Below, piece after piece: positions 1 through 64,000 of a stretch of 64,000 nt of DNA. The stretch covers positions 712,219 to 776,218 of the forward strand of contig NZ_KI669560.1 of assembly GCF_000508085.1 (NCBI RefSeq), given 5' to 3'. The position numbers and the translations under genes were made by a program. The notes under the pieces were generated by a model. It was not told the DNA's origin. It searched no databases and worked only from the letters and a program-made list of their open reading frames with translations. Each line of letters starts with the position of its first letter. Position 1 is the stretch's first letter. Origin of the DNA: Sediminibacterium sp. C3 (GTDB lineage: Bacteria; Bacteroidota; Bacteroidia; Chitinophagales; Chitinophagaceae).

Positions 1-788
1 ATTACATATCCTTCTTCATTTGTTTGATTGACTTTCTTTGATAAATCTTGGATATTAGCAACGAAATTAGTATCAGCACTAATTGTTTTCATTGAACCAC
101 ATGGATCATTACCTGTTGATTCATTTGATGTTGAATTATCTCCACCACCACCATAACTGGTAGTTTCAGGATTTTGGAATGTTAAAAAATCATTGTAATA
201 AGCTTTATCTTGTAACATAAAAAAAAGATTCCAAAAGTCTAATTTTGCATTACTTGAAGGTATATAACCTATTACAAAGACTTCTGGCAATGGTTCGTTA
301 GCAATGTCTTTGGATGTTATTGCTGAAGTAGATGTGAAAGAATTTGAAAAACTGGTTTTTTGATTTATCCATTTACCATCCACAACTATCATTTCATTTT
401 CTAAAATTCCATTTAAATCACGAATAATAACACGTCGCTTCCTCGATTCAGCAGGTAATATTTTATCAAATTCAATAAACTTTATTGCCTCATGTCCTTT
501 TGAATCTCCATAGACTAAAAATTGCCCTGGAGTATTTAATTCAACTAAATAAACATGATATTGAGTTCCATCTATTTTGCTAAACGTATTATTTTGCCCT
601 TTCGCCCAATTAATTTTGTTGAATTGTTCTAGCGGAATTTTACCTTTTAAAATATTATACGCTGATAAAAGATCATGTTTTATTACAGTTTGATGAGTTA
701 TTTTCTGACAACTAAAAAGGGTTAATAAACTAATAGAAATGAATAAGATTCCTCTGGAAATCATTGTGGTTTTATAAAATATATTCAT
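1..788 (-). CDS. Lipoprotein, C-terminus cut by window edge
   Basis: An open frame runs on the minus strand from an ATG at 788 (or, more typical for a signal peptide, the ATG at 764) off the left edge without a stop. The first residues form a hydrophobic stretch ending in a lipobox LTLFSC, so the protein is probably a membrane-anchored lipoprotein. The middle is hydrophilic with no motif I recognise. Near the visible C-terminus there is a low-complexity Gly/Asn/Ser linker, then a segment starting DPCGSMK and ending NEEGYV. From memory, similar segments precede C-terminal catalytic domains in Bacteroidota surface proteins, but that is weak and the domain that would decide it lies outside the window. 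Function unknown. Confidence 0.7.
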   Translation of the reverse strand, partial: MNIFYKTTMISRGILFISISLLTLFSCQKITHQTVIKHDLLSAYNILKGKIPLEQFNKINWAKGQNNTFSKIDGTQYHVYLVELNTPGQFLVYGDSKGHEAIKFIEFDKILPAESRKRRVIIRDLNGILENEMIVVDGKWINQKTSFSNSFTSTSAITSKDIANEPLPEVFVIGYIPSSNAKLDFWNLFFMLQDKAYYNDFLTFQNPETTSYGGGGDNSTSNESTGNDPCGSMKTISADTNFVANIQDLSKKVNQTNEEGYV

Positions 789-1009
789 TTATTTAACAAA
801 TTTTTTAAAATCATAAAAGTAATATGTATTTAAATATATATATATAAATTTTTATAAATAAAAATTATTTGTCCTAAATACCCAATAATAATCTTGGTAT
901 AGCAAATGTCTAACCCGTGTAAATCAATTAACCTCCCCCCGAAAAAACGGACTGATGTAAATTAGAAAAATCGGGCAATTATTCATAATTTAAACATGAA
1001 AGATTGCTT

Positions 1010-1276
1010 ATGAAAAAGTCACATTACACAGAGCAGCAAATTGCCTTTGCGTTAAAGCAGGCAGAGACAGGGACCCGGATTGATGAGATATGTAGGAAGA
1101 TGGGTATTAGTGACGCTACTTTTTACAATTGGAAGAAGCGTTATGGAGGTTTGGGTGTATCAGAGTTACGGCGATTAAAACAAATGGAGGAAGAAAATTC
1201 AAGATTAAAACAGATTGTCGCTGATTTAACCTTGGATAAGCAAATGCTCCAGGATGTATTAAAAAAAAAGCTTTAA
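1010..1276 (+). CDS. IS3-family transposase OrfA
   Basis: A protein of 88 residues (ATG at 1010; a TTG two codons earlier is also open). It has an N-terminal helix-turn-helix (TEQQIAFALKQAE ... EICRKMGISDATFYNWKKRYGG) that binds the IS ends, followed by a leucine-zipper-like coiled coil (LRRLKQMEEENSRLKQIVADL). The gene ends just after a run of nine A at 1261-1269. OrfB lies in the -1 frame and is open without a stop back through that run. Slippage there would fuse OrfA to OrfB as in other IS3 elements. Confidence 0.85.
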   Translation: MKKSHYTEQQIAFALKQAETGTRIDEICRKMGISDATFYNWKKRYGGLGVSELRRLKQMEEENSRLKQIVADLTLDKQMLQDVLKKKL

Positions 1277-1287
1277 GGCTAAAACAG

Positions 1288-2232
1288 TTGAAGGAACTAG
1301 CGGCCAGTTTAATCAAGGATTATCGGGTATCTATAACGCGTGCTTGTGGTGTAGTATGCATCCATCGATCAGCTTGGCACTATAAGTCTAGGCGAAGAGA
1401 GGACAGACCTCTAAGGCAACGAATAAAAGAGATTGCAGCTGCGAGAGTCAGATATGGCATGTGGCGTATTTATGTTCTATTAAGGCGGGAAGGTTTTAAG
1501 GATAATCATAAGCGTGTTCATAGGATTTATAAGGAAGAGGGTTTAAATCTTAGAAGTAAGCGCCCCAAACGCAGTAAAAGTGCAGCACATCGCCTGGAAC
1601 GCAGTACAGTCAACACTTTACATCACTGTTGGAGTATGGATTTTGTTGCAGATCAATTGTTTGATGGAAGAAAATTTAGGGCCTTAACTATAGTAGATAA
1701 TTTTAGTCGTTTTTGTTTGGGAATCAGGGTTGGTAAATCAATAAAAGGAATAGATGTAGTTGAAGTGTTAGAAGCATTAAAAAATCAACAGCAGTTAATA
1801 CCCAAACGAATACAAGTTGATAATGGAAGTGAGTTTATCAGCAAAGATTTTGACAAGTGGGCATATGAAAATAAAGTAACCTTGGATTACTCAAGACCAG
1901 GCACTCCGACGGATAATCCGTTCATTGAATCGTTCAATGGAAGCTTTAGAGATGAGTGCTTAAATACCCACTGGTTCTTATCTTTAGACGATGCGTATAA
2001 AAAGATTAATGATTGGGTGAATGATTACAACCATTATAGACCACACAGCTCTTTAAACGAATTAACACCTGCAGAATATGTTCAGTATTATCAAAATAAG
2101 TTGATCGATGGAGAAATCCTGCCGGAGGCGACTGATGATGAAGTTATGTTTATGAAGACACCGAAAAGTGATAGAATTAATCAAAAAAACATATCTTCAT
2201 CATCAGTACAAATCAGTTCACCAATAGCCTGA
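1288..2232 (+). CDS. IS3-family transposase OrfB (DDE integrase)
   Basis: The catalytic part of the transposase, 314 residues from the first listed start (TTG), but probably made as an OrfAB fusion because the frame is open upstream through the A9 slip site. It has an HTH_21-like N-terminus (RYGMWRIYVLLRREG) and an rve integrase core. The DDE residues are visible: D in WSMDFVADQ, D in QVDNGSEF, and E in PFIESFNGSFRDECLN. The conserved ending NHYRPHSSLNELTPAEY is present. A tail of about 45 residues follows, acidic then polar. No frameshift other than the programmed one was seen. Confidence 0.85.
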   Translation: MKELAASLIKDYRVSITRACGVVCIHRSAWHYKSRRREDRPLRQRIKEIAAARVRYGMWRIYVLLRREGFKDNHKRVHRIYKEEGLNLRSKRPKRSKSAAHRLERSTVNTLHHCWSMDFVADQLFDGRKFRALTIVDNFSRFCLGIRVGKSIKGIDVVEVLEALKNQQQLIPKRIQVDNGSEFISKDFDKWAYENKVTLDYSRPGTPTDNPFIESFNGSFRDECLNTHWFLSLDDAYKKINDWVNDYNHYRPHSSLNELTPAEYVQYYQNKLIDGEILPEATDDEVMFMKTPKSDRINQKNISSSSVQISSPIA

Positions 2233-2332
2233 TTCTTCTACTATTAACCAGACCGATTATTGGGAGGACGTCATCAGTGAATCGTGTCTTTTTCATGTTT
2301 TGCAGTTTATATTTAAGCTTTTAGCTCTATTT

Positions 2333-2693
2333 TTAAACTGTCCGAATTTTAGGGACACTTACAAGCTTTGAAATGATTTTATCATAATCCTTTTCAGAAA
2401 TATAAAAGGCATAATTCGGAGTCTGAATTAGATTATCTATACAAAAATCTGAAAACCCTATTTTTGAGCTTAACAATTTTTTGTTTTCAATTTTTGTTAG
2501 GGGCATTATTTTTTTGAAAACATTTATGTCGTCAATAATTTCACTCAATCCAAAAATCATGAAATCGATTGGTTTTAAGCCAGGCTTCTTTTCTGCAATA
2601 AATATCTACCACACAGCCTGCTTTTTTGAATATAAATGGAACTTCTGCACAACTATCCCAGTTATCCAGGCTTGCAATTAATACTTTATTCAT
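2333..2693 (-). pseudogene. Truncated, frameshifted ATP-grasp-like gene remnant
   Basis: From the ATG at 2693 the minus strand encodes 50 residues beginning MNKVLIASLDNWDSC and stops at 2541. The neighbouring frame overlaps it and continues with DDINVFKKIMPLTKIENKK to a stop at 2333. Read together the two pieces resemble the N-terminal and linker parts of Bacteroidota ATP-grasp proteins (recognised from memory, not a search). The ATP-binding core that should follow is missing; the frame ends about 60 bp from the IS end. It is therefore called a pseudogene with a frame disruption near 2550 and a lost 3' part. The intact ATP-grasp gene at 3030 is on the opposite strand. Confidence 0.55.
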
Positions 2694-3029
2694 TTTCTAA
2701 ATATTGCTTGTCTGTGAAGTATGCAGTATAGATGCAGATTTTAAAATCAGTAGAATTATAGATTCTGAAGATAATCATTAATCATTTTTTATTCCTGAAA
2801 CAGAGCAAGTATATCATCATTATTCAAGGATACTATAGGGAAAAATGAGGGAGAGCCTTCACTAAACAGAACCCAGATGATCGGTACTAACAGCAAAATG
2901 GCTTGTTATTTATTTATATAACATAAATATTTATTTGAAATAAAATTCAATTTGCACAATATTCAAATTAAGAATATTTGTTAATGTTTGATAACACTAT
3001 CTTAACAAATTTTAAAATTTTTAACCACT
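2694..3029. other. Gene-free AT-rich intergenic stretch
   Basis: I see no convincing reading frame, RNA or repeat in these roughly 340 bases. The stretch separates the ATP-grasp remnant from the intact ATP-grasp gene and must hold the promoter of the latter. Near 2980-2990 there are TTTG-containing motifs, but none matches the TTTG / TAnnTTTG spacing well enough to call. Confidence 0.5.
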
Positions 3030-4103
3030 ATGAAGCCGAAAAACCTACTATTGATTGGGTATGACTCTAACTTAGCATTGGGTGTTCTTTTTTGTTTGCG
3101 TGCTCTGGGTTATAAATTTTATTTGTTATCTCATAACCGTAAAAATGCAGCCAGATTTTCCCGCTTTGTAGAAAGCACTTATTATTACACGGATGGTACG
3201 GACGACCTGAAACAGAGAATTATTGATTTATGTAACAAGCATTCAATCGATTTCATTTTTCCATACGATGAATTGGAAATCAGAGAAGTGACCTTGCATA
3301 AATCAGATTTAGAGCAATATGCAACCTGTTTGTTAGGAACAGATCCAACCTATTTTGATATTGGCATTCATAAGCAAAATCTGGCAGCGTTCTTACACAG
3401 GCATCAGCTACCCAGTCTTCCGTTTGTTTCCCTGGCCCAGAAAAACCTTGTTCAGGAGTTCATTAAAAATCATCCCTTTCCTTTATTGGTTAAACCAGTT
3501 AGAATGGCTTCGGGTCGTGGAATCCAGAAAATGTTTCATGAAACTGAATTATGGACCTTTCTTAAAGAAGACAGTGTAGTTGGCAGTGATTTTATGCTTC
3601 AGCCATTTGTAGTGGGTACTGATATTACCTGTAATGTGATATGTATCAATGGAAAATTACAATGTTATACCATTCAGGAGTCTCCAGTAAAACGAGGGGC
3701 TAATTTTAGCAGCAACGATATACTTTGTTATCATGATGATCCGGATGTTGTAGAAGTGGTTGGTTCAATGATGCAGTTATTGCATTGGAACGGAGTTGCC
3801 TGTGTTGATTTACGCAGAGATGAAATAACAAAGAAGGTATATGTGCTGGAAATTAACGGCCGATTCTGGGCATCAGTGGTTCCTTCCTTTTTAAAAGCAG
3901 GTGTTAATTTTCCGCTGATCATGCTGAAACTTTCTTTAGGAGAATCTATCGAAATTCCCAAAATGAGAACAGCTTATCAGATTTCACTAAAGCAATACCT
4001 GGTATCACTATTGAAGTTTGGTCCATATAAGTTTAAAGATACCAAGTACTGGCCTTATCTTTTCGATCCAATTGCACGCCTGGCTCAGTTATTACATATA
4101 TAG
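3030..4103 (+). CDS. ATP-grasp family ligase
   Basis: A 357-residue ATP-grasp protein. The N-terminus (NLLLIGYDSNLALGVLFCLR) is a pre-ATP-grasp Rossmann-like fold. The ATP-binding Lys lies in PLLVKPVRMASGRGI near residue 155, followed by a glycine-containing loop, and the metal-binding Glu/Asn lie in VLEINGRF near residue 274. Enzymes of this type form an acyl-phosphate and join a carboxylate to an amine or similar nucleophile; the substrate cannot be read from the sequence. The C-terminal 60 residues (KQYLVSLLKFGPYKFKDTKYW) are common in carbamoyl-phosphate-synthase-like ATP-grasp proteins of polysaccharide or natural-product loci. It appears monocistronic, 41 bp before a damaged signalling gene. 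Confidence 0.8.
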   Translation: MKPKNLLLIGYDSNLALGVLFCLRALGYKFYLLSHNRKNAARFSRFVESTYYYTDGTDDLKQRIIDLCNKHSIDFIFPYDELEIREVTLHKSDLEQYATCLLGTDPTYFDIGIHKQNLAAFLHRHQLPSLPFVSLAQKNLVQEFIKNHPFPLLVKPVRMASGRGIQKMFHETELWTFLKEDSVVGSDFMLQPFVVGTDITCNVICINGKLQCYTIQESPVKRGANFSSNDILCYHDDPDVVEVVGSMMQLLHWNGVACVDLRRDEITKKVYVLEINGRFWASVVPSFLKAGVNFPLIMLKLSLGESIEIPKMRTAYQISLKQYLVSLLKFGPYKFKDTKYWPYLFDPIARLAQLLHI

Positions 4104-4144
4104 TTATTTATAGTATCTTCATTAAGATTTGCAAGTATCCTTAG

Positions 4145-6084
4145 ATGAATGAGCCATTATTGCCTGCCGATTTATCTGATAGTAATCAACAGTCATTTCT
4201 AGATTTGATTGAACATGTTGCTGTAGGAATAGTTAAGCATCGCGCCGACTTAAGCATTGTCCTTGCAAATGTTAAAGCACTTCAGCTACTGGGTCTTACC
4301 AAAGATCAGCTGATAGGAAAAACCTCCTTTGATCCTTCCTGGAATGTTATTGATGAGCAGGGGAAATTATTGCCTGGCGATTTACATCCTGTTTCTCTTG
4401 CACTTAAAACGGCAAAACCGGTAGAAAATGTAATTATGGGTGTATTTAGACCCATTACCCGGGATAGAATTTGGATTTTAACTACTGCAATTCCAGAGTT
4501 GGATGACAGAGGAGCTGTTCAGTTTATTACGGTCACTTTCAGTGAAATTGATGCAATTATAAAGAAAGAATTAAAGATTGTTGAGTCGAATAAGATGATC
4601 AACAGTATACTTGAAGCAGCCCATGATGCTATTATTGTTTACAATAGCCAATTTGAAAAAGTATTTATAAGTAAATCTGCTGCTGATATTTCTGGTTTTA
4701 CGCTGGAGGAATTCTATAATCTTAAAGCTTTCTCTCTGGTTCCTGACTCAGATTTGCATTTATTAGATGAAGCAAAAAATGAATTATTAGATAAAGGAAC
4801 AATTAGTGATAAGAAGATTAAAATTAGAACAAAGCAAAATCAAGTTTTAGATTTTACATGGAGTGGTAAAGTTGATAAGGAACTTAATCTGGTTTATTTA
4901 ATTGGGAAAGACTTAACTGAACAAAACAATTATGAAGAAGCTTTAATTCAATCCAAGAGATTGTTTAAGTTCTCATCAGAAATAAACGATTTAATTTTAA
5001 ATGCAAAAGAGCCATTGGATTTATACAATGGTTTTTGTGATATTGCTGTAAATAAAGGAGGTTTCGTTTTTGCGTTTGTGGGATTAAGGGACGACATTAA
5101 CGAAACGATACAACCTTATAAATATGCAGGGGAAGAATCTGGCTATCTTGATTATTTTAAAAAGCATATTTCAATAAAAAATATACCAGCAGGTAACGGA
5201 CCATCAGGCAGAACAATACGGGATGGAAAAATTTATTATTGCAATGATATTGCCAATGATCCTGCAATGGAAATCTGGAGGGAAGAAGCTTTAAAAAGAG
5301 GATACAGGTCTTCTTTAACAATGCCAATACGTGTAGATAATTATACTGTTGCTCAGATTGCCATATATGCAAACAGGCCAGACTTCTTTACACAGGAGGA
5401 GTTGGAGCTAATGAACAGAATTAATGAGAATATTAATTTTGCCATGTCTAATTTTTCTCTAGCAGAGAAACATGATCTTGCCAAGACACAAATTGATACG
5501 CTTACAGTGGCTATTGAGCAAAGTACCACATCTGTCATGATTACGGATACCAATGGGGTTTTTGAATATGCCAATCCATCCTTTTGTAAATCTTCCGGAT
5601 ATAGTTTACCTGAATTAATAGGGCTAAAAACGAGTATACTAAAATCAGGTTATACATCTATTGAGGAATACCAAAGATTATGGGCGAATATTAAAAACAA
5701 GAATCCTGGGTGGGTGAGTTTTGTAACAAACGAAAAGATGGAAGCCTTTACTGGGTTAAAGCCTATATTAATCCGGTTGTAAATGCAAACGGAGAAATTA
5801 CTAAGTTCATAGGTGTTGAAGAAGATATAACTCAGCAGAAGGAAACACTTTCCAATCTGGAATCAAAAAATAAACAACTGGCTCGAATTGCGTGGGAGCA
5901 GTCGCATCTGGTTAGAGCTCCTCTTGCCAGAATTTTGGGTTTAGTAAATCTCTTTAATAACCATTTGGTTTCTGAAGAAGAAAGGTTGAAATTCTTGGAG
6001 TACTTAAAAATTTCTGCAGAAGAGTTAGATGCAGTTATTAAGGCCATTGTAATTAAAACCAACGAGCATTCAAACTTGGCCTGA
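4145..6084 (+). pseudogene. PAS-PAS-GAF-PAS-DHp signalling protein, frameshifted
   Basis: The first frame (4145-5782) encodes two PAS domains (about residues 15-130 and 150-265), a GAF domain (about 275-440) and the start of a third PAS. Near 5708 the homology moves to the -1 frame, which continues the PAS (GEFCNKRKDGSLYW, then a PAC segment GVEEDIT) and a coiled coil. It ends with a phosphoacceptor-like helix SHLVRAPLARILG and a stop at 6082-6084. One base lost between CCT and GGG at about 5707 would explain the shift, restoring NPWVGEF. The ending right after the DHp helix matches the intact protein at 7726-8427, so no ATPase domain was necessarily part of this gene. Confidence 0.7.
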
Positions 6085-6099
6085 CCTTAAGTTCCAAAT

Positions 6100-6946
6100 G
6101 ACGAATTATTATAATTTATTGTTACTAGATGGTAAAGAGTCATTTTTTATTAAAGCCGACAAGCAGCGTATATAGCAGGTTGTTATTAACCTGGTTAATA
6201 ATGCAATCAAGTACAATCGTGTTGGAGGTTGGGTAAAACTTTCTGCAGTTGAATTTGTAAAAAATGATCAGCCAATTATAAAAATTTGAATTGCCGATAA
6301 TGGACCTGGTATTGAATCTGTTCATTTAAAAAAACTATTTATTCCGTTTGAAAGAATTGGTGCTGAAAATAGTGCAGTAGAAGGTACTGGTCTTGGACTT
6401 GCAGTTGTACAGCAGTACACTTCTTTAATGGGAGGTATTTGTGGTGTAGAGAGCGTGCCGAATGAGGGAAGCATATTTTGGGTAGAATTACCCAAGACAA
6501 ACGGCTTGGCTGATACCATTCAAATACAACAAGAGCAATTACCAGATAAACCTGAATTGGTTAATATTCAGCAGCAGTCGGTAGTGTTATATATAGAAGA
6601 TAACAGTTCTAATATTGAACTGGTCAATCAAATTATTGCAACCACCAGGCCTCATGTTAAATTAGTCAATACAGTTTACGGAGGAATGGCAGAAAGCCTG
6701 GCGCTTGAGCATAAACCCCAACTAATTCTATTGGATTTGAATTTACCTGATATGCATGGCTCAGATGTATTTAGTATACTTCAACAGAATAAAGAGCTCA
6801 AAGAAATTCCTGTTGTGGTAGTAAGTGCCGATGCTGTATCATCACAAGTTAATAGATTACTGGAAGCTGTTGCTAAGCAATACCTAACTAAGCCATTTGA
6901 AATAAAAGATTTTCTGAAAATAATTGATGAGTATACATTGCATTAG
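6100..6946 (+). pseudogene. Degraded hybrid histidine kinase remnant (HATPase-REC)
   Basis: Reading one frame through, the stretch encodes a histidine-kinase ATPase with an N box (VVINLVNNAIKYN), a G1 box (IADNGPGI), an F box (FIPFERIGAENS) and a G2 box (GTGLGLAVVQQ). A receiver domain follows with its phospho-Asp in LILLDLNLPDMHG and Lys in LTKPFE. Two in-frame stops break it: TAG at 6173-6175 after the Lys-Gln-Arg of the N box region, and TGA at 6287-6289 before IADNG. No PAS or HisKA part precedes it. It is closely similar to the C-terminus of the intact kinase at 8431-11376. An ATG at 6428 leaves a receiver-only frame open, probably not a real gene. Confidence 0.75.
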
Positions 6947-6957
6947 CCCTGGCGAGA

Positions 6958-7629
6958 CTAACTTCCAATTAAATTTGATTTTTGTAAGTAGCTCTTATCT
7001 GGGGCGTGTATATAGAATAAGGAGGATCCTTTTATGGTTTGAATGATATCTTTTACCTGATTTTTCGGTACGGCCGGACAACCAAGGCTTCTGCCGATAT
7101 ATCCTTGTTTTTTTATTAATGCCTCATTAACATAGTCGGCTCCATGCACTACAATGGCTCTTTGTTTGGCTTTATCGTTAATACCAGCTTCTATTCCTTC
7201 CAGTTGTAATGACATTCCATGTTTGCCTTTATAAATATTTCCAGTAATAAAAAAACCAATACTGGATTGAAAGGATTCCATTTTATTGGAGAATTTCTCC
7301 GCCATCTGTTTTCCGGAATTTCTTCCATGGGCTACCAAACTATGGAAAACCAATTCCATTTTCTCCATATTAATAATGAATAATCTTTTTTCAGAGCTGG
7401 GTTTACTAAAATCTGCTATGGTTAGGAACTGCTGATTGTTTAACTGCCCCGAAAGCTTTAGTTGCTGGTAAACCTTAACTGCATTTTGAAGTGCATCTAT
7501 ACTGATGTTGAACTTACTTGAAAGTGTTGCAATTGAATTTTTCCATCCTTCTATAGGATTGGATGTTTTATTGTTGAATGCCTGCGTACTGAATAAAGTG
7601 AGCAGACTGAACAGGAGTATTTTTTTCAT
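6958..7629 (-). CDS. L,D-transpeptidase-like protein (YkuD_2 family)
   Basis: An exported protein of 223 residues from the ATG at 7629, preferred over an upstream start at 7656 because it begins the signal peptide MKKILLFSLLTLFSTQAF directly. The C-terminal half has the catalytic pattern of YkuD_2: a His in AIVVHGADYVN, followed by GRSLGCPAVP with the nucleophilic Cys. Members of the parent family cross-link or edit peptidoglycan through L,D-bonds, but YkuD_2 proteins are poorly studied and the substrate is not proven. It lies between two signalling genes without obvious coupling. The ending KNQVKDIIQTIKGSSLFYIHAP is typical of the family. Confidence 0.8.
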   Translation of the reverse strand: MKKILLFSLLTLFSTQAFNNKTSNPIEGWKNSIATLSSKFNISIDALQNAVKVYQQLKLSGQLNNQQFLTIADFSKPSSEKRLFIINMEKMELVFHSLVAHGRNSGKQMAEKFSNKMESFQSSIGFFITGNIYKGKHGMSLQLEGIEAGINDKAKQRAIVVHGADYVNEALIKKQGYIGRSLGCPAVPKNQVKDIIQTIKGSSLFYIHAPDKSYLQKSNLIGS

Positions 7630-7725
7630 AGGGGGTGTGTTCGGAAAACTAGACAATAATTATTCCGCATGCAAAATTACCGCTATTATAGCCGATTTGC
7701 CCTTGAAAACTGTTAAAATGGCATT

Positions 7726-8427
7726 TTATATATTGGCTTGAGTCGATTTAGAAGAAATTTCCCTTACTGTTTTGTCGATTTCGTTAGCTGAACTCACTAC
7801 AATTTCCATGATTTCTTCCTGTGTAACCCCTGCTTCGTCTTTTATATCAAGCAATGCAATGGCGCCCATCATCCTGGCCAATGGGGCTCTTACTACGTGA
7901 GATTGAATCCATGAAATTTCTCTAAGTGCTTTGTTTTGCAGTTCTATTGCAGCCAGATTTTTTTCCAGTTCAGCAGTTCGCTCTGCTACTCTTTCTTCCA
8001 GGATTGCATTTTGATTGGTTAACTGCGATAAGAGATAAACAGTATAAAGCAGGTTTTTGATTCTCAGGTCAACTTCTGTAAGATCGAATGGTTTGGTTAA
8101 AAAATCGCTGGCACCGCCTGACAATGCTTTCTTTTTAGATTCCGGTGTAATATCGGCTGTTAAAACCAAAATGCGCATGAGTTTAAGTGCATGGGGCTCT
8201 TTATTTAACTGATCTAGTATATCGAATCCAGAAACTTCTGGCATCATCAGGTCTAATAAAATTAATTCTGGTTGAAATTTTTTTATAGTTTCAATCGCTT
8301 TAGTAGAGTCCGTAACAGAAAGGACATTGGTATATCCCTTCATCAATAATAAATTTTCCAATACTTCTATATTGGCAAGTGTATCATCAACAATCAAAAT
8401 TCTACTGTCTTTTAAATCTTCTCTCAT
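7726..8427 (-). CDS. REC-coiled coil-DHp protein lacking a kinase ATPase domain
   Basis: A cytoplasmic protein of 233 residues. Residues 8-125 form a receiver domain with acidic pocket D14/D15, phospho-Asp D59 (LILLDLMMP) and Lys112. A coiled coil follows (about 135-170, with VAERTAELEKNLAAIE), then a dimerisation/phosphotransfer-like helix with His177 in SHVVRAPLARMMG. It stops there, without an HATPase. The start lies 3 bp after the stop of the upstream hybrid kinase (8431), so the two are almost certainly co-transcribed, and the kinase may phosphorylate this receiver or use its His. The output is unknown. The DHp resembles the end of the frameshifted gene at 4145-6084. Confidence 0.85.
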   Translation of the reverse strand: MREDLKDSRILIVDDTLANIEVLENLLLMKGYTNVLSVTDSTKAIETIKKFQPELILLDLMMPEVSGFDILDQLNKEPHALKLMRILVLTADITPESKKKALSGGASDFLTKPFDLTEVDLRIKNLLYTVYLLSQLTNQNAILEERVAERTAELEKNLAAIELQNKALREISWIQSHVVRAPLARMMGAIALLDIKDEAGVTQEEIMEIVVSSANEIDKTVREISSKSTQANI

Positions 8428-8430
8428 GGT

Positions 8431-11376
8431 TTATTGTATATATGCATCGATTATTTCAAGAAATGATTTTATTTCTATTGGCTTTGTTAAATAGTTGGCT
8501 GCTCCTATTGATTTTAGCTCATTAATTTGATTCGGCATGGCATCAGCACTTATAATTAAAACAGGAATTTCCCGAATGGACTCATCGGCCTTTATTTCCT
8601 GCAAAATTTCTTTTCCGTGTTTATCTGGCAAGTTTAAATCTAAAAGAATAATATCTGGTTTTGTTTCTTTTATTTTTTCAACTACCCCCTTGCCACTCAT
8701 GTGTATTTTTAGTTGAATACCTTTTCTTTTGGTGCTGATAATTTCTTCAACCAATTCTATATTAGGCTGATTGTCCTCAACATACAAAATACATCCAATC
8801 GTATCTTCTGACTCTTTATGTTGCCGCAGTGTAGCAGATTTCTGAATTTTGTCTAAATAGGTTTCAGATTCCTGTAATTCTATCCAGAAAGTACTACCCT
8901 TGCCGTATAAGCTTTTTACTCCAACACTTCCTCCCATTAACTCTGTTAGTTGTTTTACTACCGAAAGTCCCAATCCTGTGCCCTCCACATTGGAATTCTC
9001 CGCACCAATTCTCTCGAATGGAACGAATATTTTTTCAATGTATTGCTCCTCAATTCCCCATCCATTGTCTTCAATAGATATTCTGATGGGGGTATAGCCA
9101 TCCACTGAAGCTGGTTTGGTATCAACAGAAATATTAACCTGACCGCCTTCATTGTTGTATTTGATGGCGTTATTTGTTAAATTAATTAATACCTGTTTTA
9201 ATCTTTGTCTGTCTGCCTTTACATAAACGGGCATTGTTCCTTTGGGATACCATTGTAAGCTTACTTTTTTCTGATCGGCATAAAATTGAAGTCCTTCCGT
9301 AATTTCTTTAATTACTTCATATACATCTACCGACTCTACGGAAATACTGATTCTGCCTGATTCAATTCTGGAAATATCTAGCACTTCATTAATCAAATTC
9401 AGCAAATGTTTTCCACTATCTAAAATATGCTGAACTCCTTTTTCCTGAACAGGTGTTAAATCACTCATCTGAAGCAGTTGTCCAAACCCAAGAATAGAAT
9501 TCATGGGAGTGCGAAGTTCATGACTCATTTTAGATAAAAAGTCAGTCTTTGCCTTATTGGCTTCCTGTGCTTCCTTATTTGCATTAATCAGTGTAATATT
9601 TACATTTTCCAGATCCAGTGTGCGTTCTTTAATTTTTTCTTCAAGATGATTGTTTAAATCTTTTAACTCATCCTGTATGCGTTTGCGTTCGGTGATATCT
9701 TCCTTGATAGCAATATAATGTGTGATTTCGCCTTCTTCGTTTAAAATTGGGCCAATGGTAGCTTGCTCCCAATACAGGGTACCGTCTTTTTTTCTATTGT
9801 GGAAAATCCCTTTCCATTCCTTTCCTTGTGTTATATTTCCCCATAAATGCTGGTATTCTTCTAAGCTGGTTTCGCCCGATTTAAGCACTTTTGGATTTTT
9901 TCCTAATAACTCTTCTTGTTTGTAACCTGTTGTATGAAAAGTATATGGATTTGCATATTCTATATTGCCATCTAAGTTGGTAATTACAACTGTTAAGGGA
10001 ACTTGCTCTATAGCGCGGGAAAGTTTTCTTACTTTTTCTTCTGCAATTTTTTTATCGGTAATGCCAATGCCCATGCACTGCATTTCTGTGGGCCTGCCAT
10101 TGGCATCAGCCAGACAAACAAATTCCCAAAGTGTGGTCATTATTCCTCCTTCCCTGGTTGGTTTGTCTAATTCTATCTGGTGCACTTTTCCCGGATTCCG
10201 GATACATGCCAAAACCACTTCCTGTGTTTTTTTGTGATGATAACCACAAATGGATTTTAGAGAGTCGCCTTCTGAAAGTCCTTTTTCACTGTACAGCCAG
10301 CCAAATGTTTCTTCAAATGTTTTATTCCAAAAAGTATGCTTACCACTTAAATCGGTTCTTAATACATAGTGTGTTGGACTATTGACAATATTTAACAAGC
10401 GCTCTTCACTTTCTGCAATTTGCAGATTATACTCAACCCTCAGCTTCATGTTGGCATATAATTCTGCAAAAATGACCAGCAGGTTTTGTTCTTCTGATGT
10501 AAAGAAGTGTTTTTTCTTAAATACGTCAATGCCAATAAAACCAAGACATTCCTGACCTTGGAAAATAGGAACTGTAAATAGACTTTGAATGTTTTGTGTC
10601 TCCAATGCAGCTTTTAAAACATCATTTTCTGGCAAAGCACTAACATCGGGTATATGAATGGATTTTCTTTTTTTGTGTTCTTTGGTCCACTCAGACATTA
10701 ATTCCAGCGGTATATTCTGTAATTCGTTGATATGCGATGAAGTTCCCTCACTACACCATTCGTAGGTATTGTTACTAACTTCTTTTTTAAAATTGTATTC
10801 AAAAATATATACCCGATCAACTTCTAAAAATTCGCCTAGTTCTTTTAAAGAATTTTGTACTGCACTGTCGGGGTTAATTACAATACCGCCTAAATAATCT
10901 TTGGCCGTTTTGGTTATCAGATTTTGTAAACGATTCTGAAAGCGAAGTTTCTTTTCAATATTAATCTGATTGGTAATATTAGTAACTGTGGTCAGAATTT
11001 TTTCAATGGTTATCCCGTCTTCTTTCAATTCAGGTTCTGCTTCTATCAGTATCCAGGTAGTGTGCTTTGTTTTTATTTGGTGTATTCCAACAATTGCATC
11101 CTGTACAGGCTTTTTTGTTCTAATTACAATATTGGTTGGGTATTCTTCCTTGGGCAGTATTTTACCATCAAAATCTATAATAATATAACCGTCTTCCTGG
11201 GATCGAAGCTTGGTGAACTCTTCTACTTTTACCCCTAATATTCTTTCTGCTGCTTTGTTGGCTAATATAGGGTTTCCCTCTCCATCCGAATAAACTATCC
11301 CAATATTTATCCGGTTAAATAATTTTTCGTTCAATACAAGACTATCCTTCATTTTCCACTTATTTTTTGCAATCAT
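8431..11376 (-). CDS. Hybrid sensor histidine kinase (PAS-GAF-PAS-PAS-HisKA-HATPase-REC)
   Basis: A soluble sensor kinase of 981 residues; a second ATG eight codons in (11352) could also start it. It has a PAS (about 10-140), a GAF (150-320) and two PAS/PAC domains (325-575, each ending in an ITDKK or ITERK motif). A coiled coil leads to HisKA with phospho-His in SKMSHELRTPMNSILG. The HATPase has N box LINLTNNAIKYN, G1 DNGWGIE and G2 GTGLGLSVVK. A C-terminal receiver carries Asp in IILLDLNLPDKHG. No membrane segment is visible, so the signal is probably intracellular. The gene 3 bp downstream (REC-DHp) is a likely partner. The remnant at 6100-6946 is a paralogue of its 3' end. Confidence 0.9.
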   Translation of the reverse strand: MIAKNKWKMKDSLVLNEKLFNRINIGIVYSDGEGNPILANKAAERILGVKVEEFTKLRSQEDGYIIIDFDGKILPKEEYPTNIVIRTKKPVQDAIVGIHQIKTKHTTWILIEAEPELKEDGITIEKILTTVTNITNQINIEKKLRFQNRLQNLITKTAKDYLGGIVINPDSAVQNSLKELGEFLEVDRVYIFEYNFKKEVSNNTYEWCSEGTSSHINELQNIPLELMSEWTKEHKKRKSIHIPDVSALPENDVLKAALETQNIQSLFTVPIFQGQECLGFIGIDVFKKKHFFTSEEQNLLVIFAELYANMKLRVEYNLQIAESEERLLNIVNSPTHYVLRTDLSGKHTFWNKTFEETFGWLYSEKGLSEGDSLKSICGYHHKKTQEVVLACIRNPGKVHQIELDKPTREGGIMTTLWEFVCLADANGRPTEMQCMGIGITDKKIAEEKVRKLSRAIEQVPLTVVITNLDGNIEYANPYTFHTTGYKQEELLGKNPKVLKSGETSLEEYQHLWGNITQGKEWKGIFHNRKKDGTLYWEQATIGPILNEEGEITHYIAIKEDITERKRIQDELKDLNNHLEEKIKERTLDLENVNITLINANKEAQEANKAKTDFLSKMSHELRTPMNSILGFGQLLQMSDLTPVQEKGVQHILDSGKHLLNLINEVLDISRIESGRISISVESVDVYEVIKEITEGLQFYADQKKVSLQWYPKGTMPVYVKADRQRLKQVLINLTNNAIKYNNEGGQVNISVDTKPASVDGYTPIRISIEDNGWGIEEQYIEKIFVPFERIGAENSNVEGTGLGLSVVKQLTELMGGSVGVKSLYGKGSTFWIELQESETYLDKIQKSATLRQHKESEDTIGCILYVEDNQPNIELVEEIISTKRKGIQLKIHMSGKGVVEKIKETKPDIILLDLNLPDKHGKEILQEIKADESIREIPVLIISADAMPNQINELKSIGAANYLTKPIEIKSFLEIIDAYIQ

Positions 11377-11450
11377 TTAAAGTTAACAAATTATATGCGT
11401 TTGTGCTGAGACCAAAAGAGTAGATTCGCGGTTGACGATTATTTGAAACT

Positions 11451-11879
11451 ATGTTTTATAAAATACTAACTGTGGCAGGACTAGCAACCTTTGAAATTTA
11501 CGCTGCCATTCCTGCTGGCTTTGCTTTTGGCATTTCCCCGATTACTATTTTTATTGCCACAGTGATAGGAGGCCTTGCCGGTGTATTTATTGCAGCTTTT
11601 CTGGGTAAACATATTCAACAGTATATCAATCGCTTCAGAAAGCCGAAACCCAAGAAAGAAGACAAGAATACACTGATTTTTAAAATCTGGGAAAAATATG
11701 GAATTATTGGTCTTGGTTTTTTTGGAACACTAACAGTGGGCGCTCCGGTTAGTATTGGTGTTGGGACTGGTTTGAATGTTTCTATTCAAAAATTACTGGT
11801 ATGGTGTTGTATTGGTGTTGTTACCCGTTGTGCCATTTTTACTACCTTAGGCCATTACGGTATGAAACTGATTAACTAA
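11451..11879 (+). CDS. Small membrane protein, possible small multidrug export family
   Basis: A hydrophobic protein of 142 residues with four or so membrane spans: FEIYAAIPAGFAFG near the N-terminus, an alanine/glycine-rich second span, a basic cytoplasmic loop (RKPKPKKEDK), and two C-terminal spans with GTLTVGAPVSIGVGTGLN. The layout and the early Glu-Ile-x-x-Ala-Ile-Pro motif resemble the 'small multi-drug export' family (PF06695), where a function has rarely been shown. The stop overlaps the ATG of the HAD gene by one base (TAATG), so the two are translationally coupled. Confidence 0.5.
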   Translation: MFYKILTVAGLATFEIYAAIPAGFAFGISPITIFIATVIGGLAGVFIAAFLGKHIQQYINRFRKPKPKKEDKNTLIFKIWEKYGIIGLGFFGTLTVGAPVSIGVGTGLNVSIQKLLVWCCIGVVTRCAIFTTLGHYGMKLIN

Positions 11880-12499
11880 TGGCTTATCAAATTAAAAATA
11901 TCATTTTCGATTTAGGCGGAGTGTTATTGAATATTGATTTTAAACTAACCAGCAACGCTTTTAAGAATTTGGGTGTTAACCATTTTGATGAAATGTTCAC
12001 CCAGCATTTTTCTAACCCCCTTTTTGAACTCCTGGAAACAGGCAAAATAGATGAAACCGCTTTTTATGAAGCGTTCAGAAAGGAAGCGGGATTGCCTTTA
12101 TCCAATGAGCAGATTCAGGCTGCTTGGAATGCCCTTTTGCTTGATTTTCCACCCGAAAGAATTAAGTGGCTTGAAAAAATAGCGAGCCAATACCGTATTT
12201 TTCTATTTTCCAATACCAATCAGATTCATTACGATTGTTTTAAACTGAATTTCAGCAATGCATTTGATGGTAAGAATTTTGACGATTTTTTTGAGAAAGC
12301 ATATTACTCTCAGTTCCTGGGATTAAGAAAGCCATACCCTGAATCTTTTCTGGCAATTCTAGAGGAGCAAGGAATTCTTCCTTCAGAAACACTTTTTATT
12401 GATGATACGTATAAAAACATTGAAGCAGCAAACCAGCTGGGATTTCAGACAATTCATTTACAAAGCCCCACTACTGTTCTGGATCTTAATCTGATTTAA
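11879..12499 (+). CDS. HAD-family phosphatase (YihX-like)
   Basis: A 206-residue haloacid-dehalogenase-superfamily hydrolase. Motif I is FDLGGVLLNID at the N-terminus; this family usually reads DxGxV or DxGGV with the nucleophilic Asp first. A helical cap follows (residues about 15-90). Motif II is the Ser/Asn of LFSNTNQIH, the motif III Lys lies near LRKPYPE, and motif IV is LFIDDTYKNIEAA. The Asn in LFSNTN and the overall length fit the YihX/HAD-IA-v3 group that acts on sugar phosphates, but the substrate is not known. It starts in the stop codon of the membrane-protein gene before it. Confidence 0.85.
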   Translation: MAYQIKNIIFDLGGVLLNIDFKLTSNAFKNLGVNHFDEMFTQHFSNPLFELLETGKIDETAFYEAFRKEAGLPLSNEQIQAAWNALLLDFPPERIKWLEKIASQYRIFLFSNTNQIHYDCFKLNFSNAFDGKNFDDFFEKAYYSQFLGLRKPYPESFLAILEEQGILPSETLFIDDTYKNIEAANQLGFQTIHLQSPTTVLDLNLI

Positions 12500-12528
12500 C
12501 TAAATCAGTGAAAATCAGCCAGAGTTTA

Positions 12529-12792
12529 CTACTTAACTTCTTCAAAATCAAGGTAATCGCCCTTGCTGGCTGTGCCTGAAAATGTGCTATTCCCTGAACT
12601 GGAAGTTTGTTTTTGCTGGCTGGAATTTTGATTGTTCCGGAATGCTTCCTGTTGCTGATAGGCTTGTTCTGCCTGCATTTCTGCCATTTTCTTTTTCAAC
12701 TGGCTGGCTGTTCGGCTTACCGGTATAACCAGTCCAAAAATAAAACGGTACAAAAAATAGATGGCCAAACACCAGAATAATACTTTAAACAT
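12529..12792 (-). CDS. DUF4834 family membrane-anchored protein
   Basis: A short protein of 87 residues. One N-terminal membrane span (VLFWCLAIYFLYRFIFGLVI) is followed by a polar Gln/Ser/Asn-rich linker and a conserved acidic tail GDYLDFEEVK, the signature of the Bacteroidota DUF4834 family. No function is known for the family. It is convergent with the HAD gene and divergent from rimP. Confidence 0.7.
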   Translation of the reverse strand: MFKVLFWCLAIYFLYRFIFGLVIPVSRTASQLKKKMAEMQAEQAYQQQEAFRNNQNSSQQKQTSSSGNSTFSGTASKGDYLDFEEVK

Positions 12793-12864
12793 AAGGTTGT
12801 AAAACTACCGATAAAGCTTAAAACCGATTGTTAAATACTGCTAAAACACTCAATGCAGTAAAAA

Positions 12865-12897
12865 TTTGGATTCTAGCCTATTTTTTGTATACCTTTG
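12865..12897 (+). promoter_or_regulatory. Promoter of rimP-nusA-infB
   Basis: TTTG at 12865-12868, a 21-nt spacer and TACCTTTG at 12890-12897 match the Bacteroidota primary-sigma promoter pattern (TTTG / TAnnTTTG) exactly in sequence and spacing. Transcription should start around 12902-12905, giving a leader of about 50 nt before the rimP ATG at 12955. Confidence 0.75.
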
Positions 12898-12916
12898 CAG
12901 TAAGCTAAGAAACAAA

Positions 12917-12951
12917 AGAAGGGAACGACTATCGTTCCCTTCTCCTTTTTT
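12917..12951 (+). promoter_or_regulatory. Leader hairpin with T-tract upstream of rimP
   Basis: A perfect stem-loop (arms GAAGGGAACGA and TCGTTCCCTTC, 12918-12928 and 12932-12942, 3-nt loop, extendable by one A-T pair) is followed by CC and six T (12946-12951), ending 3 nt before the rimP start codon. It looks like an intrinsic terminator placed inside the leader, so it may attenuate the operon or block the ribosome site. The promoter lies just upstream, so it does not serve a preceding gene; the gene to the left is on the other strand. Confidence 0.7.
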
Positions 12952-12954
12952 ACT

Positions 12955-13425
12955 ATGGCAACAGATAAAAATTTAGGACAGATAGAAGCATTTCTTCAGA
13001 CTTTACTGGCAGATGAGCCCAGTTATTTTCTGGTTTCTGTAAAAGTTAAGCCTACAGACAATATCAAGGTATTTCTGGACGGCGATAATGGGCTTCCCAT
13101 TGAGAAATGTGTTTACTTTAATAGAAAACTCTATCATATGATAGAAGAAGCAGGCCTTTATGAAGAAGGTGCTTTTTCATTGGAAGTTTCTTCTCCTGGG
13201 ATTGACGAACCGCTCAAGCTAAAAAGACAGTACCAGAAAAATATTGGAAGAACCATTCAAGTGGTGTTTAATGACAATACCATCAAGGAAGGAGTTTTGG
13301 AAACAGTTGCAGAAGCAGACATTATGTTACAGAGCACCTCGGGTAAAGGCAAAAAGGCAGTAACAGAACAGATACTTATTCCTTTTGAAAATATAAAATC
13401 AACAACCGTTCAAATTAAATTTTAG
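12955..13425 (+). CDS. rimP: Ribosome maturation factor RimP
   Basis: A 156-residue protein needed for 30S subunit maturation. It shows the RimP_N fold (IEAFLQTLLADEPSYFLVSVKVKPTDNIKVFLDGDNG), the signature FSLEVSSPGIDEPLK near residues 80-95, and a C-terminal SH3-like domain (RTIQVVFNDNTIKEGVLETV). Length and order match the family. It is the first gene of the rimP-nusA-infB operon, the classical arrangement, with 20 bp to nusA. Its expression is probably controlled by the hairpin ending just before its start codon. Confidence 0.95.
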   Translation: MATDKNLGQIEAFLQTLLADEPSYFLVSVKVKPTDNIKVFLDGDNGLPIEKCVYFNRKLYHMIEEAGLYEEGAFSLEVSSPGIDEPLKLKRQYQKNIGRTIQVVFNDNTIKEGVLETVAEADIMLQSTSGKGKKAVTEQILIPFENIKSTTVQIKF

Positions 13426-13445
13426 CAGAATAAAAAAACAGCGTT

Positions 13446-14696
13446 ATGGCAAGTATAAACTTAATTGAAGCGTTTCAGGAGTTTAAAGACGCGGAAAATA
13501 TTGATCGTCCCACGATGATGAAAGTGGTTGAAGACGTGTTTAAAACCTTACTACGTAAGAAGTTTGGCGCCGATGACAACTTCGACGTAATTGTAAACGC
13601 GGAAAAAGGTGACCTTGAAATCATCCGAAGAAGAATGATTGTGGAAGATGGAGAAGTGAATGATCCACTTGCTGAAATTGCTTATTCAGAAGCTGCCAAA
13701 ATTGAACCCGATTTTGAAGTTGGTGAGGAATTGTATGAAGAAGTTGATATTCTTGACTTCGGACGCAGAGCTATTTTAGCTGCCAAGCAAACATTGGCAA
13801 GCCGAATCAGCGACCTTAAGAAAAACGTTCTGGTTAAAAAGTACGGCGACCGTATCGGTGAAATCATCAGCGCAGAAGTATATCAGGTTTGGAAGAAGGA
13901 AGTATTATTATTAGACGAGGAAGGCAATGAGTTGATTCTACCTAAATCGGAGCAGATTCCTCAGGACTACTTTAAAAAGGGCGAAAATATCCGCGCAGTT
14001 GTTGCCAGAGTAGACATGAAGAATAATACACCGGTTATTATCCTTTCCAGAACCAGCCCATTATTCCTAGCCAAATTGCTTGAAATTGAAGTGCCTGAAA
14101 TTTTTGATGGCCTGATTGCTATTAAGAAAATCGTTCGTGAACCAGGTGACAGGGCAAAAGTTGCGGTTGAATCTTATGACGACCGTATTGATCCGGTTGG
14201 AGCATGTGTGGGTATGAAGGGTAGTAGAATTCACGGAATTGTTCGTGAATTGAAAAATGAGAACATTGATGTTATCAACTTTACTACCAATATTCAATTG
14301 TTGATTCAGCGTTCATTAACACCTGCTAAAATCAGTTATATGGACCTGGATAATGAGAAAAAGCAGGCCAATGTTTACTTAAAAGCCGATCAGGTTTCAT
14401 TGGCCATCGGACGCAGAGGGGTAAACATTAAGTTGGCTTGTGAATTAACTGGTTATGAGATTGATGTGTACCGTGAAGACGAAGAAATTACCGATGAATT
14501 TGATATTGATCTGGATGAATTCAGCGACGAAATTGAAACCTGGATTATTGACGAGTTCAAGAAAATCGGTTGTGATACCGGACGTAGTATTTTAAAACTA
14601 ACTGTTGATGAATTGGAGCGCAGAACAGACCTTGAGCGCGAAACCATTGAAGAAGTTAGAAAAGTATTACAAGAAGAATTTGATAGAGAAGAATAA
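13446..14696 (+). CDS. nusA: Transcription termination/antitermination factor NusA
   Basis: A 416-residue RNA-polymerase-associated factor. It has an N-terminal polymerase-binding domain (residues 1-130), an S1 domain (about 135-200, GEIISAEVYQVWKKEVLL), then KH1 and KH2 (about 230-345). The diagnostic stretch DPVGACVGMKGSRIHGIV and the second motif LAIGRRGVNIKLA are present. The C-terminus has one acidic helical (HhH-like) region and lacks the long repeats of E. coli NusA, as usual in Bacteroidota. It is co-transcribed between rimP and infB. Confidence 0.95.
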   Translation: MASINLIEAFQEFKDAENIDRPTMMKVVEDVFKTLLRKKFGADDNFDVIVNAEKGDLEIIRRRMIVEDGEVNDPLAEIAYSEAAKIEPDFEVGEELYEEVDILDFGRRAILAAKQTLASRISDLKKNVLVKKYGDRIGEIISAEVYQVWKKEVLLLDEEGNELILPKSEQIPQDYFKKGENIRAVVARVDMKNNTPVIILSRTSPLFLAKLLEIEVPEIFDGLIAIKKIVREPGDRAKVAVESYDDRIDPVGACVGMKGSRIHGIVRELKNENIDVINFTTNIQLLIQRSLTPAKISYMDLDNEKKQANVYLKADQVSLAIGRRGVNIKLACELTGYEIDVYREDEEITDEFDIDLDEFSDEIETWIIDEFKKIGCDTGRSILKLTVDELERRTDLERETIEEVRKVLQEEFDREE

Positions 14697-14771
14697 GCAG
14701 CCAATAACCACGTATATTTGTCAAGTATGCGTGGCTTGATTGTTACGCATATTAGGACCCAAAAACAAAGA

Positions 14772-17700
14772 ATGTCAGAACTGAAATTACCGAGACTGTT
14801 AGCAGCCGCCAAAGAATTCAACATTGGTCAGGATACCCTGATTGAATTTTTGGTGAAGAAAGGATTTAACAGAGATGACCTGAAGCCTACTGCAAAGCTT
14901 CAGGAAGACCATTACCGTGCCCTGCAGGCAGAATTCCAGGGCGATAAAGTTGCCAAGAACAAAGCTGACCAGGTAGAAATTCCAAAAGGAGGTCAAACAG
15001 AGGCGAAGAAGAAAAAAGACGAGGAAGAAATTACTTTCAGAAAAGAAGAGAAGAAACCTGTAGCTGAACCAGCTGCTCCTCCTGTTCAGCCGACAGTTGT
15101 TACTAAAGAAGAAGTGATAGAAAAGGAACCGGAACCAGTTGCACCAGCAGCCCCGGTTACCCCAGAGCCAGTTGCTGAACAACCGAAACCAGCGCCAGCA
15201 CAAGCTCCGGAAACACCTTCCGAGAAAGCCCCTGTTGAAAAAGCTGTGGCTGAAGTTGTTAAGCCAGAGCCTACTACTATAGAAGGCCCAAAAGTGATCA
15301 ATAAGATAGATTTATCTACCATTGATTCATCAACCCGACCAAAGAAGACCCCTAAGAAGCAAGAACCTGCGGTTGAAAAGAAGGCAGAAGCTACAAAGCC
15401 TGCACCTGCACCGGAAACTTCGGTTCCAGTACAGGCAGCCCCTGTTGCAAAAGTGCCGGACCCTGCTCCTACAGCCGTTCCAGCTCCCCCAGCAGCAGAA
15501 ACAGCACCTACTATTGAAAATATTCGTGCTGAAAAACTGGAAGGCCCTAAAATTTTAGGAAAAATTGAGCTTCCCATCAATAGTGATACCCGTCCGAAGC
15601 CAATGGGCAGAGATGAGAAACGCAAACGCAAACGTATTCCTGTTGATAAGAAGGGAGAACCTAATACCAATGTTCCTAAAGATGCGGAAGGAAGACCATT
15701 GACGGGCCCTAATCGTCCGATTGTACCTGCGAGAAATAACAATGCTAATAGCGGAGGTGGTGGATTCAACAGAGGCGGACAAGGTCAGGGTGGATTCAAT
15801 AGAGGTGGTCAAGGTGGCGGAAACAGAAGAAATGATAGAAATGCGCCACGTACAGAAGAAAAGGAAATAGATCAAAAAGCAATTCAGGAAAAAATAAGAG
15901 AAACCCAGGCTAAGCTTGCCGGAACGGGTGGCAGAGGTAAGAGCTTAAAAGCAAAATACCGCAGAGCCAAGCGTGATGAAGCAGCTGAATCAATGGGTGA
16001 GGAAATGTCGGATGACAACAAACTTCAGGTTACTGAATTTGTAACGGTAAGTGAGTTGGCCAACCTGATGGATGTAAGTTTTGCCGATGTAATTGGCAAG
16101 TGTATGAACCTGGGTATTATGGTTTCTATTAATCAGCGTTTAGATGCTGAGGTAATTGAACTGGTTGCCAGTGAGTTTGGTTTTGAAGTTGAATTTATTG
16201 GATTGGAAGACGTTGATGAATTAGAGGGAGATGATGATGTGGATGATGAAGCAGATTTACAGGAGCGTCCTCCAATTGTTACCATCATGGGTCACGTTGA
16301 CCACGGTAAAACTTCCTTGTTAGACTATATCCGTAACGCGAATGTAGTTGCCGGGGAAGCGGGTGGTATCACTCAACATATTGGTGCTTATGAAGTAACC
16401 TTGCCTAACGGTAAAGCCATTACCTTCCTGGATACTCCTGGTCACGAGGCGTTTACCGCCATGCGTGCTCGTGGTGCCAAGGTAACCGATATCTCTATTA
16501 TTGTGGTTGCTGCAGACGATGCGGTGATGCCTCAGACAAAAGAAGCCATCAGTCACTCTCAGGCCGCATCTGTTCCGATGATTTTTGCGGTGAATAAAAT
16601 AGACAAGGACGGAGCCAATCCTCAAAAAATATACGAGCAACTTTCTCAGATGAATATTCTGGTGGAAGCCTGGGGTGGTAAATTCCAGAACCAGGAACTG
16701 TCTGCTAAACAAGGTTTGAATGTTGATCTTCTATTAGAGAAAGTATTGTTGGAAGCTGAATTATTAGACCTGAAAGCCAATCCTAACAGAGAGGCAGTAG
16801 GTACAATCATTGAAGCATCTCTTGATAAAGGAAGAGGATATGTAGCAACTATTCTGGTTCAGAATGGTACTTTACGTCAAGGGGATTTGATTGTTTCCGG
16901 ACAATATTTTGGTAGAGTAAAAGCCATGTTTAATGAGCGTAATCAGCGCATTAATGAAGCTCCACCTTCTACTCCTGTGGTTATCCTAGGGTTGAACGGT
17001 GCACCTCAGGCGGGCGAGAAATTCAAAGTATTCGAAGACGAGGCAGAAGCAAAAGAAATAGCTACTAAGAGAGCCCAGATTTCCAGAGAGCAAGGACTTC
17101 GTGCCCGTAAGCATATCACATTGGATGAAATTGGCCGTCGTTTGGCATTGGGTAACTTTAAAGAACTCAATATTATCATCAAAGGGGATGTGGACGGTTC
17201 TGTAGAAGCATTGAGCGACTCTTTACAAAAACTAAGTACGGCTGAAATTGCAGTGAGAGTAGTGTTGAAAGGTGTGGGCCAGATATCTGAAAGTGATGTG
17301 TTGTTGGCTACAGCTTCTGATGCCATTATCATTGGATTTAACGTACGTCCTTCTATGCAGGCCAACAGATTGGCTGATACAGAAGGCGTGCAGATTAAGC
17401 TATACTCTATTATCTACCAGGCTATTGATGAAATCAAGAGTGCCATGGAAGGTATGCTTGAGCCTAAGATTCAGGAAAAGATTACAGCTAACGTTGAAGT
17501 TAGAGAAGTATACAAGTTTGATAAAGCCACTGTGGCCGGTTGTTATGTACTGGAAGGTAAAATTGCCAGAAACAGTAAGATCAGAATTATCAGAGACGGT
17601 ATTGTGGAATATCCAAAAGGAGAAGGCCAGAGTGCTGAACTTGGCAGCTTGAAACGCTTTAAAGATGACGTAAAAGAAGTATCTACCAATATGGAGTGTG

Positions 17701-17786
17701 GATTAACCATTAAAAACTTCAATGACCTGAAAGTTGGGGATATTGTAGAAGCATTTGAGGAAGAAGAAGTGAAGCGTACTTTATAA
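14772..17786 (+). CDS. infB: Translation initiation factor IF-2
   Basis: The GTPase that brings initiator tRNA to the 30S subunit. The start is set at ATG 14772 ([16 protein letters not shown], an IF2_N domain), because the 18 residues upstream in the same frame do not fit the family. A long Pro/Ala/Glu/Lys-rich linker follows, then a Gly-rich block with repeated FNRGGQG (about 15750-15835), a second IF2_N-like domain, and the G domain with GHVDHGKT at residues 507-514, DTPGH and NKID. Domains II to IV run to the natural end EEEEVKRTL. The 1,004 residues reflect the long linker. Last gene of the operon; a terminator follows. Confidence 0.95.
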
Positions 17787-17801
17787 ATTGTTAACAGACA
17801 T

Positions 17802-17833
17802 AAAGCCTCAAACCTGGTGTTTGGGGCTTTTAT
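17802..17833 (+). terminator. Intrinsic terminator of the rimP-nusA-infB operon
   Basis: A stem formed by AAAGCC-T-CAAAC and GTTTG-G-GGCTTT with a CTGGT loop, followed by TTTTATAATTT. It lies 16 bp after the infB stop, in the right position to end the operon. Confidence 0.8.
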
Positions 17834-17847
17834 AATTTGTTAAAAGG

Positions 17848-17878
17848 TTTGGCAACAGCTGAAAACCATATTAGTTTG
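17848..17878 (+). promoter_or_regulatory. Probable promoter of the SurA-like gene
   Basis: TTTG at 17848-17851, a 19-nt spacer and TTAGTTTG at 17871-17878, one base off the TAnnTTTG consensus. It is placed between the infB terminator and the next gene, with the expected start of transcription near 17885. Confidence 0.5.
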
Positions 17879-17894
17879 ATTATTTTTGAATACT

Positions 17895-19304
17895 ATGCAA
17901 GGGATGAACAAAATTGGAATGCTGCTCGTAATTATGCTGTTTGCTATTGGCTTTACAGCTGATGCGCAATCTAAAAAAGTGGTTGCTGATAAAATTATTG
18001 GACAGGTTGGCGATAAAATTATTCTTCGTTCTGATGTAATGAATACCATTGCCGATGCCAAGCGTCAAACGCAGGGTCAGGAAAATGTAATATTACCCAG
18101 CGAGTGTCAGGTTCTGGAAGGACAATTGATTAGGAAAGCATTATTGCTTCAGGCCCAGAAGGATTCTCTTAAAGTAGAGGATGACGAAATTGAGGCTGAA
18201 CTTGACAATCGTATTCGTCAGACGATTCAGCAATACGGTTCAAAAGATATATTGGAAGAGATTGCAGGCAAAACTGTCTATCAGTTAAAAGATGATTTCA
18301 GAGAAGCTTTTCGTGAACAGAAGCTTGCGGATCAGATGCAACGTAAAATTGTTGACAATATTAAAATAACCCCAACAGAGGTTAAGCAATACTTTAGTAA
18401 GACCCCAACTGATAGTTTACCCTTCTATGAAAGCGAAGTGGAAATAAGTCAAATCATGATGATTCCCAAAGCTAATAAAGACGTGGAAGAGTATGTGGCC
18501 AAGCAATTGTATGATTACAAAAAACAGGCTGAAACACAGGGGCCCAAGAAATTTGAACAGCTGGCGAAAAATTTTTCGGAAGATCCTGCTGTTAAGGAAA
18601 ATGCGGGTCAGTATACCTTAAATAGAAATGATAAGTTTTGGGATCCGGCATTCCTGGCTGGTGCTTTCCGTTTAAAGGAAGGTCAGATTTCACCTGTAAT
18701 CAAGTCTAAGTTTGGTCTGCATATTATCATGATGATTAGTAGATCCGGCGATGAAGCCATCGTTCGCCATATTCTGAGAATTCCTCCCATTACGGAAGAT
18801 GAAATTAAGGAGACAACCGATAAACTAGATTCAATCCGCGTGCAGATTCAGTCAAGCAAAATCAGTTTCCCAGAAGCGGTAAGCAAGTATTCAGACGATG
18901 AAAATAGTAAGTTCAGTGCTGGTGCCATGGTTGGTAGAGATGGATCTACCTTTATTTCTCTGGACATGTTAGATAAAGACATGATTCAGCCCATCAGTAA
19001 AATGAAACCGGGTGATATATCTGCTCCACAGGTTTACCAGGATGAGCGCGGAAGAAAAGTGGTCCGTATCATCTACTTTAAATCCAGGAAGGATCCACAC
19101 AGAGAAAACCTGAAAGACGATTACAATCGTATTGCCCAGCGTGCTTTGGAAGAAAAAAAGAATGCTACACTGGAAAAATGGTTCAAGGATCGCATACCCA
19201 CCTATTATGTCTTAATAGACAATGAGTTCAACAAATGTCCTGAGCTGGAGCAATGGAAGCAGGCTGCTGCCAATGCTGCTGCTGGTAGAAAACAACAGGA
19301 TTAA
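17895..19304 (+). CDS. Periplasmic peptidylprolyl isomerase, SurA-like
   Basis: An exported foldase/chaperone of about 469 residues. ATG codons at 17895 and 17904 are both possible; the second starts the signal peptide MNKIGMLLVIMLFAIGF more directly, with cleavage after ADA. A SurA_N helical domain (about 30-165: KIIGQVGDKIILRSDV ... REQKLADQMQRKIV) is followed by two parvulin domains (about 170-280, VEISQIMMIPK ... KSKFGLHIIMMI; and 285-395, AIVRHILRIPP ... DERGRKVVRIIYF). SurA family members assist outer-membrane protein folding. Bacteroidota usually encode several, so I do not assign a symbol. The gene stands alone after the infB terminator. Confidence 0.85.
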   Translation: MQGMNKIGMLLVIMLFAIGFTADAQSKKVVADKIIGQVGDKIILRSDVMNTIADAKRQTQGQENVILPSECQVLEGQLIRKALLLQAQKDSLKVEDDEIEAELDNRIRQTIQQYGSKDILEEIAGKTVYQLKDDFREAFREQKLADQMQRKIVDNIKITPTEVKQYFSKTPTDSLPFYESEVEISQIMMIPKANKDVEEYVAKQLYDYKKQAETQGPKKFEQLAKNFSEDPAVKENAGQYTLNRNDKFWDPAFLAGAFRLKEGQISPVIKSKFGLHIIMMISRSGDEAIVRHILRIPPITEDEIKETTDKLDSIRVQIQSSKISFPEAVSKYSDDENSKFSAGAMVGRDGSTFISLDMLDKDMIQPISKMKPGDISAPQVYQDERGRKVVRIIYFKSRKDPHRENLKDDYNRIAQRALEEKKNATLEKWFKDRIPTYYVLIDNEFNKCPELEQWKQAAANAAAGRKQQD

Positions 19305-19355
19305 TTAACTCCACAATTGCCCCATTTTACCTAAAAACAAGCAAAGGAAAAAAAA

Positions 19356-19388
19356 TTTGGAAAATACATGTATATACATGTATTTTTG
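19356..19388 (+). promoter_or_regulatory. marR promoter overlapped by a 26-bp palindromic operator
   Basis: TTTG at 19356-19359, a 21-nt spacer and TATTTTTG at 19381-19388 form a consensus Bacteroidota promoter. A perfect 26-bp palindrome (19361-19386; half-site AAAATACATGTAT followed by its reverse complement) fills the spacer and covers the -7 box. Binding there would block RNA polymerase, the usual MarR mode of autorepression. The GTG start lies at 19393, so the transcript may be leaderless or nearly so. Confidence 0.75.
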
Positions 19389-19392
19389 CATT

Positions 19393-19851
19393 GTGAAATT
19401 AGAACAAGCCATACAAAGTAATAAATTCAAGAATGAAATGCATAAAGCAAGTCTGAATATATTGTATACAGCTTGGTGGTTAAAGACGCAAATGAGTAAG
19501 GTTTTAAAGGAGTTTGGGTTAACACACGAGCAATACAATGTAATGCGCATATTAAAGGGGAAGTATCCCGAACAAATGTGTGTGAAGGATATTAGTTGCA
19601 GAATGATTGAGAAAAGCTCAAATGTTCCCAGAATTATCGACAGGCTGGTCTTAAAAAAATTGGTTAAACGTGCGGATTCTCCCACAGATAAAAGAGAAAC
19701 TGTCATCACATTAACACAGGCCGGAATTGCGGTGTTGGCAGCTTCAACAGAAAGTGTGAACCAGTTAATGGAGCAAATGGTACAGATAGAGACCCAAGAG
19801 GCACAAGAGCTTAACCGATTATTAGAGAGAATGAGGGGCACAGAAGTCTAG
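19393..19851 (+). CDS. MarR-family transcriptional regulator
   Basis: A 152-residue winged-helix regulator. The GTG start at 19393 is chosen because it gives KLEQAIQSNKFKNEMHKA, the usual opening of this Bacteroidota subgroup; an ATG at 19438 would remove the first helix. The DNA-binding part is MCVKDISCRMIEKSSNVPRI with a following wing (RADSPTDKRETVITLT). MarR proteins are dimers that release DNA on binding ligands or on oxidation. It sits over its own palindromic operator, and a partial copy of the same site lies before the next gene, so it probably represses itself and the pirin-YceI-flavin reductase genes downstream. Confidence 0.9.
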   Translation: MKLEQAIQSNKFKNEMHKASLNILYTAWWLKTQMSKVLKEFGLTHEQYNVMRILKGKYPEQMCVKDISCRMIEKSSNVPRIIDRLVLKKLVKRADSPTDKRETVITLTQAGIAVLAASTESVNQLMEQMVQIETQEAQELNRLLERMRGTEV

Positions 19852-19863
19852 TTTTTTTTAATT

Positions 19864-19887
19864 AAATACATGTATATACACTTAAAT
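19864..19887 (+). promoter_or_regulatory. Second, partial MarR-type operator before the pirin gene
   Basis: The sequence AAATACATGTATATACA (19864-19880) repeats the left half and centre of the marR palindrome, followed by a degenerate right half (CTTAAAT). It lies between the marR stop and the ATG at 19896. Probably a weaker second binding site; I see no clear promoter box in the same gap. Confidence 0.6.
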
Positions 19888-19895
19888 AATTTTTT

Positions 19896-20615
19896 ATGAA
19901 AACCGTTTTACACAAGGCCAACACCAGAGGACATAACAGTTTTGGTTGGTTAAACAGCTACCACAGTTTTAGTTTTGGACATTACTATGACCCGGAAAGG
20001 ATTCATTTTGGTGCATTGAGGGTATTGAATGATGATACAGTTGCTGCAGGGATGGGATTCGGCAAGCATCCACATGATAATATGGAAATTGTATCAATTC
20101 CACTTTCTGGTGACTTACATCACCAGGACAGTACAGGAAGAAATGAAATTATCCGTCAACACGATGTACAGATCATGAGTGCGGGAACAGGAATTGCCCA
20201 TAGCGAAATGAACGCCAATAAAGACAAGGAAGTAAAATTTCTGCAAATATGGGTTTTGCCAAAGCAAATGAATATTGCTCCCAGATATGAGCAAAAATCA
20301 TTTAATCCGGCAGATCGTCAGAATGAAATTTTAACCGTTGTTGCTCCTGATCATAAAGACGCTGTTTGGATTAACCAGGATGCATGGTTTTCTCTGGCTG
20401 GTTTTGATGCAGGCAGATCCGCCATTTATGAACTTAAGAAGCCCGAAAGTGGCGTCTATGTTTTTGTAATTGCCGGCAAAGCTTCTATCAATGGTATTGA
20501 ATTGAATGAGCGGGATGGCTTAGGCATTTCTGAAGTTGAACAACTTGAGATTTTTGCCAATAGTCAGACTGAATTATTGTTAATTGAAGTTCCCATGAAC
20601 ATAAACTTATCATAA
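19896..20615 (+). CDS. Pirin family protein (YhhW-like)
   Basis: A 239-residue bicupin. The pirin N-terminal motif is present (GWLNSYHSFSFGHYYDPERIHFGALRVLND), with metal ligands in FGKHPHDNMEIVSIPLSGDLHHQDSTG and a later SEMNAN Glu. It ends with a degenerate second cupin (SGVYVFVIAGKASINGIELNERDGLGI). YhhW-type pirins can oxidise quercetin in vitro; the cellular role is usually linked to redox or electrophile stress. It is followed after one base by a second pirin gene and preceded by marR, so it belongs to the MarR regulon. Confidence 0.9.
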   Translation: MKTVLHKANTRGHNSFGWLNSYHSFSFGHYYDPERIHFGALRVLNDDTVAAGMGFGKHPHDNMEIVSIPLSGDLHHQDSTGRNEIIRQHDVQIMSAGTGIAHSEMNANKDKEVKFLQIWVLPKQMNIAPRYEQKSFNPADRQNEILTVVAPDHKDAVWINQDAWFSLAGFDAGRSAIYELKKPESGVYVFVIAGKASINGIELNERDGLGISEVEQLEIFANSQTELLLIEVPMNINLS

Positions 20616-20616
20616 G

Positions 20617-21483
20617 ATGAAAAACAGAACAATTGAAACCATTGCCTACGGACAGCCTATGGATATGGGAGGTTTTCCCATACGCCAGGCATTGCCTTCC
20701 AGTAAGGCGGATAGCATCGATCCCTTCCTGCTATTGCACCATGCGGTGTTGAAAGTGGATCCCAATGTGGATGTTAAACATGCAGGGGTGGGTCCTCATC
20801 CGCATCGTGGTTTCTCCCCTGTTACTTTTATTTTTAAAGGAGGAGTGCATCACCGCGACAGTCGCGGAAACAGTCATGTGGTATACGAAGGGGGCACCCA
20901 ATGGATGAATGCCGGAATGGGTGTTATCCATAGTGAGCGCCCTCCTGCAGATATTCAGCAATTGGGTGGTGTACAGGAATTAATTCAATTATGGATTAAT
21001 ACGCCCGCTGCCAATAAAATGGAAGAACCGGCCTATATACCCGTTTCAAAGGAAGAAACACCGGTCGTTTATTCTGAAGATAAATTGGCAGAAGTACAGG
21101 TTGTAGCTGGCGAACTCAATGGTGTTAAAGGCGCGATTGTGCCGCATACTTCCATTAATATGTTTACCATTCGGTTACAGAAGGGAGCAAAAATTGATAT
21201 TCCTTTTTCCAATACCCACAATGCATTCATTTATGTATTGAATGGAAAAATTCTCTTGAATCAGGAAGAGTTGCCTGCCCATTATCTGGCATCATTTCAT
21301 AAAGACGGTGATGGCATTTCCATCAACGCATCGGAAGAAACCACGTTATTAATGGGTACGGGTGAACCATTGAATGAACCCGTTGTTTCTCATGGACCCT
21401 TTGTGATGAACAACCAAACCCAGTTACTGGAAGCCTTCCGGGATTATCAGATGGGTAAAATGGGCATCCTCATAGAAGAGTAA
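20617..21483 (+). CDS. Pirin family protein
   Basis: A 288-residue pirin of the longer type. The N-terminal cupin has metal-binding HPHRGFSPVTFIFKGGVHHRDSRGN and the conserved WMNAGMGVIHSERP (Glu ligand). The C-terminal cupin (NAFIYVLNGKILLNQEELPAHYLASFHKDGDGI) belongs to the Pirin_C fold, and the ending GPFVMNNQTQLLEAFRDYQMG is typical. It starts one base after the stop of the preceding pirin, so the two are translated together. The exact reaction is unknown; a quercetinase-like or regulatory iron protein is possible. Confidence 0.9.
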   Translation: MKNRTIETIAYGQPMDMGGFPIRQALPSSKADSIDPFLLLHHAVLKVDPNVDVKHAGVGPHPHRGFSPVTFIFKGGVHHRDSRGNSHVVYEGGTQWMNAGMGVIHSERPPADIQQLGGVQELIQLWINTPAANKMEEPAYIPVSKEETPVVYSEDKLAEVQVVAGELNGVKGAIVPHTSINMFTIRLQKGAKIDIPFSNTHNAFIYVLNGKILLNQEELPAHYLASFHKDGDGISINASEETTLLMGTGEPLNEPVVSHGPFVMNNQTQLLEAFRDYQMGKMGILIEE

Positions 21484-21532
21484 AAAACAATTAAAACAAA
21501 ACCTTCATTTTAAATCAATAAAAATTACAACA

Positions 21533-22060
21533 ATGGCTATTTACAAAATCGACCTCATGCACAGTGAAGTAACTTTTAAAGTGAAACACTTAATGATCAC
21601 CAATGTAACCGGTAGTTTTCAGCAATTTGATGCTACAATGGAAGCAAACGCAGAAGATTTCAGCGATGCTAAAATCAGCTTTGAAGCAGATATCAATAGT
21701 ATTTCTACTGGTAACGAACAAAGAGATACCCACTTGAAGAGTGATGATTTTTTCTCTGCTGAACAATTTCCTAAGTTAAGTTTTACTTCTACTTCTTTTA
21801 CCCATAAGGGTGGATCTGATTATGTTTTAAACGGAGACCTGACAATTAAGGGCAATACCAAGCCTGTAAGTCTGAATGTTGAATTCGGCGGAAGAATGAC
21901 TGATTTCTACGGTCAGGATAAAGCTGGTTTTGAAATTTCCGGTAAGATCAACAGAAGTGAGTTTGGCCTAACCTGGAGTGCTGTAACCGAAGCAGGTGGT
22001 GTGGTAGTAAGTGATGAAATTAAGTTAAACCTGGCTGTTCAAATGGTTAAGCAAGCATAG
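21533..22060 (+). CDS. YceI family protein
   Basis: A 175-residue lipocalin-like beta-barrel protein (YceI). The pattern YKIDLMHSEVTFKVKHLMITNVTGSF, then FSDAKISFEADINSISTGNEQRDTHLKSDDFF and GDLTIKGNTKPVSLNVEF, is diagnostic. Members bind long polyisoprenoids such as quinones. No signal peptide is visible, so this copy is cytoplasmic, which fits neighbouring quinone/flavin redox genes. Fourth gene of the marR operon. Confidence 0.9.
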   Translation: MAIYKIDLMHSEVTFKVKHLMITNVTGSFQQFDATMEANAEDFSDAKISFEADINSISTGNEQRDTHLKSDDFFSAEQFPKLSFTSTSFTHKGGSDYVLNGDLTIKGNTKPVSLNVEFGGRMTDFYGQDKAGFEISGKINRSEFGLTWSAVTEAGGVVVSDEIKLNLAVQMVKQA

Positions 22061-22107
22061 TCTTTGCATACCATTGAACCCTTCACCTGAAAGAATGTTA
22101 TAGTTAT

Positions 22108-22683
22108 ATGCAAATCGAAATTATATCCGGAAGTCCCAGAAAAGACAGTGTAACGTATAGAATTGCCCTTCACTTACAGGAGCATCTGCGTAAACACACC
22201 GATCATATGGTAGGAATTATTGATGTGAGAGAATGGAAACTACCTTTATTGGAAACGGTTTTTTCTTCCGTAGATCAGACCCCAGAAGCCTATAAGCCAT
22301 TGGCAAAAAGAATTTTTGCTGCCAATGCCTTTATTTTGGTAACACCCGAATACAATGGAAGCTATGCACCGGCATTACAGAATTTGCTGGACCATTTTCC
22401 TAAGCAAACCAGAAAAGCTTTTGGATTGGTAACCGCTTCTGTTGGTGCAATGGGAGGGATGCGTGCGTCTCAGCAATTGTTGTTGCTGGTTCCTGGCTTG
22501 TTTGGTATAGCTTCTCCGCATATGCTGATTGTTCCTCAGGTAGATAAAAAGTTTGATGCCGCTGGTCAGCTCACTGATCCGGGATTCCAGGGCGCTACAG
22601 ATAATTTTGTCAGAGAATTCTTATGGCTGGCCGGGAATTTACTACCCGAAACGGTGGCAGAAAAACGAACCGTATATAATTAA
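22108..22683 (+). CDS. NAD(P)H-dependent FMN reductase
   Basis: A 191-residue flavodoxin-fold enzyme. The phosphate-binding loop IISGSPRKDSVTYRIA and the stretch FILVTPEYNGSYAPALQNLLDHFPK are the NADPH-dependent FMN reductase signature (PF03358). Such enzymes reduce quinones, azo dyes or free FMN. It is the last gene of the marR-pirin-pirin-yceI group; a hairpin with a T-tract follows. The set suggests a response to quinone-like or electrophilic compounds (inference). Confidence 0.88.
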   Translation: MQIEIISGSPRKDSVTYRIALHLQEHLRKHTDHMVGIIDVREWKLPLLETVFSSVDQTPEAYKPLAKRIFAANAFILVTPEYNGSYAPALQNLLDHFPKQTRKAFGLVTASVGAMGGMRASQQLLLLVPGLFGIASPHMLIVPQVDKKFDAAGQLTDPGFQGATDNFVREFLWLAGNLLPETVAEKRTVYN

Positions 22684-22695
22684 TTTTTAAAAGGG

Positions 22696-22726
22696 TGGCG
22701 GAGTTGTAACTTCGCCATTCCTTTTT
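22696..22726 (+). terminator. Hairpin with T-tract between the flavin reductase gene and purF
   Basis: Arms TGGCGGAG (22696-22703) and CTTCGCCA (22710-22717) pair with one G-T wobble around a TTGTAA loop and are followed by TTCC and five T. It can end the marR operon. It also lies only 10 nt before the purF ATG, so if purF has its own promoter upstream, this is a leader attenuator like that of rimP. Confidence 0.65.
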
Positions 22727-22736
22727 ATACAGCATC

Positions 22737-24584
22737 ATGAGCGACGAAATAAAACACGAATGCGGACTTGCCTACATTCGTTTGCGCAAACCCTTCTCTT
22801 ATTACCTCCAGCAGCATGGAACGGTTACGTATGGCTTAAATAAGCTATATCTTTTAATGGAAAAACAGCACAACCGTGGTCAGGATGGAGCGGGGATTGC
22901 AACCGTTAAATTGAATATTGAGCCAGGGAATCCTTATCTGCACAGAATGCGTAGTAACGCTCAGCAACCAATTGCTGATTTGTTTTTTAAAATTGGTCAG
23001 GAAATCCAGGAACTGGAAAAATACCAGGCAGATATTAAACAACATCCGGGTCTAATGAAAGGCCATCTTCCTTTTTTGGGAGAATTATTGCTGGGCCATC
23101 TTCGTTATGGTACACAGGGTAAAAACAATGTTGAATTCTGTCATCCCTTTATCAAAAGAAATTTAATGCCAGGTAAGAATCTGGCATTGGCTGGAAATTT
23201 TAATCTCGTTAATACCGATGAGTTATTTGAAAAAATAGGATTTCAGCCAGGAGATTTTCAGAAGCAAAGTGATTTGGCTGCCATGATGGAAGTGGTTCAC
23301 CATTATCTGGTAAAGGAGGATGATGCCAATCCCAATAATGCTGATATCACAAATGTATTGAAGAAAGCAACCCCCCTGTTTGATGGTGGATATACCATTG
23401 GCGGTTTATTGGGTAATGGACATAGTTTCATTATGCGTGATGCCCACGGTATCAGACCTGCTTACTATTATGTAAACGAAGAAGTGATTGTAGCAGCCAG
23501 TGAGCGGGCAGCCATCCGAACAACATTTAATGTTGCCGAAAACGAAGTGAAGGAATTAATGCCGGGCACGGCCTTGATTGTAGATGATAAAGGAAATTAT
23601 TCCATAGAAACCATTCTGACTCCAAAGGAAAGAAGAGCCTGTTCTTTTGAAAGAATTTATTTCTCAAGAGGTAGTGATGAAAAAATTTATCGGGAAAGAA
23701 TTGCATTGGGGCATCATTTAAGCAAGACTGTTCTGGAAAGTATCTCCTATGATTTAAAGAATACCATTTTCTCCTATATCCCCAATACCGCTGAAGTAGC
23801 ATTTTATGGTTTGGTAAAGGGCATGGAAGAGTATCTGAATAAGATTAAAGTGGAGAGAATATTGAGCTGGGGTAATGATTTTAGCCCGGAAAAGCTGGAA
23901 GAAATGGTGAACAGAAAGATTCGCCAGGAAAAGATTGCCATCAAGGATGTGAAGCTCAGAACCTTTATTACCGAAGATGCCAATAGAAATGAAATGGTTC
24001 AGCACGTCTACGATATTACTTATGGTACTGTTCGTAAAAATGAAGATACACTGGTAGTGATTGACGACAGTATTGTAAGAGGAACTACTTTAAAGGAAAG
24101 TATCATCAGAATGCTTTCACGTTTGCATCCTAAGAAAATTATTGTGGTTTCTTCTGCACCACAAATCCGTTATCCGGATTGCTATGGAATTGATATGAGT
24201 AAGCTGGGAGACTTTATTGCATTCAGAGCAGCGATTGCTTTGCTAAAAGAAAGAAACCTGGATCATATACTGAATGAAGTGGAGCAACAGATTCTGGAAA
24301 TGGAAGCAAACGGAACACTCCACACAGAAAATCTAGTTCGTCAGATTTATAAGCCATTTACCACACAGGAAATTTCCAATAAGATTGCGCAACTGATTAC
24401 ACCAGAAGGAGTAAATGTTGAAGTTGAAGTAATTTATCAGACCATTGAAGATTTACATGAGTGTTGTCCTACCAATACCGGTGACTGGTATTTTACAGGA
24501 AATTATCCTACACCAGGCGGAAACAAAGTGGTGAATAAGGCATTCCTGAATTTCTTAAGCGGCAAAAACATAAGAGGTTACTAA
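22737..24584 (+). CDS. purF: Amidophosphoribosyltransferase
   Basis: A 615-residue enzyme for the first step of purine synthesis (PRPP + glutamine to phosphoribosylamine). The N-terminal Ntn glutaminase has its catalytic Cys at residue 9 (HECGLAYI), so a short propeptide must be removed. QHNRGQDGAGIAT, LLGHLRYGTQG and AGNFNLVNTDELFE complete the glutaminase pocket. The phosphoribosyltransferase PRPP loop is VVIDDSIVRGTTL near residue 445. The protein is longer than E. coli PurF (505 residues), as is usual for the form found in Bacteroidota. Convergent with the PAS-LuxR gene, with almost no gap. Confidence 0.93.
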   Translation: MSDEIKHECGLAYIRLRKPFSYYLQQHGTVTYGLNKLYLLMEKQHNRGQDGAGIATVKLNIEPGNPYLHRMRSNAQQPIADLFFKIGQEIQELEKYQADIKQHPGLMKGHLPFLGELLLGHLRYGTQGKNNVEFCHPFIKRNLMPGKNLALAGNFNLVNTDELFEKIGFQPGDFQKQSDLAAMMEVVHHYLVKEDDANPNNADITNVLKKATPLFDGGYTIGGLLGNGHSFIMRDAHGIRPAYYYVNEEVIVAASERAAIRTTFNVAENEVKELMPGTALIVDDKGNYSIETILTPKERRACSFERIYFSRGSDEKIYRERIALGHHLSKTVLESISYDLKNTIFSYIPNTAEVAFYGLVKGMEEYLNKIKVERILSWGNDFSPEKLEEMVNRKIRQEKIAIKDVKLRTFITEDANRNEMVQHVYDITYGTVRKNEDTLVVIDDSIVRGTTLKESIIRMLSRLHPKKIIVVSSAPQIRYPDCYGIDMSKLGDFIAFRAAIALLKERNLDHILNEVEQQILEMEANGTLHTENLVRQIYKPFTTQEISNKIAQLITPEGVNVEVEVIYQTIEDLHECCPTNTGDWYFTGNYPTPGGNKVVNKAFLNFLSGKNIRGY

Positions 24585-24585
24585 A

Positions 24586-25326
24586 TCAGGGTAGAATATG
24601 GTTCTCGTAAGCAAAGCTTACCAGGTGTGCCAGATTTTTTACGTTGAATCTTTTGTATAAAGGCTGTATTCTTTTTTCTATAGCTGAAGCAGAGACGCCG
24701 AGTTTGTCTGCTATTTCTTTAAAGGAATAACCTTTTGCTACATAGCTTAAGGCTTCTTTTTCCTTTCCGGAAATAGTGAGAAATTTCTGTACTGCTTTGT
24801 TGATTACTTTTTCAAATTCTTCCTTATCAGGTCCATGTACATCATACCGCATTACTATGCCAAAATGAATATTTCGATTGATCCTGAATCTCCCGATAAT
24901 ATAATCTACTCCTCCGTTTTCATCCACCGTTAAAATCCCGATTTTAGCTTCCATGGGAACAACGCTTCCGTCTTTATGGATTTTTTTGAGTTCTACGGTA
25001 AAGCTATAATCTTTAATACCCGTTTTTCTGCTGAGCAGGAACTCAATGGTTTTGGCATTGATTTCATGGGAAAAAGCAAGATAGGAAGCATCCGTTTGTC
25101 TGATGATTTGCTGCAGGGTGATTTCATCATCTTTAAATCCCAGGGTTTCCTCCCATCCATCCGCATAAATCAGTTTTTTATCCTTGAATGAGTATATGTA
25201 GATGGCTTCATCAGCAAACCGGATTAAACTTCTTTTATACTGCTGATATATGGGACAATTCTTGTCGGCTGGCAAATCGGTTATAATAGCCGGATCTATT
25301 TCTGCAATTTTATTCGGCTTTTTCAT
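24586..25326 (-). CDS. PAS-LuxR transcriptional regulator
   Basis: A 246-residue regulator from the ATG at 25326 (five codons after an earlier possible start). The N-terminal two thirds form a PAS sensor (FADEAIYIYSFKDKKLIYADGWEETLGF ... KKIHKDGSVVPMEAKIGIL). The C-terminus is a GerE/LuxR helix-turn-helix (LTISGKEKEALSYVAKGYSFKEIADKLGVSASAIEKRI), although the recognition part ends in KRIQPLYKRFNVKNLAHLV as in this Bacteroidota group. There is no receiver domain, so the signal is read directly. A perfect 20-bp palindrome lies 17 bp upstream of the start. Confidence 0.88.
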   Translation of the reverse strand: MKKPNKIAEIDPAIITDLPADKNCPIYQQYKRSLIRFADEAIYIYSFKDKKLIYADGWEETLGFKDDEITLQQIIRQTDASYLAFSHEINAKTIEFLLSRKTGIKDYSFTVELKKIHKDGSVVPMEAKIGILTVDENGGVDYIIGRFRINRNIHFGIVMRYDVHGPDKEEFEKVINKAVQKFLTISGKEKEALSYVAKGYSFKEIADKLGVSASAIEKRIQPLYKRFNVKNLAHLVSFAYENHILP

Positions 25327-25343
25327 GGATACAAGGTACAAAA

Positions 25344-25363
25344 AACTGTGTAATTACACAGTT
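25344..25363. promoter_or_regulatory. 20-bp perfect palindrome upstream of the PAS-LuxR gene
   Basis: The half-site AACTGTGTAA is followed by its exact reverse complement, in the leader or promoter region of the gene starting at 25326. A likely operator, possibly for the gene's own product. A second, 8-bp palindrome CAACGTTG lies at 25368-25375. Confidence 0.55.
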
Positions 25364-25456
25364 GTTCAACGTTGTGTATTGACTTAGCTTTGCAAGGATT
25401 AGCTATCGGGGGGTAGTTAATTTTAAGGTCGCATTCCGAAAGGTAAGCGGCCTTTT

Positions 25457-26533
25457 TTATACCCTATAACAGAATGCATTGATATTCATTCCGGCTCCAA
25501 CAGAGGCAAACATGACTATATCCCCTTTTGAAAGCTGATGTTCAGGCATTTCACCTCGTTTTACCAGATCATATAAAGTTGGGATAGTAGCTACCGAGCT
25601 GTTGCCGAATTTGTGAATGCTCATCGGCATTATATTCTCGGGAATCTCCCGAATTCCGTAGAGTTTAAACAGGGCTTTGATAAATCCTTCATCCATTTTT
25701 TCATTCGCTTGGTGCAAAAAAAACTTCTTTACATCCCGAACATCTACTTCGCTTTTTTCCAGACAGGCTTTCATGGCAAGGGGAACATTTTTAATGGCAT
25801 ACTCGTACACTTTTCTCCCTTTCATCTTGATATATCTTACTGCAGGATCCGCATCAGGCAAATAGGATTTACCCATGGTAATATATCGTAGTTCATCATT
25901 GCAATGACTTTGCATACTGCTGGCAATAATACCAGCATCGGTATTGTCTCCTTCTACAGCTTCTATTATAGTAGCTCCGGCTCCATCACTGAAAATCATA
26001 CTATCTCTGTCGTAATGATCAATAACCCTGCTCAAGGTTTCTGTACCAATTACCAGACAACGCTTTGCCAGCCCGGCTTTTATAAATGCATCCGCCTGAG
26101 TAACACCTAAAATCCAACCCGGACAACCGAATAAAATATCATAGGCAACGCAATTTGGATTAACAATTCCCAATGCATGTTTAATATGAGAAGCCAATGC
26201 AGGAACTGCATCAGACTGAATGGTATTCTTTATTACGTTGCCGAAATTATGCGCAACAATAATCTGGTCAATGGTTTCATGATCAATGCCTGCATCTTCA
26301 ATAGCATGTTTGGCGGCTATTGCTCCCATATCGCAGGCAGTAAACTCGTTACCTGCGTATCTTCTTTCTTCAATGCTTGTGATGTCTTTGAACTTCTCTA
26401 CAATTTCAGCAGATGGTGTCGGAATTTTCAGATGATCTTCTCCATAAAAATCCTGGTTGGCAAAATCTTTATTGGTTTTTATATGCGGAGGAATATAACT
26501 TCCTGTACCAGTGATTACCGTTCTGATTCCCAT
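25457..26533 (-). CDS. fabH: 3-oxoacyl-ACP synthase III (KAS III)
   Basis: A 358-residue thiolase-fold condensing enzyme. The catalytic triad is visible: Cys in DILFGCPGWILG (about residue 137), His in FFLHQANEKM and Asn in HKFGNSSVATIP. KAS III condenses acetyl-CoA or another acyl-CoA with malonyl-ACP to start fatty-acid synthesis. The relatively long N-terminus with a KIPTP insertion suggests a paralogue rather than the main FabH; Bacteroidota often have two. It has its own promoter inside the preceding terminator region. Confidence 0.88.
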   Translation of the reverse strand: MGIRTVITGTGSYIPPHIKTNKDFANQDFYGEDHLKIPTPSAEIVEKFKDITSIEERRYAGNEFTACDMGAIAAKHAIEDAGIDHETIDQIIVAHNFGNVIKNTIQSDAVPALASHIKHALGIVNPNCVAYDILFGCPGWILGVTQADAFIKAGLAKRCLVIGTETLSRVIDHYDRDSMIFSDGAGATIIEAVEGDNTDAGIIASSMQSHCNDELRYITMGKSYLPDADPAVRYIKMKGRKVYEYAIKNVPLAMKACLEKSEVDVRDVKKFFLHQANEKMDEGFIKALFKLYGIREIPENIMPMSIHKFGNSSVATIPTLYDLVKRGEMPEHQLSKGDIVMFASVGAGMNINAFCYRV

Positions 26534-26556
26534 TGATATTTAATTTGTTACTCCTT

Positions 26557-26589
26557 CAAATGTAATCATAAATAAAAAGGGATGGCAAG
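26557..26589 (-). promoter_or_regulatory. Probable fabH promoter
   Basis: On the minus strand, CTTG at 26589-26586, a 21-nt spacer and TACATTTG at 26564-26557 fit the Bacteroidota promoter, with AAGGAG at 26556-26551 near the start codon. The -33 box falls in the loop and arm of the manC terminator. Confidence 0.55.
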
Positions 26590-26597
26590 CCATCCCC
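26572..26597 (-). terminator. Intrinsic terminator after manC
   Basis: A palindromic stem of GGGATGGC and GCCATCCC (26579-26596) with a tight loop. On the minus strand it is followed by TTTTTATTT and lies 29 bp after the manC stop. A short AT-rich run on the other side may let it act in both directions. Confidence 0.8.
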
Positions 26598-26625
26598 TTA
26601 TAATTTTTAGTATGCTAACAAGCGT

Positions 26626-27708
26626 TTATAAGTATTGGTCTCCCTTATTGCGTTTTACTTCTGCAACATATTCTTTAATGGCTTGTTCTTTTTCTTTTTT
26701 ACAAATCATCAATACATCAGGTGTATCAACTACAATAAAATCGTCAAGTCCTTGTAGTAATAATAATTTTTCTTTTGGTGCTGAAACCATGCACTTAGTG
26801 GCATCAATGATGATTACATTTTCAGAAGCTACTGCATTGCCCAAATAGTCTTTTTCAAGATTGTCATAAGCACTGTTCCAGGTTCCTAAATCGCTCCAGC
26901 CAAAGGATGATGGTATAACATAAACATTGTCTGCCTTTTCCATTATCGCGAAGTCAATTGATACATTAGTGCATAGTGGATAAATGCGATTAATGGCATC
27001 TTTTTCTGTAGGCGTATTGAAATGTACTTTTTCTGCTTCAAAAAGCTCATACATTTCAGGCTGAAATTTTTCAAAAGCCTTCATTACATTTTTAACCTGC
27101 CACACAAATATGCCGGCATTCCATAAAAAGTCTCCACTGGCCAAAAAGGTCTTGGCCAATTCAAGATTGGGTTTTTCTGTGAAAGTCTTCACTTTGTAAA
27201 TACCATCTGCCACCTGCATGGGTTCGTGCTGAATGTAGCCGTATCCCGTATTGGGGTGAGTTGGTTTTATTCCCAGTGTTACCAGTGAATTGATATGTGA
27301 AACAAAATCCAATCCTTGTAAAGTGATTTTTCGGAAATTTTCATTGTCCAGAATCATATGATCACTTGGCGCAACAATTAGTGATGCTTCCGGATCCTTC
27401 TGCAATAATTTATATGAGATATAAGCCACACAGGGTGCTGTGTTTTTTCTGCTTGGCTCGGCCAGAATATTTTCTGCTTTTAACTCAGGTAGTTGCTCCT
27501 GTACAATGGAAACATATTCTTCCGAAGTAACAATAAAAATATTATCGTTCGGAATAAATGCTGCATAACGCTCATAGGTCCATCGGATCAATGATTTTCC
27601 TGTATTCAATATATCCAGAAACTGCTTGGGATAACTGGTTCTGCTTTGTGGCCAGAAACGACTTCCAATCCCTCCTGCCATGATGGCAACATAATGGTGT
27701 TGATTCAT
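26626..27708 (-). CDS. manC: Mannose-1-phosphate guanylyltransferase
   Basis: A 360-residue nucleotidyltransferase making GDP-mannose from mannose-1-phosphate and GTP, a precursor for surface polysaccharide and fucose. It has the NTP-binding motif IMAGGIGSRFWPQSR with PKQFLDI, then ILAEPSRKNTAPCV, and FWQV-like FLWNAGIFVWQVKN. DFAIMEKADNVYVIPSSFGWSDLGTW is the sugar-phosphate/metal region. There is no C-terminal isomerase domain, so it is the short monofunctional form. Downstream of kdsD on the same strand, with a 57-bp gap. Confidence 0.93.
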   Translation of the reverse strand: MNQHHYVAIMAGGIGSRFWPQSRTSYPKQFLDILNTGKSLIRWTYERYAAFIPNDNIFIVTSEEYVSIVQEQLPELKAENILAEPSRKNTAPCVAYISYKLLQKDPEASLIVAPSDHMILDNENFRKITLQGLDFVSHINSLVTLGIKPTHPNTGYGYIQHEPMQVADGIYKVKTFTEKPNLELAKTFLASGDFLWNAGIFVWQVKNVMKAFEKFQPEMYELFEAEKVHFNTPTEKDAINRIYPLCTNVSIDFAIMEKADNVYVIPSSFGWSDLGTWNSAYDNLEKDYLGNAVASENVIIIDATKCMVSAPKEKLLLLQGLDDFIVVDTPDVLMICKKEKEQAIKEYVAEVKRNKGDQYL

Positions 27709-27765
27709 TTGATTGACTTTAATTGCTGCAATACAAACGATTTCAATTTAAACTTATTGCTCAGT

Positions 27766-28728
27766 TTATACAATTCCCTCCCTAATTAAATCATGCAGAT
27801 GAATGATACCCATATACTTACCTTTTTCGGCTACTACCAACTGACTAATGTCTTTTTGACGAATCAACTCCAGGGCTTCAACTGCCATTGCCTGAGGCGA
27901 AATGGTTACCGGATCGGGAGATAAAATATTGGCAGCACAAATGGTTGAAATATCACTGGTTTTTTCCAGCATTCTTCTTAAATCTCCATCAGTAATGATG
28001 CCGATTAGTAAATTTTCCTCATTAACAACAGCAGTTACACCCAGCCGATTCTGTGTAATTTCTACAATGACTTCCTTTAAGCTGGCAGTAGGTAAAACAG
28101 CTGGTTTTTGATTGTTTTCTGATAAATCTTCAACCCTCAGGTACAAGCGCTTACCCAAATTGCCCCCGGGATGAAATCTGGCAAAGTCCCTGTTGTTGAA
28201 TTGGTTCAATTCCATAAGGCAAACAGCCAGTACGTCGCCCATAACCATCTGTGCAGTAGTACTGCTGGTTGGGGCCAGGTTATTGGGGCAGGCTTCCCTT
28301 TCAACGGTTGTATTAATAACCAGGTTGGCTTTTTGAGCCAGATAACTATCCATATTGCCAACCATGCCAATTAATAAGTTGCCAAAATTGTTGATTAGGG
28401 GGATCAGAACCTTAATTTCAGGGCTCTCCCCGCTTTTACTAATCAGCATTACTACATCATCAGAAGTTATCATTCCCAGATCTCCATGGATGGCATCCGC
28501 AGCATGCATAAACAATGAGGGGGTTCCGGTTGAATTTAACGTGGCTACAATTTTTTGGGCAACAATGGCACTTTTACCTATCCCACTCACAATCAATCGG
28601 CCTTTTGTATGATGAATTGCCTGAATAATTTTTTCAAAATCATCATTGATAAACTCCTTCAATCCCTGAATGGAAGCCATTTCAGTATCAATGGTTTGCC
28701 GGGCTATGGTCTGGATATTTGTATTCAT
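27766..28728 (-). CDS. kdsD: D-arabinose-5-phosphate isomerase (KpsF/GutQ family)
   Basis: A 320-residue enzyme from the ATG at 28728. It interconverts ribulose-5-phosphate and arabinose-5-phosphate, the first step to Kdo of lipopolysaccharide. The SIS domain has LIVSGIGKSAIVAQKIVATLNSTG, the catalytic His in HAADAIHGDLGMI and SKSGESPEIKVLIP. Two CBS domains follow (about 200-320, GVTAVVNEENLLIGIITDGDLRR and SQLVVAEKGKYMGIIHLHDLI). It is divergent from recQ and upstream of manC, giving a small envelope-sugar pair. Confidence 0.93.
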   Translation of the reverse strand: MNTNIQTIARQTIDTEMASIQGLKEFINDDFEKIIQAIHHTKGRLIVSGIGKSAIVAQKIVATLNSTGTPSLFMHAADAIHGDLGMITSDDVVMLISKSGESPEIKVLIPLINNFGNLLIGMVGNMDSYLAQKANLVINTTVEREACPNNLAPTSSTTAQMVMGDVLAVCLMELNQFNNRDFARFHPGGNLGKRLYLRVEDLSENNQKPAVLPTASLKEVIVEITQNRLGVTAVVNEENLLIGIITDGDLRRMLEKTSDISTICAANILSPDPVTISPQAMAVEALELIRQKDISQLVVAEKGKYMGIIHLHDLIREGIV

Positions 28729-28914
28729 GCTTAGCAAAGGTAAACTTTAACAGCTTTGGTCGGGTATTGCATATTGGATTCATTAACTTCGCAACCCTTT
28801 TGCAAAATAGCTTGATTTTTAGGCTATTTGTTGAAATAAATAAGGAAAAAAGGCAAAAATTGTTTAACTTTTACAGACACTGATTGTTCTTGTGAAGTAA
28901 ATAGATATCCCCCA

Positions 28915-31173
28915 ATGGCAACGACTACAAAAAAAGCAGTAACCAGGAAATCAACAGCCAAAAAAACGGCTGGTGCAAGCCAATATCCTATACATGCAGC
29001 TTTAGAGCAATATTTTGGATTTAAAGAATTTAAAGGAACTCAGGAAGCGGCCATTAACAGTCTTTTAGACGGGAAAGACACATTTGTAATTATGCCCACA
29101 GGCGGAGGGAAAAGTCTCTGCTATCAGTTACCAGCCCTGATGCTGGATGGTTGTGCCATAATTGTATCTCCATTGATTGCCCTGATGAAAAACCAGGTGG
29201 ATTTGGTTAGAGGATACAGTGAAAATGATGAAGTTGCCCATTTTTTGAATTCTTCCCTGAATAAAAGTCAGATTAAAGCGGTAAAAGACGATCTTAACAG
29301 CGGTAAAACCAAATTATTATACGTTGCACCGGAAACCCTGACCAAACAGGAAAACCTGGAATATTTCAGTGATCTGAATATTTCCTTTTTTGCAGTAGAT
29401 GAAGCACACTGTATTTCAGAATGGGGACATGACTTCAGACCAGAGTACAGAAGACTCAGGGAAATGATGGACATGATTCATCCCGACAAACCGGTGATTG
29501 CGCTAACGGCTACTGCTACTCCTAAAGTTCAAAGTGATATTGTTAAGAATCTGGGTTTAAGAGAAGCCAATATTTTTATTTCCTCCTTTAACCGAACCAA
29601 TCTGTTCTATGAAATTCTACCCAAGATTCAAAAGGAGCAAACCGTAAAAAGCATTGTAAAATTCATTACGCAGCATAAGGGGAAGAGTGGGATTATTTAT
29701 ACCCTAAACAGAAAAACAACTGAGGAGCTGGCAGAATTGCTGGTGGCGAATAAAATTAAAGCCGTGGCTTATCACGCAGGTCTTGATCAGAAACTAAGAG
29801 CCGAGCGTCAGGATCAGTTTCTGAATGAAGATGTGCAGGTGATTGTAGCCACCATTGCATTTGGTATGGGTATTGACAAACCGGACATCCGTTTTGTAAT
29901 TCATTTTAATATTCCCAAATCAATCGAGAATTATTATCAGGAAACAGGCAGAGCGGGTCGGGATGGTCTGGAAGGTATTTGTGTATTGTATTATTCTCAT
30001 AAAGATGTATCCAAGCTGGAACACCTGATGCGCGATAAACCTCTGAGTGAAAGAGAAGTGGGTGCTCAATTAATTGATGAAATGGTGGCCTATTCTGAAA
30101 GTGCAGTTTGTAGAAGAAAGATTCTCTTACATTATTTCGGGGAAACTACGGCAACTGAAAACTGCGGACTTTGTGATAACTGTAAGAATCCAAAAGAAAA
30201 ATTTGAAGCCAAAGAAGAAGTAGTAAAAGTGCTAAAGGTGGTAAATGCGCTGGATGGAAGATTTGTTGCCGATTATGTAGTAAATGTTTTAACCGGGAAG
30301 CTTACACCACAGATTACCATGTTCCGTCATGATAGTTTACCAGAATTTGGAATTGGTAAAGACAAGGAAACACATTTGTGGAATAGTTTAATCAGACAGC
30401 TGTTACTTGAAAACTTATTGCTAAAAGATATTGAAGAGTATGGTTTATTGAAAGTGAGTGAAAAAGGGCTTAAATACCTCAAGAAGCCATCCTCCTTTAA
30501 AATGGTTTTGAATAATCTGTTTGAAGACGCCAATGCTGATGATGACGAAAACGAATCTGGCTCTCAGTCTGGTGCTGCCACAGACGAACAGTTATTTACC
30601 ATGCTGAAAGAGCTTAGACAAAAAGAGGCGAAGAAAAAAAGTTTACCTCCCTTTGTTATTTTCCTTGAAAGTTCTTTACAGGATATGGCAACCTTGTATC
30701 CAACCACATTGGATGAAATGAGTAAGTGTCAGGGTGTAAGTAAAGGGAAAGCCCTGAAATATGGTAAACCTTTTGTGGAATTGATTGCCAGTTATGTTGA
30801 AGAGAATAATATTGAAAAGCCCGATGATTTTGTCATGCGCAGCGTAGCCAATGCTGCAAGCAACAAAATTTACATTATACAGAATGTAGATAAAAAAATT
30901 CCACTGGAAACCATTGCAAGGAATAAAGATTTGAAACTTGACCAATTATTGGAAGAGATGGAAACCATTGCTGCAAGTGGAACCAGGCTGAATCTGGATT
31001 ATGCCATTGATGAATGGCTGGGCGAAGATGAGCAGGATGAAATTCTGGAATATTTCAAAAGCTGTGAAACTTCTTCACTCGATGTTGCCCGTGAAGAGCT
31101 TGCTGAATTTGACTTTAACTGGGAGCAGTTAAAAATCATGAGGATCAAATTCCTGAGTGTTTACGGCAATTAA
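28915..31173 (+). CDS. recQ: ATP-dependent DNA helicase RecQ
   Basis: A 752-residue 3'-5' helicase. A basic N-terminal tail is followed by helicase motif [16 protein letters not shown], the DEAH box [18 protein letters not shown], the motif TATATP, and motif [12 protein letters not shown]. The RecQ zinc site Cys residues lie in [12 protein letters not shown] and CGLCDNC. An RQC winged helix, an HRDC domain ([26 protein letters not shown]) and a C-terminal tail complete it. The tail carries two more helical segments usual in Bacteroidota RecQ. Roles: recombination and replication-fork repair. Its stop lies one base from that of the convergent DUF3089 gene. Confidence 0.95.
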
Positions 31174-31174
31174 T

Positions 31175-32117
31175 TTACTTATTAGAATAACTGCTGATAC
31201 GCTGTTTCAGGTTTTCGCGGATATTCAGATAGTATAAATTAATATCGCCTACATGATAGTTTTTGGTTGTATAAAAAATATTTCCAAAAAATCTGGGTTT
31301 GTTTGTCCATAAAACATTCCCTTCAATTTTGGCAGAAGCAACCCTAGGGACTATTTTATTAAAATTCAGCAGTATTCCTCCCATGTTTAAGCTGGCATCT
31401 GCAACGGCAGGTTCTTCATTCCAGGTTAATGGATTTGTAACGATTGCCTTATTTTCTTCTTTTAAAATGATTGGGGGCGTATACCCTGTTTTATAGGTGC
31501 GCCAACCTACAATACATCCTGTCTGATTGTTGGTTTTACAGGATTGAATATGGGTATACTCATTCTCTGAAACCGGTATTCCAATTAAATAGGCAGCAAT
31601 TAACTTTTTTTGCAGTGGCTGATTGTCAAAAAATTCCTTAACTAATCTTTTCCCATGAGTGGTTCCCTGGCTATGTGCTGCTATGATAATGGGTTTACCT
31701 TCATTGTAATGGTTTAAATAATGTACAAATGCAGCTTTTATATCCTGATAAGCCAATTCAAAAGCCGCTATAGCTGATAAGCTGTCTGCTGAATTCTTTG
31801 GAAAATAAGCCTGTAAATTGGCTTGACGATACCTTGGTGCAAAAATCTTACCTGCCTGATTAAATGCACTTGCCTGAAATAAAATGGTACTATAATCTGT
31901 TTTGGCATTGAGCTCATTGTTATTGATGGGTGCACTGTTTCCATACGGTAAATCACTATCAGTATAAGTAGTAGGATGAATAAAAAACACATCTACTGTG
32001 CTATCTGTTACTGCTGTTGATTTCAAAGGTTCAGGTATACTGTCTGCCGGATCTTTTTTATCCGGATGCGCTGCCCAAAACACTTATAACTAAAACCAAT
32101 AAGGCTAACTTTTTCAT
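31175..32117 (-). pseudogene. DUF3089 alpha/beta-hydrolase lipoprotein, frame shifted in signal peptide
   Basis: The mature part (31175-32083, 302 residues if started at GTG) is a DUF3089 protein: VDVFFIHPTTY at the N-terminus and the hydrolase nucleophile elbow IIAAHSQGTTHG. A proper signal peptide, MKKLALLVLVISVLGS, starts at ATG 32117 but runs in the neighbouring frame and stops at 32058. One leftover base between the Ser codon and the CAT codon of HPDKKDP separates the frames, where a lipobox Cys would be expected. Either a real inactivating indel or a sequence error. Without it the product is a lipoprotein lipase/esterase-like enzyme of unknown substrate. Confidence 0.65.
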
Positions 32118-32201
32118 AGAATAAAGTTCACTCTTTTTATTGGATTGGTTTACAATGCCTGCTATTATTGAATTTCCTGTATTTTCGTATAAACTTTTGT
32201 T

Positions 32202-33146
32202 ATGGCCATACCAGTTGTTGATTTAGCACAGTTTACGCATGGAACTCCCGAAGAGAAAGCCGCATTTGTACAGGCATTGGGAAAAGCATATGAAGAAGTT
32301 GGATTTGTTGCGGTTAAAAACCATGGGGTTCCAGATCAGTTGATTGCCCATCAATATGAATATGTACAGCAGTTTTTTTCTCTTCCGCTCGAGAAGAAAA
32401 AGCAATATGAAATTCCCGGCTTGGCAGGTCAGCGAGGATATACTTCTTTTGGTAAAGAGCACGCAAAAGGCAGTGAGGCCCCTGATTTAAAAGAATTCTT
32501 TCAATATGGTCAAACGGTAGAAGATCGGGATGCCATTCAATCTGAATATCCCGATAACGTTCAGGTTTCAGAAATTGCTCCTTTCAATGAAACCTTATAC
32601 AATGCGTACAGGAATTTTGAAAAAAGCGGAAAAGCCCTCCTGCAGGCGATAGCGTTGTATCTGGGTCTTGACGAACATTATTTTGATGAGCATATCCACA
32701 ATGGAAATTCCATCTTGCGTTGTATCCATTATCCGCCTATTACATCTGAACCTAAATCAGCTATAAGAGCAGAACAACACGAAGACATCAATCTGATTAC
32801 GCTATTGGTAGGTGCTTCTGCCGATGGTTTGCAGATTCTGACCAAACAGGGAGAGTGGGTGAATGTTACTTCCTTGCCAGAACAGATTGTGGTGAATGTA
32901 GGTGATATGTTGCAGCGACTAACCAATAATAAATTAAGAAGCACAACGCATCGGGTAGTTAATCCGGCCAGAGAACTATGGCATACCAGCAGATTTTCCA
33001 TGCCATTTTTCCTTCATCCCAGAAGTGAAATGAGCCTTGCCTGTCTGGAAAGTTGTATTGATGAGCAGAACCCCAAAGCATATCCGGACACAACTGCCGG
33101 TGAATACCTCGATGAAAGGTTAAGAGAAATTGGACTAAAGAAATAG
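32202..33146 (+). CDS. 2OG-Fe(II) oxygenase, isopenicillin N synthase family
   Basis: A 314-residue non-heme iron dioxygenase. The DIOX_N domain opens with [12 protein letters not shown] and [11 protein letters not shown]. The iron ligands are His and Asp in [13 protein letters not shown] and His in [10 protein letters not shown]; the 2-oxoglutarate Arg-x-Ser is in [11 protein letters not shown]. Family members oxidise diverse small molecules, and the substrate here is unknown. The chromate-transporter gene starts 7 bp downstream on the same strand, so both are likely one transcript. Confidence 0.9.
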
Positions 33147-33153
33147 TCTGCCA

Positions 33154-34410
33154 TTGAACCTGATTCGTCATATCCCCTTTTTAAGAGCTGTGTTTACGCA
33201 CAGTATCACTGCATTTGGCGGACCACAAGGTCATCTGGGAATGATGATGAAAACATTTGTACATCAGCGAAAAGATGTAACGGAAGAAGAATTGCTTGAT
33301 TATAATGGCTTCTGTCAGATGTTGCCAGGAGCTTCTTCCACGCAGGTATTAACTTTAATAGGATATAAGCGTGGAGGTGTTTTACTATCCATTCTTACAT
33401 TGATCATCTGGATTTTACCGGCAAGTCTCTTGATGTCGAGCCTTTCATTTTTGTTGTATTATTTTGACAAAATTCAAAACCCGGCTACTTTTTTTAGATT
33501 CATCCAGCCAATGGCAATTGGATTTATTGCCTATTCTGCATTAAGAACCTATAAAGTGGCAGTGAATAATACAATTACCCGTGTGATTGTTTTGATAGCA
33601 GCGATTGCTACTTTTCTGGCTTTTAAAACACCCTGGATTTTTCCGATTCTGATTGTTTGTGCCGGTATTGCCACCAATTTCAGTGATAAAAGAATCCCGC
33701 AAAAAGGAAATCCACCTAAACAGGTAAAATGGGGTAATCTCCTGATTTTTTTGGTGCTATTTGGTATAACAGGTTATCTGTCCGAAACAGCCACCAAACA
33801 AAACTGGGAAAACCGCAAAGTATATAACCTGTTCGAAAACAATTATCGTTTTGGCAGTCTGGTTTTTGGAGGCGGGGATGTTTTGATTCCACTGATGTAT
33901 GAACAATATGTTACACGTCCTCAGAGCAAAAGAATTCTTGAAAACAGGCGAGATGTTCTGAAAATAGACAGGGAAGCATTTTTAACAGGATCAGGAATTG
34001 TCAGGGCAATTCCGGGCCCGGTTTTTTCTATTGGTGCTTTCACGGGCGGTATGGTATTGAAGGAAATGGGAACTGAAAAGCAGGTTTTGGGATGTATGAT
34101 TGGAGTAATTGGAATTTTTTTGCCCAGTGCCTTACTGGTCTTATTTTTCTTTCCCGTCTGGCATAATTTAAAGAAATATGCAGTGATTTTCAGGTCATTA
34201 GAAGGTATTCGGGCATCAGTGGTAGGTATCATGGCCGGATCTGTTTTGTACTTACTAAATGACCATATTTTACCTGAATTGGGTTCACAGCACTGGTCTA
34301 TTTTTTGGGACTTGGGGATTGTAATTGCCACACTGATGGTACTTCGCTTAAATCGCGTACCCGCACCGTTTATTGTAATTGGTTGCTTATTACTGGGCGC
34401 TATTGCCTGA
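33154..34410 (+). CDS. chrA: Chromate transporter family protein (ChrA, two-domain)
   Basis: A membrane protein of 418 residues with a TTG start; no in-frame ATG is closer. Two homologous CHR domains are seen. The first carries [15 protein letters not shown] and [21 protein letters not shown]; the second carries [16 protein letters not shown] and [19 protein letters not shown]. The length and duplicated FGG motifs fit the long-chain ChrA family that exports chromate or sulfate-like anions. Substrate specificity is not shown by sequence. It follows the 2OG oxygenase by 7 bp. Confidence 0.88.
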
Positions 34411-34445
34411 TTTTTTGTATCTTCCTCTGAAGCATATTTTTAATT

Positions 34446-35189
34446 ATGGTAACCATAGCCCTTTATAATTTAAAAGGTGGTGTTGGCAAAACTGCAGCTA
34501 CCATCAATCTGGCCTATTTAAGTGCTAAACAGGGATATAAAACTTTAATATGGGATCTGGATCCACAGGGATCTTCTTCCTTTTATTTGGGCATTGCATC
34601 AACGGTTAAAAATGAATCCAGAAAACTCATCAGTGGTGAATTGGATTTGGCAGATGCAATTCAGCGTTCTGCCTACGATAACCTGGATATTATTCCTTCT
34701 GATATTTCAGCGAGAAATGCAGATATCTTATTAAATGATATGAAGCAAAGCAAAAAGAAAATTGCTTCTTTGCTTTCATCGGTTAAGAAATCATACGATA
34801 TTGTTTTTTTGGATTGCCCACCGGGTATTTCTATTTTACACGATGCTGTATTTACCGGATCAGACTGGGTATTTATGCCAAATATTCCAACAACTTTGTC
34901 TATCCGCTCTTTTGAGTCTGTGCTCCAGTATTTTAAAGAGAATGATTTTGATACTTCAAAACTCAAATGTTTCTTTAGTATGGTAGACCATCGGAAGAAC
35001 TTACATCACGAAGTCATCAATGAATTTTATAAAGACAAACTCTTCTTTAAAAGTTATATCCCCTATTTAAGTGATGTAGAAAAAATGGGTGTGAATCAGG
35101 CTCCGCTGGAAACTTTTGCAGCCAGTGGTTTTGCCGCACAATGTTATAACAATTTATGGAAGGAAATTAAAAAGACCTGTATTGAATAG
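34446..35189 (+). CDS. ParA/Soj-family ATPase
   Basis: A 247-residue deviant-Walker ATPase. The N-terminus is IALYNLKGGVGKTAATINLAYLSA, with DLDPQGSSSFYL as Walker A' and DIVFLDCPPGISILHDAV as Walker B. Proteins of this family position DNA or protein cargo on the nucleoid or membrane. There is no adjacent parB or parS-like repeat, so it is not obviously the chromosome-partition gene. It is followed after 3 bp by an esterase gene, and that pairing gives no clear clue to function. Confidence 0.85.
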   Translation: MVTIALYNLKGGVGKTAATINLAYLSAKQGYKTLIWDLDPQGSSSFYLGIASTVKNESRKLISGELDLADAIQRSAYDNLDIIPSDISARNADILLNDMKQSKKKIASLLSSVKKSYDIVFLDCPPGISILHDAVFTGSDWVFMPNIPTTLSIRSFESVLQYFKENDFDTSKLKCFFSMVDHRKNLHHEVINEFYKDKLFFKSYIPYLSDVEKMGVNQAPLETFAASGFAAQCYNNLWKEIKKTCIE

Positions 35190-35192
35190 TAT

Positions 35193-35924
35193 ATGAAAAG
35201 AGAGCTTAGTTCCTGGAATAGTCCGGCTTTAAATAAAGAAATGCCAATTGCTGCTTATGGTCATTACGGCTTTGCCATTTTGCTGATTCCAACTGCTGCT
35301 GCAGATTATCTGGAATATGAAAGATTCCAGCTGATTGATGCCATTGCACCCATGATTGAATCAGGGAAGTGCCGGGTTTTCAGCATTGATAGTATGAATA
35401 AGGAAAGCTGGATGAACAATCAGATGCTCCCTGAACACAAAGCAATTCGTCATAACCAGTTCAATGAGTATGTTTTTAATGAAGTGGTTCCCTTTATTCG
35501 CAACAGCACCAGCAATGAAACAATGATTTATACCTGTGGTGCCTCTTTTGGTGCATTGCATGCCATGAATCTGTTTTTAAAAAGGCCAGATATACTGAAC
35601 GGCGCCATTAGTATGAGCGGCGTGTATAATCTAACAGAATATACCAAAGGTTTCTGGGACGATCAGGTATTTTATAATAGCCCGGAACACTATATTCCCA
35701 GTTTACAAGACGACTGGTACCTGAGCAAAATAAAAGCCAGTCACCATATTCACATTTATTCAGGTAGTGGAAATTTTGAAGATCCTGAAGCATCTAAAAG
35801 ATTTGCCGGCATTCTATACAATAAAGGAATATGGTATGATCTGGATGTTTGGGGCCCAGACATTCACCACGACTGGCCTACCTGGAGATCCATGCTTCCG
35901 TATATTTTAGATAAGAAGTTTTAA
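35193..35924 (+). CDS. Putative esterase, alpha/beta hydrolase
   Basis: A 243-residue protein with an alpha/beta-hydrolase esterase fold. The nucleophile Ser lies in GASFGALHAMNL (the usual GxSxG is GASFG) and the final His in DIHHDWPTWRSMLPYIL. An Asp/Glu acid may lie in YSGSGNFEDPEASK. No signal peptide is visible. Similar short esterases of the EsteraseD/S-formylglutathione hydrolase type act on small thioesters or esters; the substrate is unknown. It follows the ParA gene by 3 bp. Confidence 0.8.
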   Translation: MKRELSSWNSPALNKEMPIAAYGHYGFAILLIPTAAADYLEYERFQLIDAIAPMIESGKCRVFSIDSMNKESWMNNQMLPEHKAIRHNQFNEYVFNEVVPFIRNSTSNETMIYTCGASFGALHAMNLFLKRPDILNGAISMSGVYNLTEYTKGFWDDQVFYNSPEHYIPSLQDDWYLSKIKASHHIHIYSGSGNFEDPEASKRFAGILYNKGIWYDLDVWGPDIHHDWPTWRSMLPYILDKKF

Positions 35925-36006
35925 ACTGTAAAAAACTCGTTAATTCCCTAAGAACCTATGGTACTATGCCATTGCTGAACTAATATTACACATTAATTAA
36001 AGGCAA

Positions 36007-36783
36007 TTGAGGTATTTTTCCGGAATATCGGCTTTCATTTTACTACTGCTTATTTCATTTGCTGCTAATGTACAGGCCCAGTACACAACAGTGAGTGGAA
36101 ATGTCTATGATATTTCGGCCAGAAGGCCATTGGAAGCTGTTGCGGTACAAAGCACTTCTGGAAGAGGCACTATTACAGATTCAACAGGTTATTATAACTT
36201 AACAGTACTAAAAACAGACTCTATCTGGTTTTCTTTGATAGGAAAATCAACCATGAAATATCCGGTTGACACCATTAGCAATCTGGAGCGATTCAATGTA
36301 ATGATTCATGTAAGGGCATTTGATTTACCGGAAGTGAAAGTGCGCAATAATTATTATAGGTACGACTCTATGATGAACCGTCAGGATTATGCCAAAGTGT
36401 TCAATTTTAAAAAACCCAGTTTAGGAGTTGTTTCCAGCCCTAATTATAATCCCGGGGCTTCGGTTGGTTTTGATTTAGAAGGCATCATTAATATGTTCAG
36501 GGTTAAACGCAATAGAAGTATTTTAACCTTGCAAAAAAGATTGATTGAAGAGGAAGAGGAAAAATATGTAAACAGCCGCTTTACCAAAATATTTGTAAAG
36601 AAAATTACGGGACTTCAGTCACCTGAACTGGATACCTTTATGCGTCGCTATCGTCCTGCCTATGGTTTGGTAAAACTATTGAACGATTTGGAACTGGGTT
36701 ATTATATTGGCAAGCAATACGAGGATTACCGTTCTTCCAAATACAACTGGCGGGGTGGTTTATATAGAAGAAGAGACGATTAA
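36007..36783 (+). CDS. Exported protein with carboxypeptidase-regulatory-like domain
   Basis: A 258-residue protein with a TTG start (no ATG available nearby) and a signal peptide ending near VQAQ. Residues about 25-100 form a CarboxypepD_reg-like beta-sandwich (VSGNVYDISARRPLEAVAVQ ... GTITDSTGYYNLTVLKTDSIWFSLIG), the domain often found at the N-terminus of TonB-dependent receptors. The remainder is basic and unlike anything I recognise. There is no outer-membrane barrel. Function unknown; the stop overlaps the opposite-strand APH gene by four bases. Confidence 0.75.
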   Translation: MRYFSGISAFILLLLISFAANVQAQYTTVSGNVYDISARRPLEAVAVQSTSGRGTITDSTGYYNLTVLKTDSIWFSLIGKSTMKYPVDTISNLERFNVMIHVRAFDLPEVKVRNNYYRYDSMMNRQDYAKVFNFKKPSLGVVSSPNYNPGASVGFDLEGIINMFRVKRNRSILTLQKRLIEEEEEKYVNSRFTKIFVKKITGLQSPELDTFMRRYRPAYGLVKLLNDLELGYYIGKQYEDYRSSKYNWRGGLYRRRDD

Positions 36784-37820
36784 TAATGTCTGGTTGCTTT
36801 AAGCGCTTTTCTACCTAATAATTCTATTAAGGGTAATAATGCCCCAAATCTCTCATCGGTACTAAAGCCCTGTTTATATCGGTGATAAATCTGTTGTGCA
36901 ATAACTGCATTTTTAAATAAGCCGAATGCGTAGTAAAAATGAATATCTGAAACATCTCTTTTGGTAAGGCTTGCATACAAAGAAATAATTTCATTTCTTG
37001 TTAAATTACCAGGTAGCCAGGTACAATTATATTGTTTAAAAATGGGTTCTTCATTGTCTTCAAACCAATAAGCCAACATGGCACCAAGATCCATCAGTGG
37101 ATCACCCACGGTTGCCATTTCCCAATCTAATACCCCGATTACTTTTGTAAAATCCTTATTGAAAACTATATTGTCGTATTTAAAATCATTGTGCAATAAT
37201 GCTGCTTCCTGCGCTTTGGGCTGATATTGTGTTAACCATTCTGCAACGGTGTTCATTGCCTCAATTTTATTGGTTTCAGCCCCATAATATCTTTTGATCC
37301 AACCGGCCACTTGCCTGTTTACATATCCTTCCGGTTTGCCTAAATTAATTAATCCTGTTTTGTTAATATCAATGGCATGTAATTGCACCAATGTTTCAAT
37401 CAACTGCTTTGAACAATGTTCAAATTGAGTAGGTGATAGATTCATTTTAGGAGCATTATGGGCCCTTAAAATAACCCCATCTAATTGTTCCATGATATAA
37501 AACGAAGCGCCGGTGATGCCTGTGTCGGTTGAGTATATGATAGTTTGCGGCACTTGACCAAAATGTGGTTTTAATAATTGGAGCACTTTGTATTCCCGCT
37601 CCATATCATGTGCCGATTTAATATTGGCTCCTGGCGGGGCCATTCGCATAACAAATTGTTGGCTGTCTGTTTGAATGCTGTAGGTTAAATTGGAATAGCC
37701 GCCTGGAAAACGCGTAATGGATTGTATGGGTTTCGCATCTGGTATAAAGTTTTTCAACAAATAATTTATACCAGGTATATCAAACACTTCTTTATCGGAA
37801 AGGGGAACGGTTTTTTCCAT
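36780..37820 (-). CDS. APH-like phosphotransferase (ACAD10/11, LvaA type)
   Basis: A 346-residue small-molecule kinase of the aminoglycoside-phosphotransferase fold. It has a glycine-rich N-lobe (ITRFPGGYSNLTYSIQTD), catalytic Asp/Asn in LLHNDFKYDNIVF and the metal Asp in GVLDWEMATVGDPLMDLG. Human ACAD10/ACAD11 and Pseudomonas LvaA carry this domain and phosphorylate the hydroxyl of hydroxyacyl-CoA, after which an ACAD partner acts. Here the ACAD gene is immediately upstream (8 bp), the same partnership, so a hydroxyacyl-CoA kinase is inferred. Last gene of a four-gene minus-strand operon. Confidence 0.85.
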   Translation of the reverse strand: MEKTVPLSDKEVFDIPGINYLLKNFIPDAKPIQSITRFPGGYSNLTYSIQTDSQQFVMRMAPPGANIKSAHDMEREYKVLQLLKPHFGQVPQTIIYSTDTGITGASFYIMEQLDGVILRAHNAPKMNLSPTQFEHCSKQLIETLVQLHAIDINKTGLINLGKPEGYVNRQVAGWIKRYYGAETNKIEAMNTVAEWLTQYQPKAQEAALLHNDFKYDNIVFNKDFTKVIGVLDWEMATVGDPLMDLGAMLAYWFEDNEEPIFKQYNCTWLPGNLTRNEIISLYASLTKRDVSDIHFYYAFGLFKNAVIAQQIYHRYKQGFSTDERFGALLPLIELLGRKALKATRHY

Positions 37821-37828
37821 ATTACAGT

Positions 37829-39040
37829 TTACATTTTTCTACTCATGCCATATTTTTTTAAAATGCTCAATGCCAAACTCTGCTTATGCACTTCATCTGC
37901 GCCATCCCAGATTCTGGCACCTCTTTCGTGTTGAAATAAATTCGCCAGCATGGTTTCATCTGATAGTCCCATAGCGCCATGTACTTGTATGGCGCGGTCT
38001 AAAACTTTTAAGACCATATTCGCCACAAAAAACTTAATGCCTGCAATTTGATCTCTGTTTGCTGCAGCTCCGTACAAATCAATATTGTGTGCAGTTCTTA
38101 ATACCAATAATCTGGCAGCATCAATCTCTACGCGACTTTCTGCAATAAACCCTTGTATGAATTGTTGATGTCCCAACATTTCACCTTCTTTAATTTCTCT
38201 GGTTGCAGCTCGTTTGCACATCAGGTCAAATGCTTTTTCTGCAATCCCTACCCAACGCATGCAATGGTGTATTCTTCCTGGACCCAGGCGTTCTTGTGCC
38301 AACTTAAATCCAGATCCCTCTGTGCCAATGATATTGCTTACCGGTATGCAACAATTGGTGTAACGTATTTCTGCATGACTGGCCCAGCCTTCTCCTGCTT
38401 CTCCAAACACTGGAATATTGCGAACGAATTCAAAACCAGGTGTATCTGTGGGTACAATAAACATGCTGGCTCTTTCGTGAGGCGCAGCATCCGGGTTGGT
38501 TACCGCCATGACTACTGCAAATGAAGCACCGTCAGCAGAGGAGGTAAACCATTTGTGTCCATTGATAATATACTGATCGCCCTGCCTAACTGCTGTAGTG
38601 CCCAATCTGGTTGGGTTTGAACCTGCAAACTCCGGCTCTGTCATTGAGAAACAGCTGCGAATCTGACCTTCTAATAAAGGGTGTAAATATTTTCTTTTAA
38701 TATCCTCCGATGCAAATCGGGCAATCATTTCTGTATTACCAATATCGGGAGGTTGTGCGTTAAATGTATATTGGCCATAATAAGGAGATAAGGATAAAAT
38801 TTCACTCACCTGACCAAATTCGCAAAGGGTTAATCCCATGCCTCCTTCAGAAACAGGCAAGTGCAGATTCCACCAACCTTTTTCTTTAACCATTGCTCTT
38901 TTAGTAGCAAGTAATTTTTCTGTTGCTTTAAATGGCCTTGTGGTATGCTCGCTTTCTAAAGGAATTAATTCTGCTTCAACAAAGGCTTTGATTTCCGGTA
39001 AAAGCGTTTTCAATCTTTCAGTTACAAAAATGGCTTCCAT
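37829..39040 (-). CDS. Acyl-CoA dehydrogenase family protein
   Basis: A 403-residue flavoenzyme. The start is set at ATG 39040 (MEAIFVTERLKTLLPEIK); the 18 residues upstream in frame overlap the SDR gene and do not fit. Domains: an N-terminal helical part (1-130), a middle beta-domain with CFSMTEPEFAGSNPT and YIINGHKWFTSSADGASFAVVMA, and a C-terminal helical domain with the FAD signature IQVHGAMGLSDETML. It binds FAD and removes hydrogens from, or eliminates phosphate from, an acyl-CoA. The APH kinase gene next to it points to the ACAD10/11-like type. Part of the SDR-SDR-ACAD-APH operon. Confidence 0.9.
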   Translation of the reverse strand: MEAIFVTERLKTLLPEIKAFVEAELIPLESEHTTRPFKATEKLLATKRAMVKEKGWWNLHLPVSEGGMGLTLCEFGQVSEILSLSPYYGQYTFNAQPPDIGNTEMIARFASEDIKRKYLHPLLEGQIRSCFSMTEPEFAGSNPTRLGTTAVRQGDQYIINGHKWFTSSADGASFAVVMAVTNPDAAPHERASMFIVPTDTPGFEFVRNIPVFGEAGEGWASHAEIRYTNCCIPVSNIIGTEGSGFKLAQERLGPGRIHHCMRWVGIAEKAFDLMCKRAATREIKEGEMLGHQQFIQGFIAESRVEIDAARLLVLRTAHNIDLYGAAANRDQIAGIKFFVANMVLKVLDRAIQVHGAMGLSDETMLANLFQHERGARIWDGADEVHKQSLALSILKKYGMSRKM

Positions 39041-39048
39041 AATTTTTT

Positions 39049-39816
39049 TTAAATGGTTACGCCCCCATCCGCGGTAAATAATGTGCCTGTACAATATCCG
39101 GAAGCCGGCGAAGCTAAAAATAAAGCCAGTGCTGCAATTTCATCTACTGTTCCCATTCTTGAAATAGGAGCCAGTTTTACAAATCGATTCAACCACTTTT
39201 CATCCTGCCATAATGCTTCTGAAAATTTGGTTTTGATGAGTCCCGGACAAATTGCATTCACTCTGATTCCATCTTTACCCCACTCTTTGGCGGTTACTTT
39301 AGTAAGCATATTTAAAGCGGCTTTGGACACAGAATATAGCCCCAGTCCCGGATCTGGCGTAATACCTGCAATGGAACTGATATTAATTACTGAACCGCCG
39401 CCTCTTTCTTTCATAATGGGGTAAACAAGTTTTCCCAGTTCAAATGGTGCTTTCACATTCACATTCATGATTTTATCAAAAGCCCATGATTCAGATTCTA
39501 CTACCGGACCAAAGACTGGATTACTTGCAGCATTATTAACCAGAATATCAATTCCACCAAAAGCCTCAATGGTTTTCTCTATTAATATTTTACAGAAGGC
39601 AGAATCCCCAGCATTACCCGCTATACCGATGCATTTTCCACCAAGCCTTTGAATGGTAGCAGCTACTTTATCCAATTCTTCCTGTTTTCTGGAGTTGATT
39701 ACAACTGCGGCTCCACTACTGGCAAAGTAATGTGCTATGGCTTCTCCAATTCCTTTGCTGGCGCCAGTGACTAAGGCTACTTTTCTTTCCAGACTAAATG
39801 TTTCCTTGATTTGCAT
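39049..39816 (-). CDS. Short-chain dehydrogenase/reductase
   Basis: A 255-residue classical SDR. NAD(P) loop TGASKGIGEAIAHYFASS, the NNAASNP motif, catalytic Ser in NISSIAG and Tyr/Lys in YSVSKAALN. Ala and Arg after the cofactor loop (INSRKQEELDKV) suggest NADP(H), not proven. The C-terminal region ends in the usual GTLFTADGGVTI. It overlaps in position with the preceding SDR gene's operon and lies just before the ACAD gene; probably oxidises or reduces a hydroxyacyl or ketoacyl intermediate of the same pathway. Confidence 0.9.
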   Translation of the reverse strand: MQIKETFSLERKVALVTGASKGIGEAIAHYFASSGAAVVINSRKQEELDKVAATIQRLGGKCIGIAGNAGDSAFCKILIEKTIEAFGGIDILVNNAASNPVFGPVVESESWAFDKIMNVNVKAPFELGKLVYPIMKERGGGSVINISSIAGITPDPGLGLYSVSKAALNMLTKVTAKEWGKDGIRVNAICPGLIKTKFSEALWQDEKWLNRFVKLAPISRMGTVDEIAALALFLASPASGYCTGTLFTADGGVTI

Positions 39817-39823
39817 AGGTAAT

Positions 39824-40657
39824 TTATTTTGAGAGTGCTTTATGCATGGCTTTCATAAACTGATCTTTCACCTTTAGCCTGAACCAGGTCGGTGCCAGTC
39901 TTTTCAGTTTCCACATGGTCACTGCTGCTTTTGGCAATATGATATAGAGTTCTTTTTTGCCTGCACGGATTAGAATCTCATTGGCTACATCAGCAGCTTC
40001 TAATCCGGATTTTTCAATGAATTTTCTTGTAATTTTTTCAGTAATGGCGCCACCCCTGACCGAATTGGCAATATTAGTTTTGAAATAGGTTGGTTGAATA
40101 CAGGAAACATGAATGCCGACATCAAATAATTCACTGTAAAGGGTTTCACTTATGGCAACCACCGCTGCTTTGGTCATATTGTACCCACCCATGGTCGGCG
40201 CACAGCTGATAGCAGCTGCACTGGCTGTATTCAGAATATGCCCGTATCCCTGTTTTTTCATGACTGGAATAAAATACCAGCAACCATACAAAACCCCCAT
40301 TTGATTAATCCCTACCATCCATTCATAGTTTTCAAGGGAATATTCTTCAAAAGGCGAACCATCGCCAACCCCGGCATTATTAAAGAGTAAATCAATCCCC
40401 CCTGTCGCATGAACAAACTGTTGGGCTATTTCCTTGTATTCATCTTTATCTGCTACGTTCAGAGAAAAAAGAAGCGCTTTGCCTCCGGCTTCCTGCACCA
40501 ATTCTTCTGTTTCCTGATTAAGTTTAGGCTGGTTATCTGCCAGTCCAATGGTCCATCCATCTTTGGCCAATGCAATAGCCAAAGCCCTGCCCAATCCAGA
40601 TCCTGCACCGGTAATGAATGCTCTTTTTTCAGGATATCGGTTGCTCAATACATACAT
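39824..40657 (-). CDS. Short-chain dehydrogenase/reductase
   Basis: A 277-residue SDR from the ATG at 40657. The open frame continues upstream to 40762, but those 35 residues do not look like SDR sequence and would crowd the divergent promoter. NAD(P) motif TGAGSGLGRALAIALAKDG, NNAGVGDGS, Ser in LNTASAAAI, Tyr/Lys in YNMTKAAVVA. The C-terminus is basic and hydrophobic (MWKLKRLAPTWFRLKVKDQFMKAMHKAL), like membrane-peripheral SDRs acting on lipids. First gene of the SDR-SDR-ACAD-APH operon. Confidence 0.85.
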   Translation of the reverse strand: MYVLSNRYPEKRAFITGAGSGLGRALAIALAKDGWTIGLADNQPKLNQETEELVQEAGGKALLFSLNVADKDEYKEIAQQFVHATGGIDLLFNNAGVGDGSPFEEYSLENYEWMVGINQMGVLYGCWYFIPVMKKQGYGHILNTASAAAISCAPTMGGYNMTKAAVVAISETLYSELFDVGIHVSCIQPTYFKTNIANSVRGGAITEKITRKFIEKSGLEAADVANEILIRAGKKELYIILPKAAVTMWKLKRLAPTWFRLKVKDQFMKAMHKALSK

Positions 40658-40803
40658 AGGCAGAAATTGTTTACTGAATGTAATTAAAGCAATGCATTTT
40701 TCGCTTGATTCACCGAATAATTTTATGCTTTCGCCATTCAGCAAAACCTGCACTTCCTCCAAGTTTTTAATTCTATCTTTACAGCTTCCAAAAATTGACT
40801 CCT

Positions 40804-41856
40804 TTGAAAAGAATTAATCTGCTGCTGACATTGCCCTTGTTGATATTTGCCTGCAAGGAAGCTAAAAAAGAAAATGTTGATGCAAAATCAAAAGGTCCTT
40901 CTGCAACCATTGTAGATGTTCTGATTGCAGGAACCGGAAATGTAGACAACAAGGTTGAAGTAAATGGGTCTGTAATTCCAATGGAAACCGTGAATATTAA
41001 TCCGGAAGTAAGTGGCAGGTTAATTCAGCTGAATGCCCCTGACGGAGCTAAAGTAGCACAGGGTGCTGTCCTTGCCCGTATTAATGATGCTGACTTACAG
41101 GCAAGTTTGTCTAAAACCAAGGTATTGCTTGAGTTGGCTCAAAAGAATGAAGAACGACTCAGAAAATTACTGGCTATAAACGGTATTAACCAATCTGAAT
41201 ACGATTTGGCTTTGAATCAGGTTAATGGGTTAAAAGCAGATTTGCAAATTACTCAGGCGCAGATAGACAAGACAGTAATCAAAGCACCTTTTGCAGGTGT
41301 TCTGGGCTTAAGACAAATCAGCCCGGGTGCATATGTTACCCCTGCTGTTACTTTGACAACACTACAGCAGGTAGACAAAGTTAAGATCGACTTTAATGTG
41401 CCGGAATTTTATACCAATATGATTCGCGTTGGCGCTTCGGTACAGGTACAAACCAACGAAAGCAATGATAAAAGAAGAGCCACTGTAATTGCAACAGATC
41501 CTCAAATTAACCCCACTACCCGTAATCTCCGGGTGCGTGCGGTGTTGGATGGACCCTCTTTGTCACCAGGTACATTTGTGAAAGTGTTTTTAGAAGGCAG
41601 CAAGAACAAGTCGAGTATTCTGGTTCCAACGAATGCCATTATTCCTGATGCAAAAGCTAAAAAAATCATTGTCGCCCGCGGAGGTGAAGGAGTTTTTGTA
41701 GACATAGAAACAGGTATGCGAGGTACAGGGTTTGTAGAAGTTACCAAAGGCCTTCAACCCGGAGACAGTGTAGTGGTTACAGGAGTATTATTTGTTAGAC
41801 CCAAGCAACCCGTAAAAGTTCGTTCTGTTAAGCAATTGAGTGATATTATCAAATAG
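40804..41856 (+). CDS. RND efflux periplasmic adaptor (membrane fusion protein)
   Basis: A lipoprotein of about 350 residues. TTG codons at 40795 and 40804 are possible starts; 40804 gives KRINLLLTLPLLIFAC with a lipobox Cys. A lipoyl/barrel-sandwich half VEVNGSVIPMETVNINPEVSGRL, an alpha-helical hairpin (ADLQASLSKTKVLLELAQKNEERL ... LKADLQITQAQIDKTVI), and a beta-barrel (KVKIDFNVPEFYTNMIRVGASV) are in order. It links an inner-membrane RND pump to an outer-membrane channel. The pump gene follows 18 bp downstream; no TolC-like gene is present in the window. Confidence 0.9.
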   Translation: MKRINLLLTLPLLIFACKEAKKENVDAKSKGPSATIVDVLIAGTGNVDNKVEVNGSVIPMETVNINPEVSGRLIQLNAPDGAKVAQGAVLARINDADLQASLSKTKVLLELAQKNEERLRKLLAINGINQSEYDLALNQVNGLKADLQITQAQIDKTVIKAPFAGVLGLRQISPGAYVTPAVTLTTLQQVDKVKIDFNVPEFYTNMIRVGASVQVQTNESNDKRRATVIATDPQINPTTRNLRVRAVLDGPSLSPGTFVKVFLEGSKNKSSILVPTNAIIPDAKAKKIIVARGGEGVFVDIETGMRGTGFVEVTKGLQPGDSVVVTGVLFVRPKQPVKVRSVKQLSDIIK

Positions 41857-41874
41857 TAGAAGCAGCCATATCCC

Positions 41875-43908
41875 ATGAATATTTCTGAATTATCATTAAA
41901 AAGACCCATCCTGGCAACAGTGATGAATATTCTCATCATTTTGTTTGGGATAGTTGGATATAGTTTTCTTGCAGTAAGAGAATATCCGGCAGTGGACCCT
42001 CCGGTAGTGAATGTTAGAACCTCTTATTCAGGGGCGAATTCTGAAATTATCGAGAGCCAGATTACAGAACCACTGGAAAAAGCCATCAATGGTATTCCCG
42101 GTATTAGAAGTATCTCTTCTTCCAGCTCTAACGGAAACAGTAATATTACTGTTGAATTTAACGTGTCTGAAGATTTAGAAGCAGCTGCCAATGATGTTAG
42201 AGATAAAGTGAGTCAGGCGGTAAGAAATTTACCCCAGGACGTTGATGCGCCACCAGTAGTAAGTAAATCGGATGCCAATAGCGACTTCATCATCATGTTG
42301 GCTGTGCAAAGTCAGACAAAAGGGTTATTGGAGTTGAGTGAGTACGCTGAAAATGTGTTGCAGGAAAGGTTCCAAACCATCTCTGAAGTGAGCGCAGTGA
42401 ATATATTCGGACAAAAGCGTCCGTCTATGCGTATCTGGATTGATCCGGATAAATTGAATGCATTCAATGTTACTTTCAGCGATATCCGTACAGCATTAAA
42501 TACGGAAAACGTTGAAATTCCTTCTGGAAAAATCTATGGTGATAAAACTGAGTTAACGATTAAAGCACTAGGAAGATTAACTACCGAAAAAGATTTTAGG
42601 GATTTAATTATTCGTCAGACAGCAGGAGGCATTGTTCGTTTATCTGATGTTGCGTATGTTGAAATTGGTCCGGAAAATGATGAATACAGCTGGCGCTTAA
42701 ATGGAGTGAATGCAGTAGGTATGGCTATCATTCCGCAACCAGGTGCCAACTATATTAAAATTGCAGATGAATTTTACAAGCGTCTGGCAGAAATACAGAA
42801 GACCGAGAAGGGGGACTTTATGATGACCACCCTGATTGATCAGACCAAAAATGTTCGGGCTTCTATTAAAGAAGTAGAAGAAACCTTGTTGATTTCTTTT
42901 TCATTAGTGGTTTTGGTTATCTTTTTCTTCTTTAGAAATTGGCTGATTGCTATTCGTCCGTTGATTGATATTCCCATTTCCCTGGTAGCTACTTTTTTCA
43001 TCATGTACATTTCCGGATTCTCTATTAATGTACTGACTTTATTGGGTATTGTGCTGGCAACAGGTTTGGTGGTTGATGATGGTATTGTTGTTACCGAAAA
43101 TATTTTCCGAAAGCTGGAAGGAGGGTTACCTATCAGGAAAGCTGCGCTGGAAGGTAGTAAGGAAATTTTCTTTGCCGTTCTTTCCACTTCTATCACACTC
43201 GCAGTAGTGTTTTTGCCTGTGATTTTCTTACAGGGATTTGTAGGTAGCCTGTTCCGTGAATTTGGTATTGTGGTAGCTGCGGCAGTATTGATTTCTGCAT
43301 TTGTATCACTAACCATTACTCCGGTACTGAATGTATACCTGAATAAAAAAGATGCTGGTCATGGCAAATTCTACGAAATGACCGAGCCTTTTTTCAAAGG
43401 CATGGAAAACGGATATAAAAATCTGTTGGGAGCATTTTTAAAAGTCAGATGGCTGGCATGGGTAATTGTAATTGCCTGTATGGGACTGATTTATTGGATT
43501 GGTTCCGGGTTACAAAGTGAACTGGCACCTCTTGAAGATAGAAGTAGTATTCGTTTTCAGATGAGTGGTCCTGAGGGAGCCAGCTACGGTTATATGGTGG
43601 AAACAGGTGACATGCTCTTGAATTATCTAACCGATTCGGTTCCGGAAAAAGATTTTGTATTTGCGGCGGTTCCCGGATTTGGAGGTAGCGGTGGGGTAAA
43701 TGGGGGTACCCTGAGAATTAAATTGGTAGAGCCCAATGAGCGGACAAGATCTCAATCAGAAATTGCCAAAGCCATCGGAAAAAAATTACCCAGTATCAAT
43801 AATGCCAGGATCTTTCCTGTTGAAGAGCAAACCATTTCTGTTGGTTTGGGCTCCCGCGGCTCCTTACCCGTTCAGTTCATTTTACAGAACCTTGATTTTG
43901 AAAAATAA
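41875..43908 (+). pseudogene. RND efflux permease, 5' part (frameshifted gene)
   Basis: The N-terminal 677 residues of an AcrB-type proton-driven pump: ISELSLKRPILATVMNILIILFG, then the periplasmic porter part, membrane spans and the typical GLVVDDGIVVTENIFRKLEGG relay-site stretch. The frame breaks at 43906 with a TAA inside GAAAAATAAAAACGG. Adding one T there gives FEKLKTVIPKF and joins the second part (43914-44948) exactly in family register. With it the protein would be 1,024 residues, the normal RND length. Either a true inactivating deletion or a homopolymer-linked sequence error. Confidence 0.88.
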
Positions 43909-43913
43909 AAACG

Positions 43914-44948
43914 GTGATTCCTAAGTTTCTGGAAGAAGCCAGAAAGGATAAGACTTTTCAAAATGTGGACGTGAATCTAAAGTTTAATAAGCCTGAGCTG
44001 CAATTAACAATCGACAGAATCAAAGCAAAAGATCTAGGTCTTTCTATTATTGATGTGGCAGATGTAGTTTCCAGTGCCTTTAGTGGCAGAAGACTGGCTT
44101 ATTATATTATGAATGGCAAACAATACGAAGTAATTTCACAGGTTGCCTACAAAGACAGACAGAAACCAGCTGATATAGAAAAACTATATGTAAGAAATAA
44201 CAGAGGAGAAAGTATCCCATTAAAAGCGGTTGTGAAATTAGAAGAAAGTTCTAATCCGCCCACTTTGTATCATTTCAATCGTTTCAAGGCAGCCACTATT
44301 TCTGCATCATTGGCAGAAGGAATGACTATTGGAGATGGTGTAAAAGCAATGAGAAGAATAGGTGACAAATTATTGGATGAAAGTTTTAAAACAGCTTTAA
44401 ATGGGCCTTCAAGAGATTTTGAGGAGAGCTCTTCCAACACTGCATTTGCCTTTGGGTTTGCGTTGATTCTGATATATCTGGTTCTGGCTGCTCAGTTCGA
44501 AAGCTTTAAAGATCCGTTTACCATTATGCTTACCGTTCCTTTGGCATTAGCAGGGGCTTTATTGAGTCTTTGGGTTTTTGATCAGACCATCAATATTTTT
44601 TCTCAGATTGGTATGATTATGTTGATTGGTCTGGTTACCAAGAATGGTATTCTGATTGTGGAATTTGCCAATCAAAAAAGAGAGTTTGGCCTGGCTAAAA
44701 GAGAGGCAGTTCTGGAAGCATCAGCACAGCGTTTGAGGCCTATTTTAATGACTAGTTTGGCAACCGCTTTGGGTGCATTACCGATTGCGCTTAGTATTGG
44801 TGCAGCGGCAACCAGTCGTATGCCATTGGGTATTGTGATTGTCGGAGGTATTATGTTTTCATTATTGTTAACCTTATTTGTTATTCCTGCTGTGTATACT
44901 TATATCTCTGGCAAGCATGATGCCAAAAAGGTTGATATTACTGATTAA
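43914..44948 (+). pseudogene. RND efflux permease, 3' part (frameshifted gene)
   Basis: The C-terminal 344 residues of the pump, read from the next frame: a porter segment (NVDVNLKFNKPELQLTIDRIKAKDLG), then the last membrane spans with AQFESFKDPFTIMLTVPLALAGALLSL and LIGLVTKNGILIVEFANQKRE. The family ending FVIPAVYTYIS is present. No good start of its own is visible; the first start codon is a leftover of the frame. It should be counted with 41875-43908 as one gene. Confidence 0.85.
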
Positions 44949-44984
44949 TATAGTTGTAATAAAGCGTTTAATATTATAAGAAAC

Positions 44985-45629
44985 ATGCTAAGTTCCATAT
45001 CTGATATTCGCCGTGATTATATGCTCAAGTCTTTTGATGAATCCCATGCTGCTGTCGATCCCTTTGATCAATTCAGGGTATGGTGGGAAGAAGCTACTTC
45101 TGCAGACATTGATGAAGTAAATGCTATGACACTGGCTACTGTTGACAGTAATGGAAAACCAGCAGCCAGAATTGTATTGCTGAAAGGATATACTCAGGAT
45201 GGCTTTGTATTTTTCACCAATTATGAAAGCGCCAAAGGTCAGGATCTGGCTTTTAATCCAAATGCGGCACTCCTATTCTTCTGGAAAGAACTAGAAAGAC
45301 AAATCAGAATTGAAGGAGCTGTAGAAAAAATTGATCCCGCAGATAGCGATGCCTATTTTCATTCCAGACCTTCAGGTAGTAGGATAGGGGCATGGGTATC
45401 TCCACAAAGCAAGGTAATACCGGATCGATCTTTTCTTGAAAACAACTACAATGAATTGGTAAAAAAATATCCTGATGAAAATGCAGTTCCCAGACCACCG
45501 CATTGGGGCGGGTATATAGTAAAGCCAGAATCGTTTGAATTTTGGCAAGGCAGAAGCAGCCGCCTACATGATAGATTAAAATATACCAAAACGATGGGTG
45601 GTTGGAACAGGGAACGATTAGCTCCTTAA
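44985..45629 (+). CDS. pdxH: Pyridoxamine 5'-phosphate oxidase
   Basis: A 214-residue FMN enzyme that makes pyridoxal 5'-phosphate from the pyridoxine or pyridoxamine phosphate. Conserved FMN and substrate motifs are present: AMTLATVDSNGKPAARIVLLKGY, GFVFFTNYESAKGQDLAFNP, and the C-terminal WGGYIVKPESFEFWQGRSSRLHDR. Length and ending GWNRERLAP are standard. It stands downstream of the pump genes on the same strand with a 36-bp gap; no functional link is implied. Confidence 0.95.
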   Translation: MLSSISDIRRDYMLKSFDESHAAVDPFDQFRVWWEEATSADIDEVNAMTLATVDSNGKPAARIVLLKGYTQDGFVFFTNYESAKGQDLAFNPNAALLFFWKELERQIRIEGAVEKIDPADSDAYFHSRPSGSRIGAWVSPQSKVIPDRSFLENNYNELVKKYPDENAVPRPPHWGGYIVKPESFEFWQGRSSRLHDRLKYTKTMGGWNRERLAP

Positions 45630-45644
45630 CAATCAGGAGCTTGA

Positions 45645-47793
45645 TTAACTAGCAGGAAAATCTGTTTTTAATTGTAGAAATACCTGTTCTAGAATTTGTT
45701 CTAACTGCTTACCCAGTAAAGGTATTTTTTCTTCCTGCTCTCCGGTTTTCGCATAAAACTCAAGGATCTCAATGATTTTGTAAGCTTGCTTTATGCCCAT
45801 ACTGTATATAGAGGATTTCATTTTATGTGAAAATTGAAATACCTCATTCATCTGATTATTATCTATTGCTTTAAGTAAGTTTTCTAAATCTTTCCTTGTA
45901 TTCTTATTAAATACACTAATAATTTCAATTAAGAATTCTGTATCGTCTCTATCTATGCCCTGCAAAGCATCCAGATTATATAACTTCTCATTTGATAAAG
46001 TTTTTGAAGTGTCGGATAAATTTTTGCCAAAGTCAATAGAATGTGCAAGTTGTAGTTGCTTCTTGATACAATCATATAAGACCTGTTCAGTAAATGGTTT
46101 AGTGATATAATCATTGAATCCGGCTTCTGCAAATCGTTCTGTTTCCTGCTTAAATGCATTGGCTGTTAATGCAATAATTGGCACTGCAGCTTTATTGGTA
46201 TCATTCAGTCTTCTGATCATTTGTGTGGCTTCATATCCATCTACTTCAGGCATATGAATATCCATTAAGATTAAATCAAAGTCTTGTCTCTGATGCGCTT
46301 CATAGGCTTCCTGACCATTGTTAACGATCACTACATCATGTCCCCAATCAGACAAGATTTGTTTCACAATAATCTGGTTAATGGCTACATCTTCTGCTAC
46401 CAGTATTTTCTTTTTTTCCAGAGAATTGTAAGTGGCTTCTTCCTTTTCCGGGTTTAGTAAACGGATATTTCCGGTTTTGTAGGGAATCTGAACAGTAAAA
46501 CAGGTGCCCTTATTCAATTCACTTGTTGCCCATATACTTCCTCCCTGCATTTCAATCAAATTCTTTGTAATGCTTAATCCTAAACCGGTTCCACCATATT
46601 TTCTGCTGGTTTCTGAAGAAGCCTGAACAAATTCATCAAAAATATGGGCAAGGTTTTCTTCTGAAATTCCAATTCCTGTATCCGTAATCACAAACTCAAA
46701 AACAGATTCCTCTTCATTTTTAACTTCTTCCCGGGCAACCAAAGTAATCTTTCCGTATTCAGTAAACTTAAGCGCATTGCTGATTAAGTTATTTAAGATT
46801 TGCCCCAGTCTGAATGGATCTCCAATAATTATCTTGTCTTTTGTAATCTGATTATCAAAAATTAATTCCAGACCTTTCTCTTCTATTTTGAAAACAAAAG
46901 TTTTTAGTGTAGAAGCTATTTTGTCTTCCACATTAAAGGGTATATTTTCCAGTTCAACTTTTCCAGATTCAATTTTTGTAAAATCAAGCACGTCATTTAC
47001 AATATGCAACAAATTATCAGCCGACTCCAATATTAACTTGGTATACTCGGACTGTTTTGGGGTTAAATGAGTTTTATACAAAAGACTACCAATGCCCAGA
47101 ATACCATTCATTGGTGTTCTGATTTCATGACTCATATTGGCAAGAAATACTTCTTTAACCCTACTTGCTCTTTCCGTTTCCTCCTTTGCTTTAAGTAATT
47201 CCTGTTCAGCACGAATTCTATTGGTAATATCCTGTGAGAACCCAATTATATAGGGGGTGCTGGAGTCTTCTTCTACCATATAATTCTGAAAGAGAAGGAA
47301 AATCTGCTCTCCATTTTTGCAAACAATGGAGAAGACCCCTTCGGCCTGCCCTGTTCCCAAAACTTCTTTTAAATAGGTTTTATCAAAATATGCTACTCTT
47401 TCTGATGGTATAAATTCCTTGATATTTCTGCCAATCAGTTCTTCCTGTTCATATCCCATTATTTTACAAATGGCAGGATTAACACTTAATAATTTCCCCT
47501 CCAGGTCATGCGTACAAATAAGTGCCTGACTATAATTAAACAAATCCCTGTATCGCTTTTCGTTAAGCTTTACTTTTTCTTCAATCTGCTTTCTTTCTGT
47601 TATATTCAATCCAAATCCAATTACCAGCTTAACTTCATTATTTTCATTTAGAACAGGATAAAGATTTCTTAAATGATATTCGGTCTCCCCTTTATCGTTT
47701 ACATGACTTTCTTCCCATGAATACTGCTTCTTACTCTCTATTACTTTTTGAAATACCGCTGACCTTGTTTCAGCAATTTTAGGGTCTTTATTT
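45645..47793 (-). pseudogene. HNOBA-type hybrid kinase, 3' part beyond IS insertion
   Basis: The C-terminal two thirds of a sensor kinase interrupted by an IS element. After the junction there is a PAS/PAC (ESHVNDKGETEYHLRNLYP ... GLNITERK), another PAS, HisKA with phospho-His in LANMSHEIRTPMNGILG and HATPase with NLISNALKFTEYG, DTGIGISEENL and GTGLGLSITKNL. A receiver has Asp in LILMDIHMPEVDG, and an HPt domain has His in FSHKMKSSIYSMG. Together this makes a full phosphorelay in one chain. Its true coding begins at K of KDPKIAETR at 47789; 47790-47793 is one copy of the target duplication. Confidence 0.9.
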
Positions 47794-47805
47794 TGTCTCG
47801 ACCCC

Positions 47806-48822
47806 TTAAAAACTAGACAAAAGTTCAATATTGGTTAGTCTGTTTTGGGCTGTTTTTTCTCTGCTTTTGGCAAAGATAGCCTCGCCTGCAGAAAACTCAA
47901 GGCTATACGAAGCGGTGGTGGCCTTTTCACAAGGGCCTTCAACCACCGGCCTTGACTTTTCCTCCGGCTTTGCGGCTTCAGGTTGCCTAAGCAGATCAAC
48001 ACCAGTATAATAGTCATCCCAGGCCTGTTGTGGTGATTGATCACCTAAGCTTCCGTGTAGCCTTCTTTCATTGTAATGCTTTTTCCACCTGTTCATGACC
48101 AGGCCGGCATCATAGATCGATTCAAACTCATATCTGCGTTCAATGGTTCGCTCTACAATGCTGTGATATGCTTCTATGAAAGAGTTCTCCTCCGGAGTGG
48201 CAACATGGGTAAATTCTTGGTCTACTTGCATCTCTTTGAGGTAATCCCTCACAAGCTGGGCAATGAACTGACTTCCGTTGTCGTTTCTGATGGTGATACC
48301 CTTAACAGGATGTTTTTCAATAATCCGGCTAAGCAACCACTTCACCTGTTCCTTTCGGATACGCCACCAAAGAAGCTGTCCCAAGATCTTGCGACTATAT
48401 ACATCGAGCACAGTCAACACCAATGCATTACGACCTGCACCATGGATATGAAGGTACTTGATGTCCATACACAGCTGCTGCATCGGCGCTTCGGCTTGTT
48501 GAGTGTAGTACTGAACAAACTTACGCTTGTCTGTCTTAACCTGAATTTTACTACAATACAGCAAACCTTGCTCCGCCATCAGCCTGTACACCTTTTTCCT
48601 ATTGATTAGAAAACCTTCCTGTCGAAGACTGGAAGTCATCACCCGGTATCCATAGTCAACAAACTCAATGCCTAAAATAAACTTTACAGCAATAATCACG
48701 CTGATGTTGCTGAGCTCATTACCATCCTTCATCAGAGTATGGGTCGATGGCTTTCTGCCTTGTTTTCCCGATTTACATCGGTAATAGAAGCTACTCCGAT
48801 TAACACCACACCATTGCAGCAT
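47806..48822 (-). CDS. IS3-family transposase OrfB (DDE integrase)
   Basis: The catalytic part of the transposase, 338 residues from a start at 48822 but open upstream through the A8 slip site (48890-48897), so it is probably made as a fusion with OrfA. Integrase core: D in LCMDIKYLHI, D in IRNDNGSQF, E in NSFIEAYHSIVE. The HTH_21-like N-terminus includes YGYRVMTSSLRQEG. After the usual RRLHGSLGDQSPQQAWDDY there is a further tail of about 65 residues, rich in Glu/Ala/Lys, ending with a stop inside the terminal inverted repeat. That extension is unusual for the family. Confidence 0.85.
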   Translation of the reverse strand: MLQWCGVNRSSFYYRCKSGKQGRKPSTHTLMKDGNELSNISVIIAVKFILGIEFVDYGYRVMTSSLRQEGFLINRKKVYRLMAEQGLLYCSKIQVKTDKRKFVQYYTQQAEAPMQQLCMDIKYLHIHGAGRNALVLTVLDVYSRKILGQLLWWRIRKEQVKWLLSRIIEKHPVKGITIRNDNGSQFIAQLVRDYLKEMQVDQEFTHVATPEENSFIEAYHSIVERTIERRYEFESIYDAGLVMNRWKKHYNERRLHGSLGDQSPQQAWDDYYTGVDLLRQPEAAKPEEKSRPVVEGPCEKATTASYSLEFSAGEAIFAKSREKTAQNRLTNIELLSSF

Positions 48823-48881
48823 CCGACTAACCTTTATCTTACTTTCAAAGAGCTGGATACAGGATCTTACATCCTGAACCT

Positions 48882-49175
48882 TTAACGGCTTTTTTTTAAA
48901 AGCTCGGTTTTGAACTCAAGCTCCAAAGCCTGGTTCGCAATGATCCGTTTCAAACGTTCATTCTCAGACTGTAACTGTTTGACTTCCGGATCAATGGTGT
49001 GATACTTGGACCGTAAACCAGCTATCCCATCCTGATTGAACTCCTTCTTCCAACGATGGAATAACGATTGTGCCACATTGTGCTTGCGTAGCGTCTCAGT
49101 AAGCCCGTACTGATCCACTTCCTGGATGAGCTGAAGCTTCTGTTCAACACTCCAACTTCGACGTTTTGTACTCAT
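48882..49175 (-). CDS. IS3-family transposase OrfA
   Basis: A 97-residue HTH protein that recognises the IS ends: SVEQKLQLIQEVDQYGLTETL with a helix-turn-helix through HNVAQSLFHRWKKEFNQDG, then a coiled coil (VKQLQSENERLKRIIANQALE). The frame ends just after a run of eight A on the coding strand (48890-48897). OrfB is in the -1 frame, so frameshifting would make the active OrfAB. Confidence 0.85.
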   Translation of the reverse strand: MSTKRRSWSVEQKLQLIQEVDQYGLTETLRKHNVAQSLFHRWKKEFNQDGIAGLRSKYHTIDPEVKQLQSENERLKRIIANQALELEFKTELLKKSR

Positions 49176-49242
49176 GGTTCCCTAAATTTAATGTTCTAAA
49201 CTGAATTAAAAAATCAGTCCAGTCATTTAGGGGGCTAAGACA

Positions 49243-50229
49243 ATTTCTATACTGACAATACTCCTGATCATTCTTTCCTATAATCCATTTTCTAATTTCA
49301 GGATTCTTTATACCTACGGGATTAGCAAAAAGATAGCGATGATTTTTATCTAATACTACTATATCTGTTGGTATATTATTTAATATACTTTCGTAAAAAT
49401 TCCTTTGTTTGGTAAATTCAGCTTCTGTTTCCTTTATTTTGGTTATATCCGTATGTGTCCCCAGAATTTTTAATGGAAATCCATTGTCATCCTTCTCTAT
49501 AACAATACCTCTGTCTAAAATCCATTTATAATCTCCAAACTTATCTTTTATTCTGTATTCTGAACTATGGTGATCAATCTCCTTATCCCTGTATTTTCTG
49601 TCCTGTTCTATTAAAATAGGAACATCTTCAGCATGAACAGCTTTCCACCATTGTTCAGCAATGCTTAAATGATTGTTCTCAAGTTCAATGAAAGCTCTTT
49701 TACTGTGTGAAAAGTTGGTTGTATTTTTTTTATAATCATGCAACCAGACATTATCCCCCATTTTTTCCAGAGCAAACAAAAGCGTTTGTTCGTAGTTATT
49801 ACGAATGGCTTCCTCTTCTTCTTTAACTTTTAATGTTTTAAGTAAATCTATTTGTGGATTCTGAATAGCAAAATCACTTGCTTCCAGATTTGATTCTTCT
49901 AATTCCTTAATTGAATTAAAGGCAGGAGACCCCAGAAATACAAAGAAATTGTCAGTTTCTGAAAAAACAAACTGTCCCCTTAAATGAATGCTTTGCATTT
50001 CCTTTATCCTAACGTTTATCAGTTGATGCAAATGCATTTTAATAAAGGAAATTACTGGCTCATCTTCCAGTTCTTCTATCAGAAAAAAATCACTGAAAGG
50101 TGCTCTTTGAATAGCAGGTAAGATCTTCCTGATAGATTTTCCACAGCCAACTAGTATCCCATCAACACTCACTTTCAAGTGAAAAGGAAATAATATATCT
50201 GTTTGTTGTTGATTGAAGTGAATACCCAT
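49243..50229 (-). pseudogene. HNOBA-type hybrid kinase, 5' part before IS insertion
   Basis: The first 329 codons of a sensor kinase, ending at the IS. Residues about 10-150 resemble the HNOBA (heme-NO-binding-associated, PF07701) domain: ILFPFHLKVSVDGILVGCG, then FSDFFLIEELEDEPV, then LRGQFVFSETDNFFVFLGSPAF and LEASDFAIQNPQIDLL. A PAS/PAC follows (SSEYRIKDKFGDYKWILD ... GTHTDITKIKE) and a second PAS (SILNNIPTDIVVLDKNHRYLFAN). Real coding goes up to codon 329 (Asn of YRN); translation into the IS gives a false tail. Downstream, codons continue at 47789. The transketolase terminator precedes it. Confidence 0.88.
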
Positions 50230-50287
50230 TACTCAGGATGCTTATTTCAATTTACGATTTATTTATGTTTAATGACCATATATAAAA

Positions 50288-50318
50288 CAAAAAAGACTGT
50301 ATGAATACAGTCTTTTGC
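50288..50318 (-). terminator. Intrinsic terminator after the transketolase half
   Basis: Arms AAAAGACTGTAT (50291-50302) and ATACAGTCTTTT (50305-50316) form a perfect stem of up to 12 bp with a tiny loop. T/A runs on both sides make it look bidirectional. It lies 20 bp after the stop of the minus-strand gene at 50336 and before the kinase start at 50229. Confidence 0.8.
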
Positions 50319-50335
50319 TTTTCTTATTCTAAAGT

Positions 50336-51298
50336 TTATTTTCGGGCAATTGCTTTCTCTGCCGCTGTAATAATATTGGGTGTGTCCAAACCATATTTGG
50401 TTAATAGTTCAGTGGGTTTTCCGCTTTCCCCAAATGTATCATTGGTTCCAATCATTTCAATTGGTATCGGGAAGTTTTTTGCAGCAACCTGTGCAATGGA
50501 ATCCCCTAATCCACCAATGATATTGTGCTCTTCAACTGTAACAGCACATTTGGTTTTTTTAATAGAAGCCAATACTGCTTCTGTGTCTAATGGTTTAATG
50601 GTATGAATATTAATTACTTCAACACTCAATCCTTTTTCTTCTAGAATCCTACCGGCTTCAATGGCTTTCCAAACCATATGACCGCAGGCAAAAATGGAGA
50701 TATCGGTTCCCTCGCTTAATTGCTGTGCTTTACCAATCACAAAGTCACTTCCATCTTCCTTTGTAAAATTGGGCCATTTGGGTCTGCCGAATCGCAGATA
50801 AACCGGTCCATTGTATGAAGCAATTGCCTTTGTAGCTGCTTTTGTCTGATTAAAGTCGCAGGGTACAATCACGGTCATACCAGGAAGCATTTTCATTAAG
50901 CCAATGTCTTCCAGAATCTGGTGCGTTGCCCCATCTTCCCCTAAAGTAAGTCCTGCGTGTGAAGCACATATTTTTACGTTTTTCTCACTATAAGCAACAC
51001 TTTGTCTAATCTGGTCGTATACTCTTCCGGTGCTGAAATTAGCAAAAGTAGTGGTATAAGGTATTTTACCACCGATGGTCATACCAGCCGCAATACCTAT
51101 CATATTGGCTTCTGCAATTCCTACCTGTACAAAACGATCCGGAAAATCCTTGATAAATGGGCCTAATTTCAAAGAACCGGCAAGGTCAGCTGTTAACACA
51201 ACAACATTTGGATTTTCTTTGCCTATTTCATGTATTCCTTCCCCAAATCCACCTCGGGTTTCTTTTTCATTGAGTACCTGAATATCTTTTAGTTTCAT
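50336..51298 (-). CDS. Transketolase C-terminal subunit
   Basis: A 320-residue protein equal to the pyrimidine-binding and C-terminal domains of transketolase or DXS: GFGEGIHEIGKENPNVVVLTADLAGS, RFVQVGIAEANMIGIAAGMT, and the usual GATHQILEDIGLMKMLPGMTV. The C-terminal domain is DISIFACGHMVWKAIEAG. Split transketolases need a separate N-terminal TPP-binding subunit. Here no such partner lies next to it (the upstream neighbour is the GH18-GT2 gene), so that subunit must be encoded elsewhere. Transfers two-carbon units in the pentose phosphate pathway, if the partner exists. Confidence 0.85.
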   Translation of the reverse strand: MKLKDIQVLNEKETRGGFGEGIHEIGKENPNVVVLTADLAGSLKLGPFIKDFPDRFVQVGIAEANMIGIAAGMTIGGKIPYTTTFANFSTGRVYDQIRQSVAYSEKNVKICASHAGLTLGEDGATHQILEDIGLMKMLPGMTVIVPCDFNQTKAATKAIASYNGPVYLRFGRPKWPNFTKEDGSDFVIGKAQQLSEGTDISIFACGHMVWKAIEAGRILEEKGLSVEVINIHTIKPLDTEAVLASIKKTKCAVTVEEHNIIGGLGDSIAQVAAKNFPIPIEMIGTNDTFGESGKPTELLTKYGLDTPNIITAAEKAIARK

Positions 51299-51340
51299 AC
51301 AGTTATATTTTTACTGGAAAGTTGCAAAGTAAACACTTTT

Positions 51341-54300
51341 TTATATGGCTTCCTGTACATTTCCTGTTCTTTTAAGAACACCCCAGTGTTGAAGTTCTCC
51401 CTTTACCGCTTTTCGCATGGTTTTAAGTAATATCCATAATAATAGCCAGCGATAAATAATTCTTTGCGGAATTAGCCAAATCAGCTTCCAATAAGGCTCA
51501 TTTTCTCCTGAAAAAGCAAAAGCAGCCAGTATCATGTCAACAACCAGAAAAATGCTGTAATACAACCCAATCTCTCCTGCACTGCCAGTTAATAATCCCA
51601 AAATCATTAGTAAGTCTGCAAAAGGAGAAAACAATGGAATAATGTATTTGAAAAGCAGAATATCTGGTAAGGCAATAAATCCCAGGTTTTTGAATGAGAC
51701 ATTAAAGATGGCATCTCTGTTTTTCCAGAAAGTCTGCAATACCCCAAAAGTCCACCGGAATCTTTGTTTTAAAAATTGTTTTATTGATTCTGGAGCCTCG
51801 GTTAACGCAATAGCATTATTTTCATTTGCAATAGTATATCCCTCACGTAAAATACGAATCGTTAAATCGCAATCCTCAGCCAGTGTGTCTGGAGTAAAAC
51901 CACCTGCTTCCAGCACAGCCGATTTTCTGAATGCACCAATGGCTCCCGGTACTACAGTAATGGCGTTAAGAAGACTGAATGCTTTTCTATCCATGTTTTG
52001 ACTGGTAGTATATTCAATACTTTGCCAGCGGGTTATCAGATTAATTTCATTGCCAACTTTTACATTTCCTGCAACTGCACCTATTTCCTCGTCATTAAAA
52101 TGCATTACCAGTTTTTCAACAGCATCGGGTTTCAGCTTTGTGTCGGCATCAATACACACAAGGATGGAAGCATCTGTATGGCCAATGCCAAAATTCAAAG
52201 CTGAAGCTTTTCCGCCATTTACTTTGTGTAAAATAGTAACCTGCGGATGCTGATCAAATGACCGTTTAACTATAGATAGGGTCTGATCTGTACTACCATC
52301 ATCAATAAAAATAATATTAAAATTAGGATAGGTACACTTCAATAAGTTATGCAATGAACTCACAGCGTTTACTTCTTCATTGTAAGCAGGCACAATGATT
52401 GATACCAGCGGATTATTTCTTAAAGGCATCAGCTGTTTTTTCTTTTCTTTTTTTCTTGCCTTTATTGCCAGAACCAATACAGCCAATAAACGTATACTAC
52501 CCAGCACCAGAAATAAAATAAAGGTTGCATTAAAAAACTTTCCCAGGTAATATCCTGCTTCTGCCAGAAAATAATTAAACCTAAGCAAATAGTTTTCTTT
52601 ATAGTTGGGTACAGGAGGCATTACATCGTCACGGGTTTTGCCCATTAAGTCTGCAACTGTTGTAAATTGATAACCCTCTTTATGGAAATACTCTATTATT
52701 TTAGGCAGTGCGTCAACAGTTGCACTTCTGTCTCCTCCTGCATCGTGTAATAAAATAATATTTCCACGGTCTTTCATTCTAACAACTCTATTGAAAATAC
52801 TGTCTCCATTAAAATTTTTATCCTCGTCAATTTGCCAGTCAAGCGGATCAATGTTTTCTCCTATGGTAAGATAGTTTTTGGTTCTACTCATAGCTACCGG
52901 AACTAATTCTTCCATGGTTTCAGGACGACTGTCTGCATTAAACGGCGCTCTGAACATGATAGTACTTCTTCCTGTAATGGCTTCGATTAGTAGCTTTGTG
53001 GCATCCATTTCCAGATAGGCCCTCTGTTTGCTAACAGTAGCCATATTAGGATGCGTAAAAGTATGGTTACTGATTTCGTGTCCTGAGTTATAAATCCTTT
53101 TTACCAGCGGAATATTCTTCTCTGCCTCAATTCCAACAATGAAAAAATTAGCTACGACGTTGTATTTATCCAGGATATCCAGAATTTGTCTAGTATAAAC
53201 CGGATGAGGACCGTCATCAAAAGTTAATACCATTTTCTTCTCCGTTGATTTCCCAAACTGTTTAACCACAAACATGGAGGGCAAAGTGTCGTAAAACTCT
53301 TCGGATATCAGCATCCATGCTGTATCAAGTTCTGTTCTGATATGTCCGGGAGTGGGCGTTGAAATTACATCCAGTATTTCTCCCTCACCCATGAAGTCTA
53401 CATCATTACTGGTTTCTACTTTTGTAAATTCCTCAAAATTGAATTTTTGAACTGAAGCTTTGTTCATGGGCAAGTGGTAAAAGTCCCATAAACGACTGTC
53501 TTCACTTCCCATTCTCCATAAAGCAGTCCCCGCAAAACCATATTCAGTAGCGAATCTGAGGGAATTAAAATTGGTAGCAGCATCGGTAAAATGAACTTCT
53601 CTTTCATGCCCTACTTTGTCTTTATAAGTAAAATAAAGGTTATAGGAATCATTATCGTAAGTAATCTTACTGCCATTTTCCTTGGCAATACTCAAAGCCT
53701 GCTGATAAGTAACATCCGATCCCTCTCCACCTTTTGGCCAATCATAACCAAACCCGGCAATACAAAGAACCAATTTGGGTATGGGAACTTTTTTTACAAT
53801 CTGATCTACGGCAGCTTCAATCCATTTTTGACCACTGATAGGTCCGGGTTTGGTACTGGAAGTGTACTGATCGTAAGCCATCAAGAAAATGTAATCTGTA
53901 TTTTCAGCCAATGCTTTATAATCATAATCATCATTAAAGGGCATCACATCAATAGAAGTAAGCAATCCTCCCTGATGGAATTTGGCACTCAGTTTTTTTA
54001 AGAAGCCAGTCAGTACCCGGTTGTCTTTTTCAACTAATGCTTCAAAATCTATATTGATACCTGTGAAGCCTTCTGATTTTATCCATTTATATAAATCATT
54101 AATCAGCTTTTCACTTTTAACCGGGTCTTTGATAATCCTGCGTACCACTTCTCCGTCCCATTTCCCATTAACATTATTGGTAAGCATGGGCATGACCCTA
54201 ACCCCTTTGGTGTTCTTAATAAGGTCGTACCCTCTTTTTTCTTTTCGAATAACCATGGAATCACCCTTGGGGTCAAAAAACAGCCATTCTGGTAAAACCA

Positions 54301-54712
54301 GGTTTAGTTTCTGAATATTTCTTCTGAGTGAGAAATAAGCCTGTGGGTCCCAGTCAACATAAAATGCTGCTCTTATACCCAAGGAGTCGCTGAAGAATTT
54401 TGAATTAGAAAGACGTATAGCGCTATCGTTTTGGCCGCATCCGTTACCAGCAGCCCATTTATCATCTATGAATTTCCTGAAACCCTGATATTCCTTTGCT
54501 AAAGAGTCCGGGCTATAGTCATCAACTAAGATTTGTTTAAAAACACTGCTCTGGAGAATAGGTACAGTAGGCACATAGGCAGTTCTAAGCGCTATAATTA
54601 TTGCAATTAGAGCAATCACCAATAAGAACAGCAAAATACGGAACGACCACTTGAATCGTTGCCATCTGCTTGGATTATTGGTTTGAAAAACCTGTTGTGA
54701 AGCTTTGCTCAT
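51341..54712 (-). CDS. GH18-polysaccharide deacetylase-GT2 fusion protein
   Basis: A 1,123-residue membrane protein. One N-terminal span (RILLFLLVIALIAIIIALR) is followed by a GH18-like domain (about 100-410) with GFTGINIDFEAL, keeping the catalytic Glu. A NodB/CE4 deacetylase (about 485-700) has TFDDGPHP, SNHTFTHPN and RAPFN metal/active motifs. After another span (about 725-750) comes a processive family-2 glycosyltransferase (780-1000) with IIVPAYNEE, IDDGSTDQT, CIDADTKL, LAEDCDL and QRFRWTFG, then more spans. It may make and trim an N-acetylglucosamine-type polymer, an inference from domains. Hydrolase, deacetylase and polymerase in one chain recall the PgaB/PgaC division of labour. Confidence 0.88.
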   Translation of the reverse strand: MSKASQQVFQTNNPSRWQRFKWSFRILLFLLVIALIAIIIALRTAYVPTVPILQSSVFKQILVDDYSPDSLAKEYQGFRKFIDDKWAAGNGCGQNDSAIRLSNSKFFSDSLGIRAAFYVDWDPQAYFSLRRNIQKLNLVLPEWLFFDPKGDSMVIRKEKRGYDLIKNTKGVRVMPMLTNNVNGKWDGEVVRRIIKDPVKSEKLINDLYKWIKSEGFTGINIDFEALVEKDNRVLTGFLKKLSAKFHQGGLLTSIDVMPFNDDYDYKALAENTDYIFLMAYDQYTSSTKPGPISGQKWIEAAVDQIVKKVPIPKLVLCIAGFGYDWPKGGEGSDVTYQQALSIAKENGSKITYDNDSYNLYFTYKDKVGHEREVHFTDAATNFNSLRFATEYGFAGTALWRMGSEDSRLWDFYHLPMNKASVQKFNFEEFTKVETSNDVDFMGEGEILDVISTPTPGHIRTELDTAWMLISEEFYDTLPSMFVVKQFGKSTEKKMVLTFDDGPHPVYTRQILDILDKYNVVANFFIVGIEAEKNIPLVKRIYNSGHEISNHTFTHPNMATVSKQRAYLEMDATKLLIEAITGRSTIMFRAPFNADSRPETMEELVPVAMSRTKNYLTIGENIDPLDWQIDEDKNFNGDSIFNRVVRMKDRGNIILLHDAGGDRSATVDALPKIIEYFHKEGYQFTTVADLMGKTRDDVMPPVPNYKENYLLRFNYFLAEAGYYLGKFFNATFILFLVLGSIRLLAVLVLAIKARKKEKKKQLMPLRNNPLVSIIVPAYNEEVNAVSSLHNLLKCTYPNFNIIFIDDGSTDQTLSIVKRSFDQHPQVTILHKVNGGKASALNFGIGHTDASILVCIDADTKLKPDAVEKLVMHFNDEEIGAVAGNVKVGNEINLITRWQSIEYTTSQNMDRKAFSLLNAITVVPGAIGAFRKSAVLEAGGFTPDTLAEDCDLTIRILREGYTIANENNAIALTEAPESIKQFLKQRFRWTFGVLQTFWKNRDAIFNVSFKNLGFIALPDILLFKYIIPLFSPFADLLMILGLLTGSAGEIGLYYSIFLVVDMILAAFAFSGENEPYWKLIWLIPQRIIYRWLLLWILLKTMRKAVKGELQHWGVLKRTGNVQEAI

Positions 54713-54743
54713 GAATTGCTTAAAAATTAATAGATAGTATATA

Positions 54744-54751
54744 CAAAGTTA
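54744..54751 (-). promoter_or_regulatory. Probable -7 box of the GH18-GT2 gene
   Basis: TAACTTTG on the minus strand at 54751-54744 matches TAnnTTTG, 31 bp before the ATG at 54712. No good TTTG box sits at the right distance upstream. Confidence 0.35.
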
Positions 54752-54817
54752 ATGCCATTCAATGGCAGTAATACTACCAACCAGGTGGTATAAATTTTTA
54801 AGCAAACCGGTCAGGTT

Positions 54818-56464
54818 CTATCCTTCAAAAGTGCTGTAGAAATAGGGGGTCTGAGCCTCAAATTCAGCCGCACAAGTATCTACCATTTTATAAACACGGG
54901 TAATACCCAGTTGTTTTCTCTTTTCGTACACTTCATCTTCATGACAATTCCCGCTAAGTATTCTGGCAATTTGAAGATCTCCAAAGCCCATTTTTTTAGC
55001 TTCTTTCAACAATTCAGCGGGTAAACTATCTAAAGTATGGCTAGCAATGGCTTTTTCTAAATTGCAGATTTCCTGAATCTGAAACAGGAACCAGCGGTCA
55101 ATACCTGTTGCCTGAGCTATGGATTTTACGGTAGAACCCTGCATTAAAGCGTCTTTGATTCGGAAGATTCTGTCCCATTTCGGAGTTTTAATATATTCTA
55201 CCAGTTCTTCGCTTTTCATTAAACTCTTACCGTAATAACCCAGACCTACTGCTTCATTTTCCAGGCTTTGACAGGCTTTTTGCAAAGCTTCAGGGAAGCT
55301 TCTTCCAATGGCCATTACTTCACCTACACTTTTCATCTGTAGTCCAAGTGTATCATTTGCGCCTTTGAATTTGTCAAAATTCCAACGGGGAACTTTTACA
55401 ATTACATAATCCAGTGCCGGTTCAAAATAAGCAGAAGTTGTTTTGGTAATCTGGTTTTTTAATTCAGCAAGAGAGTATCCGATAGCCAGTTTTGCAGCAA
55501 TCTTGGCAATAGGATATCCGGTTGCTTTGGAAGCAAGCGCAGAGGAACGGCTTACTCTTGGGTTGATTTCAACCGCTATTAATTCTTCAGTTGCCGGGTT
55601 TAAGGCGAATTGAACATTACAACCTCCGGCAAAATTGCCCAGAGAGCGCATCATCAGGATGGCTTTATTTCTCATTTCCTGGAATGCAGTATCGCTGAGA
55701 GTCATAGCAGGAGCAACGGTAATAGAGTCTCCGGTATGAACTCCCATTGGATCGAGGTTCTCAACAGTACAAATGATTACTACATTATCATTAACATCTC
55801 TTAATAACTCTAGTTCATATTCTTTCCAGCCCAATACTGCTTTCTCAACCAGTACTTCATGTATAGGGGATGCTTTCAATCCTTTTTCCAATGCAGCATC
55901 CAGATCATCCTTGCTATGTACAAATCCGCCACCTGTACCGCCCAGGGTGAATGAAGGGCGAATAACCAGTGGGAAACCTATTTCCTGCGCAAATTCCTTT
56001 CCTTCCAAAAAGCTGTTGGCAACGCGGCTTGGAGCTACTGCCATGCCAATTTTCACCATCAGTTGTCTGAACTGCTCTCTGTCTTCAGCAGTATCAATGG
56101 CAGCCACATCCACCCCAATTAAACGGCAGTTGTATTTTTCCCATATCCCCAGTTCATCGGCTTCTTTACAGAGATTCAGTGCAGTCTGGCCTCCCATGGT
56201 AGGTAATACGGCATCAATATTATTTTCAGCCAGGATCTGTTCAATGCTTTCAACTGTTAATGGTAACAGGTAAACCTTATCTGCCATCATGGGGTCAGTC
56301 ATAATGGTAGCAGGATTACTGTTAATAAGTATTACTTTTATGCCCTCTTCACGGAGACTTCTGGCTGCCTGAGAGCCTGAATAGTCAAATTCACAAGCTT
56401 GTCCAATGATAATAGGCCCAGAACCTATGATGAGTACCGTTTTGATTGATTGATCTTTAGGCAT
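54818..56464 (-). CDS. carB: Carbamoyl-phosphate synthase large subunit, N-terminal half only
   Basis: Only 548 residues, about half of a normal CarB (about 1,070). It contains the first ATP-grasp unit: IGSGPIIIGQACEFDYSGSQAAR, VLPTMGGQTALNL, RPSFTLGGTGGGFV, VEINPRVSRSSALASKATG. The oligomerisation domain follows to the end TPYFYSTFEG. This half forms carboxyphosphate and carbamate; the second ATP-grasp and MGS-like allosteric domain are absent. The stop lies exactly where the two halves join, as in organisms with split carB1/carB2, so it may be a natural split gene and not a truncation. The partner is not in this window; no carA is adjacent. Confidence 0.85.
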   Translation of the reverse strand: MPKDQSIKTVLIIGSGPIIIGQACEFDYSGSQAARSLREEGIKVILINSNPATIMTDPMMADKVYLLPLTVESIEQILAENNIDAVLPTMGGQTALNLCKEADELGIWEKYNCRLIGVDVAAIDTAEDREQFRQLMVKIGMAVAPSRVANSFLEGKEFAQEIGFPLVIRPSFTLGGTGGGFVHSKDDLDAALEKGLKASPIHEVLVEKAVLGWKEYELELLRDVNDNVVIICTVENLDPMGVHTGDSITVAPAMTLSDTAFQEMRNKAILMMRSLGNFAGGCNVQFALNPATEELIAVEINPRVSRSSALASKATGYPIAKIAAKLAIGYSLAELKNQITKTTSAYFEPALDYVIVKVPRWNFDKFKGANDTLGLQMKSVGEVMAIGRSFPEALQKACQSLENEAVGLGYYGKSLMKSEELVEYIKTPKWDRIFRIKDALMQGSTVKSIAQATGIDRWFLFQIQEICNLEKAIASHTLDSLPAELLKEAKKMGFGDLQIARILSGNCHEDEVYEKRKQLGITRVYKMVDTCAAEFEAQTPYFYSTFEG

Positions 56465-56487
56465 AGTAGTTGTATAGATAAATTGTG

Positions 56488-56495
56488 CAAATGTA
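56488..56495 (-). promoter_or_regulatory. Probable -7 box of carB
   Basis: TACATTTG on the minus strand at 56495-56488, a match to TAnnTTTG 23 bp before the carB start. The -33 region contains only TTTC-like sequence at about the right distance. Confidence 0.4.
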
Positions 56496-56560
56496 AGACT
56501 GATGCAGTTAATGTGAAGAAAAAATAAAACCTTTTCAAAAATATAAATGTTACATAAAGT

Positions 56561-57028
56561 ATGGCAGTTTTAAAAGAAGGAAGCAAGGCGCCGGCATTTA
56601 AGGCCCCTGATCAAAACGGGAATATGGTTTCCCTATCTGATTTCAAAGGCAAAAAAGTAATTCTTTATTTTTATCCAAAAGATGATACTCCAGGTTGTAC
56701 AGCACAGGCATGTAATTTAAAGGATAACTATAAAATCCTTATTGATAAAGGATTTCAGGTAGTTGGAGTGAGTGTGGACAGTGTCAAAAGCCATAAGAAA
56801 TTTCAGGAAAAATACGATCTGCCATTCCCATTGATTTCTGATGAAGAAAAAAAGATTGTAGATAAATACAATTTATGGGGAGAGAAGAAGTTTATGGGCA
56901 GAACCTATATGGGAACAACCAGAACTACATTTTTAATTGATGAACAGGGTGTTATACGCAAAATTATTGCGAAGCCAGATACAAAGAATCATACAGAAGA
57001 GGTATTGGCTGCCTGGGAAGACAATTAA
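56561..57028 (+). CDS. bcp: Thioredoxin-dependent thiol peroxidase (BCP/PrxQ)
   Basis: A 155-residue peroxiredoxin that reduces hydrogen peroxide and organic peroxides using thioredoxin. Peroxidatic Cys in DDTPGCTAQACNLKD, with a second Cys five residues on (the usual resolving Cys of this subgroup). The family stretches FKAPDQNGNMVSLSDFKGKK and FPLISDEEKKIVDKYNLWGEK are present and length is normal. Divergent from carB. Confidence 0.95.
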   Translation: MAVLKEGSKAPAFKAPDQNGNMVSLSDFKGKKVILYFYPKDDTPGCTAQACNLKDNYKILIDKGFQVVGVSVDSVKSHKKFQEKYDLPFPLISDEEKKIVDKYNLWGEKKFMGRTYMGTTRTTFLIDEQGVIRKIIAKPDTKNHTEEVLAAWEDN

Positions 57029-57099
57029 TATATTTTTTAAATGTTAAAGCCAATAAAATGACTTTTTAAGCGTTAAAAGCACGGACAAACCAGCTTTTG

Positions 57100-58347
57100 A
57101 TGCCCAAAAAGAAAGAGCCGCTCAAACAAATCAATTTGTTTATGGTACCCCCGCAAATACCATCAGACGATAATAGGCGTTTGAAAGAGCTTTATCGGTA
57201 TGAAGTACTGGATACTTCATACGAAGATGAGTTCAATGACGTGGTTCAACTGGCGGCAACAATCTGTAATACCCCTATTGCACTGGTTTCTCTGATTGAT
57301 CAGAAACGACAATGGTTTAAGGCAAAGCTGGGAATTGAAGTAAATGAGTTTCCAAGAGACATTTCATTCTGCGGGCACACTATTAATTCAGATGCTGCTG
57401 TTTTTGAGATTCCCGATGCTGCAACTGATGAAAGGTTCTTGGATAATCCTCTGGTAGTTGATTCTCCATATATAAGATTTTACACAGGAGTTCCGTTAAT
57501 CAATAGCAATGGATTTAAAGTGGGTACCATTTCTGTGATGGATACACAACCCAGAAAATTAAACGATGTACAGCTCTATACTTTGCAGACACTAGCTCGT
57601 CAGGTAGTGAAATTGCTCGACCAGAATTTACTAAATAAACAATTGGAGCAGCAACAGGAAAAGCTACAACAACAAATGGAGATGCAAAATCGAATTCTCT
57701 CGATTATTGCACATGACGTAAGAAATCCAATAGGCGCTGTAAAGTCAATCATTGAACTGAATGCTAAAAAAATACTCAGTCAACACGATTCTGTTGAATT
57801 AATGAATATGGCTGGAAAACAAATTGACGGTACGGTTGAATTGTTGAACAACCTGGTAGACTGGGGATCTATGCAAATGCGTGGACAAGGGTTTGAGAAG
57901 GAAAAAGTGCATATGAGAACCCTGGTCAGCAATATGTTTAAGAGTTTTGAAATCATGGCATCCCTGAAGTCAAATATTATGGTTAATCTGGTAGACGAAG
58001 ATTTATTTATTAAATCTGAAATCAATGCCATGCGTTTCATCCTGAGAAACCTGATTAGTAATGCCAATAAGTTTACCAAGGAAGGTGTTATAACAGTGTA
58101 TGCACACAAAGAAGACAATCAGGTTACGATGTCCGTTAGTGATACAGGAGTTGGAATGACCGAAGAAATTAAGTCGAAATTGTTTGATGGAGAGCATTAC
58201 CAAAGTACTACCGGTACAGGCAATGAAAAGGGTTCTGGTTTGGGTTTGATTCTAACAAAAGACTTTATTCAAATTTTAGGTGGTACCATTAAAGTAGAGT
58301 CAACATTGGATAAAGGAACATCCGTTTATCTCTATTTCAATCATTAA
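57100..58347 (+). CDS. GAF-domain sensor histidine kinase
   Basis: A 415-residue soluble kinase from the ATG at 57100. A GAF domain spans about residues 20-165 with DISFCGHTINSDAAVFEIPDA and GVPLINSNGFKVGTI. A Gln-rich coiled coil leads to HisKA with phospho-His in SIIAHDVRNPIGAVKS, and an HATPase has LRNLISNANKFTKEG, VSDTGVGMTEEI and GSGLGLILTKDFI. No receiver is fused and no cognate regulator is adjacent. The signal is unknown; GAF domains of the FCGH type bind small ligands or sense redox state. Confidence 0.9.
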   Translation: MPKKKEPLKQINLFMVPPQIPSDDNRRLKELYRYEVLDTSYEDEFNDVVQLAATICNTPIALVSLIDQKRQWFKAKLGIEVNEFPRDISFCGHTINSDAAVFEIPDAATDERFLDNPLVVDSPYIRFYTGVPLINSNGFKVGTISVMDTQPRKLNDVQLYTLQTLARQVVKLLDQNLLNKQLEQQQEKLQQQMEMQNRILSIIAHDVRNPIGAVKSIIELNAKKILSQHDSVELMNMAGKQIDGTVELLNNLVDWGSMQMRGQGFEKEKVHMRTLVSNMFKSFEIMASLKSNIMVNLVDEDLFIKSEINAMRFILRNLISNANKFTKEGVITVYAHKEDNQVTMSVSDTGVGMTEEIKSKLFDGEHYQSTTGTGNEKGSGLGLILTKDFIQILGGTIKVESTLDKGTSVYLYFNH

Positions 58348-60524
58348 TTGAATAGGTTATAAACCAACCAGCTCATTCCATAGGCCAGTATGGTCATGTA
58401 TATTAATTGAATTACAGGCCATTTCCAGGTTTTTGTTTCTCTTTTTACTACAGCCAGCGTACTCATGCACTGCATGGCAAGTACATAGAATACCATTAAG
58501 GAAAGTCCGGTTGCCAGTGTGTAAACTTTATCGCCATTTGAATAAGTTGCTGATTGTAATTTTTCACGGAGACTTTGGTCATCTTCTTCATCCACACTAT
58601 ACAAGGTAGCCATTGTTCCAACAAATACCTCTCTTGCCGCAAAAGAGGTAATTAATGCGATACCAATTTTCCAATCATACCCAAGCGGTGTAATTGCCGG
58701 CTCAATGGACTTGCCTAAGACACCTGCGTATGAGTTAGCCAGCAATTCGGTATTCAGTTGTTTTTTTAAAGAGTCTTCCTGTAAAGGATGGAGTTGAATA
58801 AGACTTTCGTATTTGGCGCTGGTTTCTTCCATTCTGTTGCCAGGTCCAAAGGAACTTAAAAACCACAAGAGCAGACTGATGACCATAATTACTTTTCCTG
58901 CATCAGTAACAAAGATTCTTGCTTTTTCTACCATAGTAATTCCGGCATTTTTCCATCGAGGAGCCCGGTACATGGGTAATTCCAGAATAAAGAAGCTCTT
59001 TTCTTTAATTTGAATAAAGAATTTCATTACGTAGCTAACCAACAAAGCCATAACCGTACCTAATAAGTATAACCCCATCATTACTAGTCCCTGCAAACTC
59101 AAAAATCCTAAATAGTATTTTTCTTCAATTACTAGTGCTATTAAAATGGTGTAAACTGGCAGCCTCGCACTACAACTCATTAATGGAGTAACCAAAATGG
59201 TAAGTAATCTTTCTTTTTTGTTTTCAATATTTCTTGCTCCCATGATGGCTGGAACCGCACAGGCAAAGCTGCTGATCATGGGCATTACGCTTTTGCCGTT
59301 CAGGCCTACTTTTCTCATTAGCTTATCACTCAGAAAACTGATTCTTGCCATATAGCCAGTGTCTTCCAGAATGGTAATTAATCCAAATAGAATCATGATC
59401 TGAGGTACAAAAACGAGAATGCCACTTAAACCTGCAATAAAGCCATTGATGAGTAAGTTGCTCCACCATATTTCGGGCAGGTTATCTGAAAGCCATCCGG
59501 CTATGGCAGCAAATGCCCACTCAATTCCATCCATTGGATAGGTGGCCAGCCAGAAAATACTTTGGAATAATAAAAATAAAACCGTCAATAGAATCAGGTA
59601 CCCCCAGGTTTTATGCAGCAATACATTGTCTAGTTTCTCGGTAAATAGTTTTTTTTCGAGTGGACCAGTCTCAATTACGTTTTTCTGCATAATCTGACGG
59701 ATGCGGGTATACCGCTGCATAATTTCTTCTGCCTGCGTTTTGGTGGTATTGAATTGTTCTTCCGAAATGATACGATTCAATCTGTTCTTTTCTTCCTCGT
59801 CGGAGAGCAAGTCATGGTAATTTATTAGCTGGTGAATACAGGCATAATCGCTCCAGTCGGGAAATATAGATTTTACTTTAGCAACAGCCGAAGGAGCCAG
59901 GGTAGCAGTATCTAGAAAATCACGAAACTTATTACCTGTATCCAACTGTATTTTTGAAATCACTTTTTTTAACTCACTCAGCCCTTTATTCTTTCTTGGA
60001 TTCACTGCTACTACCGGTATTCCCAGATCTGCAGCCAAACCTCCGATATCTATTTTAATATCTTTTTTTGCTGCCAGGTCATTCATGGTTAAAGCCATGA
60101 CAACAGGGATTTTTAAATCGATAATCTGTGAGCAAAACAAGAGATTGCGTTTTAAATTACTGGCATCAGCTACCAAAACAATCAAATCGGGTTGAATATC
60201 TGGGTCGGCCCCCATTAATACTTTATAGGAAACCCATTCATCTGCCCTTCGGGGATATAAACTATAGGTCCCCGGCAGGTCAATCAATTCCGCAGATCGG
60301 TTATCTTCTAAATTAAAAACACCTGTTTTTTTATCAACGGTTACACCTGGAAAATTACCTACCTGCTGATTCAGGCCGGTAAAGGCATTAAATAGAGAAC
60401 TTTTCCCACTGTTGGGATTCCCAACCAACGCAATATGGATCTTGTCTTGTTTCAAGAATGCAAAAGTAGGAGGCTGAAGGCTCAGTTGGTTACGAGTTTG
60501 GGAACAGAATCCATATGATGACAT
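58344..60524 (-). CDS. feoB: Ferrous iron transporter FeoB
   Basis: A 726-residue protein with an N-terminal GTPase domain (G1 VGNPNSGKSSLFN, G2 region GNFPGVTVDKKTG, G3 DLPGTYSLYP) and membrane part with two Gate motifs (about residues 325-720: FVPQIMILFGLITILEDTGY, VMPMISSFACAVPAIMGAR, FAAREVFVGTMATLYS). Imports Fe2+ across the inner membrane. It lacks a fused FeoA domain and no feoA is beside it. The first 24 residues before LKQDKIHIALVG look poorly conserved; a later start is possible. Divergent from the M28 peptidase. Confidence 0.93.
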   Translation of the reverse strand: MSSYGFCSQTRNQLSLQPPTFAFLKQDKIHIALVGNPNSGKSSLFNAFTGLNQQVGNFPGVTVDKKTGVFNLEDNRSAELIDLPGTYSLYPRRADEWVSYKVLMGADPDIQPDLIVLVADASNLKRNLLFCSQIIDLKIPVVMALTMNDLAAKKDIKIDIGGLAADLGIPVVAVNPRKNKGLSELKKVISKIQLDTGNKFRDFLDTATLAPSAVAKVKSIFPDWSDYACIHQLINYHDLLSDEEEKNRLNRIISEEQFNTTKTQAEEIMQRYTRIRQIMQKNVIETGPLEKKLFTEKLDNVLLHKTWGYLILLTVLFLLFQSIFWLATYPMDGIEWAFAAIAGWLSDNLPEIWWSNLLINGFIAGLSGILVFVPQIMILFGLITILEDTGYMARISFLSDKLMRKVGLNGKSVMPMISSFACAVPAIMGARNIENKKERLLTILVTPLMSCSARLPVYTILIALVIEEKYYLGFLSLQGLVMMGLYLLGTVMALLVSYVMKFFIQIKEKSFFILELPMYRAPRWKNAGITMVEKARIFVTDAGKVIMVISLLLWFLSSFGPGNRMEETSAKYESLIQLHPLQEDSLKKQLNTELLANSYAGVLGKSIEPAITPLGYDWKIGIALITSFAAREVFVGTMATLYSVDEEDDQSLREKLQSATYSNGDKVYTLATGLSLMVFYVLAMQCMSTLAVVKRETKTWKWPVIQLIYMTILAYGMSWLVYNLFN

Positions 60525-60528
60525 TTCT

Positions 60529-60562
60529 ATTGCGAATATCTACCCTGCCCTGCTTACTTTTG
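60529..60562 (+). promoter_or_regulatory. Probable promoter of the M28 peptidase gene
   Basis: ATTG at 60529-60532, a 22-nt spacer and TACTTTTG at 60555-60562, the latter a full match to TAnnTTTG, 20 bp before the ATG at 60583. Confidence 0.55.
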
Positions 60563-60582
60563 TGCCATAAAGATTTTGAATT

Positions 60583-62226
60583 ATGAAAAAGTGGATGCTA
60601 GTATTGTTGATTTTGCCAGTTTTTGCAGAGGCTCAAAGTAAGCGAAAGTTAAGGATTGCGGCAGAAAAGGAAAATATATTAACAGAATCCAATTTGCAAA
60701 AACATGTGCAGTACCTGGCAGATGATAAACTGGAGGGAAGAAGAACCGGTACAGCGGGTGAGTTGCTGGCAATGGAATACATTATAGGGCAGTATAAAAA
60801 TCTGGGCATTGAACCTAAGGGAAGCAATGGATTTGTGCAGGAGTTTGAAATTAATGAAGGATTACAATTGGATGAAAAAAATGCTTTCAAAATAAACGGG
60901 CAGTCCCTGGTTTTGCAGGATGAATACTTTCCAATGGCATTCAGCGCCAGAAAATCAGCCCAGGGAAAGCCAGCATTGGCATTGTCAGAGCCTGGACAGC
61001 CCTGGTTCAAAGACTTGAAAGAGTTGCTGGAAGAAAATAAGCAGAATCCTCATTTTGATATTGAGGAAGCTATCAAAAAACTGGTGAATGATGCTGCAGC
61101 TAAAAAGGCAACTGCATTTATCATTTACAATTCAGGATCCCAAGTAGATAATGTACAATTTAATAAAAACGATGCTTCTCAGCCATTATCAATTCCTGTA
61201 ATCTATGTGAAACCAGCAGCAGTAAAAAAATACTTTTCTGATCTGTCAGCGAGTTTACAGATAGAATTACAGGTTTCCATGAGTAGTAAAGTCAGAAAAG
61301 CAAGAAATATAATTGCTTATATAAATAACAATGCTGCTAATACAGTTGTGTTGGGAGCGCATTATGATCATTTAGGGTATGGGGAAGATAAGAACGCACT
61401 GGATGCTGTACATGAAGTACATAATGGCGCAGATGACAATGCAAGTGGAACTGCTGCCTTGCTTGAATTGGCAAGAAAGTTGAAATTACAGTCTCCTAAG
61501 CAGAATAATTATTTGCTGATGCATTTTTCAGGTGAGGAACTTGGCTTAATGGGAAGCAAATACTGGCTGGAAAATCCAACCATTCAAACCTCAACCAACT
61601 ACATGATTAATATGGATATGGTGGGCAGGTATGATACTGCAAGAAAATTGACGATTGGTGGATATGGAACTTCTCCTGTATGGGGCAATACGGTTCCAGA
61701 ACTTGCTAAGAATCTTGCCTTTAAATTGGATAGCGCCGGTACAGGTCCCAGTGATCATGCCAGTTTCTATAGAAAGGATATTCCGGTATTATTTTTCTTT
61801 ACTGGTAGTCATCCCGATTACCATAAGGCTTCGGATGATTGGGAAAAAATTAACTACAAGGGAATCAATGAAATTGTGCAACTAGTGTATAAAATTGTTG
61901 AAACCACTGATACAAAAGGTAAAATTGAATTTAATAAAACAAGAGAACAACAAATGGGAAGAAGTACCCGTTTTACGGTTAGTCTTGGTGTGATTCCTGA
62001 TTATGGATATACCGGAACAGGTATGAGGATTGATGGAGCCAGTGCAGGTAAACTGGCTGATAAAATTGGTTTAAAAGCCGGAGATGTGCTTTTGCAGTTA
62101 GGAGACTATAAGTTTGTGGATGTAAACAGTTATATGCAATCGCTGTCTAAATTTAAAAAAGGAGATAAGACCAGATTGACATATAAAAGAGGAACAGAAG
62201 AAATTACTGTTGAAATAGAATTCTAA
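60583..62226 (+). CDS. M28-family metallopeptidase with PDZ domain
   Basis: An exported peptidase of 547 residues. The signal peptide is MKKWMLVLLILPVFAEAQ. A PA-like insert (SIPVIYVKPAAVKKYF) precedes the catalytic M28 zinc site: His/Asp in GAHYDHLGYG and NGADDNASGTAALLE, Glu pair in FSGEELGLMGSKYW, Asp in INMDMVGRYD and His in FTGSHPDYHKASD. The C-terminus is a PDZ domain (GMRIDGASAGKLADKIGLKAGDVLLQLGDYKF). Zn aminopeptidase activity is expected in the periplasm or outside; specificity is unknown. The next gene starts 8 bp downstream. Confidence 0.92.
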   Translation: MKKWMLVLLILPVFAEAQSKRKLRIAAEKENILTESNLQKHVQYLADDKLEGRRTGTAGELLAMEYIIGQYKNLGIEPKGSNGFVQEFEINEGLQLDEKNAFKINGQSLVLQDEYFPMAFSARKSAQGKPALALSEPGQPWFKDLKELLEENKQNPHFDIEEAIKKLVNDAAAKKATAFIIYNSGSQVDNVQFNKNDASQPLSIPVIYVKPAAVKKYFSDLSASLQIELQVSMSSKVRKARNIIAYINNNAANTVVLGAHYDHLGYGEDKNALDAVHEVHNGADDNASGTAALLELARKLKLQSPKQNNYLLMHFSGEELGLMGSKYWLENPTIQTSTNYMINMDMVGRYDTARKLTIGGYGTSPVWGNTVPELAKNLAFKLDSAGTGPSDHASFYRKDIPVLFFFTGSHPDYHKASDDWEKINYKGINEIVQLVYKIVETTDTKGKIEFNKTREQQMGRSTRFTVSLGVIPDYGYTGTGMRIDGASAGKLADKIGLKAGDVLLQLGDYKFVDVNSYMQSLSKFKKGDKTRLTYKRGTEEITVEIEF

Positions 62227-62234
62227 TTTATTCT

Positions 62235-62669
62235 ATGAAGTTAAAACTGGATGTTGATGAATTAAACGAAGACTTCTTTGAAGAAACCCGTCTATTAGGT
62301 ATAACAGCTACAATTAAGAATTATCAATTCTGTATGCAGCTCAACGCCAGTCTGGGATACGATTTCAGGCTCAACCCTGAACTGGAAATTCAATTATTTA
62401 AAAAAAACCGGAACTACTTCTTTTCCATTTATCAGTTCAAAGAGTATAATTCTCCGCTTACTCATTATTTATACCAGAATCAATATGACGGCGAATATTT
62501 ACTTCCTGAATTCAAGCATATGGATTTTTTGTGGTTAATGAAATACGATTGGGTGGATGATGAAAAATGCAACTGGATAAAAAATACAGTACGTAATTTA
62601 TCAGGAGTTCAGCTGGTGGCTGAATTAACCAACGAACAGATTAAAAACAAAGGGAATATGGTTTTTTAG
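62235..62669 (+). CDS. IPExxxVDY family protein
   Basis: A 144-residue protein of a small Bacteroidota family named after its motif, here LLPEFKHMDFLWLMKYD. It is acidic, without signal peptide or membrane spans. Its start region LDVDELNEDFFEETRLLGI is typical. No function is known. It is placed 8 bp after the M28 peptidase and may share its transcript; a convergent selD gene follows. Confidence 0.8.
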   Translation: MKLKLDVDELNEDFFEETRLLGITATIKNYQFCMQLNASLGYDFRLNPELEIQLFKKNRNYFFSIYQFKEYNSPLTHYLYQNQYDGEYLLPEFKHMDFLWLMKYDWVDDEKCNWIKNTVRNLSGVQLVAELTNEQIKNKGNMVF

Positions 62670-62677
62670 AGTCTGAT

Positions 62678-63727
62678 TCAGGACACAACGATTCTTTTTT
62701 CCCCCTTTTCATGAAACTGTCCTATTGGGTTAGCAAATTCGCTCAGGTTCTGTGCCTTTAATAGGGATTCAAAATCTTCTCTTTCGGCTGGAGAAACGGC
62801 AATGAGCAGCCCCCCGTTGGTTTGTGGATCCGGCAATATTGAAAAAGCCTGCATTACATCCACTCCTTTCTCAAATGCCACCTGACTGCTGTAAGCATTC
62901 CAGTTCCGGTAAGTTGCATCCGGAACAATTCTTTTTGCCAAATACTTTTTACTGGCTTCAATAATGGGTACTTGATTGTAATAAACAGTGGCTCCCAAAT
63001 TACTACCTTCTGCCATTTCCATCAGATGACCAATCAGTCCAAAACCAGTTACATCAGTCATAGCATGAACCGACGCTAAAGGGCCTAATAGTTGTCCAAT
63101 TTTATTTAATTTATTTAACTGTTCTAAAAGAAGGGTAAAGTCTTCTTCTTCCAATACTTCTTTTTTCTGGGCAGTGGAAAGTATTCCAACACCAAGCGGT
63201 TTGGTCAGATACAGCAGGTCTCCATCCTCTGCAGTATTGTTTTTTTTCAGATGATTAAGAGATACAGTGCCGTTAACTGATAATCCAAAAATGGGTTCGG
63301 TAGTATCCACACTATGACCTCCTGCAAGTGGAATTCCTGCTTCCGCACAAATACTTCTGCCCCCTTCAATTACTCTCTGGGCAATCTCAGGCCCTAATTT
63401 TTCAATTGGCCAACCCAAAATGGCAATGGCCATTATCGGTTGCCCTCCCATTGCATATATGTCACTGATTGCGTTGGCTGCAGCAATTCTTCCAAACTGA
63501 TATGGATCATCTACAATGGGCATAAAGAAATCGGTAGTACTGATTAATCCCATTCCATTCCCCATATCATATACTGCTGCATCATCTTTGCTGGAGTTGC
63601 CTACCAATAAATTAGGATAATGGATTGGCATGATGTCTGATCGGAGAATTGTGTCTAATACAGCGGGTGCTATTTTACATCCACAACCTGCACCATGAGA
63701 GTATTGCGTTAATTTGATTGCTGACAT
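62678..63727 (-). CDS. selD: Selenide, water dikinase
   Basis: A 349-residue enzyme from the ATG at 63727, where SAIKLTQYSHGAGCGCKIAP begins; an open upstream extension to 63820 is not family-like. It makes selenophosphate from selenide and ATP for selenouridine tRNA or selenocysteine. Catalytic Cys15 and Lys18 are present (the E. coli Cys17 and Lys20 positions), so no in-frame UGA is needed. GGHSVDTTEPIFGLSVNG and ADVTGFGLIGHLMEMA-like AMTDVTGFGLIGHLMEMAEGS complete it. No selA or selU partner is in the window. Confidence 0.93.
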   Translation of the reverse strand: MSAIKLTQYSHGAGCGCKIAPAVLDTILRSDIMPIHYPNLLVGNSSKDDAAVYDMGNGMGLISTTDFFMPIVDDPYQFGRIAAANAISDIYAMGGQPIMAIAILGWPIEKLGPEIAQRVIEGGRSICAEAGIPLAGGHSVDTTEPIFGLSVNGTVSLNHLKKNNTAEDGDLLYLTKPLGVGILSTAQKKEVLEEEDFTLLLEQLNKLNKIGQLLGPLASVHAMTDVTGFGLIGHLMEMAEGSNLGATVYYNQVPIIEASKKYLAKRIVPDATYRNWNAYSSQVAFEKGVDVMQAFSILPDPQTNGGLLIAVSPAEREDFESLLKAQNLSEFANPIGQFHEKGEKRIVVS

Positions 63728-63907
63728 GCCGGTAATTTCAGCAAAAGTAAAGTCAAATAATGGGATATGGCTAAAAATGAAGAAAGCTGCAATTGACAAT
63801 GCAGCTTTCTTACCCCCCAATGTTACGCGGTTAAATATTAATTTGAAATAAAATACTGTTCGGTAACAGTGTAAAGTTGTTTCATTTTTTAATGCAGATT
63901 TAAGATT

Positions 63908-63985
63908 TTACACGAATCCCCCCATTTCTTTCATGAACCCCCCCATTTCTTTCATAAAGGCCTCAAGTGATTTAAAATGAGCCAT
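63908..63985 (-). CDS. Tiny ORF with a tandem heptapeptide repeat
   Basis: An ATG at 63985 opens 25 codons to a TAA at 63908. The product carries two copies of FMKEMGG, from a near-perfect 21-nt tandem repeat with runs of six and seven C on the plus strand. It could be a real small protein or just a repeat in the upstream region of selD. No start signal or family supports it strongly. Confidence 0.3.
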   Translation of the reverse strand: MAHFKSLEAFMKEMGGFMKEMGGFV

Positions 63986-64000
63986 TTATATTATATTGTT

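Follow-up and report, generated by a model that had tools for sequence, protein, structure and literature searches.

Organization of the marR locus

The window analyzed here is a 64,000-nt stretch of one contig from the 3.2-Mb genome of Sediminibacterium sp. C3 (GCF_000508085.1, NZ_KI669560.1, positions 712,219 to 776,218). In this window, the genes are arranged in the order surA, marR, pirin, pirin, yceI, FMN reductase and purF. The marR gene (19393–19851, plus strand) encodes a 152-aa protein, with a GTG start codon 4 nt past a –7 box, and its product matches PF01047 at 31.7 bits (cut-off 24.6). Four genes identified by domain matches follow on the plus strand: pirin 1 (Pirin and Pirin_C_2 domains; 19896–20615, starting with ATG at 19896), pirin 2 (Pirin and Pirin_C domains; 20617–21483), a gene for a YceI-like protein (21533–22060), and a gene for an NADPH-dependent FMN reductase-like protein (22108–22683). 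A hairpin resembling an intrinsic terminator, identified by consensus match, separates the FMN reductase gene from purF (22693–22725, plus strand); its 12-pair stem (22693–22720) is followed by CTTTTT, and it is likely to be the end of the unit. Going by their family names, the pirin, YceI-like and FMN reductase-like proteins point to chemistry of redox compounds, quinones or isoprenoids.

The initial annotation, whose interval (19356–19887) ends within the spacer before the pirin ATG, had joined marR and the four genes behind it into one switch, with quinone or electrophile stress as the putative signal. These genes do travel together, with pirin in one or two copies: among 80 named loci, some of which are cut by contig ends, pirin is present in 76, yceI in 72 and FMN reductase in 65. 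In the same loci (L120–L199), again with some cut by contig ends, surA lies directly 5' of marR in 65 and purF is present in 68, and the order and number of the genes between surA/marR and purF vary. A literature search found no paper joining marR, pirin, yceI and FMN reductase genes.

Relatives used for comparison

We searched 294 genomes of the family with MarR, and 269 matched at E 0.001, with many paralogues among the matches. The best 108 places, down to E 5.7e-32, were listed; 107 of these were used, and one, which carries an internal stop codon (G185), was excluded. The 80 named loci were taken out of 181 encoding a relative. Removal of identical marR genes reduced the 187 oriented loci to 161 distinct loci, and a tree of 160 MarR proteins was built from these after leaving out one short protein. 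The best named relative, MarR of Sediminibacterium salmoneum, is 97% identical to the protein studied here.

Operator 1 covers a conserved promoter upstream of marR

A –33 element, TTTG (19356–19359, plus strand), is separated by a 21-nt spacer from a –7 element, TATTTTTG (19381–19388, plus strand), whose register is kept in relatives. Operator 1, the perfect 26-bp palindrome AAAATACATGTATATACATGTATTTT (19361–19386, unstranded), has the core ATGTATATACAT at 19368–19379 and extends over the promoter spacer into the –7 box, most of which it covers. The palindrome over the promoter had been pointed out in the initial annotation, and it is indeed perfect: the sole match in the window at up to three mismatches is the site itself, and none was found in 100 shuffles. 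The half-site ATACATGTAT occurs three times in the window, against 0.09 expected.

Conservation of the palindrome in related loci had been named beforehand as a check, and the core of operator 1 was kept, with at most one mismatch, in 150 of the 161 distinct marR loci. Among the 80 named loci, which are the best matches and hence the nearest relatives, operator 1 is perfect in all 79 that are readable; the remaining one (L130) ends before the site. A genome search for the half-site had also been proposed. In the whole 3.2-Mb genome, the 12-bp core RTGTAYRTACAY is present at exactly two places, operators 1 and 2, compared with one match in the backward-read control, so the search for a wider regulon yielded no further core in the organism's own genome. 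Similarly, in the 867,481 bp surrounding the 80 named loci, every one of the 180 core matches (overlapping matches counted) falls inside operator 1 or 2. Extra matches to RTGTAYRTACAY were seen in the same genus at G164:C6:83098, G164:C9:40787, G261:C2:153228 and G261:C13:28595, in numbers similar to those of the backward-read control.

The promoter had been described as a perfect TTTG-N21-TATTTTTG. Both elements are at the claimed positions, but the consensus alone is at chance in the window, where TTTG-N18-22-TAnnTTTG was found twice versus 3.95 expected in shuffles. The only other instance in the window is at 12865–12897. The weight of the promoter call comes from the relatives: in 144 of 150 loci, the offset of TAnnTTTG from the core start takes one of two values, +11 (110 loci) or +13 (34 loci). 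Within +5 to +60 of the core, TAnnTTTG was detected in 146 of 150 loci, and TTTG precedes the –7 box by 18–21 nt in 116 of the 144, with none at such spacing in the other 28. By comparison of relatives, the region upstream of marR thus has both features of Bacteroidota sigma-ABfr promoters, TAnnTTTG at –7 and TTTG near –33. A sigma-70 scan scored below shuffles.

MarR proteins are dimers, and members of the family bind palindromes of 16–20 bp in this form. The site adjoining marR, conserved in relatives, is an 18-bp palindrome. Site 1 is a probable promoter-operator at which MarR would repress its own gene; the comparison, with an operator over a conserved promoter before marR, supports the autoregulation first proposed.

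marR mRNA is predicted to be leaderless

In 129 of the 144 loci, TAnnTTTG and the marR start codon are 4 nt apart; the gap is 8 nt in 11 and longer in 4. At the 4-nt gap, the start codon is GTG in 108 loci, ATG in 20 and TTG in one. The residues that follow, K2, L3 and E4, are invariant in an 11-row alignment, indicating that marR coding begins at that codon; the start of marR is thus most likely GTG 19393. Transcription in Flavobacterium johnsoniae starts 4–5 nt past the –7 box, as described in PMC6847099. Because of this distance and the 4-nt gap, we predict that marR mRNA is leaderless, with transcription beginning at or next to the GTG. Such short leaders are uncommon in the phylum: leaders exceed 10 nt in 87% of the F. 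johnsoniae transcripts with a probable promoter (PMC6847099), and about 3.7% of 5' UTRs are under 10 nt in Bacteroides thetaiotaomicron (PMC7366714). Of 27 outside-family loci that have a –7 box, 13 show the same 4-nt gap. A leaderless GTG start, as predicted here, is uncommon among Bacteroidota, and its conservation across the family makes it directly testable.

A second operator lies behind marR, preceded by a T-run

Operator 2, TAC-ATGTATATACAC-TTA (19867–19884, unstranded), has its core at 19870–19881 and shares 17 identical bases with operator 1 (19362–19378 and 19864–19880). The initial annotation had noticed a partial copy of the palindrome before the pirin gene and called it a half-site. 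The copy is real, but what was taken for a half-site is a full second operator rather than a stray one, because the 12-bp core is intact there and is kept, with at most one mismatch, in 128 of the 161 distinct loci. Both operators are kept in 126 loci, and the core of operator 2 is within one mismatch in all 80 named loci. The earlier reading was also incomplete in that the T-run, the missing –7 box and the predicted leaderless start had been overlooked.

No –7 box accompanies this operator: TAnnTTTG was found within +5 to +60 of the operator 2 core in none of the 128 loci, and a consensus promoter at operator 2 was therefore rejected for the family, although it is true for some relatives outside. 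Two relatives in which the pirin start (MKTI) is conserved bear on the same point. In L145, the pirin start codon is inside operator 2, at +10 from the core start, and in L022 it is at +19; both are too close for a promoter at operator 2. The pirin ATG in the window is 26 nt from the core start. As in a roadblock, operator 2 has no promoter of its own, and the transcription reaching it would come from the marR promoter.

Directly 3' of the marR stop codon is a run of eight T (19852–19859, plus strand). The measures of this T-run were picked after the loci had been viewed, and the counts come from the very loci that revealed it: six or more T occupy –17 to –11 from the operator 2 core in 117 of 128 loci, and seven or more in 110. 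In 108 of 128 loci, the sequence from –17 to –10 is TTTTTTTA or TTTTTTTG; over all 128, the base at –10 is A in 80, G in 42 and T in 6. The gap between run and core is 10 nt in 114 of the 117 operator 2 loci with a run of five or more T, and 9 nt in the remaining 3, while the distance from the marR stop codon to the core ranges from 0 to 37 nt, mostly 17–19. At the same place before operator 1, six or more T were found in only 15 of 150 loci. Six or more A were found at the T-run place in 0 of 128 loci and at the mirror place in 1 of 128, which rejects the run as a mirror-symmetric part of the operator.

The run goes with marR and with operator 2. Within 30 nt past the stop codon, seven T were found behind 72 of the 80 named marR genes, versus 3 of 378 for six other tested genes together, and six T past the marR stop in 1 of the 33 loci without operator 2. 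Eleven of the 128 operator 2 loci lack the T-run; some have A4T3 instead, and the commonest exceptions, AAAATTTR, are unbroken A/T. The loci are related: on the tree, operator 2 changes three times and the T-run ten times, and there are only two supported independent pairs, with which a sign test cannot reach 0.05.

An intrinsic terminator behind marR was rejected, with no hairpin before the T-run in the 128 loci: the 30 nt before the run had a mean z of –0.1 compared with shuffled sequence. A stem adjoining the run is present in 18 of 128 loci. A role as a translation signal of the next gene is unlikely, as the distance of the run is fixed to the operator and variable to the next long ATG frame, a comparison that includes some false starts inside the operator.

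A conserved cysteine in MarR

The structure model of MarR (pLDDT 83.6) has MarR proteins as its best PDB fold matches, with TM up to 0.81, and the nearest matches include MepR–DNA structures. Cys63 is present in 159 of the 160 MarR proteins of the tree. In the model, it closes the first strand, immediately before a helix that starts at residue 64. In translations of the nine MarR proteins of A2, from outside the family, residue 63 is L or M. Thiol-switch MarR proteins such as OhrR and MexR carry a reactive conserved cysteine. Cys63 is a candidate thiol sensor, as a lead only, because the similarly laid-out MhqR does not use its cysteine, as described in PMC6798810.

The two-site layout outside the family

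We then looked at 40 outside-family loci, chosen from a longer list and including three paralogue loci of the same genus (L223–L225). These loci were obtained later than the set in which the T-run was discovered, but their ancestry overlaps with it. A TGT-N4-ACA palindrome lies before marR in 29 of them and behind marR in 22, compared with 28 of 800 shuffled spacers. The cores behind marR are mostly TTGTATATACAA or TTGTAGATACAA, and twice TTGTTYRAACAA. In L213–L239, L242 and L244, the operator is changed to the TTGTATATACAA or TTGTTYRAACAA type and the two-site layout is kept.

Among the 22 loci with an outside-family operator 2, 14 have a run of five or more T, in 12 of these 10 nt from the core; such a run precedes operator 1 in 1 of 29. 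Taken together, these loci suggest that the two-site geometry with its T-run persists in other families of the order even though the sequence of the operator has changed. Operator 2 has its own –7 box, at +22, in 15 of the 22 outside-family loci. The T-run is present in 8 of these 15 and in 6 of the 7 without a –7 box, numbers too few to tell a trade-off, and in the 8 loci with both, the run could serve the promoter.

We also searched for the arrangement of T-run and operator more widely. A strict cassette pattern was found in 4 of 395 genomes of the phylum, three of which are Sediminibacterium. A looser pattern was found in 30 of 247 genomes of the class, at 36 places versus 19 matches in the backward control. 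Several of the loose-pattern matches (L247–L275) end in ATGAAATGTTTAAACAA or a close form.

Discussion

We propose, at somewhat short of an even chance, that this MarR regulates itself through two operators, combining autorepression at operator 1 with a T-run-aided block of elongation at operator 2. With the spacer and –7 box both lying under operator 1, MarR bound there would switch off initiation at the single promoter. Operator 2 closely follows the marR stop codon, in a spacer that would be transcribed, and MarR on this site would halt polymerase leaking from the promoter. A polymerase stalled about 15 bp before operator 2 would sit where the T-run is located, and the six to nine T ending 10 nt before the core would leave a weak U-rich hybrid behind the stall, favoring backtracking and release. 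Given the order of stop codon, T-run and operator 2, leaky transcription would yield some MarR while the pirin-pirin-yceI-FMN reductase genes stay off. An inducer, perhaps acting at Cys63, may free both operators together.

Several other explanations were weighed against this mechanism. Operator 2 might instead cover a second, non-consensus promoter, the end of the T-run (TTTR) serving as –33 with a poor TA-rich –7, so that MarR represses two initiations. The distance from TTTR to core 2 is about that from TTTG to core 1, a true –7 box is found at +22 in 15 of 22 outside-family loci, and in the window, where the ATG is 26 nt from the core 2 start, a start site just before the ATG would be possible. 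However, TAnnTTTG is missing within +5 to +60 in 128 of 128 family loci, a run of seven T or longer in 110 of them goes far beyond a TTTG, and the start codons of L145 and L022 precede any start site that such a promoter would give. Moreover, where relatives do have a true second promoter, its –7 box at +22 is too distant for the run to serve as the –33 element. We regard this explanation as unlikely. The T-run might also act as DNA, as a helix-shaping A-tract, as a UP-like contact for polymerase, or by touching the repressor or some other protein next to operator 2. The unbroken A/T stretch kept in AAAATTTR speaks for such a role, and where relatives have a second promoter, the run would be at the place of a UP element. 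By contrast, the sense strand has T in 117 and A in none of 128 loci, with nothing at the mirror place; operator 1, which the same protein should bind, mostly lacks the run within the family (15 of 150) and outside it (1 of 29); and a UP role needs the promoter that is missing at operator 2 in the family. This makes a role as DNA distinctly unlikely.

In plain two-site repression, operator 2 alone would block elongation, and the T-run would serve some other purpose at the end of the marR message. Repressor roadblocks without a special sequence are known for LacI, PurR, GalR, ArsR, CcpA and CodY, as described in PMC10310618. Yet the distance of the run is fixed to the operator, at 10 nt in 114 of 117 loci, and not to the stop codon, and just 1 of the 33 loci lacking operator 2 has six T past the stop; we give this explanation little credence. 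Two conserved sites at near-constant spacing, about 500 bp apart, could also be the ends of a DNA loop held by MarR dimers. The spacing is set by the length of the marR gene itself, MarR proteins are dimers, and operator 2 is absent in 33 of 161 loci, leaving a loop highly improbable.

Among known systems, MepR of Staphylococcus aureus has the MarR fold, like the protein here (PDB fold matches). MepR binds before its own gene and before its effector gene, which has its own promoter. Within the family studied here, by contrast, a –7 box is missing from operator 2.

MhqR of the S. aureus mhqRED operon is a MarR-type quinone repressor that is autorepressed and heads its own detoxification unit, as proposed for the MarR here, and its 9-9 bp inverted repeat at the promoter has the size of TAC-RTGTAYRTACAY-GTA (PMC6798810). 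The MhqR operator, at –6 to +12, differs in sequence from the marR operator, and the cysteine of MhqR is neither conserved nor needed, whereas Cys63 is present in 159 of 160 proteins here; the sections of that report drawn on here do not mention a second operator with a T-run (PMC6798810). Bacterial roadblocks by LacI, PurR, CodY and others would share with operator 2 an operator within a transcribed stretch that stops elongation, and the corresponding part of PMC10310618 does not mention a conserved T-run at a fixed distance, the feature that distinguishes operator 2. The terminators of RNA polymerase I (Reb1, Nsi1 and TTF1) have a T-rich non-template stretch about 15 bp 5' of the roadblock, compared with T at –17 to –11 here, and roadblock and T-rich stretch jointly drive backtracking (PMC12366685). 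These terminators are eukaryotic, act constitutively at the end of rDNA and require an upstream RNA hairpin (PMC12366685), and no such hairpin was found before the T-run.

By analogy with them, operator 2 and the T-run might form a repressor-dependent terminator that needs neither an RNA hairpin nor Rho, a bacterial counterpart of Reb1/TTF1. One leaderless promoter would thereby become a two-level switch with a geometry that outlives changes of the operator. We consider this extended reading doubtful. The 11 of 128 loci without a T-run count against the two-operator mechanism proposed above, because the A4T3 that some of them have instead would make a poor U-tract, as does the absence of an RNA hairpin, because the polymerase I counterpart needs one for release (PMC12366685). 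The –7 boxes in 15 of 22 outside-family loci also count against this mechanism, because the T-run found in 8 of these 15 could serve a promoter.

Judging from the compared loci, a T-run and an operator at fixed distance, without a promoter, may be a new element in repressor control. The dedicated single-copy operator RTGTAYRTACAY is directly testable because it is conserved across the family. If T-run and operator cooperate, a repressor site and a T-tract would together make an inducible, hairpin-free bacterial terminator, and, if true, this terminator would be small enough to spot in sequence and to build with.
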